Shown here: piece by piece, positions 1-64,000 of the stretch
Layout: each line of letters begins with the position of its first letter
How positions within the stretch are numbered: the stretch's first letter is position 1
Source: Oricola sp.
GTDB taxonomy: Bacteria > Pseudomonadota > Alphaproteobacteria > Rhizobiales > Rhizobiaceae
Reading direction: 5' to 3'
NCBI RefSeq assembly: GCF_022763245.1
Contig: NZ_JALEGV010000041.1
Location: 543,223-607,222 of the forward strand
DNA: 64,000 nt
Notes under the pieces: generated by a model
Database searches by the model: none
Told to the model about the DNA's origin: nothing
The model's input: only the letters and a program-made list of their open reading frames with translations
Translations under genes and position numbers: made by a program

Positions 1-1030
1 AGCCGCCGACCCAGCCGGACAGGTACCAGTTGATGTATTCGTAGGCCGCTTCAAGTTCGAGGCCGGACAGGTTGCTCGAAAGGCCGATGCCGCCGCCCCA
101 GGAGCGGTAGCCTTCCTTCAGCGGCTGGTAGACGCAGGGGATGCCGCGCGACTTGACCGCCGTGATCGCCGGCGACCACATCGACTGGATGACGACTTCG
201 CCCGACGCCATCAGGTTGACCGACTCGTCGAAGGTCTTCCAGAAAGCGCGGAACTGGCCGGACTTCTTGGCCTCGGTGAAGATCGCCATGGTCTTGTCGA
301 TCTCTTCGCGGGTCATGTTGCCCTTGTCGCCATACTGGATCTCTCCCATGGCTTCGCAGACCATCGCCGCATCCATGATGCCGATCGACGAGATGTCGAG
401 GATCGAGGCCTTGCCCTTGAACTCGGGGTTCAGGAGTTCGGTCCAGCTTTCGATCGGACGGCCGATGAGGTCGGGGCGGATGCCCAGCGTGTCGGCGTTA
501 TAGATGGTCGGGATCAGCGTCATCCAGCCGGTTTCCTCCGAGGCGAAGGAGGTGCCGCCCGGGCCGTCGACGAAGCCGACCGTGTGCGGCGCCGTGCCCT
601 GGGCGATCTCGCTTTCGGGCGTCAGCTTGCCGCTTTTGAAGATGCCGACGATCTTGTCGTAGTTCTTGATCTTCGACGTATCCATCGCCTGCAGGTTGCC
701 GGTCGGCCAGACCTTCTTGCAGATCCAGTATTCGATGTCGGCGATGTCGAAGCTGCCGGGCTGGGTCGCCGCGCGCTGGGTGACGGCGTCGGAATCGAGC
801 GCGGTCATTTCCAGCGTGAAGCCGAGGTCTTCCTTCACCTTCTGAGCGACGTCGTTGAGGTTCGAGACGCCGGTGCCGAACTGGCGGAGCGTCACGTCCT
901 TGATGTTCTGGGCCCAGATCGTCGGAAAGCCGGTGATCGCGCCGGATCCGATCGCAGCGCCGGCCGTGGCCGCGGCGCCCTTGAGAACCGAACGCCGGCT
1001 GACGCCCTTCTTGTCCTGTTTCGTGGTCAT
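1..1030 (-). CDS. ABC transporter substrate-binding protein, PotD/PotF type (partial)
   Basis: Periplasmic binding protein of a polyamine-type ABC importer; the C-terminus lies beyond the left edge, leaving about 343 residues. The start at 1030 has an AGGAG box 8 nt upstream. The N-terminus carries a twin-arginine signal (SRRSVLKG) followed by an Ala/Gly-rich hydrophobic stretch ending near WAQ, so export is probably by Tat. The mature part reads as an extracellular solute-binding protein of family 1, with segments such as DIADIEYW, NADTLG and QSMWSP. It lies 64 nt downstream of the ATPase gene on the same strand, the usual order for this importer class. The permeases are expected to the left. 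The substrate cannot be told from the sequence. Confidence 0.85.
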   Translation of the reverse strand, partial: MTTKQDKKGVSRRSVLKGAAATAGAAIGSGAITGFPTIWAQNIKDVTLRQFGTGVSNLNDVAQKVKEDLGFTLEMTALDSDAVTQRAATQPGSFDIADIEYWICKKVWPTGNLQAMDTSKIKNYDKIVGIFKSGKLTPESEIAQGTAPHTVGFVDGPGGTSFASEETGWMTLIPTIYNADTLGIRPDLIGRPIESWTELLNPEFKGKASILDISSIGIMDAAMVCEAMGEIQYGDKGNMTREEIDKTMAIFTEAKKSGQFRAFWKTFDESVNLMASGEVVIQSMWSPAITAVKSRGIPCVYQPLKEGYRSWGGGIGLSSNLSGLELEAAYEYINWYLSGWVGG

Positions 1031-1074
1031 GGTAGGTGCTCCTATTGCCTCCGGTGGGTGGCCGGCGGCGGCAT

Positions 1075-1094
1075 GCCGCAAGCCGGTTTGCGGC
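1075..1094 (-). other. Intercistronic hairpin between ABC ATPase and binding-protein genes
   Basis: GCCGCAA and TTGCGGC form a perfect 7-bp stem with a 6-nt loop, directly abutting the ATPase stop codon on the minus strand. No T-run follows in the direction of transcription, so it is not a classical terminator. It may protect mRNA ends or set different expression levels for the ATPase and the binding protein; that role is inferred. Confidence 0.4.
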
Positions 1095-2084
1095 TCACGC
1101 CGCAAGCGCGTGGGCGTGCTCAGGCTTCCAGGTGAGGAAGACGGACTGCCCGATTTCGACGGGGTTGGCGAAATAGACGGTGTCGCCAAGCGAGACGTTG
1201 AGTTCGCCGGCCTCCACGGTGTCGACCGCGACGGTGACCGTGGTGCCCAGATATTCGATGGCCTTGACGGTCGCGGGCATCGCGGTCGGGTCGGCCTGGC
1301 CGGCGGTAAGCGCGATGCGGTCGGCCCTGACGGCGAGCTTGGCCTCGTCGCGCCCGACGATGTTGTGGCCGCCGATGAAGCGGGCGACGAATTCCGTGCG
1401 GGGCGCGTCGAAGACGTCCTGCGGCGGGCCGTCCTGCTCGATGCGCCCGCCGTTCATGACGATGATGTGGTCGGCCAGCGCCAGCGCCTCGTCCTGGCTG
1501 TGCGTCACGTGGATGAACGAGATGCCGAGTTCGCGCTGCAGGCGCTTCAATTCGGTGCGCATGCGAATGCGCAGGAAGGGATCGAGCGCCGACAGCGGCT
1601 CGTCGAGCAGCAGGATCGACGGTTCGGTGATCAGCGCGCGGGCGAGCGCGACGCGCTGCTGCTGGCCGCCCGAAAGCTGCGCCGGCAGGCGCTCGCCATA
1701 GGGCGCCATGTCGACCAGCTCCAGCAGTTCCCGCGCATTCTTGCGGCGCGCCTGCTTGTCGACGCCCTTCATCTTCAGGCTGAAGGCGACGTTGTCGACC
1801 ACGCTGAGATGCGGAAACAGCGCGTAGTTCTGGAACATCATCGCCGTGCCGCGCCGCGCCGGCGGTAGGTTGGTGATGTTGTTGCCGGCGTGGATGATGT
1901 CCCCGGACGAGGCGGTCTCGTGACCCGCGAGCATGCGCAGCGTCGACGACTTCCCGCATCCGGACGGCCCGAGCAGGCACGTATAGGTGCCGTCGGGTAT
2001 CCTCTGGTCGATCGCGTCCACGGCGATCGTGTCGCCGTAACGTTTGGTCAGGTTGACGAGTTCAAGTGCCGACTTTTGCGACAT
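1095..2084 (-). CDS. ABC transporter ATP-binding protein, PotA/FbpC type
   Basis: Energises the importer whose binding protein follows. 329 aa starting MSQKSALELV. Walker A is GPSGCGKSS (about residues 40-48), Q-loop MMFQNYALFPH, ABC signature LSGGQQQR, Walker B ILLLDEPLSALD, H-loop THSQDEA. A C-terminal region of about 90 residues fits a TOBE-type regulatory domain. The longer reading frame to 2195 is rejected because the ATG at 2084 has a GGGAG box 7 nt upstream and aligns with the family's start. The family serves spermidine/putrescine, iron and other substrates, so the substrate is undetermined. Confidence 0.9.
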   Translation of the reverse strand: MSQKSALELVNLTKRYGDTIAVDAIDQRIPDGTYTCLLGPSGCGKSSTLRMLAGHETASSGDIIHAGNNITNLPPARRGTAMMFQNYALFPHLSVVDNVAFSLKMKGVDKQARRKNARELLELVDMAPYGERLPAQLSGGQQQRVALARALITEPSILLLDEPLSALDPFLRIRMRTELKRLQRELGISFIHVTHSQDEALALADHIIVMNGGRIEQDGPPQDVFDAPRTEFVARFIGGHNIVGRDEAKLAVRADRIALTAGQADPTAMPATVKAIEYLGTTVTVAVDTVEAGELNVSLGDTVYFANPVEIGQSVFLTWKPEHAHALAA

Positions 2085-2220
2085 GGGCAAGCTCCCTGCG
2101 GACCTGCGACATATCGTGCAAACGGCGTGCCAGACTGAGCGAGCCTGTAAGTCGTTGAAATTGAATGATGTATGAGGTGGCGCGATTCCGCGCATCTCAA
2201 TATGTGCTCAATAATTAGTC

Positions 2221-2255
2221 ATGTCGGATACATTGTAAGCAGATTTTGTATACGA
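2221..2255. promoter_or_regulatory. Putative GntR/FCD operator in divergent promoter region
   Basis: The 248-bp gap between the ABC operon and the GntR gene contains TTGTATACGA at 2246-2255, close to the TTGTATACAA-type palindromes bound by many FCD-subfamily GntR regulators. ATGT-N5-ACAT lies at 2221-2233, overlapped by TACATTGTA at 2229-2237. The position suggests control of both divergent units. The possible TTG start of the GntR reading frame at 2246 falls inside this site, which argues against that start. Binding is inferred. Confidence 0.4.
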
Positions 2256-2332
2256 TTTTGCCGTTGATTGAACGCGCTGCGAGGCGTATCTCAAAGGGAG
2301 CGGCCGGCAGTTGCCCGGCCGTGATTTCGGGG

Positions 2333-3052
2333 ATGTCGATGCAGATCAATCCGGGCGCGACCAGCGCGACCTACTCCTTGCCGCCGGGGCGCGCACTCGA
2401 CATCTGCCATCAAATCGAGAGCGCGATCCTCGGCCATCGCATCAGTCCCGGCATGAAGCTGGCCGAGGACGAGGTCGGCGAGACCTTCGGCGTCAGCCGC
2501 ACCGTGGCGCGCACCGCGCTCCAGGCGCTCGCCCATGGCGGGCTGGTGACGATCGAGCGCAACCGCGGCGCCTTCGTGTCGCGGCCGACGATCCGCGAGG
2601 CGCACGAAGTTTTCGAGGCCCGCGCCCTGATCGAGCCGCGCATCGCCCGCATGGCCGCGCAGGCGATGACCGACGAGGCGGTGGAACGCCTTCAGCGCCA
2701 TGTCGAGGCCGAACACGAGGCGAAGAAGCGCGGCGAGATGGGCGTTTCCCTGTCGCTGTCGGGCACGTTCCACACCGCCATCGCCGAGATCGCCGACCAG
2801 CGGGTGCTGACCCAGATCCTGCATTCGCTCGTGTCGCGCTCGTCGCTGATCATCGCGCTTTACTGGAAGCGTCCGGACACGACCTGCGAGAGCCATTCCC
2901 ACCACGCCCTTCTCGACGCCTTCGCTCGCCATGACGGGTCCGCCGCCGAGGAGATCATGAAGAGCCACATCATCGACCTGCATTCCGGGCTCGACCTTAG
3001 GGAGAGGGAGGAGAAGGCCTCCTCGCTCGCCGACGTCTTCACGGCCGGCTGA
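2333..3052 (+). CDS. GntR-family transcriptional regulator, FCD (FadR-like) subfamily
   Basis: DNA-binding regulator of 239 aa from the ATG at 2333 (MSMQINPG). A winged helix-turn-helix at about residues 20-90 contains EDEVGETFGVSRTVARTALQ. The following all-helical FCD ligand domain has the metal-site pattern: Asp/Glu-Ala-Arg-Ala (FEARALIEPR), FHTAIAEIA and a C-terminal His in SHHALLDA. A GTG at 2321 is an alternative start; neither has a strong ribosome site. It is divergent from the ABC importer operon and probably its repressor. It converges with uxuB, the two stop codons lying only 6 bp apart, so a role in hexuronate control cannot be excluded. Confidence 0.85.
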   Translation: MSMQINPGATSATYSLPPGRALDICHQIESAILGHRISPGMKLAEDEVGETFGVSRTVARTALQALAHGGLVTIERNRGAFVSRPTIREAHEVFEARALIEPRIARMAAQAMTDEAVERLQRHVEAEHEAKKRGEMGVSLSLSGTFHTAIAEIADQRVLTQILHSLVSRSSLIIALYWKRPDTTCESHSHHALLDAFARHDGSAAEEIMKSHIIDLHSGLDLREREEKASSLADVFTAG

Positions 3053-3058
3053 ACGCGC

Positions 3059-4501
3059 TCAGGCGTATTGCGCAGCGGCGACCTCCGCCCCGTCACGCAG
3101 AAGATCCGCCAGAGCCTCGGTAAGACCTGCGCTGAACGCCGGGTCGGCCGCGAGCGCGCCGGGGAAGATTTCGTCGAAGGCCAGATAGCCGGACACGATC
3201 GCGGCCGGTTCCGCGCCGTCTTGCCAGACCGCGCGCAGGCGGTCGGCCATCGGGTCGCGCACGTCGATCGGCTGCCCGTCCTCGCCGACGCCCGACGTGT
3301 AGCGCATCCAGGCCGCGATCACGAGGAACAGGCCCCTTGGCGTGCGCCCGGCGGCGAGGTTTTCGGACACCGAGCCCAGAATGCGCTGCGGCAGCTTCAG
3401 CGAACCGTCCATGGCGATCTGCCAGGTCCGGTGGCGAATGCCGGGATTGGCGTAGCGCTCCGTCAGGGCATGCGTGTAGGCGGCAAGATCGACGCCGGGC
3501 GGCGGCGTCAGAACCGGCAGGATCTCGTCGTCCCACAGGCGGCGGATGAAGCCGGCCAGCGCCGGCCTCGCCACGGCGTCCGACACGGTCTCGGCCCCGG
3601 CCAGATAGCCCAGATAGGCGAGCGCGGAATGGGTCCCGTTCAGGCAACGCAGCTTCATGTGCTCGAAGGGGCGCACATCCTCGACCAGTTCGACGCCGAC
3701 GGCCTCCAGCGCCGGCCGTCGACCGTCGACGAAGCGATCCTCGATCACCCATTGGCGAAACGGCTCGTGCATCACCGGTGCGGCGTCGTGGATGCCGGTG
3801 CGCCGCGCCAGCCGTTCGATGTCCGCATCGGTTGTGGCCGGCGCGATCCGGTCGACCATCGTGCAGGGGAAGACGCATTCCGCCTCGATCCAGCGCGCCA
3901 GTTCGGCGTCCATGCGGGCGGCGAGATCGAGAACCACGCCTTGCAGGAGCGCTCCGTTTTCCGGCAGATTGTCGCAGCTCATCACCGTGAAGGGGCGAAG
4001 GCCGGCCTTGCGCCGCCGGTCGAGCGCGCGACACAGGAAGCCTGGCGCGGAAACGGGCCGCGCTGCATCGGCGAGATCGCGGACGATGTCGGGATGGGCG
4101 AAATCGAGCCGGCCCGTCGCCGGCGCGTGGCAATAGCCCTTTTCGGTGACGGTCAGCGAAACGATCGTCACGCCCGGATCGGCCATCGCCGCCAGCACGG
4201 CATCGGGGTCTTCCGGCGCGACCAGCATCGAGCGCACGGCGGTGCCGATGCGCAGGCTCTCGCCCTCGGGCCCGAGTTCGCATGCCGTGTAGGCGTAGTC
4301 CTGCGGTTCCAGCCGGTCGCGCAGGTCGGCGTGGCGCAGGCTGACGCCGAGGATGCCCCAGTCGCCGCCCGACCGGGCCATCGCCTCCTCGATATAGAGC
4401 GCCCCATGCGCCCGAAAGAACGCGCCGAGGCCGAGATGCACGATGCCGATGCCGGGCGCCGGCGCGTCGGCCGGCCGGGCAAGCCGCGGCAGGTCGGTCA
4501 C
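3059..4501 (-). CDS. uxuB: Mannitol dehydrogenase-family oxidoreductase, probable fructuronate reductase (UxuB)
   Basis: Interconverts D-fructuronate and D-mannonate with NAD(H), the second step of glucuronate catabolism. The N-terminal Rossmann segment is GIVHLGLGAFFRAH. The polyol dehydrogenase catalytic signature K-x5-N-x2-H is present in MKLRCLNGTHS, and MSCDNLPENG is another family block. About 480 aa. The start is uncertain: GTG at 4501 (VTDLPRL) or TTG at 4513, which would overlap the uxaC stop as TTGA with an AAGG box 10 nt upstream. It is the last gene of the dctPQM-uxaC-uxuB operon, which supports the fructuronate assignment over other polyol dehydrogenases such as mannitol or altronate enzymes. 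Confidence 0.85.
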   Translation of the reverse strand: MTDLPRLARPADAPAPGIGIVHLGLGAFFRAHGALYIEEAMARSGGDWGILGVSLRHADLRDRLEPQDYAYTACELGPEGESLRIGTAVRSMLVAPEDPDAVLAAMADPGVTIVSLTVTEKGYCHAPATGRLDFAHPDIVRDLADAARPVSAPGFLCRALDRRRKAGLRPFTVMSCDNLPENGALLQGVVLDLAARMDAELARWIEAECVFPCTMVDRIAPATTDADIERLARRTGIHDAAPVMHEPFRQWVIEDRFVDGRRPALEAVGVELVEDVRPFEHMKLRCLNGTHSALAYLGYLAGAETVSDAVARPALAGFIRRLWDDEILPVLTPPPGVDLAAYTHALTERYANPGIRHRTWQIAMDGSLKLPQRILGSVSENLAAGRTPRGLFLVIAAWMRYTSGVGEDGQPIDVRDPMADRLRAVWQDGAEPAAIVSGYLAFDEIFPGALAADPAFSAGLTEALADLLRDGAEVAAAQYA

Positions 4502-4509
4502 ATCTCCGG

Positions 4510-5916
4510 TCAAAGCCGATAGGCCTTTCTGGCGAGGCCGTGCGTCAGGTCGTGCGCCATCTCCTCGGCCTCCTCCATGTCGAGCCGCCCGTCGCCGACC
4601 AGTTCGGCGAGCCAGGCGCAATCGACGCGCCGGGCGACGTCATGGCGCGCCGGGATCGAGCAGAAGGCGCGCGTGTCGTCATTGAAGCCGACGGTGTTGT
4701 AGATGCCGGCCGTCTCGGTGACGATGCGCCGGAAGCGCATCATGCCCTCGGCGCTGTCGAAGAACCACCAGGGCGGTCCCAGCCGCAGCGCCGGATAGAC
4801 GCCGGCGAGCGGCGCCAGCTCGCGCGAATAGACGGTCTCGTCCAGCGTGAACAGGATGATCGTCAAGTCCGGGCGCATCCCGACGGCGTCGAGCAGCGGC
4901 TTGAGCGCCCGCACGAATTCCGTGCGCACCGGAATGTCGAAACCCTTGTCGCGTCCGAACCTCGCAAGCGTGGCCGGCGAGTGATTGCGGTACGAACCGG
5001 CATGGATCTGCATGACGAGACCGTCATCCAGGCTCATCCGGGCCATCTCGGTCAGCATGTGGCCGCGAAACGCGTCGGCGTCCTCCGCCGACAGATCGCC
5101 CTTGAGGGCGCGGGCGAACAGCGCCGCGGCCTCGGCCTGCGGCAGGTCCTCCGTGCGGGCGGTGGGATGGCCGTGGTCGCTCGCCGTCGCGCCGTGCTCC
5201 TTGAAGAAGGCGCGGCGCACCCGATGCGCCTCCAGATAGCCGTCCCAGGAGGTCGTGTCGCATCCCGTCAGTTCGCCGAAGCGGGCGATGTTGTCGGCGA
5301 AGCCGTCCGCCTCCGGGTCGATGACCGTGTCCGGCCGATAGGTGGTGATCACCCGCCCGGACCAACCGGATTCGGCGATCTGCCGATGCCATTTCAGATC
5401 GTCGAGCGCGCCTTCCGTGGTCGACAGCGCCTCCAGGCCGAACCGCTCGAACAGCGCCCGCGGCCGGTATTCGTCGGAGGCGAGCCGCTCGGCGATGCGG
5501 TCGTAATAGAAATCGGCGGTCGCGGTCGAAAGCCGGCTGTCGAGGTCGAACAGCGTCTCGAAGGCGTGGTCCAGCCACATCCGCGTCGGCGTGCCGCGAA
5601 ACAGGTGATAGTGGCTCGCGAAAAGCCGCCAGATCGTCCGGCCGTCGGTTTCGACCGGGCCGCCGTCGGCACGCGGCACGCCCAGCGCGGCGAGATCGAC
5701 GCCCTGCGAGCACAGCATGCGGAAGACATAGTGATCCGGCGTCACGAACAGGCGCGCGGGATCGGGAAACGGCTCGTTTTCGGCGAACCAGCGCGGATCG
5801 GTGTGCCCGTGCGGGCTGATGATCGGCAGGTCTGCGACGCCCTCATAGAGCCTGCGCGCGATCCGGCGCGTCGCCGGGTTGTTCGGAAGCAGCCTGTCTG
5901 GGTCAAGCATGGCCAT
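4510..5916 (-). CDS. uxaC: Glucuronate isomerase
   Basis: Isomerises D-glucuronate to D-fructuronate, and D-galacturonate to D-tagaturonate, in the cytoplasm. 468 aa, full length for the family. Metal-binding residues sit in SPHGHTDP near residue 34. Other UxaC blocks are IILFTLDET, GPPWWFFDS and NDDTRAFCSIPARHD. The start at 5916 has GGAGGAG 6 nt upstream; a second in-frame ATG follows two codons later. It lies 22 nt after dctM and directly before uxuB, so transporter and first two catabolic steps are co-transcribed. Confidence 0.95.
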   Translation of the reverse strand: MAMLDPDRLLPNNPATRRIARRLYEGVADLPIISPHGHTDPRWFAENEPFPDPARLFVTPDHYVFRMLCSQGVDLAALGVPRADGGPVETDGRTIWRLFASHYHLFRGTPTRMWLDHAFETLFDLDSRLSTATADFYYDRIAERLASDEYRPRALFERFGLEALSTTEGALDDLKWHRQIAESGWSGRVITTYRPDTVIDPEADGFADNIARFGELTGCDTTSWDGYLEAHRVRRAFFKEHGATASDHGHPTARTEDLPQAEAAALFARALKGDLSAEDADAFRGHMLTEMARMSLDDGLVMQIHAGSYRNHSPATLARFGRDKGFDIPVRTEFVRALKPLLDAVGMRPDLTIILFTLDETVYSRELAPLAGVYPALRLGPPWWFFDSAEGMMRFRRIVTETAGIYNTVGFNDDTRAFCSIPARHDVARRVDCAWLAELVGDGRLDMEEAEEMAHDLTHGLARKAYRL

Positions 5917-5938
5917 GTGTTCTCCTCCGATTCAACGC

Positions 5939-7219
5939 TTAGCCGAAAGCGAGGTTGGGAAGCCAGAGGACAATGCCGGGAAAGAAAAGCAGCGCGGCGA
6001 TCAGGCACAGGATCGCGAGGAGGAAGGGAACGGACTCGCGCACGTAATCCTCGATGCGGCAATCGAGCAGGCTGCAGACCGTGTACATGGCGACGCCCAC
6101 CGGCGGCGTCATCGAGCCGAGCGTCACGATGGTCATCATCAGGATGCCGAAATGCACCGGATCGACCCCGACCTTCTGGACGATCGGCACGAAGATCGGC
6201 GTCAGCAGCAGGACAAGGATCGTGCTTTCCACGAAGAGGCCGGCGACGAACAGGCTGGCGAGGATCACGGCGACGATGGCGACGGGATCGCTCATCCCGT
6301 CGAGCAGGGTCTTGGCGATCTCCTGCGGCACCTGCAGGAAGATGATGGCGAAGCCGATCATGCCGGACATCAGGATGATCAGCATGATCAGGCCGATGTC
6401 GGAAATCGCGTGCCCGAAGGCGCGCGTGATCTTTTCGAGCGTCAGTTCGCGATGCGCCAGCACGCCGACCAGGATGGCGTAGACGACCGCGAACGCCCCG
6501 ACCTCGGACGGCGTGAACAATCCGCCGCGGATCGACACCACCAGCAGCACCGGAAAGAGCAGCGCCCATTTCGCCTGCCAGGTGGCGGTGAGCAGTTCGC
6601 TGGCGGTCGGTTTGCGCGAATCGGTGACGACATAGTTGCGCCTGCGCGCGATCAGCCATGCCGCGACCATCAGGAACAGCATCATCAGCACGCCCGGCAC
6701 GATGCCCGCCAGGAACAGCCGGCCGATGGAGACCTGGCCGACATAGCCGTAGAGGATCAGGCCGATGGAGGGTGGGATGGTCGAGGTGATCAGCGACGAC
6801 AGCGCGATGACGGCGGCGGAGTAGCCCTTCGAATAGCCCTGGCCGATCATTTGCGGCCCCAGCACGCGGGCCTCCATCGCGGCGTCGGCGACCGCCGAGC
6901 CCGAGACCCCGCCCATCAGGGTCGACAGGATGATCGACACCTGCGCCAGTCCGCCGGCCATCCAGGCGACGCTGACGCGGGAGAAGCGGAACAGCCGGTC
7001 GGTGATGCCGCTCTCGTTCATCAGGTGGCCGGCCAGCACGAAGAAGGGCACGGCGAGCAGCGGGAAGCTCTGCGACACGGTCGCGATTTTTTGTACGCCG
7101 ATGGACATCGGCATGATGTCGGAGGTGGCGAAGAACGCGAAGCCGGACAGGCCGATCGCATAGGCGACAGGCGCGCCGACGGCCAGAAACACGAGGAAGA
7201 CGAAACCGATCAGCGCCAT
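5939..7219 (-). CDS. TRAP transporter large permease (DctM), probable hexuronate carrier
   Basis: Large membrane subunit of a tripartite ATP-independent periplasmic transporter, 426 aa, with about 12 predicted hydrophobic segments. Family features include GGVSGSAVADAAM, TSTIPPSIGLILYG and MTPPVGVAMYTV. Its ATG at 7219 comes 1 nt after the dctQ stop, indicating tight coupling. Its position between dctP/dctQ and the hexuronate genes uxaC-uxuB suggests a hexuronate substrate. That substrate is inferred from context only. Confidence 0.93.
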   Translation of the reverse strand: MALIGFVFLVFLAVGAPVAYAIGLSGFAFFATSDIMPMSIGVQKIATVSQSFPLLAVPFFVLAGHLMNESGITDRLFRFSRVSVAWMAGGLAQVSIILSTLMGGVSGSAVADAAMEARVLGPQMIGQGYSKGYSAAVIALSSLITSTIPPSIGLILYGYVGQVSIGRLFLAGIVPGVLMMLFLMVAAWLIARRRNYVVTDSRKPTASELLTATWQAKWALLFPVLLVVSIRGGLFTPSEVGAFAVVYAILVGVLAHRELTLEKITRAFGHAISDIGLIMLIILMSGMIGFAIIFLQVPQEIAKTLLDGMSDPVAIVAVILASLFVAGLFVESTILVLLLTPIFVPIVQKVGVDPVHFGILMMTIVTLGSMTPPVGVAMYTVCSLLDCRIEDYVRESVPFLLAILCLIAALLFFPGIVLWLPNLAFG

Positions 7220-7220
7220 G

Positions 7221-7736
7221 TCACAGTTCCTCGCGGGCTTCGTCGGGCGCGCTCAGCCGGGTGAAGACCAGCTTTTCGCCGCCGGCGCGGTTCTTCCAGG
7301 CGTCACGCAGATTGGTCAGGATGGCGAGGCTCAGCAGGATGCAGCCGACCGGAACCGCGATGGTGACATAGGCGTAGGACAGGCCGCTGTCGCCGAACAG
7401 GCGCTCGCGGTTGAGCATTGTCAGCTTGTATCCCTCAAAGGCGAGCACGGCCATGAAGGCGATGAAGATCGCGGCGAGAGCGGTCTCGACGATCAGGCGA
7501 TTGCGGTGGCCCGCCCGGCGGATGAGGATGTCGACGCCGAGATGGGCGCGTTCGCGCATCGCGCGGGTGGCGCCGAGGAAGCACAGCCAGATGAAGAGGA
7601 GCTGGGCGAGGTCGACCGACCAGATCAGCGGATGGCCGAAAAAGCGCATCACCGAGGCGACGAAGACCAGCACAACGATCACCGCCAGCAATCCGACGCC
7701 GGCCGCGAATTCAATCCGCGCCAAGATACGCCCCAT
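7221..7736 (-). CDS. TRAP transporter small permease (DctQ)
   Basis: Small membrane subunit, 171 aa, with four hydrophobic segments (about residues 8-30, 44-62, 80-102 and 123-145). The motif LLFIWLCFLGATRAMRER is typical of DctQ. I chose the ATG at 7736 because a GGGAGG box stands 6 nt upstream; a longer frame to 7769 would run into the terminator hairpin between dctP and dctQ. Confidence 0.9.
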   Translation of the reverse strand: MGRILARIEFAAGVGLLAVIVVLVFVASVMRFFGHPLIWSVDLAQLLFIWLCFLGATRAMRERAHLGVDILIRRAGHRNRLIVETALAAIFIAFMAVLAFEGYKLTMLNRERLFGDSGLSYAYVTIAVPVGCILLSLAILTNLRDAWKNRAGGEKLVFTRLSAPDEAREEL

Positions 7737-7749
7737 GGTCACCCTCCCG

Positions 7750-7781
7750 AAAAAAGACAGGGACGGCATGCCGCCCCTGTC
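7750..7781 (-). terminator. Intrinsic terminator between dctP and dctQ
   Basis: A nearly perfect inverted repeat (7756-7781; one A-C mismatch) with a GC-rich stem is followed, on the minus strand, by six T residues (7755-7750). It lies inside the operon after the binding-protein gene. Such internal terminators commonly let the periplasmic subunit be made in excess over the permease genes. The structure is visible; the expression effect is inferred. Confidence 0.75.
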
Positions 7782-7807
7782 CGGTCACTGCACAGGTTCT
7801 TGCGATG

Positions 7808-8785
7808 TCACTCGGCCGCCATGGCGCGCAGCGTATCACGCAAATCGCCATAGCCCAGCATGTCGTAGACGCCGGCCGTGGCTTCGCGATAGGGCGTGAC
7901 GTCCGGCTCGGAAATCGTGATGCCCTTGGCGGTCAGGTCGGCCTCGATCTGGGCGAGCGAATCACGCGTGCCGTAGGAGGCGATGTCGCCGGCCTTCAGC
8001 GCTTCGTCGCGCAGCAGGGTCTGCAGGTCGTCAGGCAGGCTGTCGAACCACGCGGCGCTGGTCACCAGCCCGGTGATCAGGTTGATGTGGCCGGTCTTGG
8101 TGATGTGGGTGATCACCTCGTCGAGCTTGGCGCCGGTGATGGCCGGGAACTGCGCCTCGGCGGCGTCGATGACGTTCTGCTGCAGGGCCGAATAGACCTC
8201 GCCCCAGGGCATCGGCGTCGGCGTGGCGCCCATCGCCTTGATCGTCTCGACCCAGACCGGAGCGCCCGGCGTGCGCATGCGGACACCGGCGAGATCGTCC
8301 GGCCCGTTGATTTCCTTCTTGGTCAGCAGGTGACGTTCGCCCTGCCACCAGTTGAAGCTCAGCACCTGGTGCCCGGAGGCGTCGTGCAGCTTGCCGACCC
8401 AGTCCTCGAACATGTCGGAGGTGACGACCTTGCGAATCCCGTCATAGCCCGAAGCCAGGAACGGAGCGCCGAGCACGCCGAATTCCTTCTGGAACACGGC
8501 AAGACGACCACCATCGACGACGACAGCCACAGGAGCCCCAGCCCGCGCCTGCTCGAGAACGTCCTCGTCCGGCCCGAGCTGGGAGTTGGGGAAGAGCTTG
8601 ACTTCGAGCCGGCCCCCGGAGGCCTCGGCCACATTGGCCTGGAACGCCTCGAGCCCCTTGTAGAGCGGATCGGACGTTGCCAGCGCCGTGTTGACGCTGA
8701 GCGTGTAGTCGGCAGCGAGAGCGCCACCGGCGGACAAAAGCATTGCCGTAGCGGCAATCGCGGACTTGATCTTGAAGTGTTTCAT
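7808..8785 (-). CDS. TRAP transporter substrate-binding protein (DctP)
   Basis: Periplasmic solute receptor, 325 aa, with a Sec signal peptide (MKHFKIKSAIAATAMLL, cleavage near ALAA-DY). The TRAP-specific central Arg lies in GVRMRTPGAPVWVET, and the usual PMPWGEVYSALQQNVIDAAE block follows. The start at 8785 has GGAGGAG 7 nt upstream. It is the first gene of the operon, divergent from a GntR regulator. Its ligand is probably a hexuronate, judged from uxaC, uxuB and uxuA nearby. Confidence 0.93.
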   Translation of the reverse strand: MKHFKIKSAIAATAMLLSAGGALAADYTLSVNTALATSDPLYKGLEAFQANVAEASGGRLEVKLFPNSQLGPDEDVLEQARAGAPVAVVVDGGRLAVFQKEFGVLGAPFLASGYDGIRKVVTSDMFEDWVGKLHDASGHQVLSFNWWQGERHLLTKKEINGPDDLAGVRMRTPGAPVWVETIKAMGATPTPMPWGEVYSALQQNVIDAAEAQFPAITGAKLDEVITHITKTGHINLITGLVTSAAWFDSLPDDLQTLLRDEALKAGDIASYGTRDSLAQIEADLTAKGITISEPDVTPYREATAGVYDMLGYGDLRDTLRAMAAE

Positions 8786-8840
8786 GAGCTTTCTCCTCCC
8801 TGACAACGTCGGACACGGCGTGTCCTCCAATTGACTGGAG

Positions 8841-8860
8841 ACTAGTATGGTAGTATATGA
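8841..8860. promoter_or_regulatory. Putative operator in the dctP/GntR divergent promoter
   Basis: The 84-bp gap between dctP and the GntR gene holds an AT-rich patch in GC-rich surroundings, with TAGTAT repeated at 8843-8848 and 8851-8856 (8-bp period) beside the palindrome ACTAGT. It is a likely binding site for the adjacent regulator controlling both directions. No perfect FCD-type palindrome is visible, so the assignment is tentative. Confidence 0.35.
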
Positions 8861-8869
8861 CGAGTCAAG

Positions 8870-9580
8870 ATGACGCTTAATCAGGAACTCGAAACAGGTC
8901 TGGATCTCGGTGTTCCGCCGCGCCAGTCGACCATGGGAAGCCACGTTTTCGACGTGCTTCGCCAGGCCATCATCCAGCTCAAGCTGAAACCCGGCAATGC
9001 GCTTTCGGAAACCGAGATCGCCAAGCAGCTCGGCGTTTCGCGCCAGCCGGTGCGCGAGGCGATCATCAAGCTCGCCGATGCGGGCCTGGTTGAGGTGCGG
9101 CCGCAACGCGGCACCTATGTGCTGCTGATCTCCAAGCGCGAAGTGGAAACGGCGCGTTTCCTGCGCGAGGCGATCGAGGTGGCGATCGCGCGCAAGGCGG
9201 CTGAAACGGTGAACGAGCAGGCGGCGTCGGATCTGCGCGCCTGCATCGCCCGCCAGAAGGTCGCCGGCGACAGCGGCGTCTACACCGAGTTCCTGCGTCT
9301 CGACGAGCAGTTCCACCAGACGATCGCCCGGATTGCCGATTGTGAGAGCGCCTGGAAGGTGCTTGAAGGGCTGAAGGCGCAGATGGATCGGGTGCGGTTT
9401 CTGTCGATACCCATGGCGACGCCGGTGCCGACGCTGATCGCGCAGCACGACGCCATCGCGGAGGCGATCATCGCCGGCGATCCGGACAGGGCCGAGGAGG
9501 CGGTGCGCGTGCATCTGCGCGAAATCCTGAAGTCGCTGCCGAAATTGTCGGCGGAGCATCCGGATCTGTTCGTGGCATAA
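8870..9580 (+). CDS. GntR-family regulator, FCD subfamily, probable hexuronate regulator
   Basis: 236 aa. The winged HTH at about residues 20-85 includes SETEIAKQLGVSRQPVREAI. The FCD domain follows with FLREAIEVAIARKAA, DEQFHQTIARIA and a His in AQHDAIAEAI, the usual metal-ligand positions. It starts 84 bp from the divergent dctP and is followed 75 bp later by uxuA, so it is placed like a UxuR/ExuR-type repressor responding to a hexuronate or a pathway intermediate. The regulon is inferred from position. Confidence 0.88.
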   Translation: MTLNQELETGLDLGVPPRQSTMGSHVFDVLRQAIIQLKLKPGNALSETEIAKQLGVSRQPVREAIIKLADAGLVEVRPQRGTYVLLISKREVETARFLREAIEVAIARKAAETVNEQAASDLRACIARQKVAGDSGVYTEFLRLDEQFHQTIARIADCESAWKVLEGLKAQMDRVRFLSIPMATPVPTLIAQHDAIAEAIIAGDPDRAEEAVRVHLREILKSLPKLSAEHPDLFVA

Positions 9581-9655
9581 CCGACTGCGATTCGCCGGCC
9601 GCAAAGCCGGCCAACAACGAGGCGGCGGACAAGCCGCGAGAGGGAGAGAGACGCA

Positions 9656-10900
9656 ATGCGACGCACGTGGCGCTGGTTCGGGCCGCAGGACAGGGTCTCG
9701 GTGGACGACATGCTGCAGGCGGGCGTGGAGGGCGTGGTTTCGGCGCTGCATCACGTGCCGACCGGCGCCGTCTGGACACCGGAGGAGATCGCCAGGCGCC
9801 AGGCTGAAATCGCGCGCCGGCCCGACGGAAGCCCGTCAGGTCTGACCTGGGAGGTCGTCGAAAGCCTGCCCGTCTCCGAGGCGATCAAGAAACACAGCGG
9901 CGACTGGCGCGCGCACATCGACGCCTATCGCCAGAGCCTTTCCAATCTGGCCGGCGCCGGTATCGAGGTGATCTGCTACAATTTCATGCCCGTGCTCGAC
10001 TGGACGCGCACCGACCTCGCCTGGCGGCTGCCGACCGGCGGCACCTGCATGCGCTTCGACCTGATCGACTTTGCCGCATTCGACATCCACATCCTCGAGC
10101 GCTCGGGTGCCCGCGAGGATTTCCCTGCCGAGATCGCCGAGCAGGCCGACGAACGGTTCGCCGCCATGGCCGAGGAGCGGCGCCGGCAACTGGCGACGAA
10201 TGTCGTCTTCGGCCTGCCGGGCGCAGCCGAACACATGACGCTCGAGCAGGTTCGCGAACACCTGGCCCAATATGACCGGATTTCGCCGGAACAGCTTCGG
10301 CAGCACCTGATCGACTTCCTGTCCGAGGTGGTGCCGACGGCCGAACGCCTCGGTCTACGCATGTGCTGCCATCCCGACGATCCGCCCTTCGCCCTGCTCG
10401 GCCTGCCGCGCGTCATGTCGACGGAGGCCGATTATCGCACCGTCCTCGATGCCGTGCCGAGCGTCGCCAGCGGGGTGACGCTGTGTTCCGGGTCGCTCGG
10501 CGCGCGGCCGGACAACGACCTGCCGGGAATGATGGAGCGGCTCGGCGACCGTGTGCATTTCCTGCACCTGCGCAATGTCAAGCGCGAGGGAGACGCCATG
10601 CGCGGCTCGTTCCACGAGGCCGAGCATCTGGGCGGTGATACCGACATGGTCGCGCTCATCGCCGCCGCGTTGGCCGAGGAGGCGAAACGCCGCGCGGCCG
10701 GCCGGGCCGATCATTCGATTCCGTTTCGCCCCGACCATGGTCAGGACATCATGGACGATCTCGGCCGCAAGGCGCAGCCCGGCTATCCGGCGATCGGCCG
10801 TATGAAGGGCTTGGCGGAATTGCGCGGCATCGTCACCGCACTGTCCCATGAGCGTTTCGGCTCCCGGGGACCGGGTGACCCTCAGGCGGCGCGTTTGTAG
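9656..10900 (+). CDS. uxuA: Mannonate dehydratase
   Basis: Dehydrates D-mannonate to 2-keto-3-deoxy-D-gluconate. 414 aa, starting MRRTWRWFGP, the typical UxuA opening, with a GGGAGAG box 7 nt upstream. TIM-barrel residues appear in CYNFMPVLDWTRTDL, MCCHPDDPP, LCSGSLGA, HLRNVKREG, SFHEAEHLGG and PFRPDHGQ. It completes, with uxaC and uxuB on the other strand, the glucuronate branch to KDG. Its last 19 bp overlap the 3' end of the convergent GH13 gene, so the two coding regions share DNA tail to tail. Confidence 0.95.
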   Translation: MRRTWRWFGPQDRVSVDDMLQAGVEGVVSALHHVPTGAVWTPEEIARRQAEIARRPDGSPSGLTWEVVESLPVSEAIKKHSGDWRAHIDAYRQSLSNLAGAGIEVICYNFMPVLDWTRTDLAWRLPTGGTCMRFDLIDFAAFDIHILERSGAREDFPAEIAEQADERFAAMAEERRRQLATNVVFGLPGAAEHMTLEQVREHLAQYDRISPEQLRQHLIDFLSEVVPTAERLGLRMCCHPDDPPFALLGLPRVMSTEADYRTVLDAVPSVASGVTLCSGSLGARPDNDLPGMMERLGDRVHFLHLRNVKREGDAMRGSFHEAEHLGGDTDMVALIAAALAEEAKRRAAGRADHSIPFRPDHGQDIMDDLGRKAQPGYPAIGRMKGLAELRGIVTALSHERFGSRGPGDPQAARL

Positions 10901-13251
10901 ACCAGCCCCGCGCTGTCATGCAGCACGATCGGCCCGCCGACATAGTCGTCGCCGATCGACGGGGTTTTCAGCGCCAACCGCCAGCCGAGGCCCTGTATGC
11001 CCGGAACCGGCAACGTAAGCGGGTCGAATTCGGAAGTCTCGCCGCCCTCCATATGCGTCACGGTGAAAACCTGCCCGCCGTCCGGAGCATGGCGCAGGCA
11101 GACGAAAACGGTGCGGCCGTCGACTGGGCGGAGGTAGTCGAAGGTGTCGTTGGTGTCGAGATTGCCGCGCAGCCAGCGATTGTCCCGCCGGAAACTGCGC
11201 AGCGCGAGCATGAAGCCGGTCTGGCGGGGGTCGAGCAGCGGCAATGAGTGGACGACGTTGCAGTATTCGTGCATGTCGTCCATCCATGCCCGCGCGATCA
11301 CCTTCAGCGCCCGCGGGGTGAAATGCTCCGGTCCGGAGAGTTTCGGCTCCACCGCGTTCAGCAGGTCGGCGATCTTGTCGAGGTCGTATTCGGTGACTTC
11401 CACCAGCGCGGGCAGGACCTCGAAGAAGCGGACGAGCTCCTCGCGGGTTTCAAATCCGATCTCCTTCAGCCGTCGGAACGACGACGGGATCGAATAGGAA
11501 TATTCGTCGACCTGCCATTTCAGCGAGATCGCCTCTTCCGCGACCACCTTCACGCCGTACCGGTCGTCCTGGTTGCGGATGAAGCCCCAGCTCGCCCGCG
11601 CCGCCGCGTTGAGGAAATCCATCGGCACGCCGGGCAGCGCGGCATAGGTCAGCATCGAGACGGCCGGATTGTCATAGGCCGTGTCGAGGATCTCCATGCG
11701 CGTCTTGCCGAGCCGGGTGTTGATGTTGAGCTTCGGATTGACCTGGGTGCCGCGGCGAAGCGTGTCATGGTTGGCGGTGCCGGAGATCCAGTTCGCGCCA
11801 TGTGTCGCCATCTCGCGGATGCGCCAGTATTTCGACAGCCAGAAGCCGTAGATGAAGGGCGTGTTGTGCGCGAACGTCAGCGGCCCCCACTGGAAGATGT
11901 CCTCGTCGCCCAGCAGCTCGATCACCGCCCGGTAGGAGGACGACAGTTCCCAGTCTTCCTGCGGCCATGGACGGCCGTCCTCGAAGATGAACCAGGGACG
12001 GAACGGGACGCCGGCGATCTGCTGGTCCACCTGCGTCATCTGGCGCAGATAGTCGTCGTCATGGCGCAGCGCCTGTCCGTGCGTGTCCCACCACTTGAAG
12101 TCCTGCGCCCCGTCGACCCGCACCCCGTCGGCGCCGAAATTCACCTTGCGGCGCTGCATCTCCAGAAGGATCGCCCTGACGGCCGGGTTCTTGTATTCGA
12201 GGTTCTGGCCATACATGTTCGGGCCGGCGAAGAAATGCGCGTTGAGCGCGTCGAGGCCCTGATTGTCGGAGTGGCCGAAGACGACGTCGAAGATCAGCAT
12301 CTTCGGCTTGCCGGGGAAATTGTGCAGCGTCGCCGCCAGATCGACCAATTCGTCCGGGCGGCCCGTCTCGAGAAGCACCGGATTGACCGCCCCCATCCCG
12401 GAGATGACGACGTCATAGCCCCAGTTCGTCGTGTCGGGCCGTGTCAGTTCCACGGAAACACCGGTGTCGCCGGATTCGCTCTCGCGCCAGAAATCGGGGC
12501 CTTTCTCGTAGACCGTGGTCGGTTCGACTGGCAGCAATTGCACCGCGTCGTAGCCCAGATAGAGCGCGTCGCCGTCTTCCGGCGGCAGGTCCGCGCGAAG
12601 GCGTTCCGACAGGCGCTCGAAATGGCGGGCGAGGCTCGCCAGCGTGCCGCCGGCCGTCGCGGTCGGAACATGGATCTGCAGGATGTTGGCGGGCGGCCGG
12701 AAGCTGTGCGGCGCGTCGCCGGAAAGCCCGGAATAATAGGCCAGGTCGGCGCGTGCGGCCTGCATCGCGTCCAGGTCGTAGATTTCGGCCGGCGCCATGA
12801 CGCCGAAGGGCAGCGACGCGGCCAGCGGATCGAGAATGCGATGCCAGTCGCCGGCGGCGTCCCGCCAGGCGAGCGCGTAGAAATCGCCGATCGTCTCGCG
12901 CGTCCCCGCCTTCAGCCCGGCGACGCTGGCGAATGTATGCGCCTCGTAGCGCATTGCCGGCACATAGGTGCGCTCGAACGTCACCGTCTGGTGCGCCCGG
13001 GTGAGGTCGATGTCCTCCGACGGCGCCAGGATCTCCAGGAAGATGTCGCCGTCCGGTACGCGGTGGTCGAGCAGTTCCGGCGTCCAGAAACCGAATTCGA
13101 CGCGGTCTCCCACCTTCTGCGCGCCAAGCCTGCGGGCGATTGCCTGTTCGGCGTCGAAGGCGGTCGGCTGGGCGGTCAGTTGCGTCTGGCACCACGCGAC
13201 GAGGGCTTCGGTCGCCTCGGTGTCAAGGCGAACGCGGTCTTCAAGTGTCAC
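10882..13251 (-). CDS. GH13-family glycoside hydrolase, probable glucosylglycerol hydrolase-like
   Basis: 789 aa from a GTG at 13251 with GGGAG 8 nt upstream. The longer frame to 13374 would run back into pgm and is rejected. The four GH13 regions are visible: region I DVVFGHSDN (residues 322-330), nucleophile Asp380 in GADGVRVDG, acid/base Glu424 in WFIFEDG, and Asp496 in SGTANHDT. An N-terminal part of about 230 residues does not look like a standard GH13 carbohydrate-binding domain. The general look recalls cyanobacterial GghA-type glucosylglycerol hydrolases; this is recognition from memory, not a search. It is the last gene of the glycogen operon, 40 nt after pgm. Alternatives are another alpha-glucan or sucrose-type hydrolase or phosphorylase. 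Confidence 0.6.
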   Translation of the reverse strand: MTLEDRVRLDTEATEALVAWCQTQLTAQPTAFDAEQAIARRLGAQKVGDRVEFGFWTPELLDHRVPDGDIFLEILAPSEDIDLTRAHQTVTFERTYVPAMRYEAHTFASVAGLKAGTRETIGDFYALAWRDAAGDWHRILDPLAASLPFGVMAPAEIYDLDAMQAARADLAYYSGLSGDAPHSFRPPANILQIHVPTATAGGTLASLARHFERLSERLRADLPPEDGDALYLGYDAVQLLPVEPTTVYEKGPDFWRESESGDTGVSVELTRPDTTNWGYDVVISGMGAVNPVLLETGRPDELVDLAATLHNFPGKPKMLIFDVVFGHSDNQGLDALNAHFFAGPNMYGQNLEYKNPAVRAILLEMQRRKVNFGADGVRVDGAQDFKWWDTHGQALRHDDDYLRQMTQVDQQIAGVPFRPWFIFEDGRPWPQEDWELSSSYRAVIELLGDEDIFQWGPLTFAHNTPFIYGFWLSKYWRIREMATHGANWISGTANHDTLRRGTQVNPKLNINTRLGKTRMEILDTAYDNPAVSMLTYAALPGVPMDFLNAAARASWGFIRNQDDRYGVKVVAEEAISLKWQVDEYSYSIPSSFRRLKEIGFETREELVRFFEVLPALVEVTEYDLDKIADLLNAVEPKLSGPEHFTPRALKVIARAWMDDMHEYCNVVHSLPLLDPRQTGFMLALRSFRRDNRWLRGNLDTNDTFDYLRPVDGRTVFVCLRHAPDGGQVFTVTHMEGGETSEFDPLTLPVPGIQGLGWRLALKTPSIGDDYVGGPIVLHDSAGLVYKRAA

Positions 13252-13291
13252 GATGTGTCTCCCGTGCTTTTCGGGCCGTGGAGACCCTTCC

Positions 13292-14932
<1,641 letters not shown>

Positions 14933-16846
14933 CTATCGCCCCGATTGTCGCATGATTTCGGCGGTTCGCGCAAAGCGGTCGTCGGTCGCGAATTCCGATG
15001 CCTTGACCGGCAGGCGCCGCCGCCAGTTGGGGTGTTCGAACACGGTACCCGGCAGGTTGGCCTGCTCCTCCAGCCCGAGGATGTCCTCGGCCTGCAGCGC
15101 GACGAGCCGCGAGGCCGAACCGGCCAGGAAGTCGTGCATGGCGTCCACCGATCCGTCGTGATTGCCGATCGTGCGATCGAAGGCGGCGACATCGTCGCTG
15201 CGCCCGTGCCGCGCGGCGTCCGCCTCGCCATTGGTTTGGCCGAGCCGGTCGCGCCAGTCGATGTCGAGCCCCTTGCGCCATCCGCGCCAGGTCGGCAGGT
15301 CGTGCGACGCGAAGGCCGCGAGCGTTTGCGGATCATAGGTCGAGGAGTGCAGGAAGCCCCGGTCGCCATGCCAGTCGCGTTCGAAGACGGCGACGCGGCA
15401 GCCGAGAATGCCCGAGGCGTCCAGGTCCCGGCGTAGGCCCTCCGGGATATTGCCGAGATCCTCGCCGACGATCGAAGCGCCCGCGACGGTTGCCTCGATA
15501 CGTGCGACCGCGAGCATCGCGGCCTTCGGCATCATCACATAGACGCCGGGCAGGCCCTCCGGACACCAGAAGGCGCGGTCGAACCCGAGAATGTGATCGA
15601 TGCGCAGGAGCCCGGAAAAGCGGAACTGTTCGCGTAGCGTTTCGGCCAGCACCGCAAAGCCGTTTTGCTGCAGTGCCAGTGGCGAGAGCGGGGCGACGCC
15701 CCAGACCTGGCCGTCGGCCGAAAAGGCGTCCGGCGGCGCGCCGAGCGACACGCCGCGGGCGAATTGCGCCGGATCGGCCCAGGTCTCAGCGCCGGCCGGA
15801 TGTGTGCCGACGGCGAGATCGAGATAGAGCCCGTAACGCATGCCGGCGTCCTTCGCGGCCTTTTGCGCCGAGGAAAGCTGGCTTTCGGCGCGCCATTGCA
15901 GCCAGGCGTGATACCGGACCCGATCCGCCTCTTTCGCGGCGAAGTCGAGCACCGCCTGCGCGCGCGGGTCGCGATAGGGCTCGGGCCAGTCGGTCCAGTA
16001 GGCACCGTGAACCTCGGACAGCGCCTGGTGGATCGCGAAGCGCTGCAATTCTTCGCCACGCGCCGCGCGCCAATCGTCGAACGCCGGGCCACCAGCCCCT
16101 TCCGTGAACTGCCGGTAGGCATCGGCCAGCGCCTTCTTGCGCAGGGCGAACGCCTCCGGATACTCAATCAGCTCGGTCTCGTCGGCAGCGCCTTCGGTGC
16201 CGGTCTCGATATGGATCGCGTTGAGGTGCCGCCGGCTGGACGGCGCGTAGGGGCTGTAGTTCAGCGGGTCTTCCGGAAAGCCCGCGTGAACCGGATTGAT
16301 GCCGAGGAAGCCGGCGCCGAAACGGCCGATCGCCGTGGCCGCGCAGGCGAGGTCGCGATAGGTGCCAAGGCCGCCGCCGGCTTCCGGCGGCAGGCCGTAG
16401 AGCGGCAGGGTCACGCCCCAGGCGCGCGGCGCTTCGGGCAGCCGGTCCGGCGCGGCGAGCACGGTGGTCGTCATGCCGTCTATCACCAGCCGGTGACGCC
16501 CGACGGCAAGTCGCCCGGCTTCGATCTCGCCCTCCGCTCGTCCTTCACGCACCGCGCCATCGGCGCTCTCCAGACGCCATTCGGTCGCGCCGTCGCCCTG
16601 AAGCGGCAGACGCGTTGGCTCGTCGGGGCGGACGATCGTCCACGGGTCGAGCCGTCGCCGCGCGCGCAGTTCGGTCAGGCGATGCAGGGTCTCGGCGGCG
16701 ACGTCATCGGTCGCGGCCTCCAGCCCGAGCGCCGCGAGCACGGCGCGCAGGCTTTCGTCCGGCGCCTCACGCCACTGTCCGGCGCCGTCGTGATAGCGCC
16801 AGACCAGCCCGGCTGCGTTTGCCAGCGCCTCCAGCGCTTCGTTCAT
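14933..16846 (-). CDS. malQ: 4-alpha-glucanotransferase (amylomaltase)
   Basis: Transfers alpha-1,4-glucan segments between maltodextrins, recycling short chains left by phosphorylase and debranching enzyme. 637 aa. GH77 motifs are LLRIDHILGFDRAFW (nucleophile Asp in RIDH), VGEDLGNIP (acid/base Glu) and FASHDLPTWRGW (third carboxylate). An N-terminal extension of about 130 residues precedes the catalytic barrel, as in bacterial MalQ proteins. Its ATG overlaps the glgX stop as ATGA. Confidence 0.95.
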   Translation of the reverse strand: MNEALEALANAAGLVWRYHDGAGQWREAPDESLRAVLAALGLEAATDDVAAETLHRLTELRARRRLDPWTIVRPDEPTRLPLQGDGATEWRLESADGAVREGRAEGEIEAGRLAVGRHRLVIDGMTTTVLAAPDRLPEAPRAWGVTLPLYGLPPEAGGGLGTYRDLACAATAIGRFGAGFLGINPVHAGFPEDPLNYSPYAPSSRRHLNAIHIETGTEGAADETELIEYPEAFALRKKALADAYRQFTEGAGGPAFDDWRAARGEELQRFAIHQALSEVHGAYWTDWPEPYRDPRAQAVLDFAAKEADRVRYHAWLQWRAESQLSSAQKAAKDAGMRYGLYLDLAVGTHPAGAETWADPAQFARGVSLGAPPDAFSADGQVWGVAPLSPLALQQNGFAVLAETLREQFRFSGLLRIDHILGFDRAFWCPEGLPGVYVMMPKAAMLAVARIEATVAGASIVGEDLGNIPEGLRRDLDASGILGCRVAVFERDWHGDRGFLHSSTYDPQTLAAFASHDLPTWRGWRKGLDIDWRDRLGQTNGEADAARHGRSDDVAAFDRTIGNHDGSVDAMHDFLAGSASRLVALQAEDILGLEEQANLPGTVFEHPNWRRRLPVKASEFATDDRFARTAEIMRQSGR

Positions 16847-18933
16847 CCCGCTTTCTCCAGGATCATGACCACGACGGACTGTTCGGCGATCGCCAGCGTC
16901 TTGGAACGGATCTGTCTCGGTTTGGCGTCGGGGCGGTCGGTATCGACATGCAGCCGCCAGCGATGCTTGGCCGGCGCCTCGGGAAGCACGATCTCGACGG
17001 CCGGTCCGGCGTTGAAGACGGCGAAGATGGCGTAGTCGCGCACCGCATAGGCGGGGGCGTCGGAGGCCGTGCGCAGTTCGGCACAGACGAGCCGCAATTC
17101 AGGGTTTTCCCAGTCGCCGCTCGTCATCGCGGTGCCGTCGGCGCGCCACCAGAACAGGTCCTCCTTGCCGTCGATGGCGCGTTCGCGCGCATGCAGGAAG
17201 AGTTTCTGGCGCAACACCGAACGCGCCTTGCGAAACGCGATCATCCGGCTGGTGAAGGCGAGCATCTTGTCGTCGCCATTCGCCCAGTCGATCCAGGTGA
17301 GTTCGTTGTCCTGGCAATAGGCGTTGTTGTTGCCCTTCTGGCTATGTCCGATCTCGTCGCCGGCAAGGATCATCGGCGTGCCCTGGGCCAGCAGCAGCGT
17401 CGCCATCATGTTGCGTCGGCGACGCGCCCGCGCCGACAGGATGCCCGCGTCGTCGGTGTCGCCCTCGGCGCCCATATTGAAGGAGTAGTTCTCCGAATGC
17501 CCGTCGCGATTGTCCTCGCCATTGGCCTCGTTGTGCTTGGAATTGTAGGCGACCACGTCGGCCAGCGTGAAGCCGTCATGGGCGGAGACGAAATTGACGG
17601 AGGACGTCGCCGGACGGCCGGAATGGTCGAATTGCAGCGCCGAGCCCGTCAGCCGGTCGGCAAGGTCCGGCGCCCGACCCGGGTCGCCCCGCCAGAACTG
17701 CCGCACGCCGTCGCGGAACCGGTCGTTCCATTCGGCGAAGGGCGGCGGGAACGCGCCGAGCTGGTAGCCGCCGGGACCGATGTCCCAGGGTTCGGCGATC
17801 AGCTTCACCTGCGTCAGAACCGGGTCCTGGCGCACCGCGTCGAAGAAAGACGCGCCGCGGTCGAAACCCGCATCCGTGCGCCCGAGCGTGGAACACAGGT
17901 CGAAGCGGAAGCCGTCGACATGCATCACCTCGACCCAGTAGCGCAGCGAATCCATCACCATGCGCAGCACCATCGGATGGTCGAGATTGAGCGTGTTGCC
18001 GGTGCCGGTGTCGTTGATGTAGTGGCGCGGATTGGCGGCGAGCCGGTAGTAGGAGCGGTTGTCGAGGCCGCGGAAACACAGCGTCGGCCCGAGTTCGTTG
18101 CCCTCGCCGGTATGGTTGTAGACCACGTCCATCAGCACCTCGATGCCGGCGGCGTGGAACCGTGCGACCATCGTCTGGAACTCGGCGATCTGGCCCTCAT
18201 GCAGGTAGCGCGGTTCGGGCGCGAAGAAGCCGATCGACTGGTATCCCCAGTAATTCGTCAACTCGCGCTCGACCAGGAACTGGTCGTCGAGGAAGGCCTG
18301 CGCGGGCAGCAATTCGATGGCGGTGATGCCGAGTTTCGTCAGATAGTCGAGCATCGGCTCGGAGGCGAGGCCGAGAAAGGTGCCGCGCGGGGTCGCCGTC
18401 GGATGCAACTGCGTCATGCCCTTCACATGCGCCTCGTAGATGATCGTCTCGGCCATCGGCGTCGCGGGGGGCATGTCCTCGCCCCATGAGAACGCCGGAT
18501 CGGTGACGATGCATTTCGGCATGAAGGGCGCGCTGTCGCGCGAATCGAAGCTCAGATCGTCGCGATTGCGTCCGATCTCGTAGCCCATCAGCTCCTCCGA
18601 CCACACCGGGTGGCCGGTCAGGCGTTTGGCGTAGGGATCGATCAGGAGCTTGTTGGGGTTGAAGCGGTGGCCCTGGTCCGGGCGATAGGGCCCGTTGGCG
18701 CGATAGCCGTAGAGCTGGCCGGGCCTGAGGCCGGGCACATATCCGAACCAGACGTCGCCGTCGCGTTCCGGCAGGTCGATGCGCGCCGTCTCCGTCTTGC
18801 CGTCGGGCGAGAACAGGCACAGCGTCATCCGGCTCGCATGCTCCGAGAAGATCGCGAAATTGACCCCGTCGCCGTCGAAGGTCGCGCCTATGGGCGCCGG
18901 ACGGCCGGCGCGGATCGACAAATCCCGTGTCAT
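16843..18933 (-). CDS. glgX: Glycogen debranching enzyme GlgX
   Basis: Hydrolyses alpha-1,6 branches of phosphorylase-limited glycogen. 696 aa from the ATG at 18933, which overlaps the glgA stop as ATGA; the longer frame is rejected. An N-terminal CBM48-like domain (FAIFSEHASRMTLCLF) precedes GH13 regions VLMDVVYNHTGEG, VDGFRFDLCSTLGR (nucleophile Asp), LIAEPWDIG (acid Glu) and NFVSAHDGFTL. GDEIGHSQKGNNNAYCQD is another isoamylase/GlgX block. Confidence 0.96.
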   Translation of the reverse strand: MTRDLSIRAGRPAPIGATFDGDGVNFAIFSEHASRMTLCLFSPDGKTETARIDLPERDGDVWFGYVPGLRPGQLYGYRANGPYRPDQGHRFNPNKLLIDPYAKRLTGHPVWSEELMGYEIGRNRDDLSFDSRDSAPFMPKCIVTDPAFSWGEDMPPATPMAETIIYEAHVKGMTQLHPTATPRGTFLGLASEPMLDYLTKLGITAIELLPAQAFLDDQFLVERELTNYWGYQSIGFFAPEPRYLHEGQIAEFQTMVARFHAAGIEVLMDVVYNHTGEGNELGPTLCFRGLDNRSYYRLAANPRHYINDTGTGNTLNLDHPMVLRMVMDSLRYWVEVMHVDGFRFDLCSTLGRTDAGFDRGASFFDAVRQDPVLTQVKLIAEPWDIGPGGYQLGAFPPPFAEWNDRFRDGVRQFWRGDPGRAPDLADRLTGSALQFDHSGRPATSSVNFVSAHDGFTLADVVAYNSKHNEANGEDNRDGHSENYSFNMGAEGDTDDAGILSARARRRRNMMATLLLAQGTPMILAGDEIGHSQKGNNNAYCQDNELTWIDWANGDDKMLAFTSRMIAFRKARSVLRQKLFLHARERAIDGKEDLFWWRADGTAMTSGDWENPELRLVCAELRTASDAPAYAVRDYAIFAVFNAGPAVEIVLPEAPAKHRWRLHVDTDRPDAKPRQIRSKTLAIAEQSVVVMILEKAG

Positions 18934-20363
18934 GGTTGCGAAGTGAGACTTTCGTAAAGCGCCGCGTAGTGTGCCGCCGATGTCGACCAGCCGACGGGAT
19001 GCGCCATGGCGCGGCGCTGCATGCGCTCCCACCCGGGCCTGTCCTCATAGGCGTCGCAGAGCCGCATCATCGCGCCGATCAGCTCGTCGGCGGTGATCGG
19101 GAAGAACTGGAAGCCGGTCGCCACGTCCGCCAGCAGGGCGGCCTCGTTGGCGCGGATCACCGTGTCGGCCAACCCGCCGGTCATGGCGACGACCGGAATG
19201 GTGCCGTAGCGCAGGCCGTAGAGCTGCGTCAGGCCGCAGGGTTCGAAGCGCGACGGCACGATGACCGCGTCGCCGCCGGCCATCATGCGGTGCGACAGCG
19301 CCTCGTTGTAGCCGATCCGCACCGCGACCTGTGGCATTGCCTCGGCGGCGGCGCGCCAGGCCGCCTCTAGCTCCGGCTCGCCCGAGCCGAGCAGCGCAAG
19401 CTGGCCGCCGCGCTCGATGAACGCCGGCAGCGCTTCCAGAAGCAGGTCGAGGCCTTTCTGTTCGGTCAGGCGCGACACGACGATGGCCAGCGGCCCGTCC
19501 GACGGCGTCAGGCCGAATTCCTCGATCAGGTGAGCCCGGTTCTTCGCCTTCTTGTCCGGCGTGGTGAAGGCGACGATCTGCGGATCGGCGGCCGGGTTCC
19601 AGATCGTCTCGTCAATGCCGTTCAGGATGCCGACGAGGTCGGCTCGCCGGTTGCGCAGCACGCCGTCGAGCCCCATGCCGAATTCCGGGCGCAGCAATTC
19701 GCGCGCATAGGTCGGGCTGACCGTCGACAGCTTGTCGGCGAACACCAGTCCCGCCTTCAGCGCGTTGATCTGGCCGTAATATTCGAAGGCGTCGGGGTGA
19801 AAGCCCCATTGCGGCAGCCGCAGGTCCTTCAGCTTGGTCACCGAGGCCATGCCGTGAAACGCGATGTTGTGGACGGTCAGAAGGCTCGGAACCCGTTTGC
19901 CGTCGCTCATCTCGCGCTGGTAGAGCGGCGCCAGCGCCGCCTGCCAGTCATGCAGGTGCAAGAGATCCGGCTGCCAGCCCTCGACGCCGTCGACGGCGAT
20001 CGCCGCGGCCATCCAGCTGAGCGCCGCATAGCGTTCCGGATTGTCGGGCCAATCCTTGCCGTCGGCGCCCAGATAAAGTGCGCCGCGCCGCTCGAAGAGA
20101 TGGGGCGCGTCGAGAACGAGAAGATCGAGGCCCGAGGCCTTCGCGGCCAGAAGCCGGGCGGGGCCGCCCATCAGGTCGTCCTCGGTGCGGACCTCCTTGG
20201 CTTTCTTCAGGGCCGACATCACCGTCGGATAGCCGGGCAGGAGCGTGCGCAAATGCCACCCCTGTTCCTCCATCGCCCCGGGGAGGGCGCCCGCCACGTC
20301 GGCCAATCCGCCGGTTTTCACCAATGGCGCGCATTCCGACGCGACCGACAAGGCTTGCTTCAT
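18930..20363 (-). CDS. glgA: Glycogen synthase (ADP-glucose type)
   Basis: Elongates alpha-1,4-glucan from ADP-glucose. 477 aa starting [19 protein letters not shown], which includes the KTGGL nucleotide-binding loop of GT5 enzymes. The C-terminal half has [10 protein letters not shown] and [18 protein letters not shown], the GT-B donor site with the conserved Glu. The ATG at 20363 overlaps the glgC stop (ATGA) and the stop overlaps glgX (ATGA), so translation through glgC-glgA-glgX is coupled. Confidence 0.97.
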
Positions 20364-21616
20364 CCAGCGGCTCTCCTGTCCAGCATGTCCTGCGTGATGA
20401 GCGTGATGCCGGTATCGGTCACGCGGAACCACTTGGCGTCTTCTTCCGGGTCCTCGCCCACCACGAGGCCGCGCGGAATGACCACGCCGCGGTCGATGAC
20501 GACATTGCGCAGCCGCGCCGAGCGTTCGATCGTGGCGAAGGGCAGCACGACGGCATGGTCGAGCACCGAATAGGAATTGGAGTGCACGCCGGTGAACAGA
20601 AGCGAGTTGCGCACCTCGGTGCCCGAGATGATGCAGCCGCCGGACACGAGGCTCGACACCGCGGTGCCGCGTCTCGTTTCCTCGTCATGCACGAACTTCG
20701 CCGGCGGCATGATTTCCGAATAGGTCCAGATCGGCCAGTCCGTGTCCCAGAGGTCGAGATCGGGGGAGAAGTCGGTCAGGTCGATATTGGCCTTCCAGAA
20801 CGCGTCGACCGTCCCGACGTCGCGCCAATAGGCAGGCGCGTCGGGCGAGACGCGCACGCAGCTCTTGGAGAAGCGGTGGGCCACCGCCTTGCCGTTCTTG
20901 ACGATCTGCGGGATCAGGTCGCCGCCGAAATCGTGCCGCGAATTGGGGTCGGCGGCGTCGGCGCGCAGCAATTCGCGCAGGAACGGCCAGGAAAACACGT
21001 AGATGCCCATCGAGGCGAGCGCGACGTCGGGATCCTCCGGCGTTCCGGGCGGATCGGCCGGCTTTTCCAGGAAGTCCGTGATGCGGTCGGTCTCGTCGAT
21101 GGCCATGACGCCGAAGGCGGTCGCCTCCTCGCGCGGCACCGTCAGGCAGCCGACCGTGACGTCGGCGCCGGTCTCCACATGCTGGCGCAGCATGATCTCG
21201 TAGTCCATCTTGTAGACGTGGTCGCCGGCCAGGATCAGCACGTAATCGACGTCGTAGCTGTCGACGATGTCGATGTTCTGGGTCACGGCGTCGGCCGTGC
21301 CGAGATACCACATGTTTTCGTCGACGCGCTGCGAAGCCGGCAGGATGTCCAGATATTCGTTGCGCTCCGGCCGGAAGAAGTTCCAGCCCCGCTGGCAATG
21401 CCTGATCAGCGAATGCGCCTTGTACTGCGTGGCGATCGCCATCTTGCGGATGCCGGAGTTGAGCGCGTTCGACAGGGCGAAATCGATGATGCGGGTCTTG
21501 CCGCCGAAATAGACGGCCGGCTTGGCCCGCCTGTCGGTGAGCTCTTTAAGCCGGCTTCCTCTGCCGCCGGCAAGCACGAACGCCATGCTCCTGTTGGTCA
21601 GCCTCGACATTGCCAT
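20360..21616 (-). CDS. glgC: Glucose-1-phosphate adenylyltransferase
   Basis: Makes ADP-glucose from ATP and glucose 1-phosphate, the committed and allosterically controlled step of glycogen synthesis. 418 aa. The nucleotide-binding loop is [13 protein letters not shown], the active-site Asp lies in [14 protein letters not shown], and the glucose-1-phosphate site is FLEKP; a left-handed beta-helix of about 130 residues ends the protein. The start at 21616 has GGAGGAG 8 nt upstream. It sits 21 nt after glgB. Confidence 0.97.
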
Positions 21617-21637
21617 GGTGCCGTCTCCTCCCTGTGG

Positions 21638-23842
21638 TCAGGCCCCGAAGGCCAGAATGATGGTCGAAAGCGGCGGCAGTGTAACGCGCGCCGACGCCGG
21701 CTGTCCGTGCGACCCGGTGCCGCCCGCCGTCACGCCGCCGAGATTGCCCCGGTCGCGGCCGCCATAGATGCTTGCATCGGTGTTCAGGACTTCGCGCCAC
21801 TTGCCCGCTTGAGGCAAGCCGCAGGTCCAGTCCCGGCGCTCCACCGGCGTGAAATTGCAGATCACGACCACTGGCGGATCCTCCGGACCGCCGCGCCTGA
21901 TCCAGGCGTAGATCGAATCGTCGGCCGCATTGGCCTCGATCCATTCGAACCCGTCGGCCTCGCAATCCTTGTAATGCAGCGCCGGCGTCGCCCGGTAGAG
22001 CGTGTTCAGGTCCCGGACCAGGCGCTGTATCCCGCGATGGTTCGGATATTGCGTCATCGACCAGTCGACTTCACCTGCCTGCCGCCATTCCGAAGGCTGC
22101 GCGATCTCGCAGCCCATGAACAGAAGCTTCTTGCCGGGATGGCCCCACATGAAGCCGTAATAGGCGCGCAGATTGGCGAAGCGTTCCCATTCGTCGCCCG
22201 GCATGCGCGCCAGCATCGAGCCTTTGCCGTGCACGACCTCGTCATGGCTGATCGGCAGGATGAAGTTCTCCGAAAACGCGTAGTGCAGACCGAAGGTCAT
22301 CTGGTGGTGATGGTGCTTGCGATGGATCGGCTCGTGCCCGATGTAGTCGAGCGTGTCGTTCATCCAGCCCATGTTCCACTTGTAGCCGAAGCCGAGCCCG
22401 CCCGTGTCGACTGGCCGGGAGACGCCCGGGAAGCTGGTGCTCTCCTCCGCCACAGTCATGATGTCGCCGACCTCGCCATAGACCGTCGTGTTCATGCGCT
22501 GCAGCATGGCGATCGCTTCCAGGTTCTCGCGTCCGCCATGGACGTTGGGAACCCATTCGCCCTCCGACCGCGAATAGTCGCGATAGAGCATCGAGGCCAC
22601 GGCATCCACGCGCAGCCCGTCGACATGGTATTCCTCCAGCCAGTAGAGCGCGTTGGCGATCAGGAAATTGGCGACTTCCACGCGACCGTAATTGTAGATC
22701 AGCGTGTTCCAGTCCTTGTGGAAGCCCTCGCGCGGATCGGCGTGCTCATAGAGCGCGGTGCCGTCGAAATGGGCGAGACCATGCGCGTCGGTCGGGAAAT
22801 GGCCGGGCACCCAGTCCAGGATGACGCCGATGCCCTTGTCATGCGCCGCCTCGACGAGATCGCGGAATTCATGCGGTGGCCCGTGCCGGATTGTCGGCGC
22901 GAAGAGCCCGACCGGCTGATAGCCCCAGCTGCCGTCGAACGGATGTTCGGAAATCGGCAGGAACTCGATATGGGTGAAGCCCATCTCGTGGACGTAATCC
23001 ACCAGTTCGACCGCCGCTTCCTTGTAGGACAGCATCCGGCCGTCTTCGTCGTGGCGGCGCTTCCACGAGCCGAGATGCACCTCGTAGATCGAAATCGGCG
23101 CGGTGCGGGCGTTGCGCCCGTCGCGCTCGGTCATCCAGCGGTTGTCGCTCCAGCCATAGCCCGCGATGTCGCGCACGATGGAGGCGGTCTCCGGCGGATG
23201 CTCCGCTCCGAAGCCGACCGGATCGGCCTTCAGCGGCTGCACCGCGCCATCCGCTCCGACGATGCGATATTTGTAATGCGCGCCTTCGCCGATTTCCGGG
23301 ATGAAGATTTCCCACACGCCGGTGGAACCGCGCCGCCGCATCACGTGACGACGCCCGTCCCACCAGTTGAAATCGCCGACGACAGAGACATGCCGCGCAT
23401 TCGGCGCCCAGACCGCGAAATGCACGCCCGGCGTGCCTTCGTGCGTCATCACATGGGCGCCCAGCACGGTCCAAAGGCGCCGATGCGTGCCTTCGCTGAG
23501 AAGGTATTCGTCCATCTCGCCGATCACCGGACCGAACCGGTAGGGGTCGTCATAGTCCCAGCTCTTTCCGTCGGCCTTGCCCTGCAGGCGATAGGCTTCG
23601 TCGCTGGGGATTTCTCCGTAGAAGACTGACGGGGCTTCTGGAATGGGCGTTAGAGTGACTGTCTTCGACCGCGTCACCGCGCTGAGGCTCGTCGCTCCCG
23701 GATCATGGGCGACAAGCCAAGTCTTGCCGTCGGATCGGTGCGGGCCGAGCACGGAAAACGGATCGTCATGGGTGCCGTCGGCGATGCGTCGCGCCGCCGC
23801 GGCTGAGATCAGGGCACTGATCGGTTCCGTTCCGGACTTCAT
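21638..23842 (-). CDS. glgB: 1,4-alpha-glucan branching enzyme
   Basis: Introduces alpha-1,6 branches. 734 aa, the long form with two N-terminal beta-sandwich domains (CBM48-type [18 protein letters not shown] at about 140-157). Catalytic motifs: [30 protein letters not shown] (nucleophile Asp), [13 protein letters not shown] (acid Glu) and [12 protein letters not shown]. The ATG at 23842 has only a weak GGA next to it, so translation may be helped by coupling from glgP 57 nt upstream. Confidence 0.97.
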
Positions 23843-23899
23843 TCCATCAGGCTATTCGTCTGACGCCGAATGGCAAGGGTCAAAAGCCGGGAAAGGCGA

Positions 23900-26278
23900 T
23901 CAATCTGTCGCGACGGACTGCGCTGACCAGATATCGTTCATGTAGCCGCGAATCGTCCGGTCGGAGGAGAACCACCCGGTGCGCGCCGTGTTGAGCGCAG
24001 CCATGTGCATCCAGGCGTCCTCGTCCTTGAATGCCGTGTCGACTTCGCGCTGCTTGTCGTAATAGGCGGCGAAATCGGAGCAGACGAGGAAATAGTCGGA
24101 CCAGCGCAGGTTCTCCACGATGTCGCCGTAGCGGCCCGGCTCGCCCGCCGAGAACACGCCCTTTTCGATGTCCGCGATGGCGCCGGCCAGTTCCGGGCTC
24201 GCCTCGATCGCCTTGCGTGCGTGCTCGGCGACCGCGCGCCGCGCCACCACTTCCGGGGCGGTCATGCCGAACAGGAAGAAATTGTCCGGCCCGACATGTT
24301 CGCGGATTTCCACATTGGCGCCGTCGAGGGTGCCGATGGTCAGCGCGCCGTTCAGCGCGAACTTCATGTTGCCGGTGCCCGACGCTTCCTTGCCGGCCGT
24401 CGAGATCTGTTCCGACAGGTCGGCGGCGGGGATCAGCTTCTCGGCCAGCGAGACGTTGTAGTTCGGCAGATAGGCGACCTTCAGGAATTTCGAGGTCACC
24501 GGATCGGCGTTGACGACACGTGCCACGTCGTTGATCAGGTGGATGATCTTCTTGGCGAACACATAGCCCGGCGCGGCCTTGCCCGCGAAGATCTTCACCC
24601 GCGGGGTCCAGTCGGCATTGGGGTTGTCGCGCATCGCCCGCCACAGCGCGATCGTCTCCAGAATGTTGAGATGCTGGCGCTTGTATTCGTGAATGCGCTT
24701 GATCTGGATGTCGAACATCGCATCCGGATCGATCATGATGCCTTCGCTCTCGCGCACGAAATGCGCAAGCGCCGTCTTGTTCGTCTTCTTGGCGGCGGCG
24801 AATTCGTGGCGGAAGCCGGCGTCCTCGATATGCGGCTCCAGCTCGGTCAGCCGGTCGAGATGGCCGACCCAGTCATTGCCGATCGTCTTGTCGATCAGGC
24901 CGCTCAGCGCGGGATTGCACGACAGCAGCCAGCGCCGCGGCGTGACGCCGTTGGTCTCGTTGACGATGCGTTCGGGGTGCAGCCGGTTCAGTTCGGCGAA
25001 GACCGTTTCCTTCATCAGCTCCGTGTGCAGCTCCGACACGCCGTTCACGTTGTGCGCCATGATGAAGGACAATTCGCCCATCTTGACGTGGTCGTGCTCG
25101 ATGATCGACAGCTTGCGGCTCGGATTGCGCCGCGCATGCAGGTCGTCGATGCGCTCGATCAGCTGCAGGTGGCGCGGGAGCAGCGACCCCATCAGCCCTT
25201 CCGACCAGCGCTCCAGCGCCTCCGGCAGAAGCGTGTGGTTGGTGTAGGACAGGCAGGCCCGCGCGATGTCGACGGCTTCCTCGAATTCCAGGCCCTTCTC
25301 GTCATGCAGCAGGCGCACCAGTTCCGGTCCGGCGATCGACGGATGGGTGTCGTTCAACTGGATGGCGACCTTGCTCGGCAATCTGCGCAGGTCGTCATAT
25401 TCGGTGAGGAACCGGCGCAGGACGTCGCGCAGCGATGCCGCGGTGAAGAAGAATTCCTGCTTCAGCCGCAGGGTCTTGCCCTGGTCGGTCGTGTCGTCGG
25501 GATAGAGCACGCGCGAGATCGTCCGCGCCAGCGCTTCCGGTTCGGCGGCAGCGGCATATTCGCCGCGATTGAAGCGTTCGAGATCGAAGATCCGGGTCGG
25601 TTTGGCGTTCCAGAGGCGCAGCGTGTTGGCCCACTTGCCGCGCCAGCCGATGATCGGAGTGTCGTGCGCCGAGGCGATCACGCGTTCGGCGGGCTGCCAC
25701 ACGGCGCGATCGCCGGCTTCCACAACCGAGCCGCCATAGCCGATCTCGAAAGCGGCTTCCGGGCGTTCGAATTCCCAGGCATGGGTACCGGAAAGCCAGG
25801 TCTCCGGTTCCTCGATCTGCCGGCCGTCGACGAAGCGCTGGCGGAACAGGCCGTGTTCGTAGCGGATGCCGTAGCCATGTGCCGGGCAGGCGAGCGTTGA
25901 GAGCGAATCCAGGAAACACGCGGCCAGGCGGCCGAGGCCGCCATTGCCGAGCGCGGCGTCCGGTTCGTTTTCGACCACCGCCTGCAGCGGGATGCCGAGA
26001 TCCTCGAAGATCGACTGCGCCCGCTCCAGAAGCCCGAGATTGACGATCGCGTCCTCCAGCAGGCGGCCGATCAGGAACTCCATCGACAGGTAATAGACGC
26101 GCTTGTGCTGGCCGGCATAGGTCGCGCGGGTCGCGTTGAACCACGGATCGACGATGCGGTCACGCACGGCCAGCGACAGCGCCATGCGCCAGTCGTAGAT
26201 CTTGGCGTGTTTCGGGTCCTTGCCGAGCGAATATTTCAGGTGGTGCAACAGGCTTTCGCGCAAATCGGCGTCTGTCAT
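23900..26278 (-). CDS. glgP: Glycogen/starch/alpha-glucan phosphorylase
   Basis: Releases glucose 1-phosphate from glycogen ends using phosphate and pyridoxal phosphate. 792 aa from the ATG at 26278 with AGGGA 7 nt upstream; the longer frame through the promoter region is rejected. The PLP-lysine motif is EASGTGNMKFALNGALTIG. Other GT35 blocks are GLGRLAACFLDSLSTL and VAIQLNDTHPSIAGPEL. It is the first gene of the eight-gene glycogen operon, so breakdown and synthesis are transcribed together. Confidence 0.97.
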   Translation of the reverse strand: MTDADLRESLLHHLKYSLGKDPKHAKIYDWRMALSLAVRDRIVDPWFNATRATYAGQHKRVYYLSMEFLIGRLLEDAIVNLGLLERAQSIFEDLGIPLQAVVENEPDAALGNGGLGRLAACFLDSLSTLACPAHGYGIRYEHGLFRQRFVDGRQIEEPETWLSGTHAWEFERPEAAFEIGYGGSVVEAGDRAVWQPAERVIASAHDTPIIGWRGKWANTLRLWNAKPTRIFDLERFNRGEYAAAAEPEALARTISRVLYPDDTTDQGKTLRLKQEFFFTAASLRDVLRRFLTEYDDLRRLPSKVAIQLNDTHPSIAGPELVRLLHDEKGLEFEEAVDIARACLSYTNHTLLPEALERWSEGLMGSLLPRHLQLIERIDDLHARRNPSRKLSIIEHDHVKMGELSFIMAHNVNGVSELHTELMKETVFAELNRLHPERIVNETNGVTPRRWLLSCNPALSGLIDKTIGNDWVGHLDRLTELEPHIEDAGFRHEFAAAKKTNKTALAHFVRESEGIMIDPDAMFDIQIKRIHEYKRQHLNILETIALWRAMRDNPNADWTPRVKIFAGKAAPGYVFAKKIIHLINDVARVVNADPVTSKFLKVAYLPNYNVSLAEKLIPAADLSEQISTAGKEASGTGNMKFALNGALTIGTLDGANVEIREHVGPDNFFLFGMTAPEVVARRAVAEHARKAIEASPELAGAIADIEKGVFSAGEPGRYGDIVENLRWSDYFLVCSDFAAYYDKQREVDTAFKDEDAWMHMAALNTARTGWFSSDRTIRGYMNDIWSAQSVATD

Positions 26279-26540
26279 GGTCTGTTCCCTGCCGGTGGCG
26301 GCAATGATCTCGTGAGTTCGGGTGCAGGCGCCGCCGAGGCCTCGGCGGTTCGACGGGATATGTTGGCCATTGCCGTGCGCATCGCAACCCGAATGGTCGC
26401 CCCGTGCCGCATCGCACAAAAAATCGGTTCGACCAAACGGAATGTGTTGCACGCACGCCACTATTTGTCAGCAACATTGCTTCCCCTTCGTGCCGAACCG
26501 CTCTAGAAGGCGGCAGACCTTTTGACTGCAGGGGCGCCGC
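26279..26540. promoter_or_regulatory. Divergent promoter region, glycogen operon / RNase D-like gene
   Basis: This 262-bp gap separates the divergent glgP operon and the exonuclease gene and must hold the promoters of both. It includes a locally AT-richer stretch around 26410-26480. I could not assign -35/-10 boxes or an operator with confidence. Confidence 0.4.
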
Positions 26541-27170
26541 ATGGCCGACACCACCATCCGTTTGCACCAGGGCGATCTGACCGACGAGGCGTTTGCCCGT
26601 TACGGTGACGCGATCGCCATCGACACCGAGACGCTCGGGCTCAACCCGCATCGCGACCGGCTCTGTGTCGTGCAGCTGTCGCCGGGCGACGGCACGGCGG
26701 ACGTCGTGCAGATCGCCAAGGGACAGAAGAAGGCGCCGAACCTCGTCAGGCTGCTGCGGGATTCGAAGAAGACCAAGATCTTCCATTTCGGCCGCTTCGA
26801 CATCGCCATGCTGAAACAGGCCTTCGGCGTCACCACCTCGCCTGTCTTCTGCACCAAGATCGCCTCGCGCCTGACCCGCACCTACACGGATCGTCACGGG
26901 CTGAAGGACATCTGCCGCGAACTGCTCGGCGTCGATCTCTCCAAGCAGCAGCAATCCTCCGACTGGGCGGCCGCGAAACTGAGCGACGCGCAGCTCGAAT
27001 ATGCCGCCTCCGACGTCCTGCACCTGCACGCGCTCAAGGCGGTGCTGGAGGAGCGGCTGCAGCGCGAGGACCGCGTCAGGCAGGCCGAGGCCTGCTTCCG
27101 CTTCCTGCCGGTGCGCGCCGACCTCGACCTGATGGGCTGGGCCGACGAAGACATCTTCGCGCACAGTTGA
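26541..27170 (+). CDS. RNase D-like 3'-5' exonuclease (single-domain)
   Basis: DEDDy-family exoribonuclease, 209 aa. The catalytic residues are visible: IDTETLGL (Asp and Glu, about residues 28-30), FHFGRFDIAML (Asp) and YAASDVLHLH (Tyr and Asp). The HRDC domains of full-length RNase D are absent, so this is the short form common in alphaproteobacteria. It probably trims structured RNA 3' ends. It is followed by a HAD hydrolase gene with an 8-nt gap, suggesting co-transcription. Confidence 0.88.
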   Translation: MADTTIRLHQGDLTDEAFARYGDAIAIDTETLGLNPHRDRLCVVQLSPGDGTADVVQIAKGQKKAPNLVRLLRDSKKTKIFHFGRFDIAMLKQAFGVTTSPVFCTKIASRLTRTYTDRHGLKDICRELLGVDLSKQQQSSDWAAAKLSDAQLEYAASDVLHLHALKAVLEERLQREDRVRQAEACFRFLPVRADLDLMGWADEDIFAHS

Positions 27171-27178
27171 GCAGCGCC

Positions 27179-27865
27179 ATGGCTTCGCCGCTCCTGATTT
27201 TCGACTTCGACGGCGTTCTGGTCGACAGCGAGGTGATCTATCTCGACGTCGAAATGGCGTTCCTGCGCGAACTCGGCATCACCGTCGACTGGGCCAGCTA
27301 TGTGCGCGAGTTCATGGCGCTCGGACCGGCGCAGTGGCGGGCGAAATATGCCGGCCTGATCCTGCGTGAAACGGGCGAGCCGCTGCTCGACGCGGGCTTC
27401 GAGAAGCTCAAGTCGGAATCGCGCCGCCGCGTGTCGGAGGAAATGAAGCCCGTCGAAGGCGCCGAAGCGATGCTGGAACGGCTGACGCTGGACCGCTGCG
27501 TCGCCTCTTCCACACAGCTCGGTTTCCTGCATCGCAAGCTCGACCTGATCGACTTCTCGCGCTTCTTCGGCGACGGCGTCTATTCCGGCGACATGGTCGA
27601 GCACGGCAAGCCCGCGCCGGACCTCTTCCTGCATGCCGCGCACTGCATGGGCCGGGTGCCGGGCGACGACATCGTCGTCATCGAGGACAGCGTCAACGGC
27701 GTGCGCGGCGGCAAGGCGGCCGGCCATTTCGTCATCGGGTTCACCGGAGGCTCGCATTGCCGCAAGGGCCACGGAGACATGCTGGAAGAGGCCGGCGCTG
27801 ATCTGGTAGTCGACAGCCACGAGGCGCTGTCGGACTGGATTTCCGAGGAACTGCGCGCGGCCTGA
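27179..27865 (+). CDS. HAD-superfamily hydrolase, phosphoglycolate phosphatase/beta-phosphoglucomutase-like
   Basis: 228 aa. HAD motif I is DFDGVLVDSE with the nucleophile Asp, motif II is ASSTQLGFL, motif III is the Lys in HGKPAPD, and motif IV is VVIEDSVNGVRGGKAAG; a helical type-I cap lies at about residues 18-90. The ATG at 27179 is preferred; a TTG at 27167 overlapping the previous stop is the alternative. The substrate is a small phosphorylated metabolite or sugar phosphate, undetermined. It converges with the PanE-like gene with 10 bp between stop codons. Confidence 0.85.
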   Translation: MASPLLIFDFDGVLVDSEVIYLDVEMAFLRELGITVDWASYVREFMALGPAQWRAKYAGLILRETGEPLLDAGFEKLKSESRRRVSEEMKPVEGAEAMLERLTLDRCVASSTQLGFLHRKLDLIDFSRFFGDGVYSGDMVEHGKPAPDLFLHAAHCMGRVPGDDIVVIEDSVNGVRGGKAAGHFVIGFTGGSHCRKGHGDMLEEAGADLVVDSHEALSDWISEELRAA

Positions 27866-27875
27866 ACCGCACGCG

Positions 27876-28844
27876 TCAGGCGCCGGTGAAGCGCTCGAAA
27901 TCCTTCTGCAACTCCTCCATGGAGAGGCTGCCCGGTTCGATACCTTCGGCGACGAGCCGGCGGCCGAGGTCGCACAAGTAACTGTTGACCGGCACGTTCA
28001 CGAGGTTCAGCCGGCCGAGCAGCACGATTTCTCCGTTCAGATAGTTGGTCTCGATCGAGCCCGCCTTGCGGACAAGGCTCTGGGCGGAGGAGGAACCGGT
28101 GCGGCGCGTGCCGGGAACCTCCTTGATCCGCATCAGGTCGTCATGGCGGAATTCGGAGGTGACGCCGATCTTGGCCGTCGCGAGCATGGCTTCGGCCTCG
28201 GCGCGCGCAGCCTTCGCGAGTTCGGATTTGCGCGCTTCCTGCCCGGCCGCGGCGTCGAGCACGTTGCTGAGATTCATCAGGAGCTTGCCGTATTTGCCGG
28301 GCATGACGTCGGCTTCCGGAAACACCGCGAAGCCCGCCTCGTCCAGCGCCCGGCCGATCTCGCCCGCCAGCGCGTCGACGCCTTTTGGATAGCGGCCGAT
28401 ATTGAAGACGCCCCGGCTCGGCCCGCAATTGATCACCACTTCGCCGGGCTTGACGAAGTCGGCCGGCATCATCACCACGGCGGCATAGACGTTGTCGAAA
28501 TGGCGAAGCGCCATGCGCTCGTTTTCGATGCCGTTTTGCAGGCAGACGATGGCCTGACGCCGCACGCCTGCGCGCTCAAGGCTTTCGAGCGCAGCCTTGG
28601 TGTCCTGCGTCTTCATCGTCAGGAAGATCACGTCGTCCGGCCGGAAATCGATCTCGCCTGGATCGGTCACGCAGGGAAATGTCGCGACGGCGTCATGCGT
28701 CGGCGTGCGCACCCGCAGGCCGCCGGCCCGGATCGCGTCGAGCTGCGCGCCGCGCGCGATCCCGACGACATCCTTGCCGGCGAGCGCCATGCTTCCGGCC
28801 ACGCCGCCGCCGATGGCGCCGACCCCGTAGATGATGAAACGCAT
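27876..28844 (-). CDS. Ketopantoate reductase family (PanE/ApbA-like) protein
   Basis: 322 aa NADPH-dependent 2-ketoacid reductase-like protein. The N-terminal Rossmann loop is IYGVGAIGGGVAG; family landmarks are LTMKTQDT, LQNGIENE and the catalytic Lys in GKYGKLLMNLSN. It could supply pantoate for CoA, but the family has many paralogues of unknown substrate, so I do not give a symbol. It lies 26 nt downstream of a small conserved gene on the same strand. Confidence 0.8.
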   Translation of the reverse strand: MRFIIYGVGAIGGGVAGSMALAGKDVVGIARGAQLDAIRAGGLRVRTPTHDAVATFPCVTDPGEIDFRPDDVIFLTMKTQDTKAALESLERAGVRRQAIVCLQNGIENERMALRHFDNVYAAVVMMPADFVKPGEVVINCGPSRGVFNIGRYPKGVDALAGEIGRALDEAGFAVFPEADVMPGKYGKLLMNLSNVLDAAAGQEARKSELAKAARAEAEAMLATAKIGVTSEFRHDDLMRIKEVPGTRRTGSSSAQSLVRKAGSIETNYLNGEIVLLGRLNLVNVPVNSYLCDLGRRLVAEGIEPGSLSMEELQKDFERFTGA

Positions 28845-28870
28845 ATATTCCCCCGATTGATCGGCGCCGC

Positions 28871-29212
28871 TCAGGACGCCTTTTTCTTGAACACGCCGAC
28901 CCGCCTCATCACCTCGCCCGGGATGTCGTAGGCCTCGCGCAGATGGTGGTCCGTCTTCAGACCCAGATAGTCGCGCTGGATGAACAGGACCCAGGCCCTG
29001 TCGGCCGCCTCCTGCACCAGTTCGTCGCGGTCCCGGTTGGAGCCGGGCGTGGCGTCGTGACGGCGCAGCGCCGACAGCGCTTCTTCCAGATCACGCCCGA
29101 TCCGCCCCAGCGCGGAGGCGGTCTCCGCCATGATCTCGTAGCCGAACGCGTCGAACCCCTTGCCGGAAGGGGCGTTGACGTTTCGGCGGGCGAGGGGAGG
29201 GTCGGCAGGCAT
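28871..29212 (-). CDS. Small conserved protein of unknown function
   Basis: 113 aa, soluble and mostly helical by appearance, with no signal peptide. The segments FGYEIMAETASALGRIG and AADRAWVLFIQRDYLGL look conserved, and the layout resembles a small uncharacterised family common in rhizobia (DUF6665-like; from memory, unsure). It has a GGA box 6 nt before the ATG and precedes the PanE-like gene, probably in one transcript. The function is unknown. Confidence 0.7.
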   Translation of the reverse strand: MPADPPLARRNVNAPSGKGFDAFGYEIMAETASALGRIGRDLEEALSALRRHDATPGSNRDRDELVQEAADRAWVLFIQRDYLGLKTDHHLREAYDIPGEVMRRVGVFKKKAS

Positions 29213-29281
29213 GTTCGTTCCGGACGGACTGACACGTCTAAGATCGGGCCGCGGCCGCCCGGGGTCAAGCGCGCGGCCAAG

Positions 29282-29316
29282 AAAAAACCCGCCGGACGTT
29301 GCCGTCCGGCGGGTTT
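29282..29316 (-). terminator. Rho-independent terminator of rpsA
   Basis: A perfect 14-bp stem (29285-29298 with 29303-29316) with a 4-nt loop is followed on the minus strand by a run of six T residues. It stands 25 nt beyond the rpsA stop and closes the aroA-cmk-rpsA transcription unit. It is one of the strongest terminators in the window. Confidence 0.93.
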
Positions 29317-29341
29317 CGCTTCGTCGGTGCGAACGCGAGGC

Positions 29342-31042
29342 TTAGTTGCCGTCGCGGTTCTTCAGGGCCGCGCCGAGGATGTCGCCGAGCGATGCGCCGG
29401 CATCGGTCGAGCCGAACTGCGCCACGGCTTCCTTTTCTTCCGCGATTTCCAGCGCCTTGATGGAAATCTGGATGCGGCGGGTCTTCTTGTCGAACTGCGT
29501 GACGCGGGCGTCGACCTTCTGGCCGACGGCGAAACGCTCCGGACGCTGCTCGTCGCGGTCGCGCGACAGGTCGGAACGACGGATGAAGGTGTCGATGTCG
29601 TGGTCGACGAGACGAACCTCCAGGCCGCCATCGGTCACCGCGGTGACTTCGGCGGTCACGACCGCGTTCTTGCGCAGGTCGCCTGACGCAGCGGCTTCGC
29701 CGATCTTGTCGCGGCCAAGCTGCTTGATGCCGAGCGAGATGCGCTCCTTGTCCACGTCCACGTCAAGCACGACGGCCTGAACCATGTCGCCCTTGTTGTA
29801 GTTCTCGATGGCCTGTTCGCCAGGCATGTTCCAGTCGAGATCGGAGAGGTGCACCATGCCGTCGACGTCGCCGTCTAGGCCGATGAACAGGCCGAATTCG
29901 GTCTTGTTCTTGACTTCGCCCTCGACGACCGCGCCGGTCGGATGGGTGTGCGCGAAGGCTTCCCACGGATTTTCCAGCGTCTGCTTGAGGCCAAGCGAGA
30001 TGCGGCGCTTCTGCGGGTCGACCTCGAGCACCACCACTTCCACTTCCTGCGAGGTGGAGAGGATCTTGCCCGGATGGACGTTCTTCTTCGTCCACGACAT
30101 TTCGGAGACGTGGATGAGGCCTTCGATGCCCGGCTCGATCTCCACGAACGCACCGTAATCGGTGATGTTGGTGACCGTGCCCTTGATCTTCTTGCCGACC
30201 GGATAGTTGGCGCCGATGCCGTCCCACGGATCGGCCTGAAGCTGCTTCATGCCGAGCGAGATACGGTGGGTTTCCTGGTTGATGCGGATGATCTGGACCT
30301 TGACGGTCTGGCCGATCGACAGGATTTCCGACGGATGGTTGACGCGGCGCCAGGCCATGTCGGTGACGTGCAGCAGGCCGTCGATGCCACCCAGATCCAC
30401 GAACGCGCCGTAGTCGGTGATGTTCTTGACGACGCCTTCGACCGTCTGGCCCTCTTCGAGGTTCTGGACGATTTCCGAACGCTGCTCGGCGCGGCTCTCT
30501 TCGAGAACGGTGCGGCGCGAGACGACGATGTTGCCGCGGCGCTTGTCCATCTTGAGGATTTCGAAGGGCTGCGGGTTGTGCATCAGCGGGGTGACGTCGC
30601 GAACCGGACGGATGTCGACCTGGCTGCGCGGCAGGAAGGCCACGGCGCCGTCGAGATCGACGGTGAAGCCGCCCTTGACCTGGTTGAAGATGACGCCTTC
30701 GACGCGCTCGCCGGCCTCGAACTTGGCTTCGAGCTTGACCCAGCTTTCCTCGCGGCGCGCTTTCTCGCGCGACAGGACCGCTTCACCCAGCGCGTTCTCG
30801 ACGCGCTCGACGTAAACTTCGACGGTGTCGCCGACATTGAGCGAGCCGTCCTTGGCTTTCGCTCCGAACTCCTTCAGCGCGATGCGGCCTTCAACCTTCA
30901 GGCCGACATCGACAATCGCCATGTCTTTTTCGATTGCCGTGATGGTTCCCTTGACGACGGAGCCTTCTGCGGTGTCGCGCTCTTCAAAGGATTGTTCGAG
31001 GAGGGCGGCGAAGTCCTCCATGCTGGGATTCATATCTGACAT
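29342..31042 (-). CDS. rpsA: 30S ribosomal protein S1
   Basis: Binds mRNA leader regions on the 30S subunit and is needed for initiation on most messages. 566 aa from MSDMNPSMEDF with AGGAG 5 nt upstream. Six S1/OB-fold repeats are recognisable from their VKNITDYGAFVDLGGIDGLL-like cores; repeats 1-2 are more divergent and carry the ribosome-binding function in the family. It follows cmk after 139 nt, the classic cmk-rpsA order, and ends at a strong terminator. Confidence 0.97.
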   Translation of the reverse strand: MSDMNPSMEDFAALLEQSFEERDTAEGSVVKGTITAIEKDMAIVDVGLKVEGRIALKEFGAKAKDGSLNVGDTVEVYVERVENALGEAVLSREKARREESWVKLEAKFEAGERVEGVIFNQVKGGFTVDLDGAVAFLPRSQVDIRPVRDVTPLMHNPQPFEILKMDKRRGNIVVSRRTVLEESRAEQRSEIVQNLEEGQTVEGVVKNITDYGAFVDLGGIDGLLHVTDMAWRRVNHPSEILSIGQTVKVQIIRINQETHRISLGMKQLQADPWDGIGANYPVGKKIKGTVTNITDYGAFVEIEPGIEGLIHVSEMSWTKKNVHPGKILSTSQEVEVVVLEVDPQKRRISLGLKQTLENPWEAFAHTHPTGAVVEGEVKNKTEFGLFIGLDGDVDGMVHLSDLDWNMPGEQAIENYNKGDMVQAVVLDVDVDKERISLGIKQLGRDKIGEAAASGDLRKNAVVTAEVTAVTDGGLEVRLVDHDIDTFIRRSDLSRDRDEQRPERFAVGQKVDARVTQFDKKTRRIQISIKALEIAEEKEAVAQFGSTDAGASLGDILGAALKNRDGN

Positions 31043-31181
31043 TGATACTCCTGGAGAGGCCCGGAATGATACATCGGGCACAGGCGCCGGCGGTTGGTGT
31101 TGCACTGTTCCAAATGGCGATCCGGCCCTCGTATCGTGTCTCGGGCCAAAATCCGGCGCGGTGACCGCTGTTCGGAATTTG

Positions 31182-33400
<2,219 letters not shown>

Positions 33401-33820
33401 GTGGCTAAACCGGAACTTGGAACCAAGCGCATCTGCCCCGAGACGGGCCGCAAATTCTACGATCTCAACAAGGATCCGATCATCTCTCCCTATACGGGCA
33501 AGAGTTATCCGCTCTCCTTCTTCGACGACACCAAGTCCGAAGTGATCGAGGAAAAGGCCGAAGAAACCGCGGAAGCGTCGGCGGAAGCGGAAGACGAGGA
33601 CGATTCCACGGACGCCGATGTCGTGTCTTTGGAGGATGCGGAAGAGGATGATTCCGGCAAGGACGACAACCTTCCGGATCTCGGCGACAACACCGACGAC
33701 GAAATCGACATCGACGACGACGACGACGACGACACCTTCCTCGCCGACGACGAAGACGAAGACGAGGACGATGTCAGCGGCATCATCGACGTCGGCGGCG
33801 GCGACGACGACGAAAGCTGA
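33401..33820 (+). CDS. TIGR02300-type protein with acidic low-complexity tail
   Basis: 139 aa from a GTG at 33401 with AAGGA 7 nt upstream. The N-terminal 45 residues (VAKPELGTKRICPETGRKFY) match the conserved alphaproteobacterial family known as TIGR02300, of unknown function. The rest is extremely acidic, with runs of Asp/Glu including seven consecutive Asp. The single Cys in ICPETG and the Ser/Tyr at the expected second pair mean the rubredoxin-like zinc knuckle seen in related short proteins is not complete. It stands next to tRNA-Ala. Confidence 0.8.
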   Translation: MAKPELGTKRICPETGRKFYDLNKDPIISPYTGKSYPLSFFDDTKSEVIEEKAEETAEASAEAEDEDDSTDADVVSLEDAEEDDSGKDDNLPDLGDNTDDEIDIDDDDDDDTFLADDEDEDEDDVSGIIDVGGGDDDES

Positions 33821-33840
33821 GAAAAGCGCGTCGCGGGGAC

Positions 33841-33869
33841 TTGATCTTGTCGCGGCGCGAATGTATCTG
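33841..33869 (+). promoter_or_regulatory. Probable tRNA-Ala promoter
   Basis: TTGATC (33841-33846), 17-nt spacer, TATCTG (33864-33869), ending 41 nt before the tRNA gene. The CTTGA-type -35 is usual for stable-RNA promoters of alphaproteobacteria. Visible by pattern only. Confidence 0.4.
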
Positions 33870-33910
33870 ACCGCGGTCCGCAGGCGTCCCAAGCCTGCCG
33901 CGAAACGGAC

Positions 33911-33986
<76 letters not shown>

Positions 33987-33993
33987 AATCTCC

Positions 33994-34012
33994 GGGAAAT
34001 CACTGATTTCCC
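33994..34012. terminator. Hairpin between convergent tRNA-Ala and TRAP operon
   Basis: GGGAAATC-ACT-GATTTCCC is a perfect 8-bp stem 8 nt after the tRNA end. No T-run follows on either strand. Further inverted repeats lie nearby (TCGTTCCG at 34041-34048 with CGGAACGA at 34087-34094; CGCGTC-ATGC-GACGCG at 34056-34071), so this convergent gap is structured and probably ends transcription from one or both sides. Confidence 0.4.
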
Positions 34013-34117
34013 AAATTCCTCACAAGACGTCTTCCCTTGCTCGTTCCGATTGGCGCGCGTCATGCGACGCGGGTCGGTCCATCGAGCGGAACGAATCGCA
34101 GGGTTTCGGTCTCGCCG

Positions 34118-35416
34118 CTAATAGAGAACCGAAGGCAGCCAGAGCGCGATTGCGGGGAACTGAAGCAGCAGTGCGATCAGCACGAGATGCGCGGCCAGGA
34201 ATGGCACGATGCCCGCGAATATCTTCGCCAGTGGTACGTCGGGCAACTGGCCCTTGATGATGAAGGCGTTCAGCCCGACGGGCGGGGTGATCAGCCCCAT
34301 CTCCACGACGATGACCATGATGACGCCGTACCAGACCGGATCGTAGCCCAGGGCTGTGACCACCGGCAGGAAGACGGGGATCGTCACGAGGATGATCGAG
34401 ATGGAATCGAGGAAGCAACCGAGGACGACGTAAAAGGCCAGGATGCAGATGATCACGAGTTGCGGCGAGGGATCTGCCTGCGTGATCGCATCGACAAGCG
34501 CGTGGGGAATGCGCGTCAGCGCCATGAAATAGGAAAAGAACCAGGCACCGACCAGCGCGAACATCAGCATTGACGTGGTGGTCAGCGTCTCCACGAGGCT
34601 GTTGACGAAATCGCGCCATGTGAGGTTGCCGGTCAGGCGCGCAATGACGACGGCGGCAAACGCCGCGACGCCCGCCGCCTCGGTCGGGCTGAACCACCCG
34701 GAATAGATGCCGCCGACCGCGATCGTGAACAGGAAGAGCATCTTCCAGGTCGGCAGGAGGGGCCGCATTCGCTCGCGAATCGGCATCGGCTCGCTGGCGG
34801 GCATCCAGGCCGGGCGGATCCGGGTGATGATGAAGATGACGGCGACGAAGAGCGCGGTGAGCAACACGCCGGGAAGCATGCCGGCGGCGAACAGCGCCGG
34901 CACCGATTCCTGGGCTGCGAGCGCATAGATCACCATGACGCCGGATGGCGGGATCAGGATGCCGAGTGTCCCGCCCGCCGCCACAGAGCCGGCGGCGATG
35001 CGGATATCGTATCCGTATCTGCGCATTTCGGGCACGCAGATCGGCGCGAAGGTTCCGGCCGTCGCGATGGAAGAGCCGCAGATCGACGAAAAGCCGGCGC
35101 AGCCGCCGACGGTGGCGATCGCCAGGCCGCCGCGCCGGCCGGCCGTCAGCGCGTTGGCGGCCGCATATATCTCCTTGGACATTCCGCTCGCGGTCGCAAT
35201 CGATCCGACCAGGATGAAGAGCGGCAGGACGGCGAAGCCATGGCTGGCAAGGGTTTCCGGCGTGACGCCGATCAGATAGACGGTCCGATCCCATCCGGCG
35301 ATCGCCATGTAGCCGCCGAACCCCACCAGCCCCATCGCCGCGCCCAGCGGAAACCGGAGCAGGATAAGGACCGTCAGGACCACGATGCCGGCGATGCCGA
35401 CCTCGAGTGGCGTCAT
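34118..35416 (-). CDS. TRAP transporter large permease (DctM), second system
   Basis: 432 aa, about 12 hydrophobic segments. DctM landmarks: GCAGFSSICGSSIATAGTF, GGTLGILIPPSGVMVIYAL and MGLITPPVGLNAFII. The ATG at 35416 overlaps the dctQ stop as ATGA. It is the last gene of a five-gene minus-strand operon that begins with a carrier protein-thioesterase and an AMP-forming ligase. The substrate is unknown, probably an organic acid as for the family. It is clearly divergent from the hexuronate DctM at 5939-7219. Confidence 0.93.
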   Translation of the reverse strand: MTPLEVGIAGIVVLTVLILLRFPLGAAMGLVGFGGYMAIAGWDRTVYLIGVTPETLASHGFAVLPLFILVGSIATASGMSKEIYAAANALTAGRRGGLAIATVGGCAGFSSICGSSIATAGTFAPICVPEMRRYGYDIRIAAGSVAAGGTLGILIPPSGVMVIYALAAQESVPALFAAGMLPGVLLTALFVAVIFIITRIRPAWMPASEPMPIRERMRPLLPTWKMLFLFTIAVGGIYSGWFSPTEAAGVAAFAAVVIARLTGNLTWRDFVNSLVETLTTTSMLMFALVGAWFFSYFMALTRIPHALVDAITQADPSPQLVIICILAFYVVLGCFLDSISIILVTIPVFLPVVTALGYDPVWYGVIMVIVVEMGLITPPVGLNAFIIKGQLPDVPLAKIFAGIVPFLAAHLVLIALLLQFPAIALWLPSVLY

Positions 35417-35907
35417 GCCCGCTCCCCTTTCCACCGCAACAGTTTCAGGGTCTCGCGCACCAGCAGGAAGGCAGCGCAAAGGGCCGCGACACACAGGGCG
35501 ATGAAGATCGGGCCCAGCTTCACGATCATCGGGATTTCGCGGTCAGGCGTGAATTCGCCATAGCGCACCGTGTCCATCATCGGCGTGTACATGAAGATCG
35601 CGAGCATGGCGGCGAAGACGAGCATCCCGGCAAGCCCGAACACCCGCAAGAGCTGGATTGCCCGGCCCGGCAGCAGGGCATCGACGATCTCCACCGTGAT
35701 TTGACCGTCCTTGAGCAGGGTCCGGGCGATCGGCAGGAATGCGACCGGCGCCATCAGAAGCGCGACGATCTCGTAGGCACCGAAAATGCGCGCGCCGAGA
35801 AGGTTGCCGAGTGTCACGTCGGCGACGATGAGCCCGACCATCGCGACGAGGCAGATCGCCGCGATGAGAACGAGCGCACCCGCCAGGCGTTCGAGAAGCA
35901 AGTTCAC
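35413..35907 (-). CDS. TRAP transporter small permease (DctQ), second system
   Basis: 164 aa from a GTG at 35907, with four hydrophobic segments (about residues 10-30, 42-62, 85-106 and 130-150). The segment FGAYEIVALLMAPVAFLPIA is characteristic of DctQ. It lies between dctP and dctM, overlapping dctM by 4 bp. Confidence 0.88.
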   Translation of the reverse strand: MNLLLERLAGALVLIAAICLVAMVGLIVADVTLGNLLGARIFGAYEIVALLMAPVAFLPIARTLLKDGQITVEIVDALLPGRAIQLLRVFGLAGMLVFAAMLAIFMYTPMMDTVRYGEFTPDREIPMIVKLGPIFIALCVAALCAAFLLVRETLKLLRWKGERA

Positions 35908-35948
35908 GACCGGTCAGAAACCTCGATCAAGTGCGCGACGCCCGGCCT

Positions 35949-36974
35949 TCAGTTCCGCGCCTGGTCCAGCGCGCGGATGCGGTCATAGAGGGCGCGCAAG
36001 TCGGGATGTTCGGCTTCGAGCTCGGAAAGCAATTCGTCATTATAGGCTTCAGACGCCTTTGCGACGGCCTCGACCAGCGCGGCATCCGGCTCGACGGCTT
36101 CAAGGTCGATCGTCTCGACATACTCGTTGACCATCGGGTTTTCCTCGTCATACGCCTTGACGAAATCCGTCGCGCTTTCCGGGCCGCCAAGGTCGTCGAT
36201 GAGCGGTTTCAGGTCGTCTGGAAGATTGTCATAGGTCGTCGGGTTGATCGCCAGGCCGACCAGGAGATGGATCTTGAGCAGCGGGGTCTGGTAGTCGACC
36301 AGGTCTCCGACCTTCAGGGCCCAGACCGTCCCGCGCGAGGCGTGCAGACCGTCGAGCGAATTCTTCTGCAGCCCCTCGGCGACTTCGCCGGCCGGAATGC
36401 TGATCGGGTCGGCGCCGACCGCGCGCAGCACCGCCTGGCCCGACTTGCTGGTCACCCGTATCCGCTTGCCCTTGATGTCCTCCAACGTGCGCACCGGTGC
36501 GTTGGTCGTGAACAGCCGGTCCTGCGAAAGGGCGGCGAGCCACAACATGCGGACACCCTCATATTCCGGATAGAGCGCCTCTTCCGCAACCTCCTGCACC
36601 GTGCTCGTCGAATCCGCATCGGTCCTGGCGTTGGCGAGTATGTTCGGAAGGGCGAACAGGTCGGTCTTCGTGAAACGGCCCGGCGTATAGGAGGTCACGA
36701 ACATCGCGATGTCGGCGACGCCGGTCCGGACCAGGTCGTAATGTTTCGGGGCCGGCCCCATGGACGATCCGTGGAAGACCTCGGCCTTGATCCTGCCGCC
36801 CGAACGCTCTTCCAGTTGCTTGGCGTAGGTGTCGAGCGCCCGGCCCATGCCGCCGGAAGCGGAGGCGAAATTGGCCAGGCGCAAGGTGATGGTGTCCTGT
36901 GCCTGCGCGGCGGCGCCAACAAGGGAGATCGCCGCGGCGAACGCTAACGTCACGAGACGGGGAAGGTTTTTCAT
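35949..36974 (-). CDS. TRAP transporter substrate-binding protein (DctP), second system
   Basis: 341 aa periplasmic receptor with a Sec signal peptide (LVTLAFAAAISLVGAAAQAQ). The conserved Arg of the ligand site lies in GKRIRVTSKSGQAVLRAVG; QKNSLDGLHASRGTV occupies the position of the usual helix before the second domain. GGAG stands 11 nt before the ATG. It follows the ligase gene after 38 nt and precedes dctQ by 41 nt. Ligand unknown; the neighbouring ligase suggests a carboxylic acid that is then activated as an adenylate. Confidence 0.9.
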   Translation of the reverse strand: MKNLPRLVTLAFAAAISLVGAAAQAQDTITLRLANFASASGGMGRALDTYAKQLEERSGGRIKAEVFHGSSMGPAPKHYDLVRTGVADIAMFVTSYTPGRFTKTDLFALPNILANARTDADSTSTVQEVAEEALYPEYEGVRMLWLAALSQDRLFTTNAPVRTLEDIKGKRIRVTSKSGQAVLRAVGADPISIPAGEVAEGLQKNSLDGLHASRGTVWALKVGDLVDYQTPLLKIHLLVGLAINPTTYDNLPDDLKPLIDDLGGPESATDFVKAYDEENPMVNEYVETIDLEAVEPDAALVEAVAKASEAYNDELLSELEAEHPDLRALYDRIRALDQARN

Positions 36975-37012
36975 CGCTTGTGAGACTCCAGTTCGAAGGG
37001 TGGATTGCGTGG

Positions 37013-38491
37013 TCAGGATTCGACCGGTGACAGCGTTTCGACGAGAACGCGCTTCAGTACCTTTCCCGCATCGTTTCTCGGCAGGCTTGCGACGATGTGG
37101 ATGACGTCGGGGCGCTTGTCCGCGACCAGGCTGGCATGGACCTGGCCGCTCAGCGTCTCCAGCGTCACGCCGGGCTTGACCGTGACGAACAAGGCCAGAC
37201 GCTCGGCCTGCTCCTCGTCGCGGAAGCCCACCGCGGCGGCCTCCATGATCGCGTCCAGGCGCTCCAGCGTGCTCTCGATTTCGCGCGGGAAGATGTTCAC
37301 GCCCTTCCGAACGATCATGTCTGACGCGCGCCCCGTCAGGGTGAGGAAACCCTCTTCGTCGAGAACGCCCAGATCTCCGGGGATCGCCCAGCCGTCGATC
37401 AAGCGGTCGGACAGTTCGCGACGCTCTCCGATGATGCCGTCGGCGATCGTGGGGTTGCGCACGCCGATCAGGCCGGGTTCGCCGCGCGGCAGTTCGTTGC
37501 CCTCCATGTCGGTGATCCTGACGAGCCCGTGCCTGTTCGGCCGACCTACCGATTCCGGCTTCTGGAGGATGTCCTCTCCGTAGAGCGACGAAACGATGCC
37601 GCAGTAGCTCGACCCGTAGGAAATGCGCACCTCACGGGAAAGCTCCCTGTAGGCCCGGACGATGGTCTCGGCGGGGAACGTGCCGCCGGCGCCTCCGAGA
37701 GCCGTGAGATTTGGAAACATCGGCTCGGTGCGGCCGCTCGACAGTTCCAGTAGGCCGAAGAGTTGCGGAGGGACGACAAATGTCTGCCGGGCTTTGCGGG
37801 AGAGGAACTCGTCGGCAATCTCTTCTGCAGAGGAAATCGGCGGCATGATGTAGGTCGGGCTGCCGTCGAGAATCTGCGAGATGTTCCTCATGATCCCGCC
37901 CGCGTAGAACAGCGGCACCGCGTGAACCATCAGCCCGCGGCCGGAGCCGAGATAGTACTGCGAATAGGTCCAGTGCAGGCGCATCGCCGTCTCGTGATTG
38001 AACACCACGCCGACGGGCGTCCCGGTCGTGCCGGACGAGCGAATGATGAAGGCGGGATGCGCCTCGGCGGGCCGAAAGAGGATGTCGTCGCTTTCCGCCA
38101 TCACCGTATCGAGGAGGCTGTCGCCGGTAGCGACCGACAGATATTCGCCGTCCCTGGCGGACGCGCGCGGCTCCACGATCGCGCGGACGTTGAAGGACTG
38201 CGCCAGGGCCGCCTTCTCCTGCCGCCTTGCCCGGAAGTCGACCATCATGCCGGTCGCGCCGACCAGCCATGTTGCCAGGAGGACGATCAGGGCCTGGTCC
38301 GGCTTCGGCAGCGCAATCGCGACGCGATCGCCCGGCACGACGCCGTGCCTGCCGAGATGCCGTGCGGTCCTGTTCGCGCTTCTTACGAGTTCGGCATAGG
38401 TGAAGCTGGAGCTTGGGGTTGCGATCGCTTCGCGGTCAGGTGCCGACGCGGCGATTCCCATGATGCTGTCGATCAGGTTGAAATTGCTCAT
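37013..38491 (-). CDS. Stand-alone AMP-forming ligase (ANL superfamily adenylation enzyme)
   Basis: 492 aa. ANL core motifs are in order: A3 RSSGTTGTPVGVV (151-163), A5 ISYGSSYCG (290-298), A7 PGDLGVLDEEGFLTLTGRAS (371-390), hinge region DMIVRKGVNIFPREIE and A10 NDAGKVLKR with catalytic Lys477. The A3 motif has Val where Lys is usual, and A5 has YGSSYCG instead of YGxTE, so substrate and nucleotide contacts may be unusual. It overlaps the carrier-thioesterase stop codon by 4 bp (ATGA), implying the two proteins work together: the ligase would adenylate an acid and load it on the carrier Ser. It could also be an acyl-CoA synthetase. Confidence 0.85.
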   Translation of the reverse strand: MSNFNLIDSIMGIAASAPDREAIATPSSSFTYAELVRSANRTARHLGRHGVVPGDRVAIALPKPDQALIVLLATWLVGATGMMVDFRARRQEKAALAQSFNVRAIVEPRASARDGEYLSVATGDSLLDTVMAESDDILFRPAEAHPAFIIRSSGTTGTPVGVVFNHETAMRLHWTYSQYYLGSGRGLMVHAVPLFYAGGIMRNISQILDGSPTYIMPPISSAEEIADEFLSRKARQTFVVPPQLFGLLELSSGRTEPMFPNLTALGGAGGTFPAETIVRAYRELSREVRISYGSSYCGIVSSLYGEDILQKPESVGRPNRHGLVRITDMEGNELPRGEPGLIGVRNPTIADGIIGERRELSDRLIDGWAIPGDLGVLDEEGFLTLTGRASDMIVRKGVNIFPREIESTLERLDAIMEAAAVGFRDEEQAERLALFVTVKPGVTLETLSGQVHASLVADKRPDVIHIVASLPRNDAGKVLKRVLVETLSPVES

Positions 38492-39906
38492 GTCGCGTAT
38501 TGCCGTTCTTCATCGGCTGCCGGGGCGAGATCGACGCGCAATTGATCCACCTGACGCGCGAGGACGTCCGGGTCCTCCCCGTCGATCAGTCTCTGCAGGA
38601 TGCGCGCCGTGACCGGAGATCTCACCGCCTGCGCGTGGTTTTCGCCGGAGACGATGATCTTCCTGTTGGGCAGCGTCCGGTTGATCGGGAAATCCGGGTC
38701 CGTCATGGCCCGGTTCAGCTTCTCGTTGCCGATGATGATCACGGGATGATCGGACGGTTTGACGACGTGGGCACGGAATGCGTGTTTGAGCATCACCCGC
38801 GTCAAGGCCCCGTGTTCGCTGCGGGACTGCTCGACCAGCTTTGGATCGACATCTGTCCTGTCGCGCCTGACGGGCGCGCGGCCGAGCAGGCGCTTGACGA
38901 AGCGCTTGGCGCTGGGGCGCTGGTTGGCGGCATCGAGATATCTGCGAACGATGAAATCCCGGACCCGCTCGTTTCTGATCGCTTCCGGACTTCTTTCCTC
39001 GATGAAGACGCCGGTATTCGCGAAGACATAGAGCTTGCTCACCAGGCTGATGGTCTCGTCGGCAATCCGGTTCAAGACGCCGGAAGGAACCGGGAGCGTC
39101 AAGCGCGAAAGCTGGACCGTCCGATACGCGTCCTTCTGCGTCTTCTGGATCACCGGATCGATCAGGATCACCTTGTCGGGCTTGATACCCTCGGCCTCCA
39201 TCAGCCGGACCATTTCAACAGCGATCCACCCCCCGGCGCACAGGGCTCCCAGGATCCAAGGTCCGTTCGGCCGGACATCCAGCATCATCCGCAGATAGGC
39301 CTCTGCGATATCCTCGACCCGGCCAAGCGGCTCGGCGGCGCCGTCGAAGCCGACGGCGTGAAAGATGTAGATCGGCTGCTGCGGGTCGATCGCCGCGCGG
39401 AATTCGGGCCGCAGGAACGCCATGCCGGCATTTCCGTGGACGAGGAAGATCGGCGTCTTGTTTCCCTCGGCGTTGATGCTGGTCAGATTGCCGGGGAGTT
39501 CCGACGGGGCCTTGCCCTGAAGTCCGGCAACCAGCACGGCCAACTTGCGCGGCGTGTTGATGTCCAGCAACTGGCTCTGCTTGAACGCGATGTTGAAGGT
39601 CGAACCCAGTGCGATCGCAAGGCCCTCCGCGACCAGCGAGTCTCCGCCGAGTTCAAAAAAATCGTCTTCGACGCCAACGCGGTCGAGCTCGAAGATGTCC
39701 GCCCAGATCTCCGTCAGTTTCTGTTCAAGAGTGCTGGACGGAGGGACGTATTCATCGAGATCAAGGAAATCCCTAGGCTTGCGCTGACCCAATTGCCAAT
39801 CCCCGAATCTCACCTCGAACTTTGCGTCAGGAAAGGCATACAATGCGAAGCGCTTCGTGCCAAGAAAAGTCCTTTTGACCGCAAGGGGAGCAAGTCGCGT
39901 CAGCAC
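38488..39906 (-). CDS. Peptidyl carrier protein-thioesterase didomain (NRPS-like) with Cys nucleophile
   Basis: 472 aa. Residues 55-130 form a phosphopantetheine carrier domain, with DDFFELGGDSL holding attachment Ser90. A type I thioesterase/alpha-beta hydrolase follows (about 150-440): oxyanion strand IFLVHGNAG, nucleophile elbow ILGALCAGGW with Cys223 where Ser is usual, Asp250 in VILIDP, and His424 in GENHAQ, so the triad is complete with Cys. The first 50 residues match nothing I know. There is no adenylation or condensation domain. The GTG start at 39906 has a poor ribosome site; an in-frame stop lies just upstream. It overlaps the ligase gene by ATGA and heads the operon with the second TRAP system. 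Confidence 0.82.
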   Translation of the reverse strand: MLTRLAPLAVKRTFLGTKRFALYAFPDAKFEVRFGDWQLGQRKPRDFLDLDEYVPPSSTLEQKLTEIWADIFELDRVGVEDDFFELGGDSLVAEGLAIALGSTFNIAFKQSQLLDINTPRKLAVLVAGLQGKAPSELPGNLTSINAEGNKTPIFLVHGNAGMAFLRPEFRAAIDPQQPIYIFHAVGFDGAAEPLGRVEDIAEAYLRMMLDVRPNGPWILGALCAGGWIAVEMVRLMEAEGIKPDKVILIDPVIQKTQKDAYRTVQLSRLTLPVPSGVLNRIADETISLVSKLYVFANTGVFIEERSPEAIRNERVRDFIVRRYLDAANQRPSAKRFVKRLLGRAPVRRDRTDVDPKLVEQSRSEHGALTRVMLKHAFRAHVVKPSDHPVIIIGNEKLNRAMTDPDFPINRTLPNRKIIVSGENHAQAVRSPVTARILQRLIDGEDPDVLARQVDQLRVDLAPAADEERQYAT

Positions 39907-40023
39907 ATCTTTGGTTCAACCGTGTGCCCCAGACGCAATATCACCGCTGTATGCGGCGCGCGGGCTCTCCTTTGGGGCAATGCGAGAACTTCGACGGAAA
40001 CTTGGCGATCTCGACCGGAAAGT

Positions 40024-41619
40024 TCAGTCGATCAGGAGATATCTGAACCAGAGAGGGCCGGAAGGGTAGGACAGCGTCACCGGTATGGACGAGCGTCCGT
40101 AGCTTTTCGCCGACTCGATTGCCTTGAAGATATCGTCGGCAGAGGCGACGGTCTTTTCGTTGACCTGGAACATCTCCACGCCAGACCGAATGCCGGCGTT
40201 TGCGGCTGCGCTGCCTGATGCGACCGCGGTGACGAGAACGCCGCGGCCATCTCCAAACGGCAGCACCGTCAAGCCATACCCGGCGAGCGCGATCTCGGGC
40301 GGTGTGGACTCGGTGTCTTCGCCGTCTTCAGTTTTCAGGACGGCGTAGCTGTAGCGATCATGATGCTCGACCAGAAGCGCCACGGCCCTTCTGCCTGAAG
40401 CCGCGACAGCGCCCAAGCTCTCTTCGATGTCGGCAGCCGAAGCCACGTCCTCGCGATCGACGCTGACAATCCGCGATCCGGCGGTGATTTCGGCATCGTC
40501 TGCGGCGCTGCCAGGCTGCACGCCGATGACGCGAACGCCGTAGCCTTTCTCGTCCGGCGTGACCATCAGGCCGTATTCGGCAAGCGTCGTCCTGCGCTTC
40601 CTTTCGGGTTCTGTCGGCTCGGGTTCCGGCTTTGCCATCGCTTCTTCGCTCTTGGAGAGCGATTCGATCCGTCGCCTCGCCAGCGCGTCGTAGAAGGCGT
40701 TCTTCTCGCCGAATTGTTCGCGAAACGCTTCGAGCAGGCTGATGTCGTCCGTCTGTTCCACGATGGCCCATGCCGCGACGACCGTGTCGGCGGACACGCT
40801 CTCCTCCGGCGTCTCGTCGACGGCGGCAGGCACGCCGGGCTCCGGCTCGATCAGGAATATCGGCCGGCCCGGCAGCGAACTGTATTCCGCGGGTTTCTGG
40901 GTGCCCGTGCTCTGCAAGACGTCCTCGCGCACCTTGCCGAACATGAACCGGATATCGAGGCCCGGTTCCCCGATATGCTTCAGGAGGGCCCGGGCGTAGG
41001 GGCTGTTTCGCCCGGAGCCGTCGTCCGCCGTCGTGCCGGCCGCCGCCGAATAGGCGATCAGCATGTTGCCGGAGGCCGGCTCGACGCGGGAAAACCCCCT
41101 GCCGACCGAACGCTTCTGCGAGGTCATTTCCATGGTCTGCGCAAACGGGTTGTCGCGGCAGGCGTCGAGGATGAGAAGCTTGAGCCCCTCGACATCCGCG
41201 ATGGCCTGGGTGAGCTGCGCGATCTCGAAGGCCTCGTAGGGCAGGTCGCGATCCGTCGCCAGTTCCGCGTCGGTCGGGATCAGGTAGTTGCGCCCGCCTA
41301 CCTCCATGCCGTGCCCGGCGAAATAGATGACGGCGATGTCCGCGCCCGCGGCCTTGCGACTGAACTCCCGCAACGCCCGGCGCATGCCGGCAAAGGTCAG
41401 GTCATGGTGCAGATCGACGTCGAAGTTCAGCCCCTCGAAGGCCGTCGCCAGATCGTCGGCGTCGTTGACGGGGTTGTTGAGCCGGATCTCGTTGCTGTAG
41501 GCGGCGTTGCCGATGATCAGCGCGACGCGGCCTTTCGCCAGGCCGGGGGAGGCCACCAGCAAGCAGACCGCGAGGGCGGCGAAAAGAACCAGGATCTGCG
41601 GTCTTGCGCGTGTCGGCAT
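40024..41619 (-). CDS. Exported caspase-family (peptidase C14) protein with two PDZ domains
   Basis: 531 aa. A Sec signal or anchor (ILVLFAALAVCLLVASPGLA) precedes a caspase-like domain (about 30-258) with catalytic His103 in YFAGHGMEV and Cys154 in LILDACRDNPF. A Glu/Pro-rich linker follows, then two PDZ-like domains (about 340-415 and 435-515; YGVRVIGVQPGSAADDAEIT and GRGVLVTAVASGSAAANAGI). The enzyme should act in the periplasm; bacterial relatives prefer basic residues at the cut site. The ATG at 41619 has GGGGAG 6 nt upstream. It is 117 nt upstream of the carrier-thioesterase gene on the same strand, perhaps co-transcribed. Target unknown. Confidence 0.85.
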   Translation of the reverse strand: MPTRARPQILVLFAALAVCLLVASPGLAKGRVALIIGNAAYSNEIRLNNPVNDADDLATAFEGLNFDVDLHHDLTFAGMRRALREFSRKAAGADIAVIYFAGHGMEVGGRNYLIPTDAELATDRDLPYEAFEIAQLTQAIADVEGLKLLILDACRDNPFAQTMEMTSQKRSVGRGFSRVEPASGNMLIAYSAAAGTTADDGSGRNSPYARALLKHIGEPGLDIRFMFGKVREDVLQSTGTQKPAEYSSLPGRPIFLIEPEPGVPAAVDETPEESVSADTVVAAWAIVEQTDDISLLEAFREQFGEKNAFYDALARRRIESLSKSEEAMAKPEPEPTEPERKRRTTLAEYGLMVTPDEKGYGVRVIGVQPGSAADDAEITAGSRIVSVDREDVASAADIEESLGAVAASGRRAVALLVEHHDRYSYAVLKTEDGEDTESTPPEIALAGYGLTVLPFGDGRGVLVTAVASGSAAANAGIRSGVEMFQVNEKTVASADDIFKAIESAKSYGRSSIPVTLSYPSGPLWFRYLLID

Positions 41620-41761
41620 CGAGCACTCCCCAACCCTTGCGGACGGCCCGCGATCTGAAGCCGAACCGATGGACCGGACCCAACCCTAGCGTGCGCTCCC
41701 GGCTTCAACAAGCGGCCGGGTCGGTCGGGCATCTCCGGCTGCGGTCGGGGAGGCGCGGGAC

Positions 41762-42136
41762 TCAGCCGTCCTTGGCGGGCGTGAAGCCGACGCCCTGGGC
41801 GCGCACGCCGCCGGCGCAGGTGTCCGCGATGGATCCGTCCAGCGGACCGACGCTCACGCTGTGCAGGAACAGGAAGCCATTGGCGAAGGCGCGCATCTTG
41901 AGCAGCAGAAGCGCGTTGTCGCGGCTCGGCGGCCCCTCGAAGGAATCGCCCCGGCACAATGTCGCCGACAGGTTGGAGAACCGCCCGACTTTCTCGGGCA
42001 CCGAATCGACGACCTGCACCCGCGCCGCCTGCTGCCGGGTCGGCATCGATTGGCTGTCCTCCAGCACCGAGGAGGTGCTGCAGCCGGCGAGCAGGACGAG
42101 GAAGATCGGGAGGAGGATCGGCAGGGATGTCTTCAT
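41762..42136 (-). CDS. Small putative lipoprotein of unknown function
   Basis: 124 aa from the ATG at 42136. The N-terminus is a lipoprotein signal with lipobox LLAGC (Cys about residue 18). The remaining domain has two Cys (ATLCRG and ADTCAGG) and a block NALLLLKMRAFANGFLFLHS that loosely recalls RcsF/DUF4156-type lipoproteins; this is only a resemblance. It lies 142 nt upstream of the caspase gene on the same strand. Confidence 0.65.
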   Translation of the reverse strand: MKTSLPILLPIFLVLLAGCSTSSVLEDSQSMPTRQQAARVQVVDSVPEKVGRFSNLSATLCRGDSFEGPPSRDNALLLLKMRAFANGFLFLHSVSVGPLDGSIADTCAGGVRAQGVGFTPAKDG

Positions 42137-42446
42137 TGCGGGTCCCGTTCTGGCATGTCGCTCGGTCGCGGTCTTAGTGACGCCGCGTGGCGGCAGCGAA
42201 TCGACCGCGTTGTTGGCGCCGCGCCGAGGCCTTGACGCCGTCACGCGCTGCCGGTCGGCCATCTACAGGCATCCATCGCCGCGGGCAAGCCGGCGTGAAA
42301 TTGCAGTGTTCCGGCATGCGGTCATAAGGCGGTGATCTTATCCATGTGAGCGACAATCTCGCGGACTATCGACAAACCGTTTGCTTTTTGTAACATTTCA
42401 CCGGTAAGAGTCTGTTAAGAGATGGCTGCGTTGGGGGGGCAAACCG
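42137..42446. other. 310-bp intergenic region between divergent lipoprotein and RHH-like genes
   Basis: No gene. The right part (42350-42425) is AT-richer than its surroundings and probably holds the promoter of the plus-strand gene. I could not settle a -35/-10 pair, and I see no repeat or RNA structure. Confidence 0.5.
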
Positions 42447-42974
42447 ATGCAAGACGACGTTCGTATTCATCTTCATCCGGTCCGCGCCGAGCAATTGATC
42501 ATGCTGGCGGAGAAGTGGCGGTGCAACTCGAACGAAGCGGTCGAGAGGCTGATCAGGGAGCGGATCGCCGCCGGGGAGTTGCCCGACAGCACGCCCGGGC
42601 TCGAAGTCGCCGCTTTCGGCAATGTTGTCGCCTTCAAGATCGATTTCGACAGAACCCCGCCCATGTCCTGGCAGCAGGCGATGAAGATCAGCCAGGCGCT
42701 CGGTCGTCTGGCCGAGGGCAAGATGCAGGGTTTCCGCTGCGCCTATAGCGAGGACACGATCCTTGTCTTCGCCCGCAAGGGTGACCTGCACACGATCAGC
42801 TTCACCTCGCCCGAGCACAAGAAAGCGGTGTCGGTGACGCCGTCCATTCTCGAAGACCTGTCACGCCAGTTCCGCACGGCGGCGATGGGGGCGAAGGCCA
42901 ACAAGACCGGTCAGGCCAACGGCGCCCAGCGGGCGCTGCCGCAGCCTGAACAGGCGGCTGTGGCACACGCCTGA
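42447..42974 (+). CDS. Hypothetical protein with ribbon-helix-helix-like N-terminus
   Basis: 175 aa. The first 40 residues (a strand VRIHLHPV, then helices AEQLIMLAEKW and NSNEAVERLIRERI) look like a MetJ/Arc ribbon-helix-helix DNA-binding fold, with two-helix spacing as in the family. The remaining 130 residues are soluble, with no motif I recognise. A GGGGGG stretch lies 7-8 nt before the ATG. It may be a transcription regulator of nearby accessory genes; that is inferred. Confidence 0.6.
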   Translation: MQDDVRIHLHPVRAEQLIMLAEKWRCNSNEAVERLIRERIAAGELPDSTPGLEVAAFGNVVAFKIDFDRTPPMSWQQAMKISQALGRLAEGKMQGFRCAYSEDTILVFARKGDLHTISFTSPEHKKAVSVTPSILEDLSRQFRTAAMGAKANKTGQANGAQRALPQPEQAAVAHA

Positions 42975-43299
42975 GGCGCCGTATCGGGTTCGCCACGCGA
43001 TCGTCCGTGGCGGCGGGTTGAGCATGCAGAGCGAGGAGCACCGCTGCTCGCGTTGAAAATCTTGATGCGACTTCGCCGCTCAGCCCAGGGTTGAGGGCCA
43101 TTATTGGCCTGTCAGCAGGCTTTGCACGATGCATTCGCACGTTTTCACCCTGAATCGTCGGCTTTTCGCCGCTACGGTCTTTGATTCGCGGAAATTCCCC
43201 TATTATATGTCTTACGTGGCGTCGGTTCCCGTAACCGTCGGCGCCCCTGGTCCTTGGAAAGAACAACGATAAACAGCTGCCAGGCGGCAAGGACAATTG
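42975..43299. other. 325-bp intergenic region upstream of XRE regulator
   Basis: No gene. It contains the candidate promoter listed at 43181-43209 and an inverted repeat CGGTT-CCCGT-AACCG at 43223-43237 in the probable 5' leader. It marks the junction between the accessory region and the conserved metK-nusA block. Confidence 0.5.
43181..43209 (+). promoter_or_regulatory. Candidate promoter for XRE-metK unit
   Basis: TTGATT (43181-43186), 17-nt spacer, TATATG (43204-43209) inside an AT-rich stretch. The same TATATG -10 appears in the candidate rimP and rpsO promoters of this window. Pattern evidence only. Confidence 0.4.
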
Positions 43300-43725
43300 A
43301 TGACGGCCAATAATAAGAAACAACCCAATCCCATCGACATTCACGTGGGAAGCCGCATACGGCTGCGCCGAACGATGCTCGGCATGAGCCAGGAGAAGCT
43401 GGGCGAGGCGCTCGGCATCACCTTCCAGCAAGTTCAGAAATACGAGAAGGGCACCAATCGCGTGGGGGCGAGCCGGTTGCAGAACATCGCGGCAATCCTC
43501 GGTGTGCCGGTGGCGTTCTTCTTCGAGGACGCGCCGGGCGATACCGGTGAAAACTCGGCCGAAGGCATGAGCGAATCCTCCTCGACCTATGTGGTGAATT
43601 TCCTTTCGAGCGCCGAAGGCCTTCAGCTCAACCGGGCGTTCGTCAAGATTTCCGACGCCCGGGTGCGTCGCCGCATCATCGACCTGGTGCGCGCGCTTGC
43701 GGCGGATTCGGAGGAGAGTTCCTGA
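43300..43725 (+). CDS. XRE-family helix-turn-helix regulator
   Basis: 141 aa from the ATG at 43300 with AAGGA 6 nt upstream. A Cro/cI-type HTH covers about residues 15-70: RIRLRRTMLGMSQEKLGEAL and TFQQVQKYEKGTNRVGASRL. The tail of 70 residues contains YVVNFLSSAEGLQLNRAFVK. This protein is a conserved neighbour upstream of metK in Hyphomicrobiales and belongs to a family with cell-cycle and stress roles there; its targets are not evident here. Confidence 0.88.
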   Translation: MTANNKKQPNPIDIHVGSRIRLRRTMLGMSQEKLGEALGITFQQVQKYEKGTNRVGASRLQNIAAILGVPVAFFFEDAPGDTGENSAEGMSESSSTYVVNFLSSAEGLQLNRAFVKISDARVRRRIIDLVRALAADSEESS

Positions 43726-43866
43726 CGCGTCAGGATATGCACTTATCCTTATGTCTTTAAGCGCCGGCCGGTTTTTCCTTGACCGGAGCAGGCCTCTTGC
43801 CTAACGAGGGCGGACTTCATGCCGCCGGCTCGGCGGTGCTGTATTGCGACGATCGGGGACAGCTTC

Positions 43867-45138
43867 ATGGCGCGCCAAGACTATCTTTTCACCTCGGAAT
43901 CGGTTTCCGAAGGGCATCCGGACAAGGTTTGCGACCGGATTTCCGACGAGATCGTCGATTTGATCTATCGCGAGGCGCGCAAGCACGGCGAGGATGAGAA
44001 GTGGCGCGTCCGCGTCGCCTGCGAGACGCTCGCCACGACCAACCGCGTCGTGATCGCGGGAGAGGTGCGCGTGCCCGAGAGCATGCTGAAGAAGGACAAG
44101 GCGGGCAATCCCGTCACCGACGCGACCGGTCACCCGATGGTCAATCCGTCGAAGTTCCGTTCGGCTGCGCGCCGCGCCATCCGGGCCATCGGCTACGAGC
44201 AGGACGGCTTCCACTGGAAGACCTGCCGCATCGACGTTCTCCTGCACGGCCAGTCGGCCGATATCGCCCAGGGCGTCGACAACGCCGCGGACAAGCAGGG
44301 CGAGGAAGGTGCCGGCGACCAGGGCATCATGTTCGGCTACGCCTGCAACGAGACGCCCGAACTGATGCCGGCGCCGATCTACTACGCACACAAGATCCTC
44401 GAATTGCTCGCCGCCGCCCGCCACGCCGGCGAAGGCGAGGCTGCCAAGCTCGGCCCGGACGCCAAGTCGCAAGTCACAGTGCGCTACAAGGACGGCGTGC
44501 CCGCAGAGGTGACGCAGATCGTCCTGTCGACGCAGCACATGGACGGAAGCTGGGACAGCAAGAAGGTCCGTTCCGTCGTCGAGCCCTATATCCGCGAAGC
44601 GCTGGGCGACCTGCCGATCGCGGCGGACTGCAACTGGTACATCAACCCGACCGGAAAATTCGTGATCGGCGGACCGGACGGCGACGCCGGACTGACCGGC
44701 CGCAAGATCATCGTCGACACCTATGGCGGTGCGGCCCCGCATGGCGGCGGCGCGTTTTCCGGCAAGGACACGACCAAGGTGGACCGCTCGGCAGCCTATG
44801 CCGCGCGCTATCTTGCCAAGAACGTGGTCGCGGCCAAGATCGCCGACCGCTGCAACATCCAGCTCTCCTACGCCATCGGCGTCGCCCAGCCGCTGTCGAT
44901 CTATGTCGACACCTACGGCACCGGCAAGGTCGACGACGCGGCCATCGAGAACGCGCTGCGCGAGGTCATGGACCTGTCGCCGACCGGCATCCGCAAGCAT
45001 CTCGACTTGAACAAGCCCATCTACGCCAAGACTTCGGCCTATGGCCATTTCGGACGCAAGCCGGGCCGCGACGGCTCGTTTGCCTGGGAGCGGACCAACC
45101 TGGTCAAGCCGCTGAAGGAAGCTCTCGGCGTGAAATGA
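43867..45138 (+). CDS. metK: S-adenosylmethionine synthetase
   Basis: Makes SAM from methionine and ATP. 423 aa from the ATG at 43867 with GGGGA 7 nt upstream. Motifs: [18 protein letters not shown] (ATP/methionine site), [15 protein letters not shown] and [20 protein letters not shown]. The length is slightly above the usual 390-400 because of an insertion around residues 175-200, as in other alphaproteobacteria. The 141-bp leader has short inverted repeats (AGGATA/TATCCT at 43732-43749) but no SAM riboswitch consensus I recognise. It overlaps trmB by ATGA. Confidence 0.97.
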
Positions 45139-45833
45139 CCGGCGAACGCCGCACCCGTTCCACCGAGGCCTTCTTCGGCCGCCGGCGCGGCAAGACGCTG
45201 CGCCCGCGTCAGGCCGAACAACTCGAACGCCTCCTGCCGCAATGGCGCATAGACCTCGCCGCCGCACCGCCGGCGGCGTTGGCGAGCCTGTTTGCCCATG
45301 CGCCGAATAGGATCATCCTCGAAATCGGCTTCGGCGGCGGGGAACACCTGCTGCATCGCGCGCTGGAAAGCCCCGAGACCGGCTTCATCGGCGTCGAGCC
45401 CTTCGTCAATTCCATGGCGAAATTCGTCTCTGCCGCAGAAGACGCGGGCGTCACCAATGTCCGCCTCCACGACGATGACGCGACCCAGTTGCTCGACTGG
45501 CTGCCGCCGGCCTGCCTCGACGGGATCGACCTGCTCTATCCGGACCCCTGGCCGAAGATGCGCCACTGGAAACGGCGTTTCGTCAATCGGGGCAATCTCG
45601 ATCGCTTCGCGCGGGTATTGAAGCCCGGCGGCCGCTTCCGCTTCGCCTCCGACATCGACACCTATGTCAACTGGACGCTGCACCACATCCATGCGCATCC
45701 GGACTTCGACTGGCCCGCGCGCAACGCCGGCGATTGGCGCGAGCCCTATCCGGGCTGGCCGGGAACCCGCTACGAGGCCAAGGCCCTGCGCGAAGGTCGC
45801 ACGCCCGCCTATCTGACGTTTCGGCGAACGTAG
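45135..45833 (+). CDS. trmB: tRNA (guanine-N7-)-methyltransferase
   Basis: Methylates G46 of tRNA using SAM. 232 aa. The SAM loop is [12 protein letters not shown], and the catalytic block is [21 protein letters not shown]-terminal [16 protein letters not shown] matches TrmB. Its ATG overlaps the metK stop as ATGA, which couples the SAM supplier and a SAM user. Confidence 0.96.
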
Positions 45834-45982
45834 TCGGGCGACCTGGGCAGGCCCGGTCTGCGCGCCCGTGTCGCGACCCAAGGCGCGCGTATCGGCAAGA
45901 TGATCCTGGCCGACTTCGCGCATCGGAGCGCGCCGATCGCCGCCCGGGCGATGCGCCTTCATGGCCTGTGAGTGGTCTGCCC

Positions 45983-46011
45983 TTGCGCCACGGGGCCTAT
46001 GGGCGTATATG
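45983..46011 (+). promoter_or_regulatory. Candidate promoter of the rimP-nusA-infB operon
   Basis: TTGCGC (45983-45988), 17-nt spacer, TATATG (46006-46011). Transcription would start near 46018, giving a 77-nt leader that contains a terminator hairpin just before rimP. Confidence 0.45.
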
Positions 46012-46038
46012 AGTCCCAAATTCTTGGTCTGATTGAAC

Positions 46039-46073
46039 AAGGGTGGGCCCGCAAGGACCCGCTCTTTTTCTTT
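46039..46073 (+). terminator. Leader terminator/attenuator upstream of rimP
   Basis: A 12-bp stem (46039-46050 with 46055-46066; one C-A mismatch, two G-U pairs) closed by a GCAA tetraloop is followed by TTTTTCTTT. It ends 22 nt before the TTG start of rimP and 12 nt downstream of trmB would not explain it: trmB ended 205 nt earlier. It is therefore best read as an attenuator in the rimP-nusA leader. Its control, perhaps by NusA, is inferred. Confidence 0.7.
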
Positions 46074-46094
46074 GGCGGTAAGGAAGAGCAGCAA

Positions 46095-46724
46095 TTGGCC
46101 GACGCATATCTGGCGCCGATCGAAAATGACGAGCCGCGCATCGTGCGCGAGACCGGCGTTGACGCACGCGTCGCGGCGATCATCGAGCCCGTGCTGAACA
46201 GCGCCGGCTACAAGCTCGTGCGGGTGCGCCTGTCGGGCATGAACGGACTGACGCTGCAGATCATGGCCGAACGCGCCGACGGCACGATGACGGTGGAGGA
46301 CTGCGAGGAAGTCTCGCGCATGCTGTCGCCGCTGCTCGACGTGGAAGACCCGATCGATCGGGCCTACCATCTGGAAGTGTCGTCGCCGGGCATCGACCGG
46401 CCGCTGATGCGGCTGTCCGACTTCGCCAAGTGGCGCGGCCACGTCGCCAAGATCGAGACCTCGGTGATGGTCGAGGGGCGCAAGCGCTTCCGCGGCACCA
46501 TCATCGACCTGACGCAGGACGCGGTGACGCTGGAGGCCGACAAGGCGAGCTTTGGCGAGGCGATGGTCTCGCACATCCCGCTCGACGCGATCGCCGATGC
46601 GCGGCTGATCCTGACCGACGATCTGATCCGCGCCGCGCTCAAGGCCGACAAGGCGGCCCGCCAGGCGCGCGGACTGGAGATCGAGGACGAAGATTCCGCA
46701 TCCGACGGCGATGCGGACAATTGA
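46095..46724 (+). CDS. rimP: Ribosome maturation factor RimP
   Basis: Helps 30S subunit assembly. 209 aa. Family blocks are [31 protein letters not shown] and [14 protein letters not shown]; a basic/acidic tail ends the protein. The TTG at 46095 is chosen as start because AAGGA stands 10 nt upstream and earlier in-frame starts (GTG 45972, ATG 45999) would put coding sequence through the promoter and terminator hairpin. It heads the nusA operon. Confidence 0.9.
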
Positions 46725-46743
46725 GAGCTTAACGGAGACGACA

Positions 46744-48375
46744 ATGGCAGTCAGTGCAAACAGGCTGGAGCTTCTGCAGATCGCCGACGCGGTTGCCCGC
46801 GAGAAGCTGATCGACAAGGACATCGTCATCGGCGCGATGGCCGACGCGATCCAGAAGGCCGCGAAATCGCGCTACGGTCAGGAAACCGACATCCGCGCCG
46901 ACATCAACACCAAGACCGGCGAGATCAAGCTGCAGCGGCTGCTCGAGGTCTCCGAGGTGGTCGAGGATCCGGCGACGCAGATCTCCATCGAGCAGGCTCG
47001 CGACCGCAACCCCGACGCTCAGCCGGGCGACTTCATCGCCGAACAGCTTCCGCCGCTCGATTTCGGCCGCATCGCCGCGCAGTCGGCCAAGCAGGTCATC
47101 GTGCAGAAGGTGCGCGAGGCCGAGCGCGACAACCAGTATGACGAGTTCAAGGACCGCGTCGGCGAGATCGTCAACGGCACCGTCAAGCGCGTCGAATACG
47201 GCAATGTCATCGTCGATCTCGGTCGCGCCGAAGCGATCATCCGCCGTGACGAGCTGATCCCGCGCGAAACCTATCGCTATGGCGACCGCGTGCGCGCCTA
47301 TGTCTACGACGTGCGCCGCGAGCAGCGCGGCCCGCAGATCTTCCTGTCGCGCACCCATCCGCAGTTCATGGCGAAACTGTTCCAGATGGAAGTGCCGGAA
47401 ATCTATGACGGCATCATCGAGATCAAGTCGGTCGCCCGCGACCCGGGTTCCCGCGCCAAGATCGCCGTCGTCAGCCGCGATTCCGCCATCGACCCGGTCG
47501 GCGCCTGCGTCGGCATGCGTGGCAGTCGCGTCCAGGCGGTTGTCGGCGAATTGCAGGGCGAGAAGATCGACATCATTCCTTGGCAGCCCGACGCTGCCTC
47601 CTTCATCGTCAACGCACTGCAGCCGGCCGAAGTGGCCAAGGTCGTGCTCGACGAGGAAGCCGAGCGCATCGAAGTGGTCGTGCCGGACGAGCAGCTGTCG
47701 CTCGCGATCGGCCGCCGCGGCCAGAACGTGCGCCTCGCCTCGCAGCTCACCGGCTGGGACATCGACATCCTGACCGAGGAAGAGGAATCGGCGCGTCGTC
47801 AGAAGGAGTTCATCGAGCGCTCCAACCTGTTCATGGACGCCCTCGACGTCGACGAGATGGTCGGCCAGGTCCTCGCCTCGGAAGGCTTCACCTCCATCGA
47901 GGAAGTCGCCTATGTCGATCCGGAGGAGGTTTCCTCCATCGAGGGCTTCGACGAGGAGACGGCCGCCGAGATCCAGACGCGCGCCCAGGAATATCTCGAC
48001 CGCATCGAGGCCGAAAACGACGAGAAGCGCAAGGCGCTCGGCGTGGCCGACGAACTGCGCGAGATCCCCGGCGTCACCACCGCGATGATGGTCGCGCTGG
48101 GCGGCGAGGACGTGAAGTCGATGGAAGACTTCGCCGGCTGCGCGTCGGACGATCTGGTCGGCTGGCGGGAGCGCAAGGACGGCGAGACCGTCATCCATGA
48201 CGGCATCCTGACGCCCTTCGGCCTGTCGCGCGCCGAAGCCGAGGAAATGATCGTGGCCGCACGCCTCGCCGTCGGCTGGATCACGGAAGAGGATCTGCGC
48301 GGCGACGAGGAAGCCGAGCTCGAAGGTGAGGAAGTCGAGGGCGAGGAAGCGGTCGAACCCGCTCCCGAAGCCTGA
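46744..48375 (+). CDS. nusA: Transcription termination/antitermination factor NusA
   Basis: RNA polymerase-associated elongation factor. 543 aa. The order is an N-terminal polymerase-binding domain, an S1 domain (about 135-200, [18 protein letters not shown]), two KH domains ([35 protein letters not shown]), and two helix-hairpin-helix repeats after residue 350. A Glu-rich tail closes it. GGAG lies 6 nt before the ATG at 46744, 19 nt after rimP. Confidence 0.97.
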
Positions 48376-48440
48376 GCCTTCGATGATGGTCGCGCGGACG
48401 GAAACGGCATTTGGGCATGGTTGCAGTCAGGCAGGACGAC

Positions 48441-49088
48441 ATGAACGACCGCACCTGCATCGTGACCGGCCGGGCCGGCTCCGCGGAGGACATGATCCGC
48501 TTCGTGGCGGGACCCGACGGCAACGTCGTCCCTGACCTGAAGCGGGCCCTGCCGGGGCGGGGCTGCTGGGTCACGGCGCACCGCGATCTGGTCGACAAGG
48601 CGGTAAAGAAGAAGCTTTTCCGCCGCGGCCTGAAACAGGATGTCGTCGCCGACCTTGAACTCGGCGCCCTCGTCGATCATCTGATAGCAAGGCGCGCGCT
48701 CGGCCAGCTTGGCCTGGCCCGCAAGGCCGGCGCCGCGGTAACCGGCGCCACCCAGGTCGACAAGGTGGTGCGCTCAGGCACCGCGATTGCCGTCCTGCAC
48801 GATCCGGGCGCCGCTCCGGACGGCGTGCGCAAGATCGATCAGGCCCGCACATTCGTCGTTCGAATGGATGGGCCGGATATTCCCGCATTCAAATCGTTCG
48901 CTCCGGGCGAATTGGATTTGGCATTGGGTGTGGGAAATGTGATACATGCTGCCATACTTGACGGACAGCCGGGACGTGCTGCGCTGCGGCACCTTGTATT
49001 TCTCGACCGTTTCCGGCATTCCAGCGCAGAAAATGACAGGCCGGGCGGCGCCAGTGAGAAGACCGCGAAGGATAAGATTACGGAATGA
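48441..49088 (+). CDS. YlxR-family RNA-binding protein fused to L7Ae-like domain
   Basis: 215 aa from the ATG at 48441 with AGGA 4 nt upstream; an ATG at 48417 is an alternative. An N-terminal YlxR/DUF448 domain ([27 protein letters not shown]) is followed by an L7Ae/L30e-like domain ([20 protein letters not shown]), the fusion typical of alphaproteobacteria. It lies between nusA and infB and overlaps infB by ATGA. It probably binds RNA in ribosome assembly; details are unknown. Confidence 0.88.
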
Positions 49089-51706
49089 ATGATACGACAG
49101 ACGACAAGAAGACCGATGCGGACGGCAAGCGCACGCTTACGCTGAAACGCTCCGGCGGTGACAAGGGCACCGTGCGGCAGAACTTCAGCCATGGCCGCTC
49201 TAAGTCGGTGGTCGTCGAAACGCGCAAGCGGAAATTCACCCGCCCGGATGAAAAGCCGGCGGGCGGCGCTTCGCTCGCCGCCGGCGTGAAGCCGCGCGGC
49301 GCATCCTCCGCATCCGCACCGACGACACCCGAAGCGCCGAAATCGCCGCCGCCCGCGGCTGCAAGGCCCGCGGCGCCGAAGCGGCCGCGCAGCGGCGTTG
49401 TCCTGAACCAGCTCTCGGCCAACGAGATCGAGGCGCGCCGCCGCGCGCTCGAAGGCGCGAAGGCGCGCGAGGTCGAGGATCGCAAGCGCGCGGCCGAGGA
49501 AGCCAAGCGCATGGCCGAGGAGGACGAGCGTCGCGCCAAGGAGCGCGCCGAGTCCGAACGTCGCCAGCGTGAAGAAGAAGAACGTCTTGCCGCCGAGAAG
49601 GCCGCGCGCGAGCGCGCCGAGGCCGAGGCCGCCAAGCGCGCGCCCGCCGAGGAAGAGGCCAAGCCCGCCGCCGCGGCCGCGCCGCAGGCGGCCCGTCCGG
49701 CCGCCAAGCGCGGCGGTGACGAGGATGAAGAGCGCGGCAGCGGCAGTCCGCGGCGTTCCGGCCCGAGCCGGGCCGACACCCCGCCGCGTCCGTCGCCGCG
49801 TCGCGACGACGAGCGCCGCCGTGGCAAGCTGACCCTGTCCAGCGTCGGCGCCGACGGCGAAGGCCGCTCGCGCTCGCTTTCCGCGATGCGCCGCCGCCAG
49901 GAGAAGTTCAAGCGCTCCATGGCCGGCAACGAGCCGCGCGAGAAGATCTCGCGCGAGGTCCAGCTTCCGGAGACCATCACCATCCAGGAACTCGCCCAGC
50001 GCATGGCCGAACGTGCCGTCGACGTGGTCAAGTACCTGATGAAGGAAGGCCAGATGATGAAGCCGGGCGATCTGATCGACGCCGACATGGCTGAACTCAT
50101 CGCCCAGGAATTCGGCCACACCGTCAAGCGCGTCACCGAGGCGGATGTCGAGGAAGGCATCTTCGACGTCGAGGACAATCCCGAGGACATGCAGCCGCGT
50201 CCGCCGGTGGTCACCATCATGGGCCACGTCGACCACGGCAAGACCTCGCTGCTCGACGCGATCCGCGAAGCCAATGTCGTCAAGGGCGAGGCCGGTGGCA
50301 TCACCCAGCACATCGGCGCCTATCAGGTCGAGAAGGACGGTCAGAAGATCACCTTCCTCGACACGCCGGGCCACGCCGCCTTCACCGCGATGCGCGCCCG
50401 CGGCGCGCAGGCGACCGACATCGCCATCCTGGTGGTGGCCGCCGACGACAGCGTGATGCCGCAGACGATCGAATCGATCAACCACATCAAGGCGGCCGGC
50501 GTGCCGCTCATCGTGGCGATCAACAAGATCGACAAGCCGGACGCGGACCCGCAGAAGGTCCGCACCGAATTGCTGCAGCACGAGGTCTTCGTCGAATCCA
50601 TGGGCGGCGACGTTCAGGAAGTCGAGGTCTCCGCGCTCAAGCACACCAATCTCGACGGCCTTCTGGAAGCGATCCTGCTTCAGTCCGAGGTTCTCGAACT
50701 GAAGGCCAATCCGGACCGCACCGCCGAGGGCGTCGTCATCGAGGCCAAGCTCGACAAGGGCCGCGGTTCGGTTGCGACCGTTCTGGTGCAGGCCGGCACG
50801 CTGAAGACCGGCGACATCGTCGTCGCCGGCGACGAATGGGGCCGGGTGCGCGCGATCATCAACGATCGCGGCGATCAGCTCAAGGAAGCCGAGCCGTCCC
50901 TTCCGGTCGAGATCCTCGGCCTCAACGGCACGCCGCAGGCCGGCGACAAGGTCGCCGTGGTGGAATCGGAGGCGCGTGCGCGCGAAATCTCCGAATACCG
51001 CCAGCGCGTCGCCCGCGAGAAGGCGGTTGCACGCCAGGCCGGTTCGCGCGGTTCGCTCGAACAGATGATGGCGCAGGCCGCCAATCAGGACCTCGCCGAG
51101 TTCCCGCTGGTCATCAAGGCCGACGTGCAGGGCTCCGTCGAGGCGATCCTCGGCGCGCTTGAAAAGCTCGGCACCGACGAGGTGCAGGCCCGCATCGTCC
51201 ATTCGGGCGCCGGCGGCATCACCGAGACCGACGTGACGCTCGCCGAATCCACCGGGTCGGCGATCATGGCCTTCAACGTCCGCGCCAACAAGCAGGCGCG
51301 CGATCTGGCCGAGCAGTCCGGCGTGGAAATCCGCTACTACAACATCATCTACAACCTGCTGGATGACGTGAAGGCGGCCATGTCCGGCCTGTTGTCGCCG
51401 GAACGCCGCGAGACCTTCCTCGGCAATGCCGAGATCCTCGAAGTCTTCAACATCACCAAGGTCGGCAAGGTTGCCGGTTGTAAGGTCACCGAGGGCAAGG
51501 TGGAACGTGGTGCCGGCGTGCGCCTGGTGCGCGACAACGTCGTCATCCACGAGGGCAAGCTCAAGACGCTCAAGCGCTTCAAGGACGAAGTCGGCGAAGT
51601 GCCGGTCGGCCAGGAATGCGGCATGGCCTTCGAGAACTACGACGACATCCGTGCCGGCGACGTGATCGAGTGCTTCCGCGTCGAGGAGATCGCGCGGACG
51701 CTCTAG
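49085..51706 (+). CDS. infB: Translation initiation factor IF-2
   Basis: GTPase that delivers fMet-tRNA to the 30S subunit. 873 aa. The N-terminus has the alphaproteobacterial block [16 protein letters not shown], then a long Ala/Glu/Arg-rich helical linker (about 100-270), an IF2_N domain ([19 protein letters not shown]), the G domain ([12 protein letters not shown] about residue 380; [10 protein letters not shown]) and C-terminal beta-barrels with [13 protein letters not shown]. The start overlaps the YlxR stop (ATGA). Confidence 0.97.
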
Positions 51707-51734
51707 GCGCTGCGCATCGGTTGAGACATGCGAG

Positions 51735-51756
51735 GGGCCGGCATTCTTGCCGGCCC
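51735..51756 (+). terminator. Hairpin between infB and rbfA
   Basis: GGGCCGGCA-TTCT-TGCCGGCCC is a perfect 9-bp GC-rich stem 29 nt after infB. It lacks a following T-run, so it may be a partial terminator or an mRNA-processing stop inside the operon. Confidence 0.5.
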
Positions 51757-51853
51757 TGCGCTATTCTAGCATCATGCATGCGCAGCGCGCCCTCGTCGCG
51801 CGCGGATGCCCCTCCGGTTCGATCCCGCGAGGCGAAGAGAACAGAGTTGAACC

Positions 51854-52261
51854 ATGTCACGTTTTGAACAGTCGAAAGGCCCGTCCCAGCGCCAGCTGCG
51901 CGTTGGCGAGCAGGTCCGTCATGCCCTGACCGAGATCATCCAGCGCGGCGAATTGCGCGATCCCGTGCTCGAAAGCGTCGTGCTTTCGGTCAACGAGGTG
52001 CGCATGTCGCCGGACCTGAAGATCGCTACCGTCTTCGTGACCGCGCTCGGCCGCGAGGACATGGATCCGGTGATCAAGGCGCTGGCGCGCGAAGCCAAGT
52101 TCATCCGCGGTCGTGCGTCCCACGCCTTGAGCCAGATGAAATACATGCCGCAATTCCGCTTCCGCGCGGATACGAGCTTCGACAATTTCTCGAAGATCGA
52201 CGAATTGCTGCGTTCGCCGGAGGTCGCGCGCGACCTCGCACACGACGACGAGGAGGAATGA
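51854..52261 (+). CDS. rbfA: 30S ribosome-binding factor A
   Basis: 135 aa assembly factor for the 30S subunit with a type II KH fold. Landmarks are [36 protein letters not shown] and the C-terminal [18 protein letters not shown]. An Asp/Glu tail ends it. It follows infB after 147 nt with a hairpin between. Confidence 0.95.
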
Positions 52262-52270
52262 GCGCACGCG

Positions 52271-52564
52271 ATGGCAGGCGCGCGGGCTGACGACACGGGC
52301 GAATGCTGGCTGTGCGGCAGGCAACTCGGGCCGCGTGTCGAATGGCACCATCCGGTGCCGAAGAGCCGGGGCGGTCGCGACACGGTGCCGGTTCACCCCA
52401 TCTGCCACGCCGCCATGCACCGGCATTTCACCAATGCCGAGCTCGCCGTCTTCGGCGACGATGCCGCCGCGCTTCGCCGTCAGGAGGCCATGGCCGCCTT
52501 CCTGCGCTGGATCGCAGGCAAACCACCGGGATTTCACGCGCCGACGCGCAAGCGCCGCACGTGA
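52271..52564 (+). CDS. Small HNH endonuclease-like protein
   Basis: 97 aa. It has a zinc-type HNH layout: ECWLCGRQL (Cys pair), VEWHHPVPKSRGG (catalytic His pair) and HPICHAAMHRHF. There is no other domain. The ATG at 52271 is 9 nt after the rbfA stop. It sits between rbfA and truB, an otherwise purely translational operon. The family includes nicking nucleases with DNA-repair or mobile roles; the function here is unknown. Confidence 0.82.
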   Translation: MAGARADDTGECWLCGRQLGPRVEWHHPVPKSRGGRDTVPVHPICHAAMHRHFTNAELAVFGDDAAALRRQEAMAAFLRWIAGKPPGFHAPTRKRRT

Positions 52565-52617
52565 TTTCGTGTCAATGAACCGGCCGCATCGGATGCGGCG
52601 GACCGAAAGTGAAGAAG

Positions 52618-53598
52618 ATGAGCCGTCAGAGAAAGAAGAAGGGCAGGCCGGTATCAGGCTGGCTGGTGCTGGACAAGCCGCTGGGCATGGGCTCCACCGA
52701 TGCGGTGTCCAAGATCAAGTGGCTGTTCAAGGCGGAGAAGGCCGGCCATGCCGGCACGCTCGATCCGCTCGCCTCCGGCATCCTGCCGATCGCGCTTGGC
52801 GAGGCCACGAAGACGGTGCCCTATGTGATGGACGGCGCCAAGGTCTATCGCTTCACGGTCCAGTGGGGCGCGGAGACGGCGACCGACGACGCCGAGGGCG
52901 AGGTGCTGAACACCTCCGACACCCGGCCCGCCCGCGAAGCCGTCGAAGCGCTGTTGCCGGCCTATACCGGCACGATCCAGCAGAAGCCGCCGGCCTATTC
53001 GGCGATCAAGATCGCCGGCGAGCGCGCCTATGACTTGGCGCGCGGCGGCGAGGCCGTGGATATTCCCGCCCGCGAGGTGGAGATCGAAAGCCTGAAGATC
53101 GTCAGCCACACCGACGACCGCACGGCCTTCGAGGTCGATTGCGGCAAGGGCACCTATGTGCGTTCGCTCGCCCGCGACATGGGGCGCGACCTCGGCTGCT
53201 ACGGCCATGTGGTCGAATTGCGCAGGACCGTGGTCGATCCCTTCGACGAGGAGGATGCGGTGGCGCTGGAAGATCTGGAGAAGGCCGCCGACGCAGCCGC
53301 GCCGGCCAAGGTCGAAGGCGAGGAAGACCCGGCGGCGTCGGCCGCCCGCATGGCGGCGCGCTTCGCCGTGCTCGATGCCCTGCTGCTCGACACGGGCGAG
53401 GCCATGGACGGCTATCCGCAGATCGTGGTGGCGGGCGACCAGGCCAACCGCATCCGGCTCGGCAACCCTGCCATCCTGCGCGGCCGCGACGCGCCGCTGC
53501 CGGCCGAGGACGCCTGCGCGTTCGAACATGGCAAGCTGCTCGCGATCGGCGAGATCACGCAGGGCGAGTTCCGGCCGCGCCGCGTTTTCAAGACCTGA
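52618..53598 (+). CDS. truB: tRNA pseudouridine(55) synthase
   Basis: Makes pseudouridine at position 55 of tRNA. 326 aa from the ATG at 52618 ([20 protein letters not shown]); a GTG at 52609 adds three residues. Catalytic Asp49 lies in [13 protein letters not shown]; other blocks are [20 protein letters not shown] and [16 protein letters not shown]-terminal insertion rich in Ala/Glu (about 225-250) precedes the last domain. Confidence 0.96.
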
Positions 53599-53674
53599 CG
53601 CAAAGGTGTTTTTTCGCCAGTTTTCCTGCCCTGCGAAGCGGTGTAACGATGCGGAAAAACGAAAAGGAATGACC

Positions 53675-55099
53675 ATGATCGAGAAACGGGATTTCTACAT
53701 CGACGGCGCCTGGGTTGCGCCTGAAGCGCCGCATGATTGCGAGGTCGTCGATCCGGCCACCGAGGAGGCCTGCGCGGTCATCTCGCTCGGCGCCGAGGCC
53801 GACGTCGACAAGGCCGTCGCCGCCGCGCGCCGCGCCTTTCCGGCCTGGGCCGCGACCCCGCTGGAGACACGCATCGCCTTGCTCGAAAAGCTCGATGCGA
53901 TCATGCAGTGCCGCATCGGCGAGCTCGGCGAGGCGATCTCGCTGGAAATGGGCGCGCCGATCGATTTCGCCACCGGCGACCAGGCGGGCTGCGGTCCGTG
54001 GCACATGTCGGGCTTCCTGGAAGGCGCCAAGCACATCGCCTGGGAAGAGCCCTTCGCGGACGGCCAGGTCATCGTGCGTGAGCCGATCGGCGTCTGCGGC
54101 CTCATCACGCCGTGGAACTGGCCGATCAACCAGATCGCGCTGAAGGTCTATCCCGCGCTTCTGACCGGCTGCACCTGCGTGCTGAAGCCGTCCGAGATCG
54201 CGCCGCTGTCGGCGCTTCTGTTTGCCGAATTCGTCGATGAGGCCGGCTTCCCGAAGGGCGTCTTCAACCTCGTCAATGGCGACGGTCCGACCGTCGGCGA
54301 GGCGATGTCGCATCATCCGGACATCGACATGATGTCGTTCACCGGCTCGACGCGGGCCGGCGCGCTCGTCACCAAGGGCGCGGCCGACACGGTCAAGCGT
54401 GTCACGCTGGAACTTGGCGGCAAGTCGCCCAACATCATCTTTGCCGATGCCGACCTGCCCAAGATGGTGCGCCGTGGCGTCAACCACTGCATGGAAAACA
54501 CCGGTCAGTCCTGCAACGCGCCGACGCGCATGCTGGTCGAGCGCCTGGTCTATGAAGAGGTCGTCGGCCTTGCAAAGGACGCAGCCGAGGCGGTGAAGGT
54601 CGGCAATCCGCGCGAGCATGGCGACCATATCGGTCCGCTGGTCTCCCAGGCGCAGTTCGACAAGGTGCAGGGCCTGATCGAGACCGGCATCGCCGAGGGC
54701 GCCCGCCTCGTCACCGGCGGCATCGGCCGTCCGGACGGCATGAACCGCGGCTATTACGCCCGCCCGACCGTCTTCGCCGACGTCGACAACCAGATGACCA
54801 TCGCCCGCGAGGAGGTCTTCGGACCGGTGCTGGTGATGATCCCCTTCGAGGGTGAGGAAGAGGCGGTCGAGATCGCCAACGACACGCCCTACGGCCTTGC
54901 CGCCTATCTGTCGACCGGCGACGCCGAGAAGGGGCAGCGCGTCGCGCGTCAGCTGCGCGCCGGCATGGTCCGCGTCAACGGCGCCGGCTTTGCCGCCGGC
55001 CATCCCTTCGGCGGCTACAAGCAGTCCGGCAACGGCCGCGAGGGCGGTCGGTGGGGCATCGAGGACTTCCTCGAGGTCAAGATCGTCAGCGCCCGCTGA
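53675..55099 (+). CDS. NAD(P)-dependent aldehyde dehydrogenase
   Basis: Oxidises an aldehyde to the acid. 474 aa from the ATG at 53675 (AAGGA 7 nt upstream). The cofactor region is GLITPWNWPINQ, the Rossmann turn FTGSTRAG, the general base Glu246 in LELGGKSPN and the nucleophile Cys280 in NTGQSCNAP. C-terminal EEVFGPVLVM and GGYKQSGNGREGG are as in the family. The substrate is undetermined. It is inserted between truB and rpsO. Confidence 0.92.
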   Translation: MIEKRDFYIDGAWVAPEAPHDCEVVDPATEEACAVISLGAEADVDKAVAAARRAFPAWAATPLETRIALLEKLDAIMQCRIGELGEAISLEMGAPIDFATGDQAGCGPWHMSGFLEGAKHIAWEEPFADGQVIVREPIGVCGLITPWNWPINQIALKVYPALLTGCTCVLKPSEIAPLSALLFAEFVDEAGFPKGVFNLVNGDGPTVGEAMSHHPDIDMMSFTGSTRAGALVTKGAADTVKRVTLELGGKSPNIIFADADLPKMVRRGVNHCMENTGQSCNAPTRMLVERLVYEEVVGLAKDAAEAVKVGNPREHGDHIGPLVSQAQFDKVQGLIETGIAEGARLVTGGIGRPDGMNRGYYARPTVFADVDNQMTIAREEVFGPVLVMIPFEGEEEAVEIANDTPYGLAAYLSTGDAEKGQRVARQLRAGMVRVNGAGFAAGHPFGGYKQSGNGREGGRWGIEDFLEVKIVSAR

Positions 55100-55123
55100 G
55101 TCAAGGCGCCCGGCGGGAGGGGA

Positions 55124-55699
55124 TCATCGCCCCTTCCGGCCGAGCGCGCGCATCTCCTTCAGCCGCGCCGTCAGCTCCGCCGGGCTGGCGGCCTCCGTCC
55201 CGCCGATGATCGTCGTGCGCACCGGCCGCATGCCGGAAAAGCCGAGGATGTTCTGCCTGAGCGCGTGCAGCGAATGGGCGTGGAAATAGAGCCGGTAGAA
55301 CAGCGACGGCATCCCCATTGTCACGACGATGCGCGCCGACCGGCCTGTCAGCTTCGCCGTCCAGCCGCTCCGGTCCACCTCCATCGCGAAGTCGCGCCGG
55401 AACACCTGCTCCAGGAACGCCTTTAGATAGGCCGGCAGCATACCGTGCCACAGCGGGTAGACGAGGAAGACGTGATCGGCCCAGCGGATGGTGTTCTGCG
55501 CCTCGCGGATCACCGGCGGAACATAGTCGGCCATGAAATCCTCGCGCGTGCGCACGATCGGGAAGTCCAGCATGCCGACGGTGATCGTGCGGACCTCGTG
55601 GCCGCCCTCGCGTGCGCCGTCGCCATAGGCCGTCGCCAGCGCATGGGCGTAGCGCTGCGGCGAGGGGTCTGGATGTCCGTTGATGATGCAAATCCGCAC
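55124..55699 (-). CDS. NAD(P)H-dependent quinone reductase / flavodoxin-fold oxidoreductase
   Basis: 191 aa, KefF/MdaB-type flavodoxin fold. The FMN/FAD phosphate loop lies in INGHPDPSPQRYA, and YPLWHGMLPAYLKAFLEQV is the usual flavin-binding and dimer block. Probably two-electron reduction of quinones or nitro compounds. It converges with the aldehyde dehydrogenase (24-bp gap) and is divergent from rpsO. Confidence 0.85.
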   Translation of the reverse strand: MRICIINGHPDPSPQRYAHALATAYGDGAREGGHEVRTITVGMLDFPIVRTREDFMADYVPPVIREAQNTIRWADHVFLVYPLWHGMLPAYLKAFLEQVFRRDFAMEVDRSGWTAKLTGRSARIVVTMGMPSLFYRLYFHAHSLHALRQNILGFSGMRPVRTTIIGGTEAASPAELTARLKEMRALGRKGR

Positions 55700-55810
55700 T
55701 GCTGTCGCCCTTCTGCCTGCGCCTCCCGTCCGGCAGGGTAGGCGAAGGGCCCCGGCGCGCGCATTGACGTCGCTCAGTTGCGCCGTAATCGCCCCCTTTC
55801 CGGCAGGCCC

Positions 55811-55839
55811 TCGACATTTCCCCTTTCATCGCCTATATG
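55811..55839 (+). promoter_or_regulatory. Candidate rpsO promoter
   Basis: TCGACA (55811-55816), 17-nt spacer, TATATG (55834-55839). It would give a leader of about 105 nt before rpsO, long enough for the S15 autoregulatory structures known in other bacteria; no specific structure was assigned. The rest of the 251-bp gap shows no gene. Confidence 0.5.
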
Positions 55840-55950
55840 CGCGCCAGCATTTTCGAAGATGCGAACAAAGGCCCGTGCTGGACGACATCCCGGCACAGGG
55901 CGTCTCACCTCAACAACATGGGGCTTGCCCCGCCAAAGAAAGGACACACG

Positions 55951-56220
55951 ATGTCGATTACGCCTGAGCGCAAGGCTGAACTCATCCAGAAATACGCGAC
56001 CAAGGCCGGCGACACCGGTTCGCCGGAAGTCCAGGTGGCGATCCTCACCGAACGGATCACCAACCTGACCGAGCATTTCAAGGGCCACAAGAAGGACAAC
56101 CATTCCCGCCGCGGCCTCCTGAAGATGGTCTCGCAGCGCCGCAGCCTTCTGGATTACGTGAAGCGCAAGGACGAAGCCCGTTACAAGACGCTGATCTCCG
56201 AACTCGGCATTCGTCGCTGA
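55951..56220 (+). CDS. rpsO: 30S ribosomal protein S15
   Basis: Primary 16S rRNA-binding protein. 89 aa, full length. Typical blocks are [31 protein letters not shown] and [12 protein letters not shown]. The ATG at 55951 has AAAGGA 6 nt upstream; the longer frame is rejected. It is followed by a terminator-like hairpin and then pnp, the conserved rpsO-pnp pair. Confidence 0.97.
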
Positions 56221-56225
56221 TACGA

Positions 56226-56250
56226 GGCGGACCGGCCTGGCCGGTCCGCC
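56226..56250 (+). terminator. rpsO-pnp intergenic hairpin/terminator
   Basis: GGCGGACCGG-CCTGG-CCGGTCCGCC is a perfect 10-bp stem 6 nt after the rpsO stop, followed by a weak pyrimidine-rich stretch with only short T runs. It may be a leaky terminator allowing some read-through to pnp. Confidence 0.6.
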
Positions 56251-56458
56251 TTCGCCTTTCCGGATGGCGTGAAACCGGAACCACCGGCCGGCGGCCGACG
56301 TGCCGCCGCCAGACCCGAGGGAGCTTCGGGGCAGGATTGCCGGCTGCTTGAGCGTGAACCAAGCATCCTGTCGTCTTGCCCGTGGCTCGTTCAAAACGAA
56401 GTCGGGATCCGTCCGCCGCCGATCGGCTGCGCGGAGGGTTCCACAACAAGGACAAGAC

Positions 56459-58588
56459 ATGTTCAACAACCACAAAGTCGAAATCGAATGGGGCGGCCGT
56501 CCGCTCATTCTTGAAACCGGCAAGATCGCCCGTCAGGCCGACGGCGCCGTCATGGCCACCTATGGCGAGAGCGTCGTGCTCGCGACCGTCGTCTCCGCCA
56601 AGGAGCCGAAGCCGGGCCAGGACTTCTTCCCGCTGACCGTGAACTACCAGGAAAAGGCGTTCGCCGCCGGCAAGATCCCGGGCGGCTACTTCAAGCGCGA
56701 GGGCCGTCCGTCCGAAAACGAGACCCTCGTTTCGCGCCTGATCGACCGTCCGATCCGCCCGCTCTTCCCCGATGGCTACAAATGCGACACGCAGGTCATC
56801 ATCACCGTTCTCCAGCATGACCTGGAAAACAATCCGGACGTGCTGGCCATGGTCGCCGCCTCCGCCGCCCTGACGCTGTCGGGCGTTCCCTTCATGGGCC
56901 CGATCGGCGGCGCCCGCGTCGGCTACATCAACGGCGAATACGTGCTGAACCCGCATGTCGACGAGATGGAAGAGAGCATTCTCGACCTCGTCGTCGCCGG
57001 CACCACCGACGCCGTCCTGATGGTCGAATCGGAAGCCAAGGAACTGGACGAGGAAACCATGCTCGGCGCCGTCATGTTCGGCCATCGCGGTTTCCAGCCG
57101 GTCATCAACGCGATCATCAAGCTGGCCGAGGTTGCCGCCAAGGACCCGCGCGACTTCTCGCCGGAAGACCTTTCCGCGCTGGAAGGCGAGATGGAAAGCC
57201 TCGTCTCCGACGAACTGGCCCAGGCCTACACCATCACCGACAAGCAGGCCCGCTACGGCGCCGTCGACGCCGCCAAGGCGAAGGTGAAGGCGCATTTCGC
57301 TCCGGCCGAGGGCGAAGATGCCAAGTGGACCGGCGAACAGGTCGGCTCCGTCTTCAAGTCGCTGCAGGCCAAGGTCGTGCGCGGCAACATCCTGAAGACC
57401 AAGACCCGCATCGACGGCCGCGACCTGCAGACGGTCCGCCCGATCGTCTCCGAGGTCGGCGTCCTGCCGCGCACCCACGGTTCGGCCGTGTTCACCCGCG
57501 GCGAGACCCAGGCCGTCGTCGTGGCGACGCTGGGCACCGGCGAGGACGAGCAGTTCGTCGATTCGCTGATGGGGACCTACAAGGAAACCTTCATGCTGCA
57601 CTACAACTTCCCGCCCTATTCGGTCGGTGAGACGGGCCGCATGGGTTCTCCGGGTCGCCGCGAGATCGGCCACGGCAAGCTGGCATGGCGCGCCATCCAC
57701 CCGATGCTGCCGGGTTCCGACGAGTTCCCCTACACGCTGCGCGTCGTCTCCGAGATCACCGAATCCAACGGTTCGTCCTCGATGGCCACCGTCTGCGGCA
57801 CCTCGCTGTCGCTGATGGATGCCGGCGTGCCGCTGAAAGCGCCGGTCGCGGGCATCGCCATGGGCCTGATCAAGGAAGGCGAAGACTTCGCCGTCCTCTC
57901 CGACATTCTCGGTGACGAGGATCATCTCGGCGACATGGACTTCAAGGTGGCGGGCACGTCCAACGGCGTCACCTCGCTGCAGATGGACATCAAGATCCAG
58001 GGCATCACCGAGGAGATCATGCAGGTCGCTCTCGGCCAGGCCAAGGACGGCCGCCTGCACATTCTCGGCGAAATGGCCAAGGCCCTGTCGGAAAGCCGCG
58101 CCGAACTCGGAGAGTTCGCCCCGCGCATCGAGCAGATGCAGATCCCGGTCGACAAGATCCGCGACGTCATCGGTTCCGGCGGAAAGGTGATCCGCGAGAT
58201 CGTCGAGCAGACGGGCGCCAAGATCAACATCGAGGACGACGGCACGGTCAAGATCGCATCGGCCTCCGGCAAGGAGATCGAGGCGGCCAAGAAGTGGATC
58301 CACTCCATCGTCGCGGAACCGGAAGTCGGCGAGATCTACGAGGGCACGGTCGTCAAGACCGCCGATTTCGGCGCCTTCGTCAATTTCTTCGGCCCGCGCG
58401 ACGGCCTGGTCCACATCTCCCAGCTCGCGCAGGAACGCGTCGGCAAGACCACCGACGTCGTCAAGGAAGGCGACAAGGTCTTCGTCAAGCTGATGGGCTT
58501 CGACGAGCGCGGCAAGGTCCGCCTGTCCATGAAGGTCGTCGACCAGGACACCGGCAAGGAAATCCCGCGGGAAGAAAAGGCCGGCTGA
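56459..58588 (+). CDS. pnp: Polyribonucleotide nucleotidyltransferase (PNPase)
   Basis: Phosphorolytic 3'-5' exoribonuclease of the degradosome. 709 aa from [13 protein letters not shown] with AAGGA 6 nt upstream. The order is RNase PH domain 1, an all-helical linker, RNase PH domain 2 ([17 protein letters not shown]; catalytic Asp in [11 protein letters not shown]), KH domain ([18 protein letters not shown]) and S1 domain ([19 protein letters not shown]). It closes at a strong terminator. Confidence 0.97.
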
Positions 58589-58612
58589 TCGGCCGAGCTT
58601 TGACGGTTCAGG

Positions 58613-58644
58613 GCGCGGGGCAAATTGTCCCGCGCTTTTTCTTT
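58613..58644 (+). terminator. Rho-independent terminator after pnp
   Basis: The stem GCGCGGGGC pairs with GTCCCGCGC (one G-U) around a 5-nt loop and is followed by TTTTTCTTT. It starts 25 nt after the pnp stop. Confidence 0.9.
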
Positions 58645-58655
58645 GCGGAGACGAC

Positions 58656-59084
58656 ATGGAGTTCAACGCGCTCATTCCCGAATTTGCGGTCGCCGACATT
58701 GCGGCGAGCCTCGACTTCTATGTCGGGCTGCTGAACTTCAAGGTGGAGTACGACCGCCCGGAAGAGGGGTTTGCGTTTCTCTCGTTTGGGCGCGCGCAGT
58801 TGATGCTGGATCAGATCGGCGTCGGTCGAACTTACGAAACCGCGTTGCTGGAGCGGCCGCTCGGACGCGGCTGCAACCTTCAGATCGAGGTGGGGTGCTT
58901 GCAATTGGATACGATGCTGAACGCGCGCGCTTCTGTCGAGACGCCGCTGTTTCTTCCGCCGGAGGAAAAATGGTACATGGTCGGCGATGTCGAGTGCGGC
59001 CAGCGGCAATTCGCCGTCATGGACCCTGACGGTTATCTGCTCCGATTCATGTGCGATCTCGGCAGCCGCGGGGCAGCAGCATGA
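58656..59084 (+). CDS. VOC-family protein (glyoxalase/bleomycin resistance fold)
   Basis: 142 aa. Two beta-alpha-beta-beta-beta modules: PEFAVADIAASLDFYVGLLN (first) and QFAVMDPDGYLLRF (second). Its resemblance is to bleomycin-type resistance proteins; no activity can be assigned. GGAG lies 6 nt before the ATG, just after the pnp terminator. It overlaps the methyltransferase gene by ATGA. Confidence 0.82.
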   Translation: MEFNALIPEFAVADIAASLDFYVGLLNFKVEYDRPEEGFAFLSFGRAQLMLDQIGVGRTYETALLERPLGRGCNLQIEVGCLQLDTMLNARASVETPLFLPPEEKWYMVGDVECGQRQFAVMDPDGYLLRFMCDLGSRGAAA

Positions 59085-60088
59085 GCGGCGCCGTCGAAAC
59101 CCTGTTCCTGCCCCTTGCCTCCGGCGATATCGACTTGCCCGGCGAGGGCGTGCGTCTGGCCTTCCTGAACGCCGCCGCGCCGCAAACGCCGCCGGTTGAC
59201 GCGCTCAAGGCGGCGCTCGCTTGCGAGCAGGGCTTTCGGCCGCAATTCCTCGCGCTCGAACGGGCAGGCTATGCCGTCGCGCCGGACCTGGAAGGCGATG
59301 GCTTTGCCGGCTGTCTCGTGCTGGTCGGCAAGCACAAGGGCGAGAACCGCACCATGATTGCGCGCGCCTGCGGCCTCGTTAAACCGGGCGGCGTCATCGC
59401 CGTTGCCGGCGACAAGACGCTCGGCATCCAGCCCTTGCGCAAATGGGCGGGCGACCGCGTCGCCATCGATGGATCGTTGGCCAAGCATCACGCCACGGTT
59501 TTCTGGTTTGCGTCGCCCGGCAGCGATGCCTTCGCCGACGCCGTCGAAACGCCGGCCCTTGTCGAAGGCCGTTTCGAAACCGCGCCCGGCATGTTTTCGG
59601 CGGGCAAGGTCGATCCCGGATCGGCCTTGCTGGCTCGCCATATCGGCGAGCGCGTCACTGGAGCCGTCGCCGATTTCGGCTCCGGCTGGGGCTATCTGTC
59701 GGCCTGTGTGCTCGAGAAGGGCCGGCCGCAGAGCCTTGCCCTGTTCGAGGCGCATCACCCGTCGCTGGAGGCCGCTGAGCGCAATCTGGCGCCGCTGGCG
59801 GGTGACATCCCGCTGGAGGCGCGGTGGATCGACCTCTCCTGCGAGCCCGTCGAACGCCGTTTCGACTGGATCGTGATGAACCCGCCCTTTCATGCCGGCC
59901 GCGCCAGCGAACCGGACATCGGCAAGGCCTTCATCGCCGCCGCATCCAAGGCGCTGAAGCCCGGCGGCCGCCTGCTGATGGTCGCCAACCGCAAGCTGCC
60001 CTACGAACAGGCGCTCGCCCAGGGCTTCCGGCGCGTCGAGGAAAAGCAGGTCGATGCCGGGTTCAAAGTGATCGAGGCGATGCGCTGA
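59081..60088 (+). CDS. Class I SAM methyltransferase, RsmC-like
   Basis: 335 aa with the RsmC layout: a degenerate N-terminal half (about 1-165) and a catalytic C-terminal half with SAM loop VADFGSGWGYLSA and the N-methyltransferase motif IVMNPPFHAG (NPPF). RsmC methylates G1207 of 16S rRNA to m2G; the same target is likely but not proven. Start by ATGA overlap with the VOC gene. Confidence 0.82.
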   Translation: MSGAVETLFLPLASGDIDLPGEGVRLAFLNAAAPQTPPVDALKAALACEQGFRPQFLALERAGYAVAPDLEGDGFAGCLVLVGKHKGENRTMIARACGLVKPGGVIAVAGDKTLGIQPLRKWAGDRVAIDGSLAKHHATVFWFASPGSDAFADAVETPALVEGRFETAPGMFSAGKVDPGSALLARHIGERVTGAVADFGSGWGYLSACVLEKGRPQSLALFEAHHPSLEAAERNLAPLAGDIPLEARWIDLSCEPVERRFDWIVMNPPFHAGRASEPDIGKAFIAAASKALKPGGRLLMVANRKLPYEQALAQGFRRVEEKQVDAGFKVIEAMR

Positions 60089-60149
60089 GACGATCGGACG
60101 TCGCGCCCGGCGTGTCCACGCTGGCGGGAAGCCCTGAGCGGAGCCACCT

Positions 60150-60779
60150 TCATCGTCCAACACTTGCCAGATGGGCCCGGCACATGGCCTTGAGGTCGGA
60201 CTTCAGGCCCGAGATCTCTTCCGGATCGAGCCCGCGCTCAAAGGCATTGCGGACAGCACCGTAGATCACGGTCGTCAACAAGAGGTTCAGCCGGCTGGCG
60301 TCGTGCGCGGGCAGGTCTGCCGCCTCCCGGAACATTGCCGTGGTCGCCCTGTCCACGCGTGCCGCAAAGGCATGCATGAGCGCGTCATTGTCCAGTTCCG
60401 CCACCGACCGGTAGAGCGCTTGCGTCAGTTCGACACGCTCGGTCTTCACCGCCCAGTAGGTATCGATCAGCGCTTCGGCGGCCTCTGCGAGAGGCTGCGC
60501 GCGCATCCGGGCGCAGGTGCCCTCCACCCGCTCCGCCAGCGCCGTCAGGAAGCGGTCGTTCAGCGCATGGACGAGCGACTGCTTGTTGGGAAAATACTGA
60601 TACATCGTGCCGACCGAGACACCCGCGCGTTCGGCCACGCTGGTGGTCGTCAGTCCGGCCATGCCGCGCGACAGCAAAACCTGAATCGTCGCCTCGAAGA
60701 TCGCGTCCACGGTGACCCGGGATCGCGATTGAGCCGGCGTTTTCCGGGGCTTCAGGGCCTTCGGCGGTTGCGGTGCCAT
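60150..60779 (-). CDS. TetR-family transcriptional regulator
   Basis: 209 aa. The N-terminal HTH (about 20-65) has TTTSVAERAGVSVGTMYQYF, the classic TetR recognition helix. The C-terminal ligand domain is helical and not assignable. It is divergent from a short-chain dehydrogenase gene 65 bp away and probably represses it and itself through the inverted repeat between them. Confidence 0.9.
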   Translation of the reverse strand: MAPQPPKALKPRKTPAQSRSRVTVDAIFEATIQVLLSRGMAGLTTTSVAERAGVSVGTMYQYFPNKQSLVHALNDRFLTALAERVEGTCARMRAQPLAEAAEALIDTYWAVKTERVELTQALYRSVAELDNDALMHAFAARVDRATTAMFREAADLPAHDASRLNLLLTTVIYGAVRNAFERGLDPEEISGLKSDLKAMCRAHLASVGR

Positions 60780-60795
60780 ATGCGAATCCCAAATG

Positions 60796-60815
60796 TGAAT
60801 GATCCTTCATATAAT
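60796..60815. promoter_or_regulatory. TetR operator candidate overlapping SDR -10 box
   Basis: TGAA-N6-TTCA (60796-60809), within TGAATGATCCTTCA, directly abuts a consensus TATAAT at 60810-60815. This arrangement suits repression of the SDR gene by the adjacent TetR protein. Confidence 0.5.
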
Positions 60816-60844
60816 CGGGCGAAATCCGAAGGAAGGAAAGATCT

Positions 60845-61564
60845 GTGAGACATTCGCGTGTCGCGCTCGTGACGGGCGCCAACAAGGGTATCGGGCTCGA
60901 GATCGCCCGCAAGCTGGCGGGCGCCGGGGTCCATGTCCTGCTCGGCAGCCGCGACAAGGCGCGCGGTGACGCTGCCGCGGCCGGGCTGGCCGAGGCCGGG
61001 TTTTCCGTCGAGAGCCTGCATCTCGATCTGGATGCCGCCGAAACCATCGCCGCCGCCGCGTCCGCGATCGAAGCGCGGTTCGGTCGCCTGGACATCCTCG
61101 TCAACAATGCAGGCATTTTCGATTTCGCCGACGCGGCGCCCGGCAGCGCCTCGGTCGAGGCGGTTCGCCGGGTCATGGAGGTCAACTTCATCGGGGCGCT
61201 GGCCGTCACGCAGGCCATGCTTCCGCTGCTGCGTTCCGCGCCGGGGGCGCGCATCGTCAACCTGTCGAGCTCCATGGGCTCGTTGACCGAGAATGCCGAC
61301 CCCGAGGCCCCCTACTACGCGCAGCGCTTCATCGGCTACAACGCCTCCAAGGCGGCCCTGAACATGCTGACGATCCAGTTGCATGAGGAGTTGAAGGGCG
61401 AAGGCATCCAGGTGAATTCGGTCAGCCCCGGCTTCGTCAAGACCGATCTGACCGGCTACGGGGAGATGACGCCGGAAGAGGGTGCCCGGCTGCCCGCCGA
61501 ATATGCCCTGAACGCCGCGGTCGGCGGTCGCTTTGTGGAGCCGGACGGCACGACGCCCTGGTAG
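60845..61564 (+). CDS. Short-chain dehydrogenase/reductase
   Basis: 239 aa from a GTG at 60845 (GGAAGG upstream). Classical SDR: cofactor loop TGANKGIG (residues 10-17), NNAGIF, catalytic Ser in VNLSSSMGS and Tyr/Lys in GYNASKAAL. It looks like plant-type carbonyl reductases; the substrate is unknown. Divergent from the TetR regulator. Confidence 0.9.
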   Translation: MRHSRVALVTGANKGIGLEIARKLAGAGVHVLLGSRDKARGDAAAAGLAEAGFSVESLHLDLDAAETIAAAASAIEARFGRLDILVNNAGIFDFADAAPGSASVEAVRRVMEVNFIGALAVTQAMLPLLRSAPGARIVNLSSSMGSLTENADPEAPYYAQRFIGYNASKAALNMLTIQLHEELKGEGIQVNSVSPGFVKTDLTGYGEMTPEEGARLPAEYALNAAVGGRFVEPDGTTPW

Positions 61565-61660
61565 ATGTCATACGCGGGGGGATGCTGCCGTTGAGGTTTC
61601 GACCGGTCGTCGCTCTGGGCGCGTCTCGCCGCGCGACGAAGAGCGAAAAGGACGCCGGGA

Positions 61661-63208
61661 TCAGGCGGCCACTTCCTCGCGCTCTTCGGCCATGCTGGCC
61701 ACATGCTCCTCCGGCCGCACCGGCTTGCCGAAATAGTAGCCCTGCATCAGCGTGCAGCCGGCCGCGTCCAGAAGGGCGACCTGTTCCTTCGTCTCCACGC
61801 CTTCGGCCAGCACCTCGGCGCCCAGCGCATGCGCCATGTTGACGATGGTCGTCACCAGCGTGGCGCCGTTTTCGCGCTCGCCGAGCCGGGTGATCAGCGA
61901 ACGGTCGAGCTTCAGCTTTCCAAACGGCAACTCGGCCAGGTAGCCGAGGTTCGAATAGCCGGTGCCGAAATCGTCGATCGAGATGGAACAGCCCAGATCG
62001 GTGATCCGGTCGAATTTCTTGCGCACCTTCACATGGTCGAGGATCAGGATGTTCTCCGTGATCTCCAGCTCCAACCGCTCGGGCAGCATGTTGTGCTTGC
62101 GCATGATGGTGGCGAGCTTGCGCACGAAACCCGGCGCGTCCAGCTGTTTCGGCGAGACGTTGACGGCGATCTTCGTTCCCGGCGGCAGGTGGCGGGCGTC
62201 CGCGCAGGCCCTGTCCAGGGTCCACAGGCCAAGCTGGTTGATCAGCCCGCAATTCTCCGCGACCGGAATGAACTCGGTCGGCGGAATGTTGCCCTTTTCC
62301 GGGTGGTTCCAGCGCAGAAGCGCCTCGTAGCCGACCGTCATGCCGCTGCGATTGTCGACCTGCGGCTGGTAGACCAGTTCGAAATCGTCGGTTCCGATGG
62401 AGGTGGAGAGCTCCCCCTCGATCCACTTGCGATAGGTGTCCGTCTGGGTCATCTCCGGGTGGTAGATCGCCCAGTTGCCGAGGCCGCTGGCCCGCGCGGT
62501 CGTCCGCGCCAGGTTGGTGCGGCGAAGCACGGTGGAGATCGAGCGCCCGTTGTGTCCGAGTTCGGCGAGCCCCGCCGTGCAGAACACCGGGATGACGGTG
62601 TTGTCGATCTTGATCGGCCGGGCCATGTCTTCCAGCACCGCCGACATGATGGCGTGCAGTTCGTGGTCGTCATGTCCGGCTTCGAAGGCGAAGGCGAACT
62701 CGCTGCCGGCGATGCGGGCCGCCGGGCCGAGGTCGCCGACGAGGCGGCGGATGCGGCCGCCGACAAGATGCAGCACCAGGTCGCCGGTTTCGGCGCCGTG
62801 ACGGTCGTTGATTTCGCGAAACGCGTCGATCTCGATGGAGACGAGCATCCAGCGCGACAGTTTCCTGTTCTTGCCCGTCGGTGCGTGATCGACCAGCGAT
62901 CCGATCTGCTTTTCGAGGCCGAGCCGCGACAGGAGCCCGGTCGTCGGATCGGTGGCGATCGCCGCCTCATAGACCTTGCTGGCTTCGTCGGTGCCGGCGA
63001 AATAGGCGTGGGCGCATCCCGCGCCGGCGAGCGCCGCCAGCGCCGCGACGACGGCCGTCAGCGTGCCGGTCTCGGGCGAAGAGATGTCGCCCAGCCGGCT
63101 CATCATCGCCGCCCACAGCGCGAGCGAAGCCGCTCCGAATCCGCTGGTCACGATCGTGATCAGCCGAAACAGCCAGGAACGCGATACAACGGAACGACGA
63201 CGCGTCAT
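61661..63208 (-). CDS. c-di-GMP phosphodiesterase (EAL) with degenerate GGDEF domain
   Basis: 515 aa from the ATG at 63208. Two hydrophobic N-terminal segments (about 12-35 and 43-65) anchor it to the membrane. The GGDEF domain (about 85-245) has AGSEF at the signature, so cyclase activity is unlikely. The EAL domain (about 265-500) is intact: YEALLRW, NVSPKQLD, LEITEN, SIDDFGTGYSNLGYL, KLDRSLI and LAEGVETKEQ. It should hydrolyse c-di-GMP and so affect motility or biofilm. Confidence 0.92.
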   Translation of the reverse strand: MTRRRSVVSRSWLFRLITIVTSGFGAASLALWAAMMSRLGDISSPETGTLTAVVAALAALAGAGCAHAYFAGTDEASKVYEAAIATDPTTGLLSRLGLEKQIGSLVDHAPTGKNRKLSRWMLVSIEIDAFREINDRHGAETGDLVLHLVGGRIRRLVGDLGPAARIAGSEFAFAFEAGHDDHELHAIMSAVLEDMARPIKIDNTVIPVFCTAGLAELGHNGRSISTVLRRTNLARTTARASGLGNWAIYHPEMTQTDTYRKWIEGELSTSIGTDDFELVYQPQVDNRSGMTVGYEALLRWNHPEKGNIPPTEFIPVAENCGLINQLGLWTLDRACADARHLPPGTKIAVNVSPKQLDAPGFVRKLATIMRKHNMLPERLELEITENILILDHVKVRKKFDRITDLGCSISIDDFGTGYSNLGYLAELPFGKLKLDRSLITRLGERENGATLVTTIVNMAHALGAEVLAEGVETKEQVALLDAAGCTLMQGYYFGKPVRPEEHVASMAEEREEVAA

Positions 63209-63305
63209 GAAACCCCCGCACTCACGCAGAGATCGCACGGCAATCCCTAAGAAGCGGTTGCGTTGCGGGAGAATATTCCCTAGCGGCACGGACTCTGTCG
63301 CCGGG

Positions 63306-63327
63306 CGGGCGGTGTTTGCGCCGCCCG
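63306..63327 (-). terminator. Hairpin downstream of fabI
   Basis: CGGGCGG and CCGCCCG form a perfect 7-bp stem with an 8-nt loop, 26 nt after the fabI stop on the minus strand. There is no T-run, so terminator function is uncertain. Confidence 0.35.
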
Positions 63328-63352
63328 GGACACGCGTCGGTCGTGGCGGGTC

Positions 63353-64000
63353 CTATTTCGGGTCGAGCTTGCGCAGTTCGTCCATCGAGGGCATCGACAT
63401 GATGTTGTAGCCGGAATCCACGTAGTGGATCTCGCCGGTCACGCCGCTCGACATCTCGGAGAGAAGGTAGAGCGCCGACTGGCCGACCTGGTCGATGACG
63501 ATCGGGCGGCCCAGCGGCGACACCCGTTGCTGATAGGAGAAGATCTGGCGCGCGTCGCCGATGCCGGCGCCCGCGAGCGTGCGCACCGGTCCGGCCGAGA
63601 TCGCGTTGACGCGCACATTGCTGCGGCCGAAATCGGCGGCCAGGTAGCGCACCATCGCTTCCAGCGCCGCCTTGGCGATGCCCATCACGTTGTAGTTCGG
63701 CATCACCCGCATCGAGCCGCCATAGGTCAGCGTCAGGAGCGACGCGCCGTCATTGAGCAGCGGCGCGGCCAACTGGGCGACCTCGGTGAAGGAATAGGCC
63801 GAGATGACCATGGTGCGCGAGAAGTTCTCGCGCGTCGTCACGTCGAGATAGCGGCCCTTGAGCTGCGTGCGGTCGGAAAAGCCGATGGCGTGGACGAGGA
63901 AGTCGAGGCCGCCCCATTCGCTCTTCAGCGTGTCGAACACGGCCGCCGTGCTCTCGGTGTCTTCCACGTCGCAGGGGATCAGGAGCTTCGAGCCGATCTC
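63353..64000 (-). CDS. fabI: Enoyl-[acyl-carrier-protein] reductase FabI (partial)
   Basis: Last reduction step of each fatty acid elongation cycle. The N-terminus lies beyond the right edge; 215 codons are visible, from KLLIPCDVEDTESTAAVF on. FabI blocks: LDFLVHAIGFSDRTQLKG, catalytic Tyr-x6-Lys in NYNVMGIAKAALE, and VNAISAGPVRTLAGAGI. Y-x6-K spacing separates it from ordinary SDR enzymes. Confidence 0.95.
   Translation of the reverse strand, partial: EIGSKLLIPCDVEDTESTAAVFDTLKSEWGGLDFLVHAIGFSDRTQLKGRYLDVTTRENFSRTMVISAYSFTEVAQLAAPLLNDGASLLTLTYGGSMRVMPNYNVMGIAKAALEAMVRYLAADFGRSNVRVNAISAGPVRTLAGAGIGDARQIFSYQQRVSPLGRPIVIDQVGQSALYLLSEMSSGVTGEIHYVDSGYNIMSMPSMDELRKLDPK

Follow-up and report, generated by a model that had tools for sequence, protein, structure and literature searches.

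A free-standing carrier protein-thioesterase and a divergent ANL ligase encoded with a TRAP transporter in Oricola sp.: a candidate import-coupled acyl-transfer cassette

By sequence, profile and fold, the closest solved match of the PCP-TE protein described here is AB3403 (ABBFA_003403, PDB 4zxh), an NRPS termination module of Acinetobacter baumannii, with which it shares the PCP-TE order and, according to PMC11298585, a Cys nucleophile with the triad Asp at position I. In fold the two agree only loosely (query TM-score 0.39), and AB3403 is one four-domain NRPS polypeptide, whereas the PCP-TE studied here is free-standing and accompanied by a separate ligase and an importer. Its TE lid, about 139 residues (250-388) in our own reading of an AlphaFold model, is also longer than the 54-101 residues given for solved NRPS TEs in the same paper. 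ObiF1 (obafluorin) and SulM (sulfazecin) resemble the TE in the GxCxG-type nucleophile, the PCP-TE didomain and the alpha/beta hydrolase fold, but their triad Asp occupies position II, after strand beta7. The present genome also differs from these NRPS systems in that it gave no match to the condensation domain PF00668 at E<=0.001, which bears out the original prediction of a pathway without that domain. Among ANL ligases, those of the FadD5 and malonyl-CoA synthetase type (PDB 8r2q, 4fuq) show full-length similarity to the ligase and have most core motifs in common with it, except that the A5 Glu and the A6 Tyr are lost throughout its clade. The TRAP (DctPQM), TAXI-TRAP and TTT (TctCBA) importers are known families, whose models are matched by the importer sets of the present locus and of two related genomes (G701 and G044) and in part by that of a third (G712); the difference is that here their genes accompany those of a carrier-thioesterase and a ligase. 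A literature search limited to open-licence papers found no described system of the same composition, in agreement with the original prediction.

The locus lies in a 64,000-nucleotide stretch of the Oricola sp. genome (hereafter the window), where five minus-strand genes occupy positions 34118..39906 and the end of dctM is followed after 131 nt by a tRNA gene.

38488..39906, minus strand: free-standing PCP-TE didomain (Pfam PP-binding 2.1e-11 and Thioesterase 1.3e-9; alignments, AlphaFold model, tree)
37013..38491, minus strand: divergent ANL ligase (Pfam AMP-binding 8.6e-42 and AMP-binding_C 1.1e-10; motif alignments, tree, independent HMMER alignment to PDB chains)
35949..36974, minus strand: DctP, TRAP periplasmic solute receptor (Pfam DctP 1.1e-33; NCBIfam TRAP_S1 above cut-off; PDB matches are TRAP receptors)
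35413..35907, minus strand: DctQ, TRAP small membrane subunit (Pfam DctQ 2.1e-13)
34118..35416, minus strand: DctM, TRAP large membrane subunit (Pfam DctM 2.1e-85; TIGR00786 above cut-off)
33911..33986, plus strand: tRNA-Ala(GGC)

The Pfam matches of all five genes exceed the curated cut-offs, which confirms the gene set first proposed, and the ATGA overlaps claimed for the first two and the last two genes are real (38491-38488 and 35416-35413); the remaining gaps measure 38 nt between the ligase and DctP and 41 nt between DctP and DctQ. A longer GTG open reading frame listed for DctM was rejected in favour of the ATG at 35416. By Pfam the TRAP set is complete and ordinary, and DctP has a signal peptide, as judged by eye. 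The best TRAP receptor in the PDB matched DctP with 105 bits, and since the matches cover many molecules, no substrate was deduced from receptor relatives. A promoter and terminator scan found no promoter-like sites, and terminator-like sites were as frequent as in shuffled sequence. An integrative element at the tRNA-Ala gene was considered and rejected: the 3' end of this gene has no second copy anywhere in the window, so that this test gives no sign of an integrated element.

The carrier Ser of the original prediction, Ser90 (39639-39637, numbered from GTG 39906), is invariant in an alignment of the window protein with 15 relatives (16/16), as required of an NRPS carrier domain. Cys223 (39240-39238), Asp250 (39159-39157) and His424 (38637-38635) are equally invariant (16/16) and provide the nucleophile-Asp-His triad of an alpha/beta hydrolase TE of NRPS type. 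In the AlphaFold model (mean pLDDT 81.8), Asp250 is found 27 residues past Cys223, after the strand 245-249 that precedes the lid, and thus at position I rather than at the position II of ObiF1 and SulM; a Foldseek search with the model returned matches to NRPS TEs. The nucleophile is Cys in all 16 members, compared with Ser in each of the seven NRPS TEs used for comparison. In ObiF1, a Cys-to-Ser change makes hydrolysis dominant and the Cys supports ring closure, according to PMC6668435. The presence of a Cys nucleophile therefore makes plain hydrolytic release less likely, which narrows the acyl release first proposed for the TE, and speaks for acyl transfer or ring closure instead. The start assumed in that proposal, GTG 39906, is probably too early, because residues 1-39 have a pLDDT below 50 and the relatives start nearer the shared Arg45, which is preceded by 1-29 residues in the 15 relatives (as delimited here) versus 44 in the window; the true start is probably GTG 39813 or TTG 39792, both of which are in frame. 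A PF01648 search of the genome yielded a single PPTase, an AcpS, so that the holo form of the carrier is not assured.

The ligase belongs to the ANL family, with both AMP-binding and AMP-binding_C above their cut-offs, but it departs from the family at a core motif. The Glu of motif A5, which corresponds to the Mg2+-binding Glu328 of T. thermophilus LACS and is described as invariant in a survey of 374 ANL enzymes (PMC6122825), is replaced by Tyr296 (37606-37604). The six ligases of its clade have Y, V, L, L, V and I at this position, and thus Glu in none of six, versus 19/19 comparison ANLs. The A6 Tyr, probably the hydrogen-bond partner of this Glu, is lost in all six as well, and the P-loop Lys is missing from four. 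On the other hand, the window ligase retains the A7 Asp373, the A8 Arg388 and the A10 Lys477 (37063-37061); in the clade, the A7 Asp and the A8 Arg are kept in 6/6 and the A10 Lys in the five ligases that reach this motif, that of G660 being cut short. A profile of the clade aligned to FadD13 from the PDB places a clade residue opposite the Glu, while the alignment to FadD5 places the Glu as an insertion, leaving the clade still without a Glu there. Low confidence at residues 322-376 and 386-392 of the ligase structure model (mean pLDDT 74) means that the active site was not read from it. In a tree, the ligases from six genomes cluster as a single clade (100/100) that excludes 19 other ANLs, of which 18 come from the Oricola genome itself and are 22.9-28.6% identical to the window ligase. 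According to PMC8388817, mutation of Glu306 lowers the activity of 4-chlorobenzoate ligase 50-fold, and the A10 Lys acts in the adenylation step. In a ligase without the A5 Mg2+-binding Glu, adenylation is not to be taken for granted; the role originally assigned to the enzyme, adenylation of an acid and loading of the carrier, is still likely, judging by the retained A7, A8 and A10 residues.

Free-standing PCP-TE relatives are rare, occurring in 10 of 394 genomes of the family. No full-length free-standing protein was found beyond the Oricola genome in samples of the class (385), phylum (299) and order (377), which overlap and were searched at E limits of 1e-40, 1e-50 and 1e-60 with no more than four to six candidates scored per genome. 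Nor was a full-length relative present in the best 80 of 162 loci from genome contigs or in 84 plasmid records, none of which covered 80% of the query; by ORF length and annotation, most contig and plasmid matches are the ends of NRPS or PKS proteins. To see whether the ligase clade also occurs in genomes that lack a PCP-TE, 61 genomes were searched with the ligase (E<=1e-60), which gave matches in the Oricola genome and in G024. The PCP-TE tree has many open branches and long rows, and the parts used here are the 16-member clade (100/100) and the trio of G712, G660 and G603 (100/99). The PCP-TE and ligase trees disagree on G712: the grouping with G660 seen for its PCP-TE is absent for its ligase, and the importer of this genome belongs to the TTT class.

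Seven loci were fetched outside the genus of G024, which has arrays of PCP-TEs, and in five of them, from four genera, a ligase of the same clade and a receptor-dependent importer are directly adjacent. The importer is of the TRAP-DctM class at two loci (DctPQM in the window; in G660 the DctM end, 71%), TAXI-TRAP at one (G701, with a TAXI receptor and a fused TRAP permease above NCBIfam cut-offs) and TTT at two (TctC-B-A confirmed by family models in G044; TctA above cut-off in G712, with a TctB part and a TctC-like receptor below Pfam cut-offs). The search across genomes thus found the pair together with TRAP genes, and the proposed link to a TRAP system stands as a link to receptor-dependent importers, the class of which varies, rather than to DctPQM as such. 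All five pair ligases have an importer gene no more than 90 nt away, versus one of 38 control ANL genes with a directly adjacent TRAP/TTT gene and 6/38 with one within about 5.5 kb, the controls being the better-scoring ANLs of three of the same genomes (18 of 29 in G000, 10 of 20 in G701, 10 of 16 in G044). It is highly improbable that the importer merely adjoins an unrelated two-gene locus, a reading already disfavoured by these counts, by the four genera and by the three importer classes. It draws support from the PCP-TEs of G603 (an ABC-type receptor gene in place of the importer), G687 (a contig of only 5.3 kb) and the genus of G024, none of which has an adjoining TRAP/TTT importer. Pair and importer are found together in other genera as well, so that a chance neighbourhood is an unlikely origin for the operon, and this recurrence suggests a so far undescribed pathway in which an acid is imported and then attached to another molecule.

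The best explanation, held tentatively and slightly short of an even chance, is an import-coupled, carrier-bound acyl-transfer cassette. Judging by its class, the TRAP transporter would import a carboxylic acid, which the ligase would activate with ATP and load as a thioester onto the phosphopantetheine arm of Ser90. The Cys223-Asp250-His424 triad would then accept the acyl group in a second thioester linkage and, as the long lid and the invariance of the Cys suggest, may hand it to an alcohol or amine, not water. A surface-glycan sugar may be the acceptor in the related systems. Genes for glycosyltransferases or sulfotransferases are neighbours in G712, G044, G687, G024, G548 and G1054, and no glycan gene was found among those window neighbours of the operon that were examined, which counts against the cassette. 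The importer and ligase appear to form a substrate module that can be exchanged while the PCP-TE stays constant, which agrees with the discordant trees of G712. A wider scheme, in which such modules feed a constant Cys-type PCP-TE that acylates surface glycans and the ligase lineage adenylates with its Mg2+-binding Glu replaced, is possible but rather doubtful. Further points against the cassette are the losses of the A5 Glu and the P-loop Lys, with which adenylation could be weak or altered, the importer-less relatives, AcpS as the only PF01648 PPTase found, and gene direction: one-strand arrays of pair and importer occur only in the window, G660 and G044, whereas in G701 and G712 the pair genes and the importer do not all run in the same direction.

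TRAP and TTT importers often serve catabolism, and the carrier may instead hold the acid for an unlinked modifying enzyme before hydrolysis to a new acid for metabolism. The importer genes within reach of ordinary ANL genes (6/38) and the halogenase-like flavoenzyme genes near PCP-TE or ligase genes of G024 are consistent with this, but the operon encodes no modifying enzyme, none was recognised among the annotated part of the genes flanking the five importer-linked pairs, and the Cys TE disfavours hydrolysis (PMC6668435), which makes this reading quite unlikely. An intramolecular release, in which a hydroxyl or amine on the imported acid would let the Cys-TE make a small cyclic product, a lactone or lactam, with no second acceptor, is unlikely but agrees with the invariant Cys and with the beta-lactone and beta-lactam made by the Cys-TEs of ObiF1 and SulM (PMC6668435 and PMC11298585); the position-I triad Asp, which matches AB3403 and not those enzymes, and the glycan-gene neighbours of relatives, which hint at an external acceptor, argue against it.

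The ligase could also have a role other than adenylation, such as transferring a pre-activated acyl group to the carrier or acting as a regulatory or scaffold partner. The loss of the A5 Glu, of its probable Tyr partner and of most P-loop Lys residues, together with the effect of the Glu306 mutation, points in this direction, but the retention of the A7 Asp, the A8 Arg and the adenylation-step A10 Lys argues against it, and we regard this role as distinctly improbable.

If the acyl-transfer cassette is real, it would connect importers of the nutrient type with carrier-protein chemistry in which no assembly line takes part, and an acid from the environment would be taken up to be attached, not consumed. 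It would also offer test cases for the mechanism of an adenylating enzyme that lacks the Mg2+-binding Glu and for whether a Cys-thioesterase with an oversized lid serves as an intermolecular acyltransferase, while the importer receptor provides a practical handle on the substrate of an otherwise orphan ligase.

The operon consists of five minus-strand genes with two ATGA overlaps, at 38491-38488 (PCP-TE/ligase) and 35416-35413 (DctQ/DctM), and open reading frames and Pfam matches bear out this part of the original prediction:

38488-39906, minus strand, PCP-TE, carrier and thioesterase didomain (Pfam)
37013-38491, minus strand, ANL ligase (Pfam)
35949-36974, minus strand, DctP (Pfam)
35413-35907, minus strand, DctQ (Pfam)
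34118-35416, minus strand, DctM (Pfam)

The PCP-TE start at 39906, from which residues are numbered, is doubtful, since residues 1-39 are unstructured in the predicted model and the other PCP-TEs, as delimited here, start 1-29 residues ahead of a common Arg45 (44 in the window protein). The surrounding genes examined appear to have housekeeping or unrelated roles (S1-domain/rpsA-like, cytidylate kinase, EPSP synthase, FYDLN_acid, tRNA-Ala, HTH, S-adenosylmethionine synthetase and two without a Pfam match). They include a caspase-domain (Peptidase_C14) and PDZ protein (40024-41619, minus strand) directly upstream on the same strand. No description of such a gene set was found in the open-licence papers searched, within which the earlier statement that no described system of this composition is known holds.

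The free-standing PCP-TE is rare. Within the window's family, 10 of 394 genomes match its profile A1 (414 positions) at E<=1e-60, and none of the five other sampled genomes of the genus (G001-G005) does. No full-length PCP-TE was found outside the own genome in the class (385), phylum (299) or order (377) samples, where nine other class matches and one other phylum match (genome G1054) span just the first ~200-230 profile positions. Ser90, Cys223, Asp250 and His424 are invariant in all 16 PCP-TEs, and the GxCxG motif also occurs, by eye, in the partial relative from G1054. The nucleophile is Ser in all seven NRPS thioesterases compared, which were picked among partial matches in genomes sharing the window's family, order or class. 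AB3403 is the best solved match, and its Cys aligns with that of the PCP-TE family; according to PMC11298585, it combines a Cys nucleophile with Asp at position I, the end of the strand before the lid. The placing of Asp250 at position I draws partly on that paper and partly on general knowledge. The lid, from Asp250 to the next strand (389), comprises ~139 residues in the predicted model, compared with 54-101 in solved NRPS thioesterases (PMC11298585). In ObiF1, a Cys-to-Ser change made hydrolysis dominant (PMC6668435).

A search of the own genome for PF01648 yielded one gene, which the TIGR00516 model identifies, above its cut-off, as an AcpS. In genome G603, an Sfp-type phosphopantetheinyl transferase gene directly follows the PCP-TE (L140:9338-11316), with an ABC-type receptor gene and, on the opposite strand, an NRPS-like gene also nearby.

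Within the compared set, the ligases of the window, G660, G712, G701, G044 and G024 match one another best, and a tree that also includes 18 ANLs of the own genome and one of G024 unites them in a single clade (100/100). Their A5 Glu column reads Y, V, L, L, V and I in that order, versus Glu in 19/19 other ANLs; HMMER alignments place Tyr296 of the window ligase opposite the Glu of FadD5 and malonyl-CoA synthetase. The motif-A6 Tyr column reads I, I, T, I, I and I, versus Tyr in 17/19 others, and the P-loop Lys is present in two of six clade ligases versus 19/19. According to PMC6122825, the A5 Glu is one of five residues invariant across 374 sequences; it binds Mg2+ and is hydrogen-bonded to a Tyr. 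The A6 column is read here as probably that Tyr. Mutation of this Glu in 4-chlorobenzoate ligase lowered activity 50-fold (PMC8388817). The clade ligases retain the Asp of A7, the Arg of A8 and the Lys of A10, suggesting that they are under selection rather than decaying.

TRAP and TTT systems are generally known as importers. Seven loci were read outside g20, the array-bearing genus (G024, G548, G617): the window, L109 (G044), L140 (G603), L141 (G660), L142 (G712), L143 (G687) and L144 (G701). The co-occurrence of the ligase-PCP-TE pair with importer genes recurs across genomes, an importer adjoining the ligase at five of the seven; the narrower form in the original prediction, that the importer is TRAP, stands in the window, G660 and G701 but not in G044 and G712, which carry TTT:

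Window: DctPQM, 38 nt between ligase and DctP
G660 (L141): last part of DctM, 71% identical, abutting the ligase
G044 (L109): TctC-TctB-TctA-ligase-PCP-TE, all on one strand, 28 nt between importer and ligase
G712 (L142): TctA-TctB fusion convergent with the ligase, 12 nt overlap
G701 (L144): TAXI receptor and TRAP fused permease, both exceeding NCBIfam cut-offs, divergent from the ligase, 87 nt

The G660 ligase match stops at residue 411, with the DctM end directly after it (L141:1520-3162), the intervening stretch having been removed by deletion or misassembly in this draft genome. The G712 fusion matches TctA at 2.7e-116, its TctB part and its receptor (TctC, 6.3e-4) falling under the cut-offs. 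Neither ligase nor TRAP/TTT genes were found on the stretches read in G603 and G687 (the latter a 5.3 kb contig), nor any TRAP/TTT gene on the 11 g20 regions read.

Thirty-eight other ANL genes, the better-scoring of those reported (G000, 18 of 29; G701, 10 of 20; G044, 10 of 16), served as a control. Six of these better-scoring genes had a TRAP/TTT match within ~5.5 kb and one directly adjoined an importer (4 nt, in G044), the next nearest lying at 992 nt. At this single locus, L246 (G044:C98:66600-78600), DctP and DctM immediately precede an ordinary ANL gene. All five importer-linked pair ligases lie <90 nt from an importer gene, a limit chosen after the data were seen; the five loci are related to each other, yet span three importer classes.

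Glycosyltransferase or sulfotransferase genes lie near PCP-TEs in G712, G044, G687, G024 and G548, a GT25 relative is also near in G617, and neither type occurs among the window genes examined. In G1054, the Cys-type thioesterase (L151:3328-10653), with no PP-binding match within its own N-terminal part, stands beside genes for a carrier-sulfotransferase fusion, a PPTase, a sulfotransferase and polysaccharide export (Poly_export, Wzc-like). These raw neighbour counts are a lead to a possible acceptor rather than a result. The g20 genomes contain arrays of paralogous Cys-type PCP-TE genes (L105-L108 in G024, L145-L147 in G548, L148-L150 in G617), some interspersed with GT25 glycosyltransferase genes. 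G024 has nine PCP-TE matches and at least one clade ligase (25 of 45 candidates scored), sited apart from the arrays, at L110, where it adjoins a flavin halogenase-like gene (L110:9241-12942; Trp_halogenase 1.3e-9); at L105:14139-15701, a PCP-TE pair is close to a second Trp_halogenase gene.

The G712 PCP-TE groups with those of G660 and G603 (100/99), whereas its ligase falls outside the window-G660-G024 group (100/99). Because these groupings differ and the G712 importer is TTT, not TRAP, this one clear case fits a joint change of importer and ligase on a constant PCP-TE.
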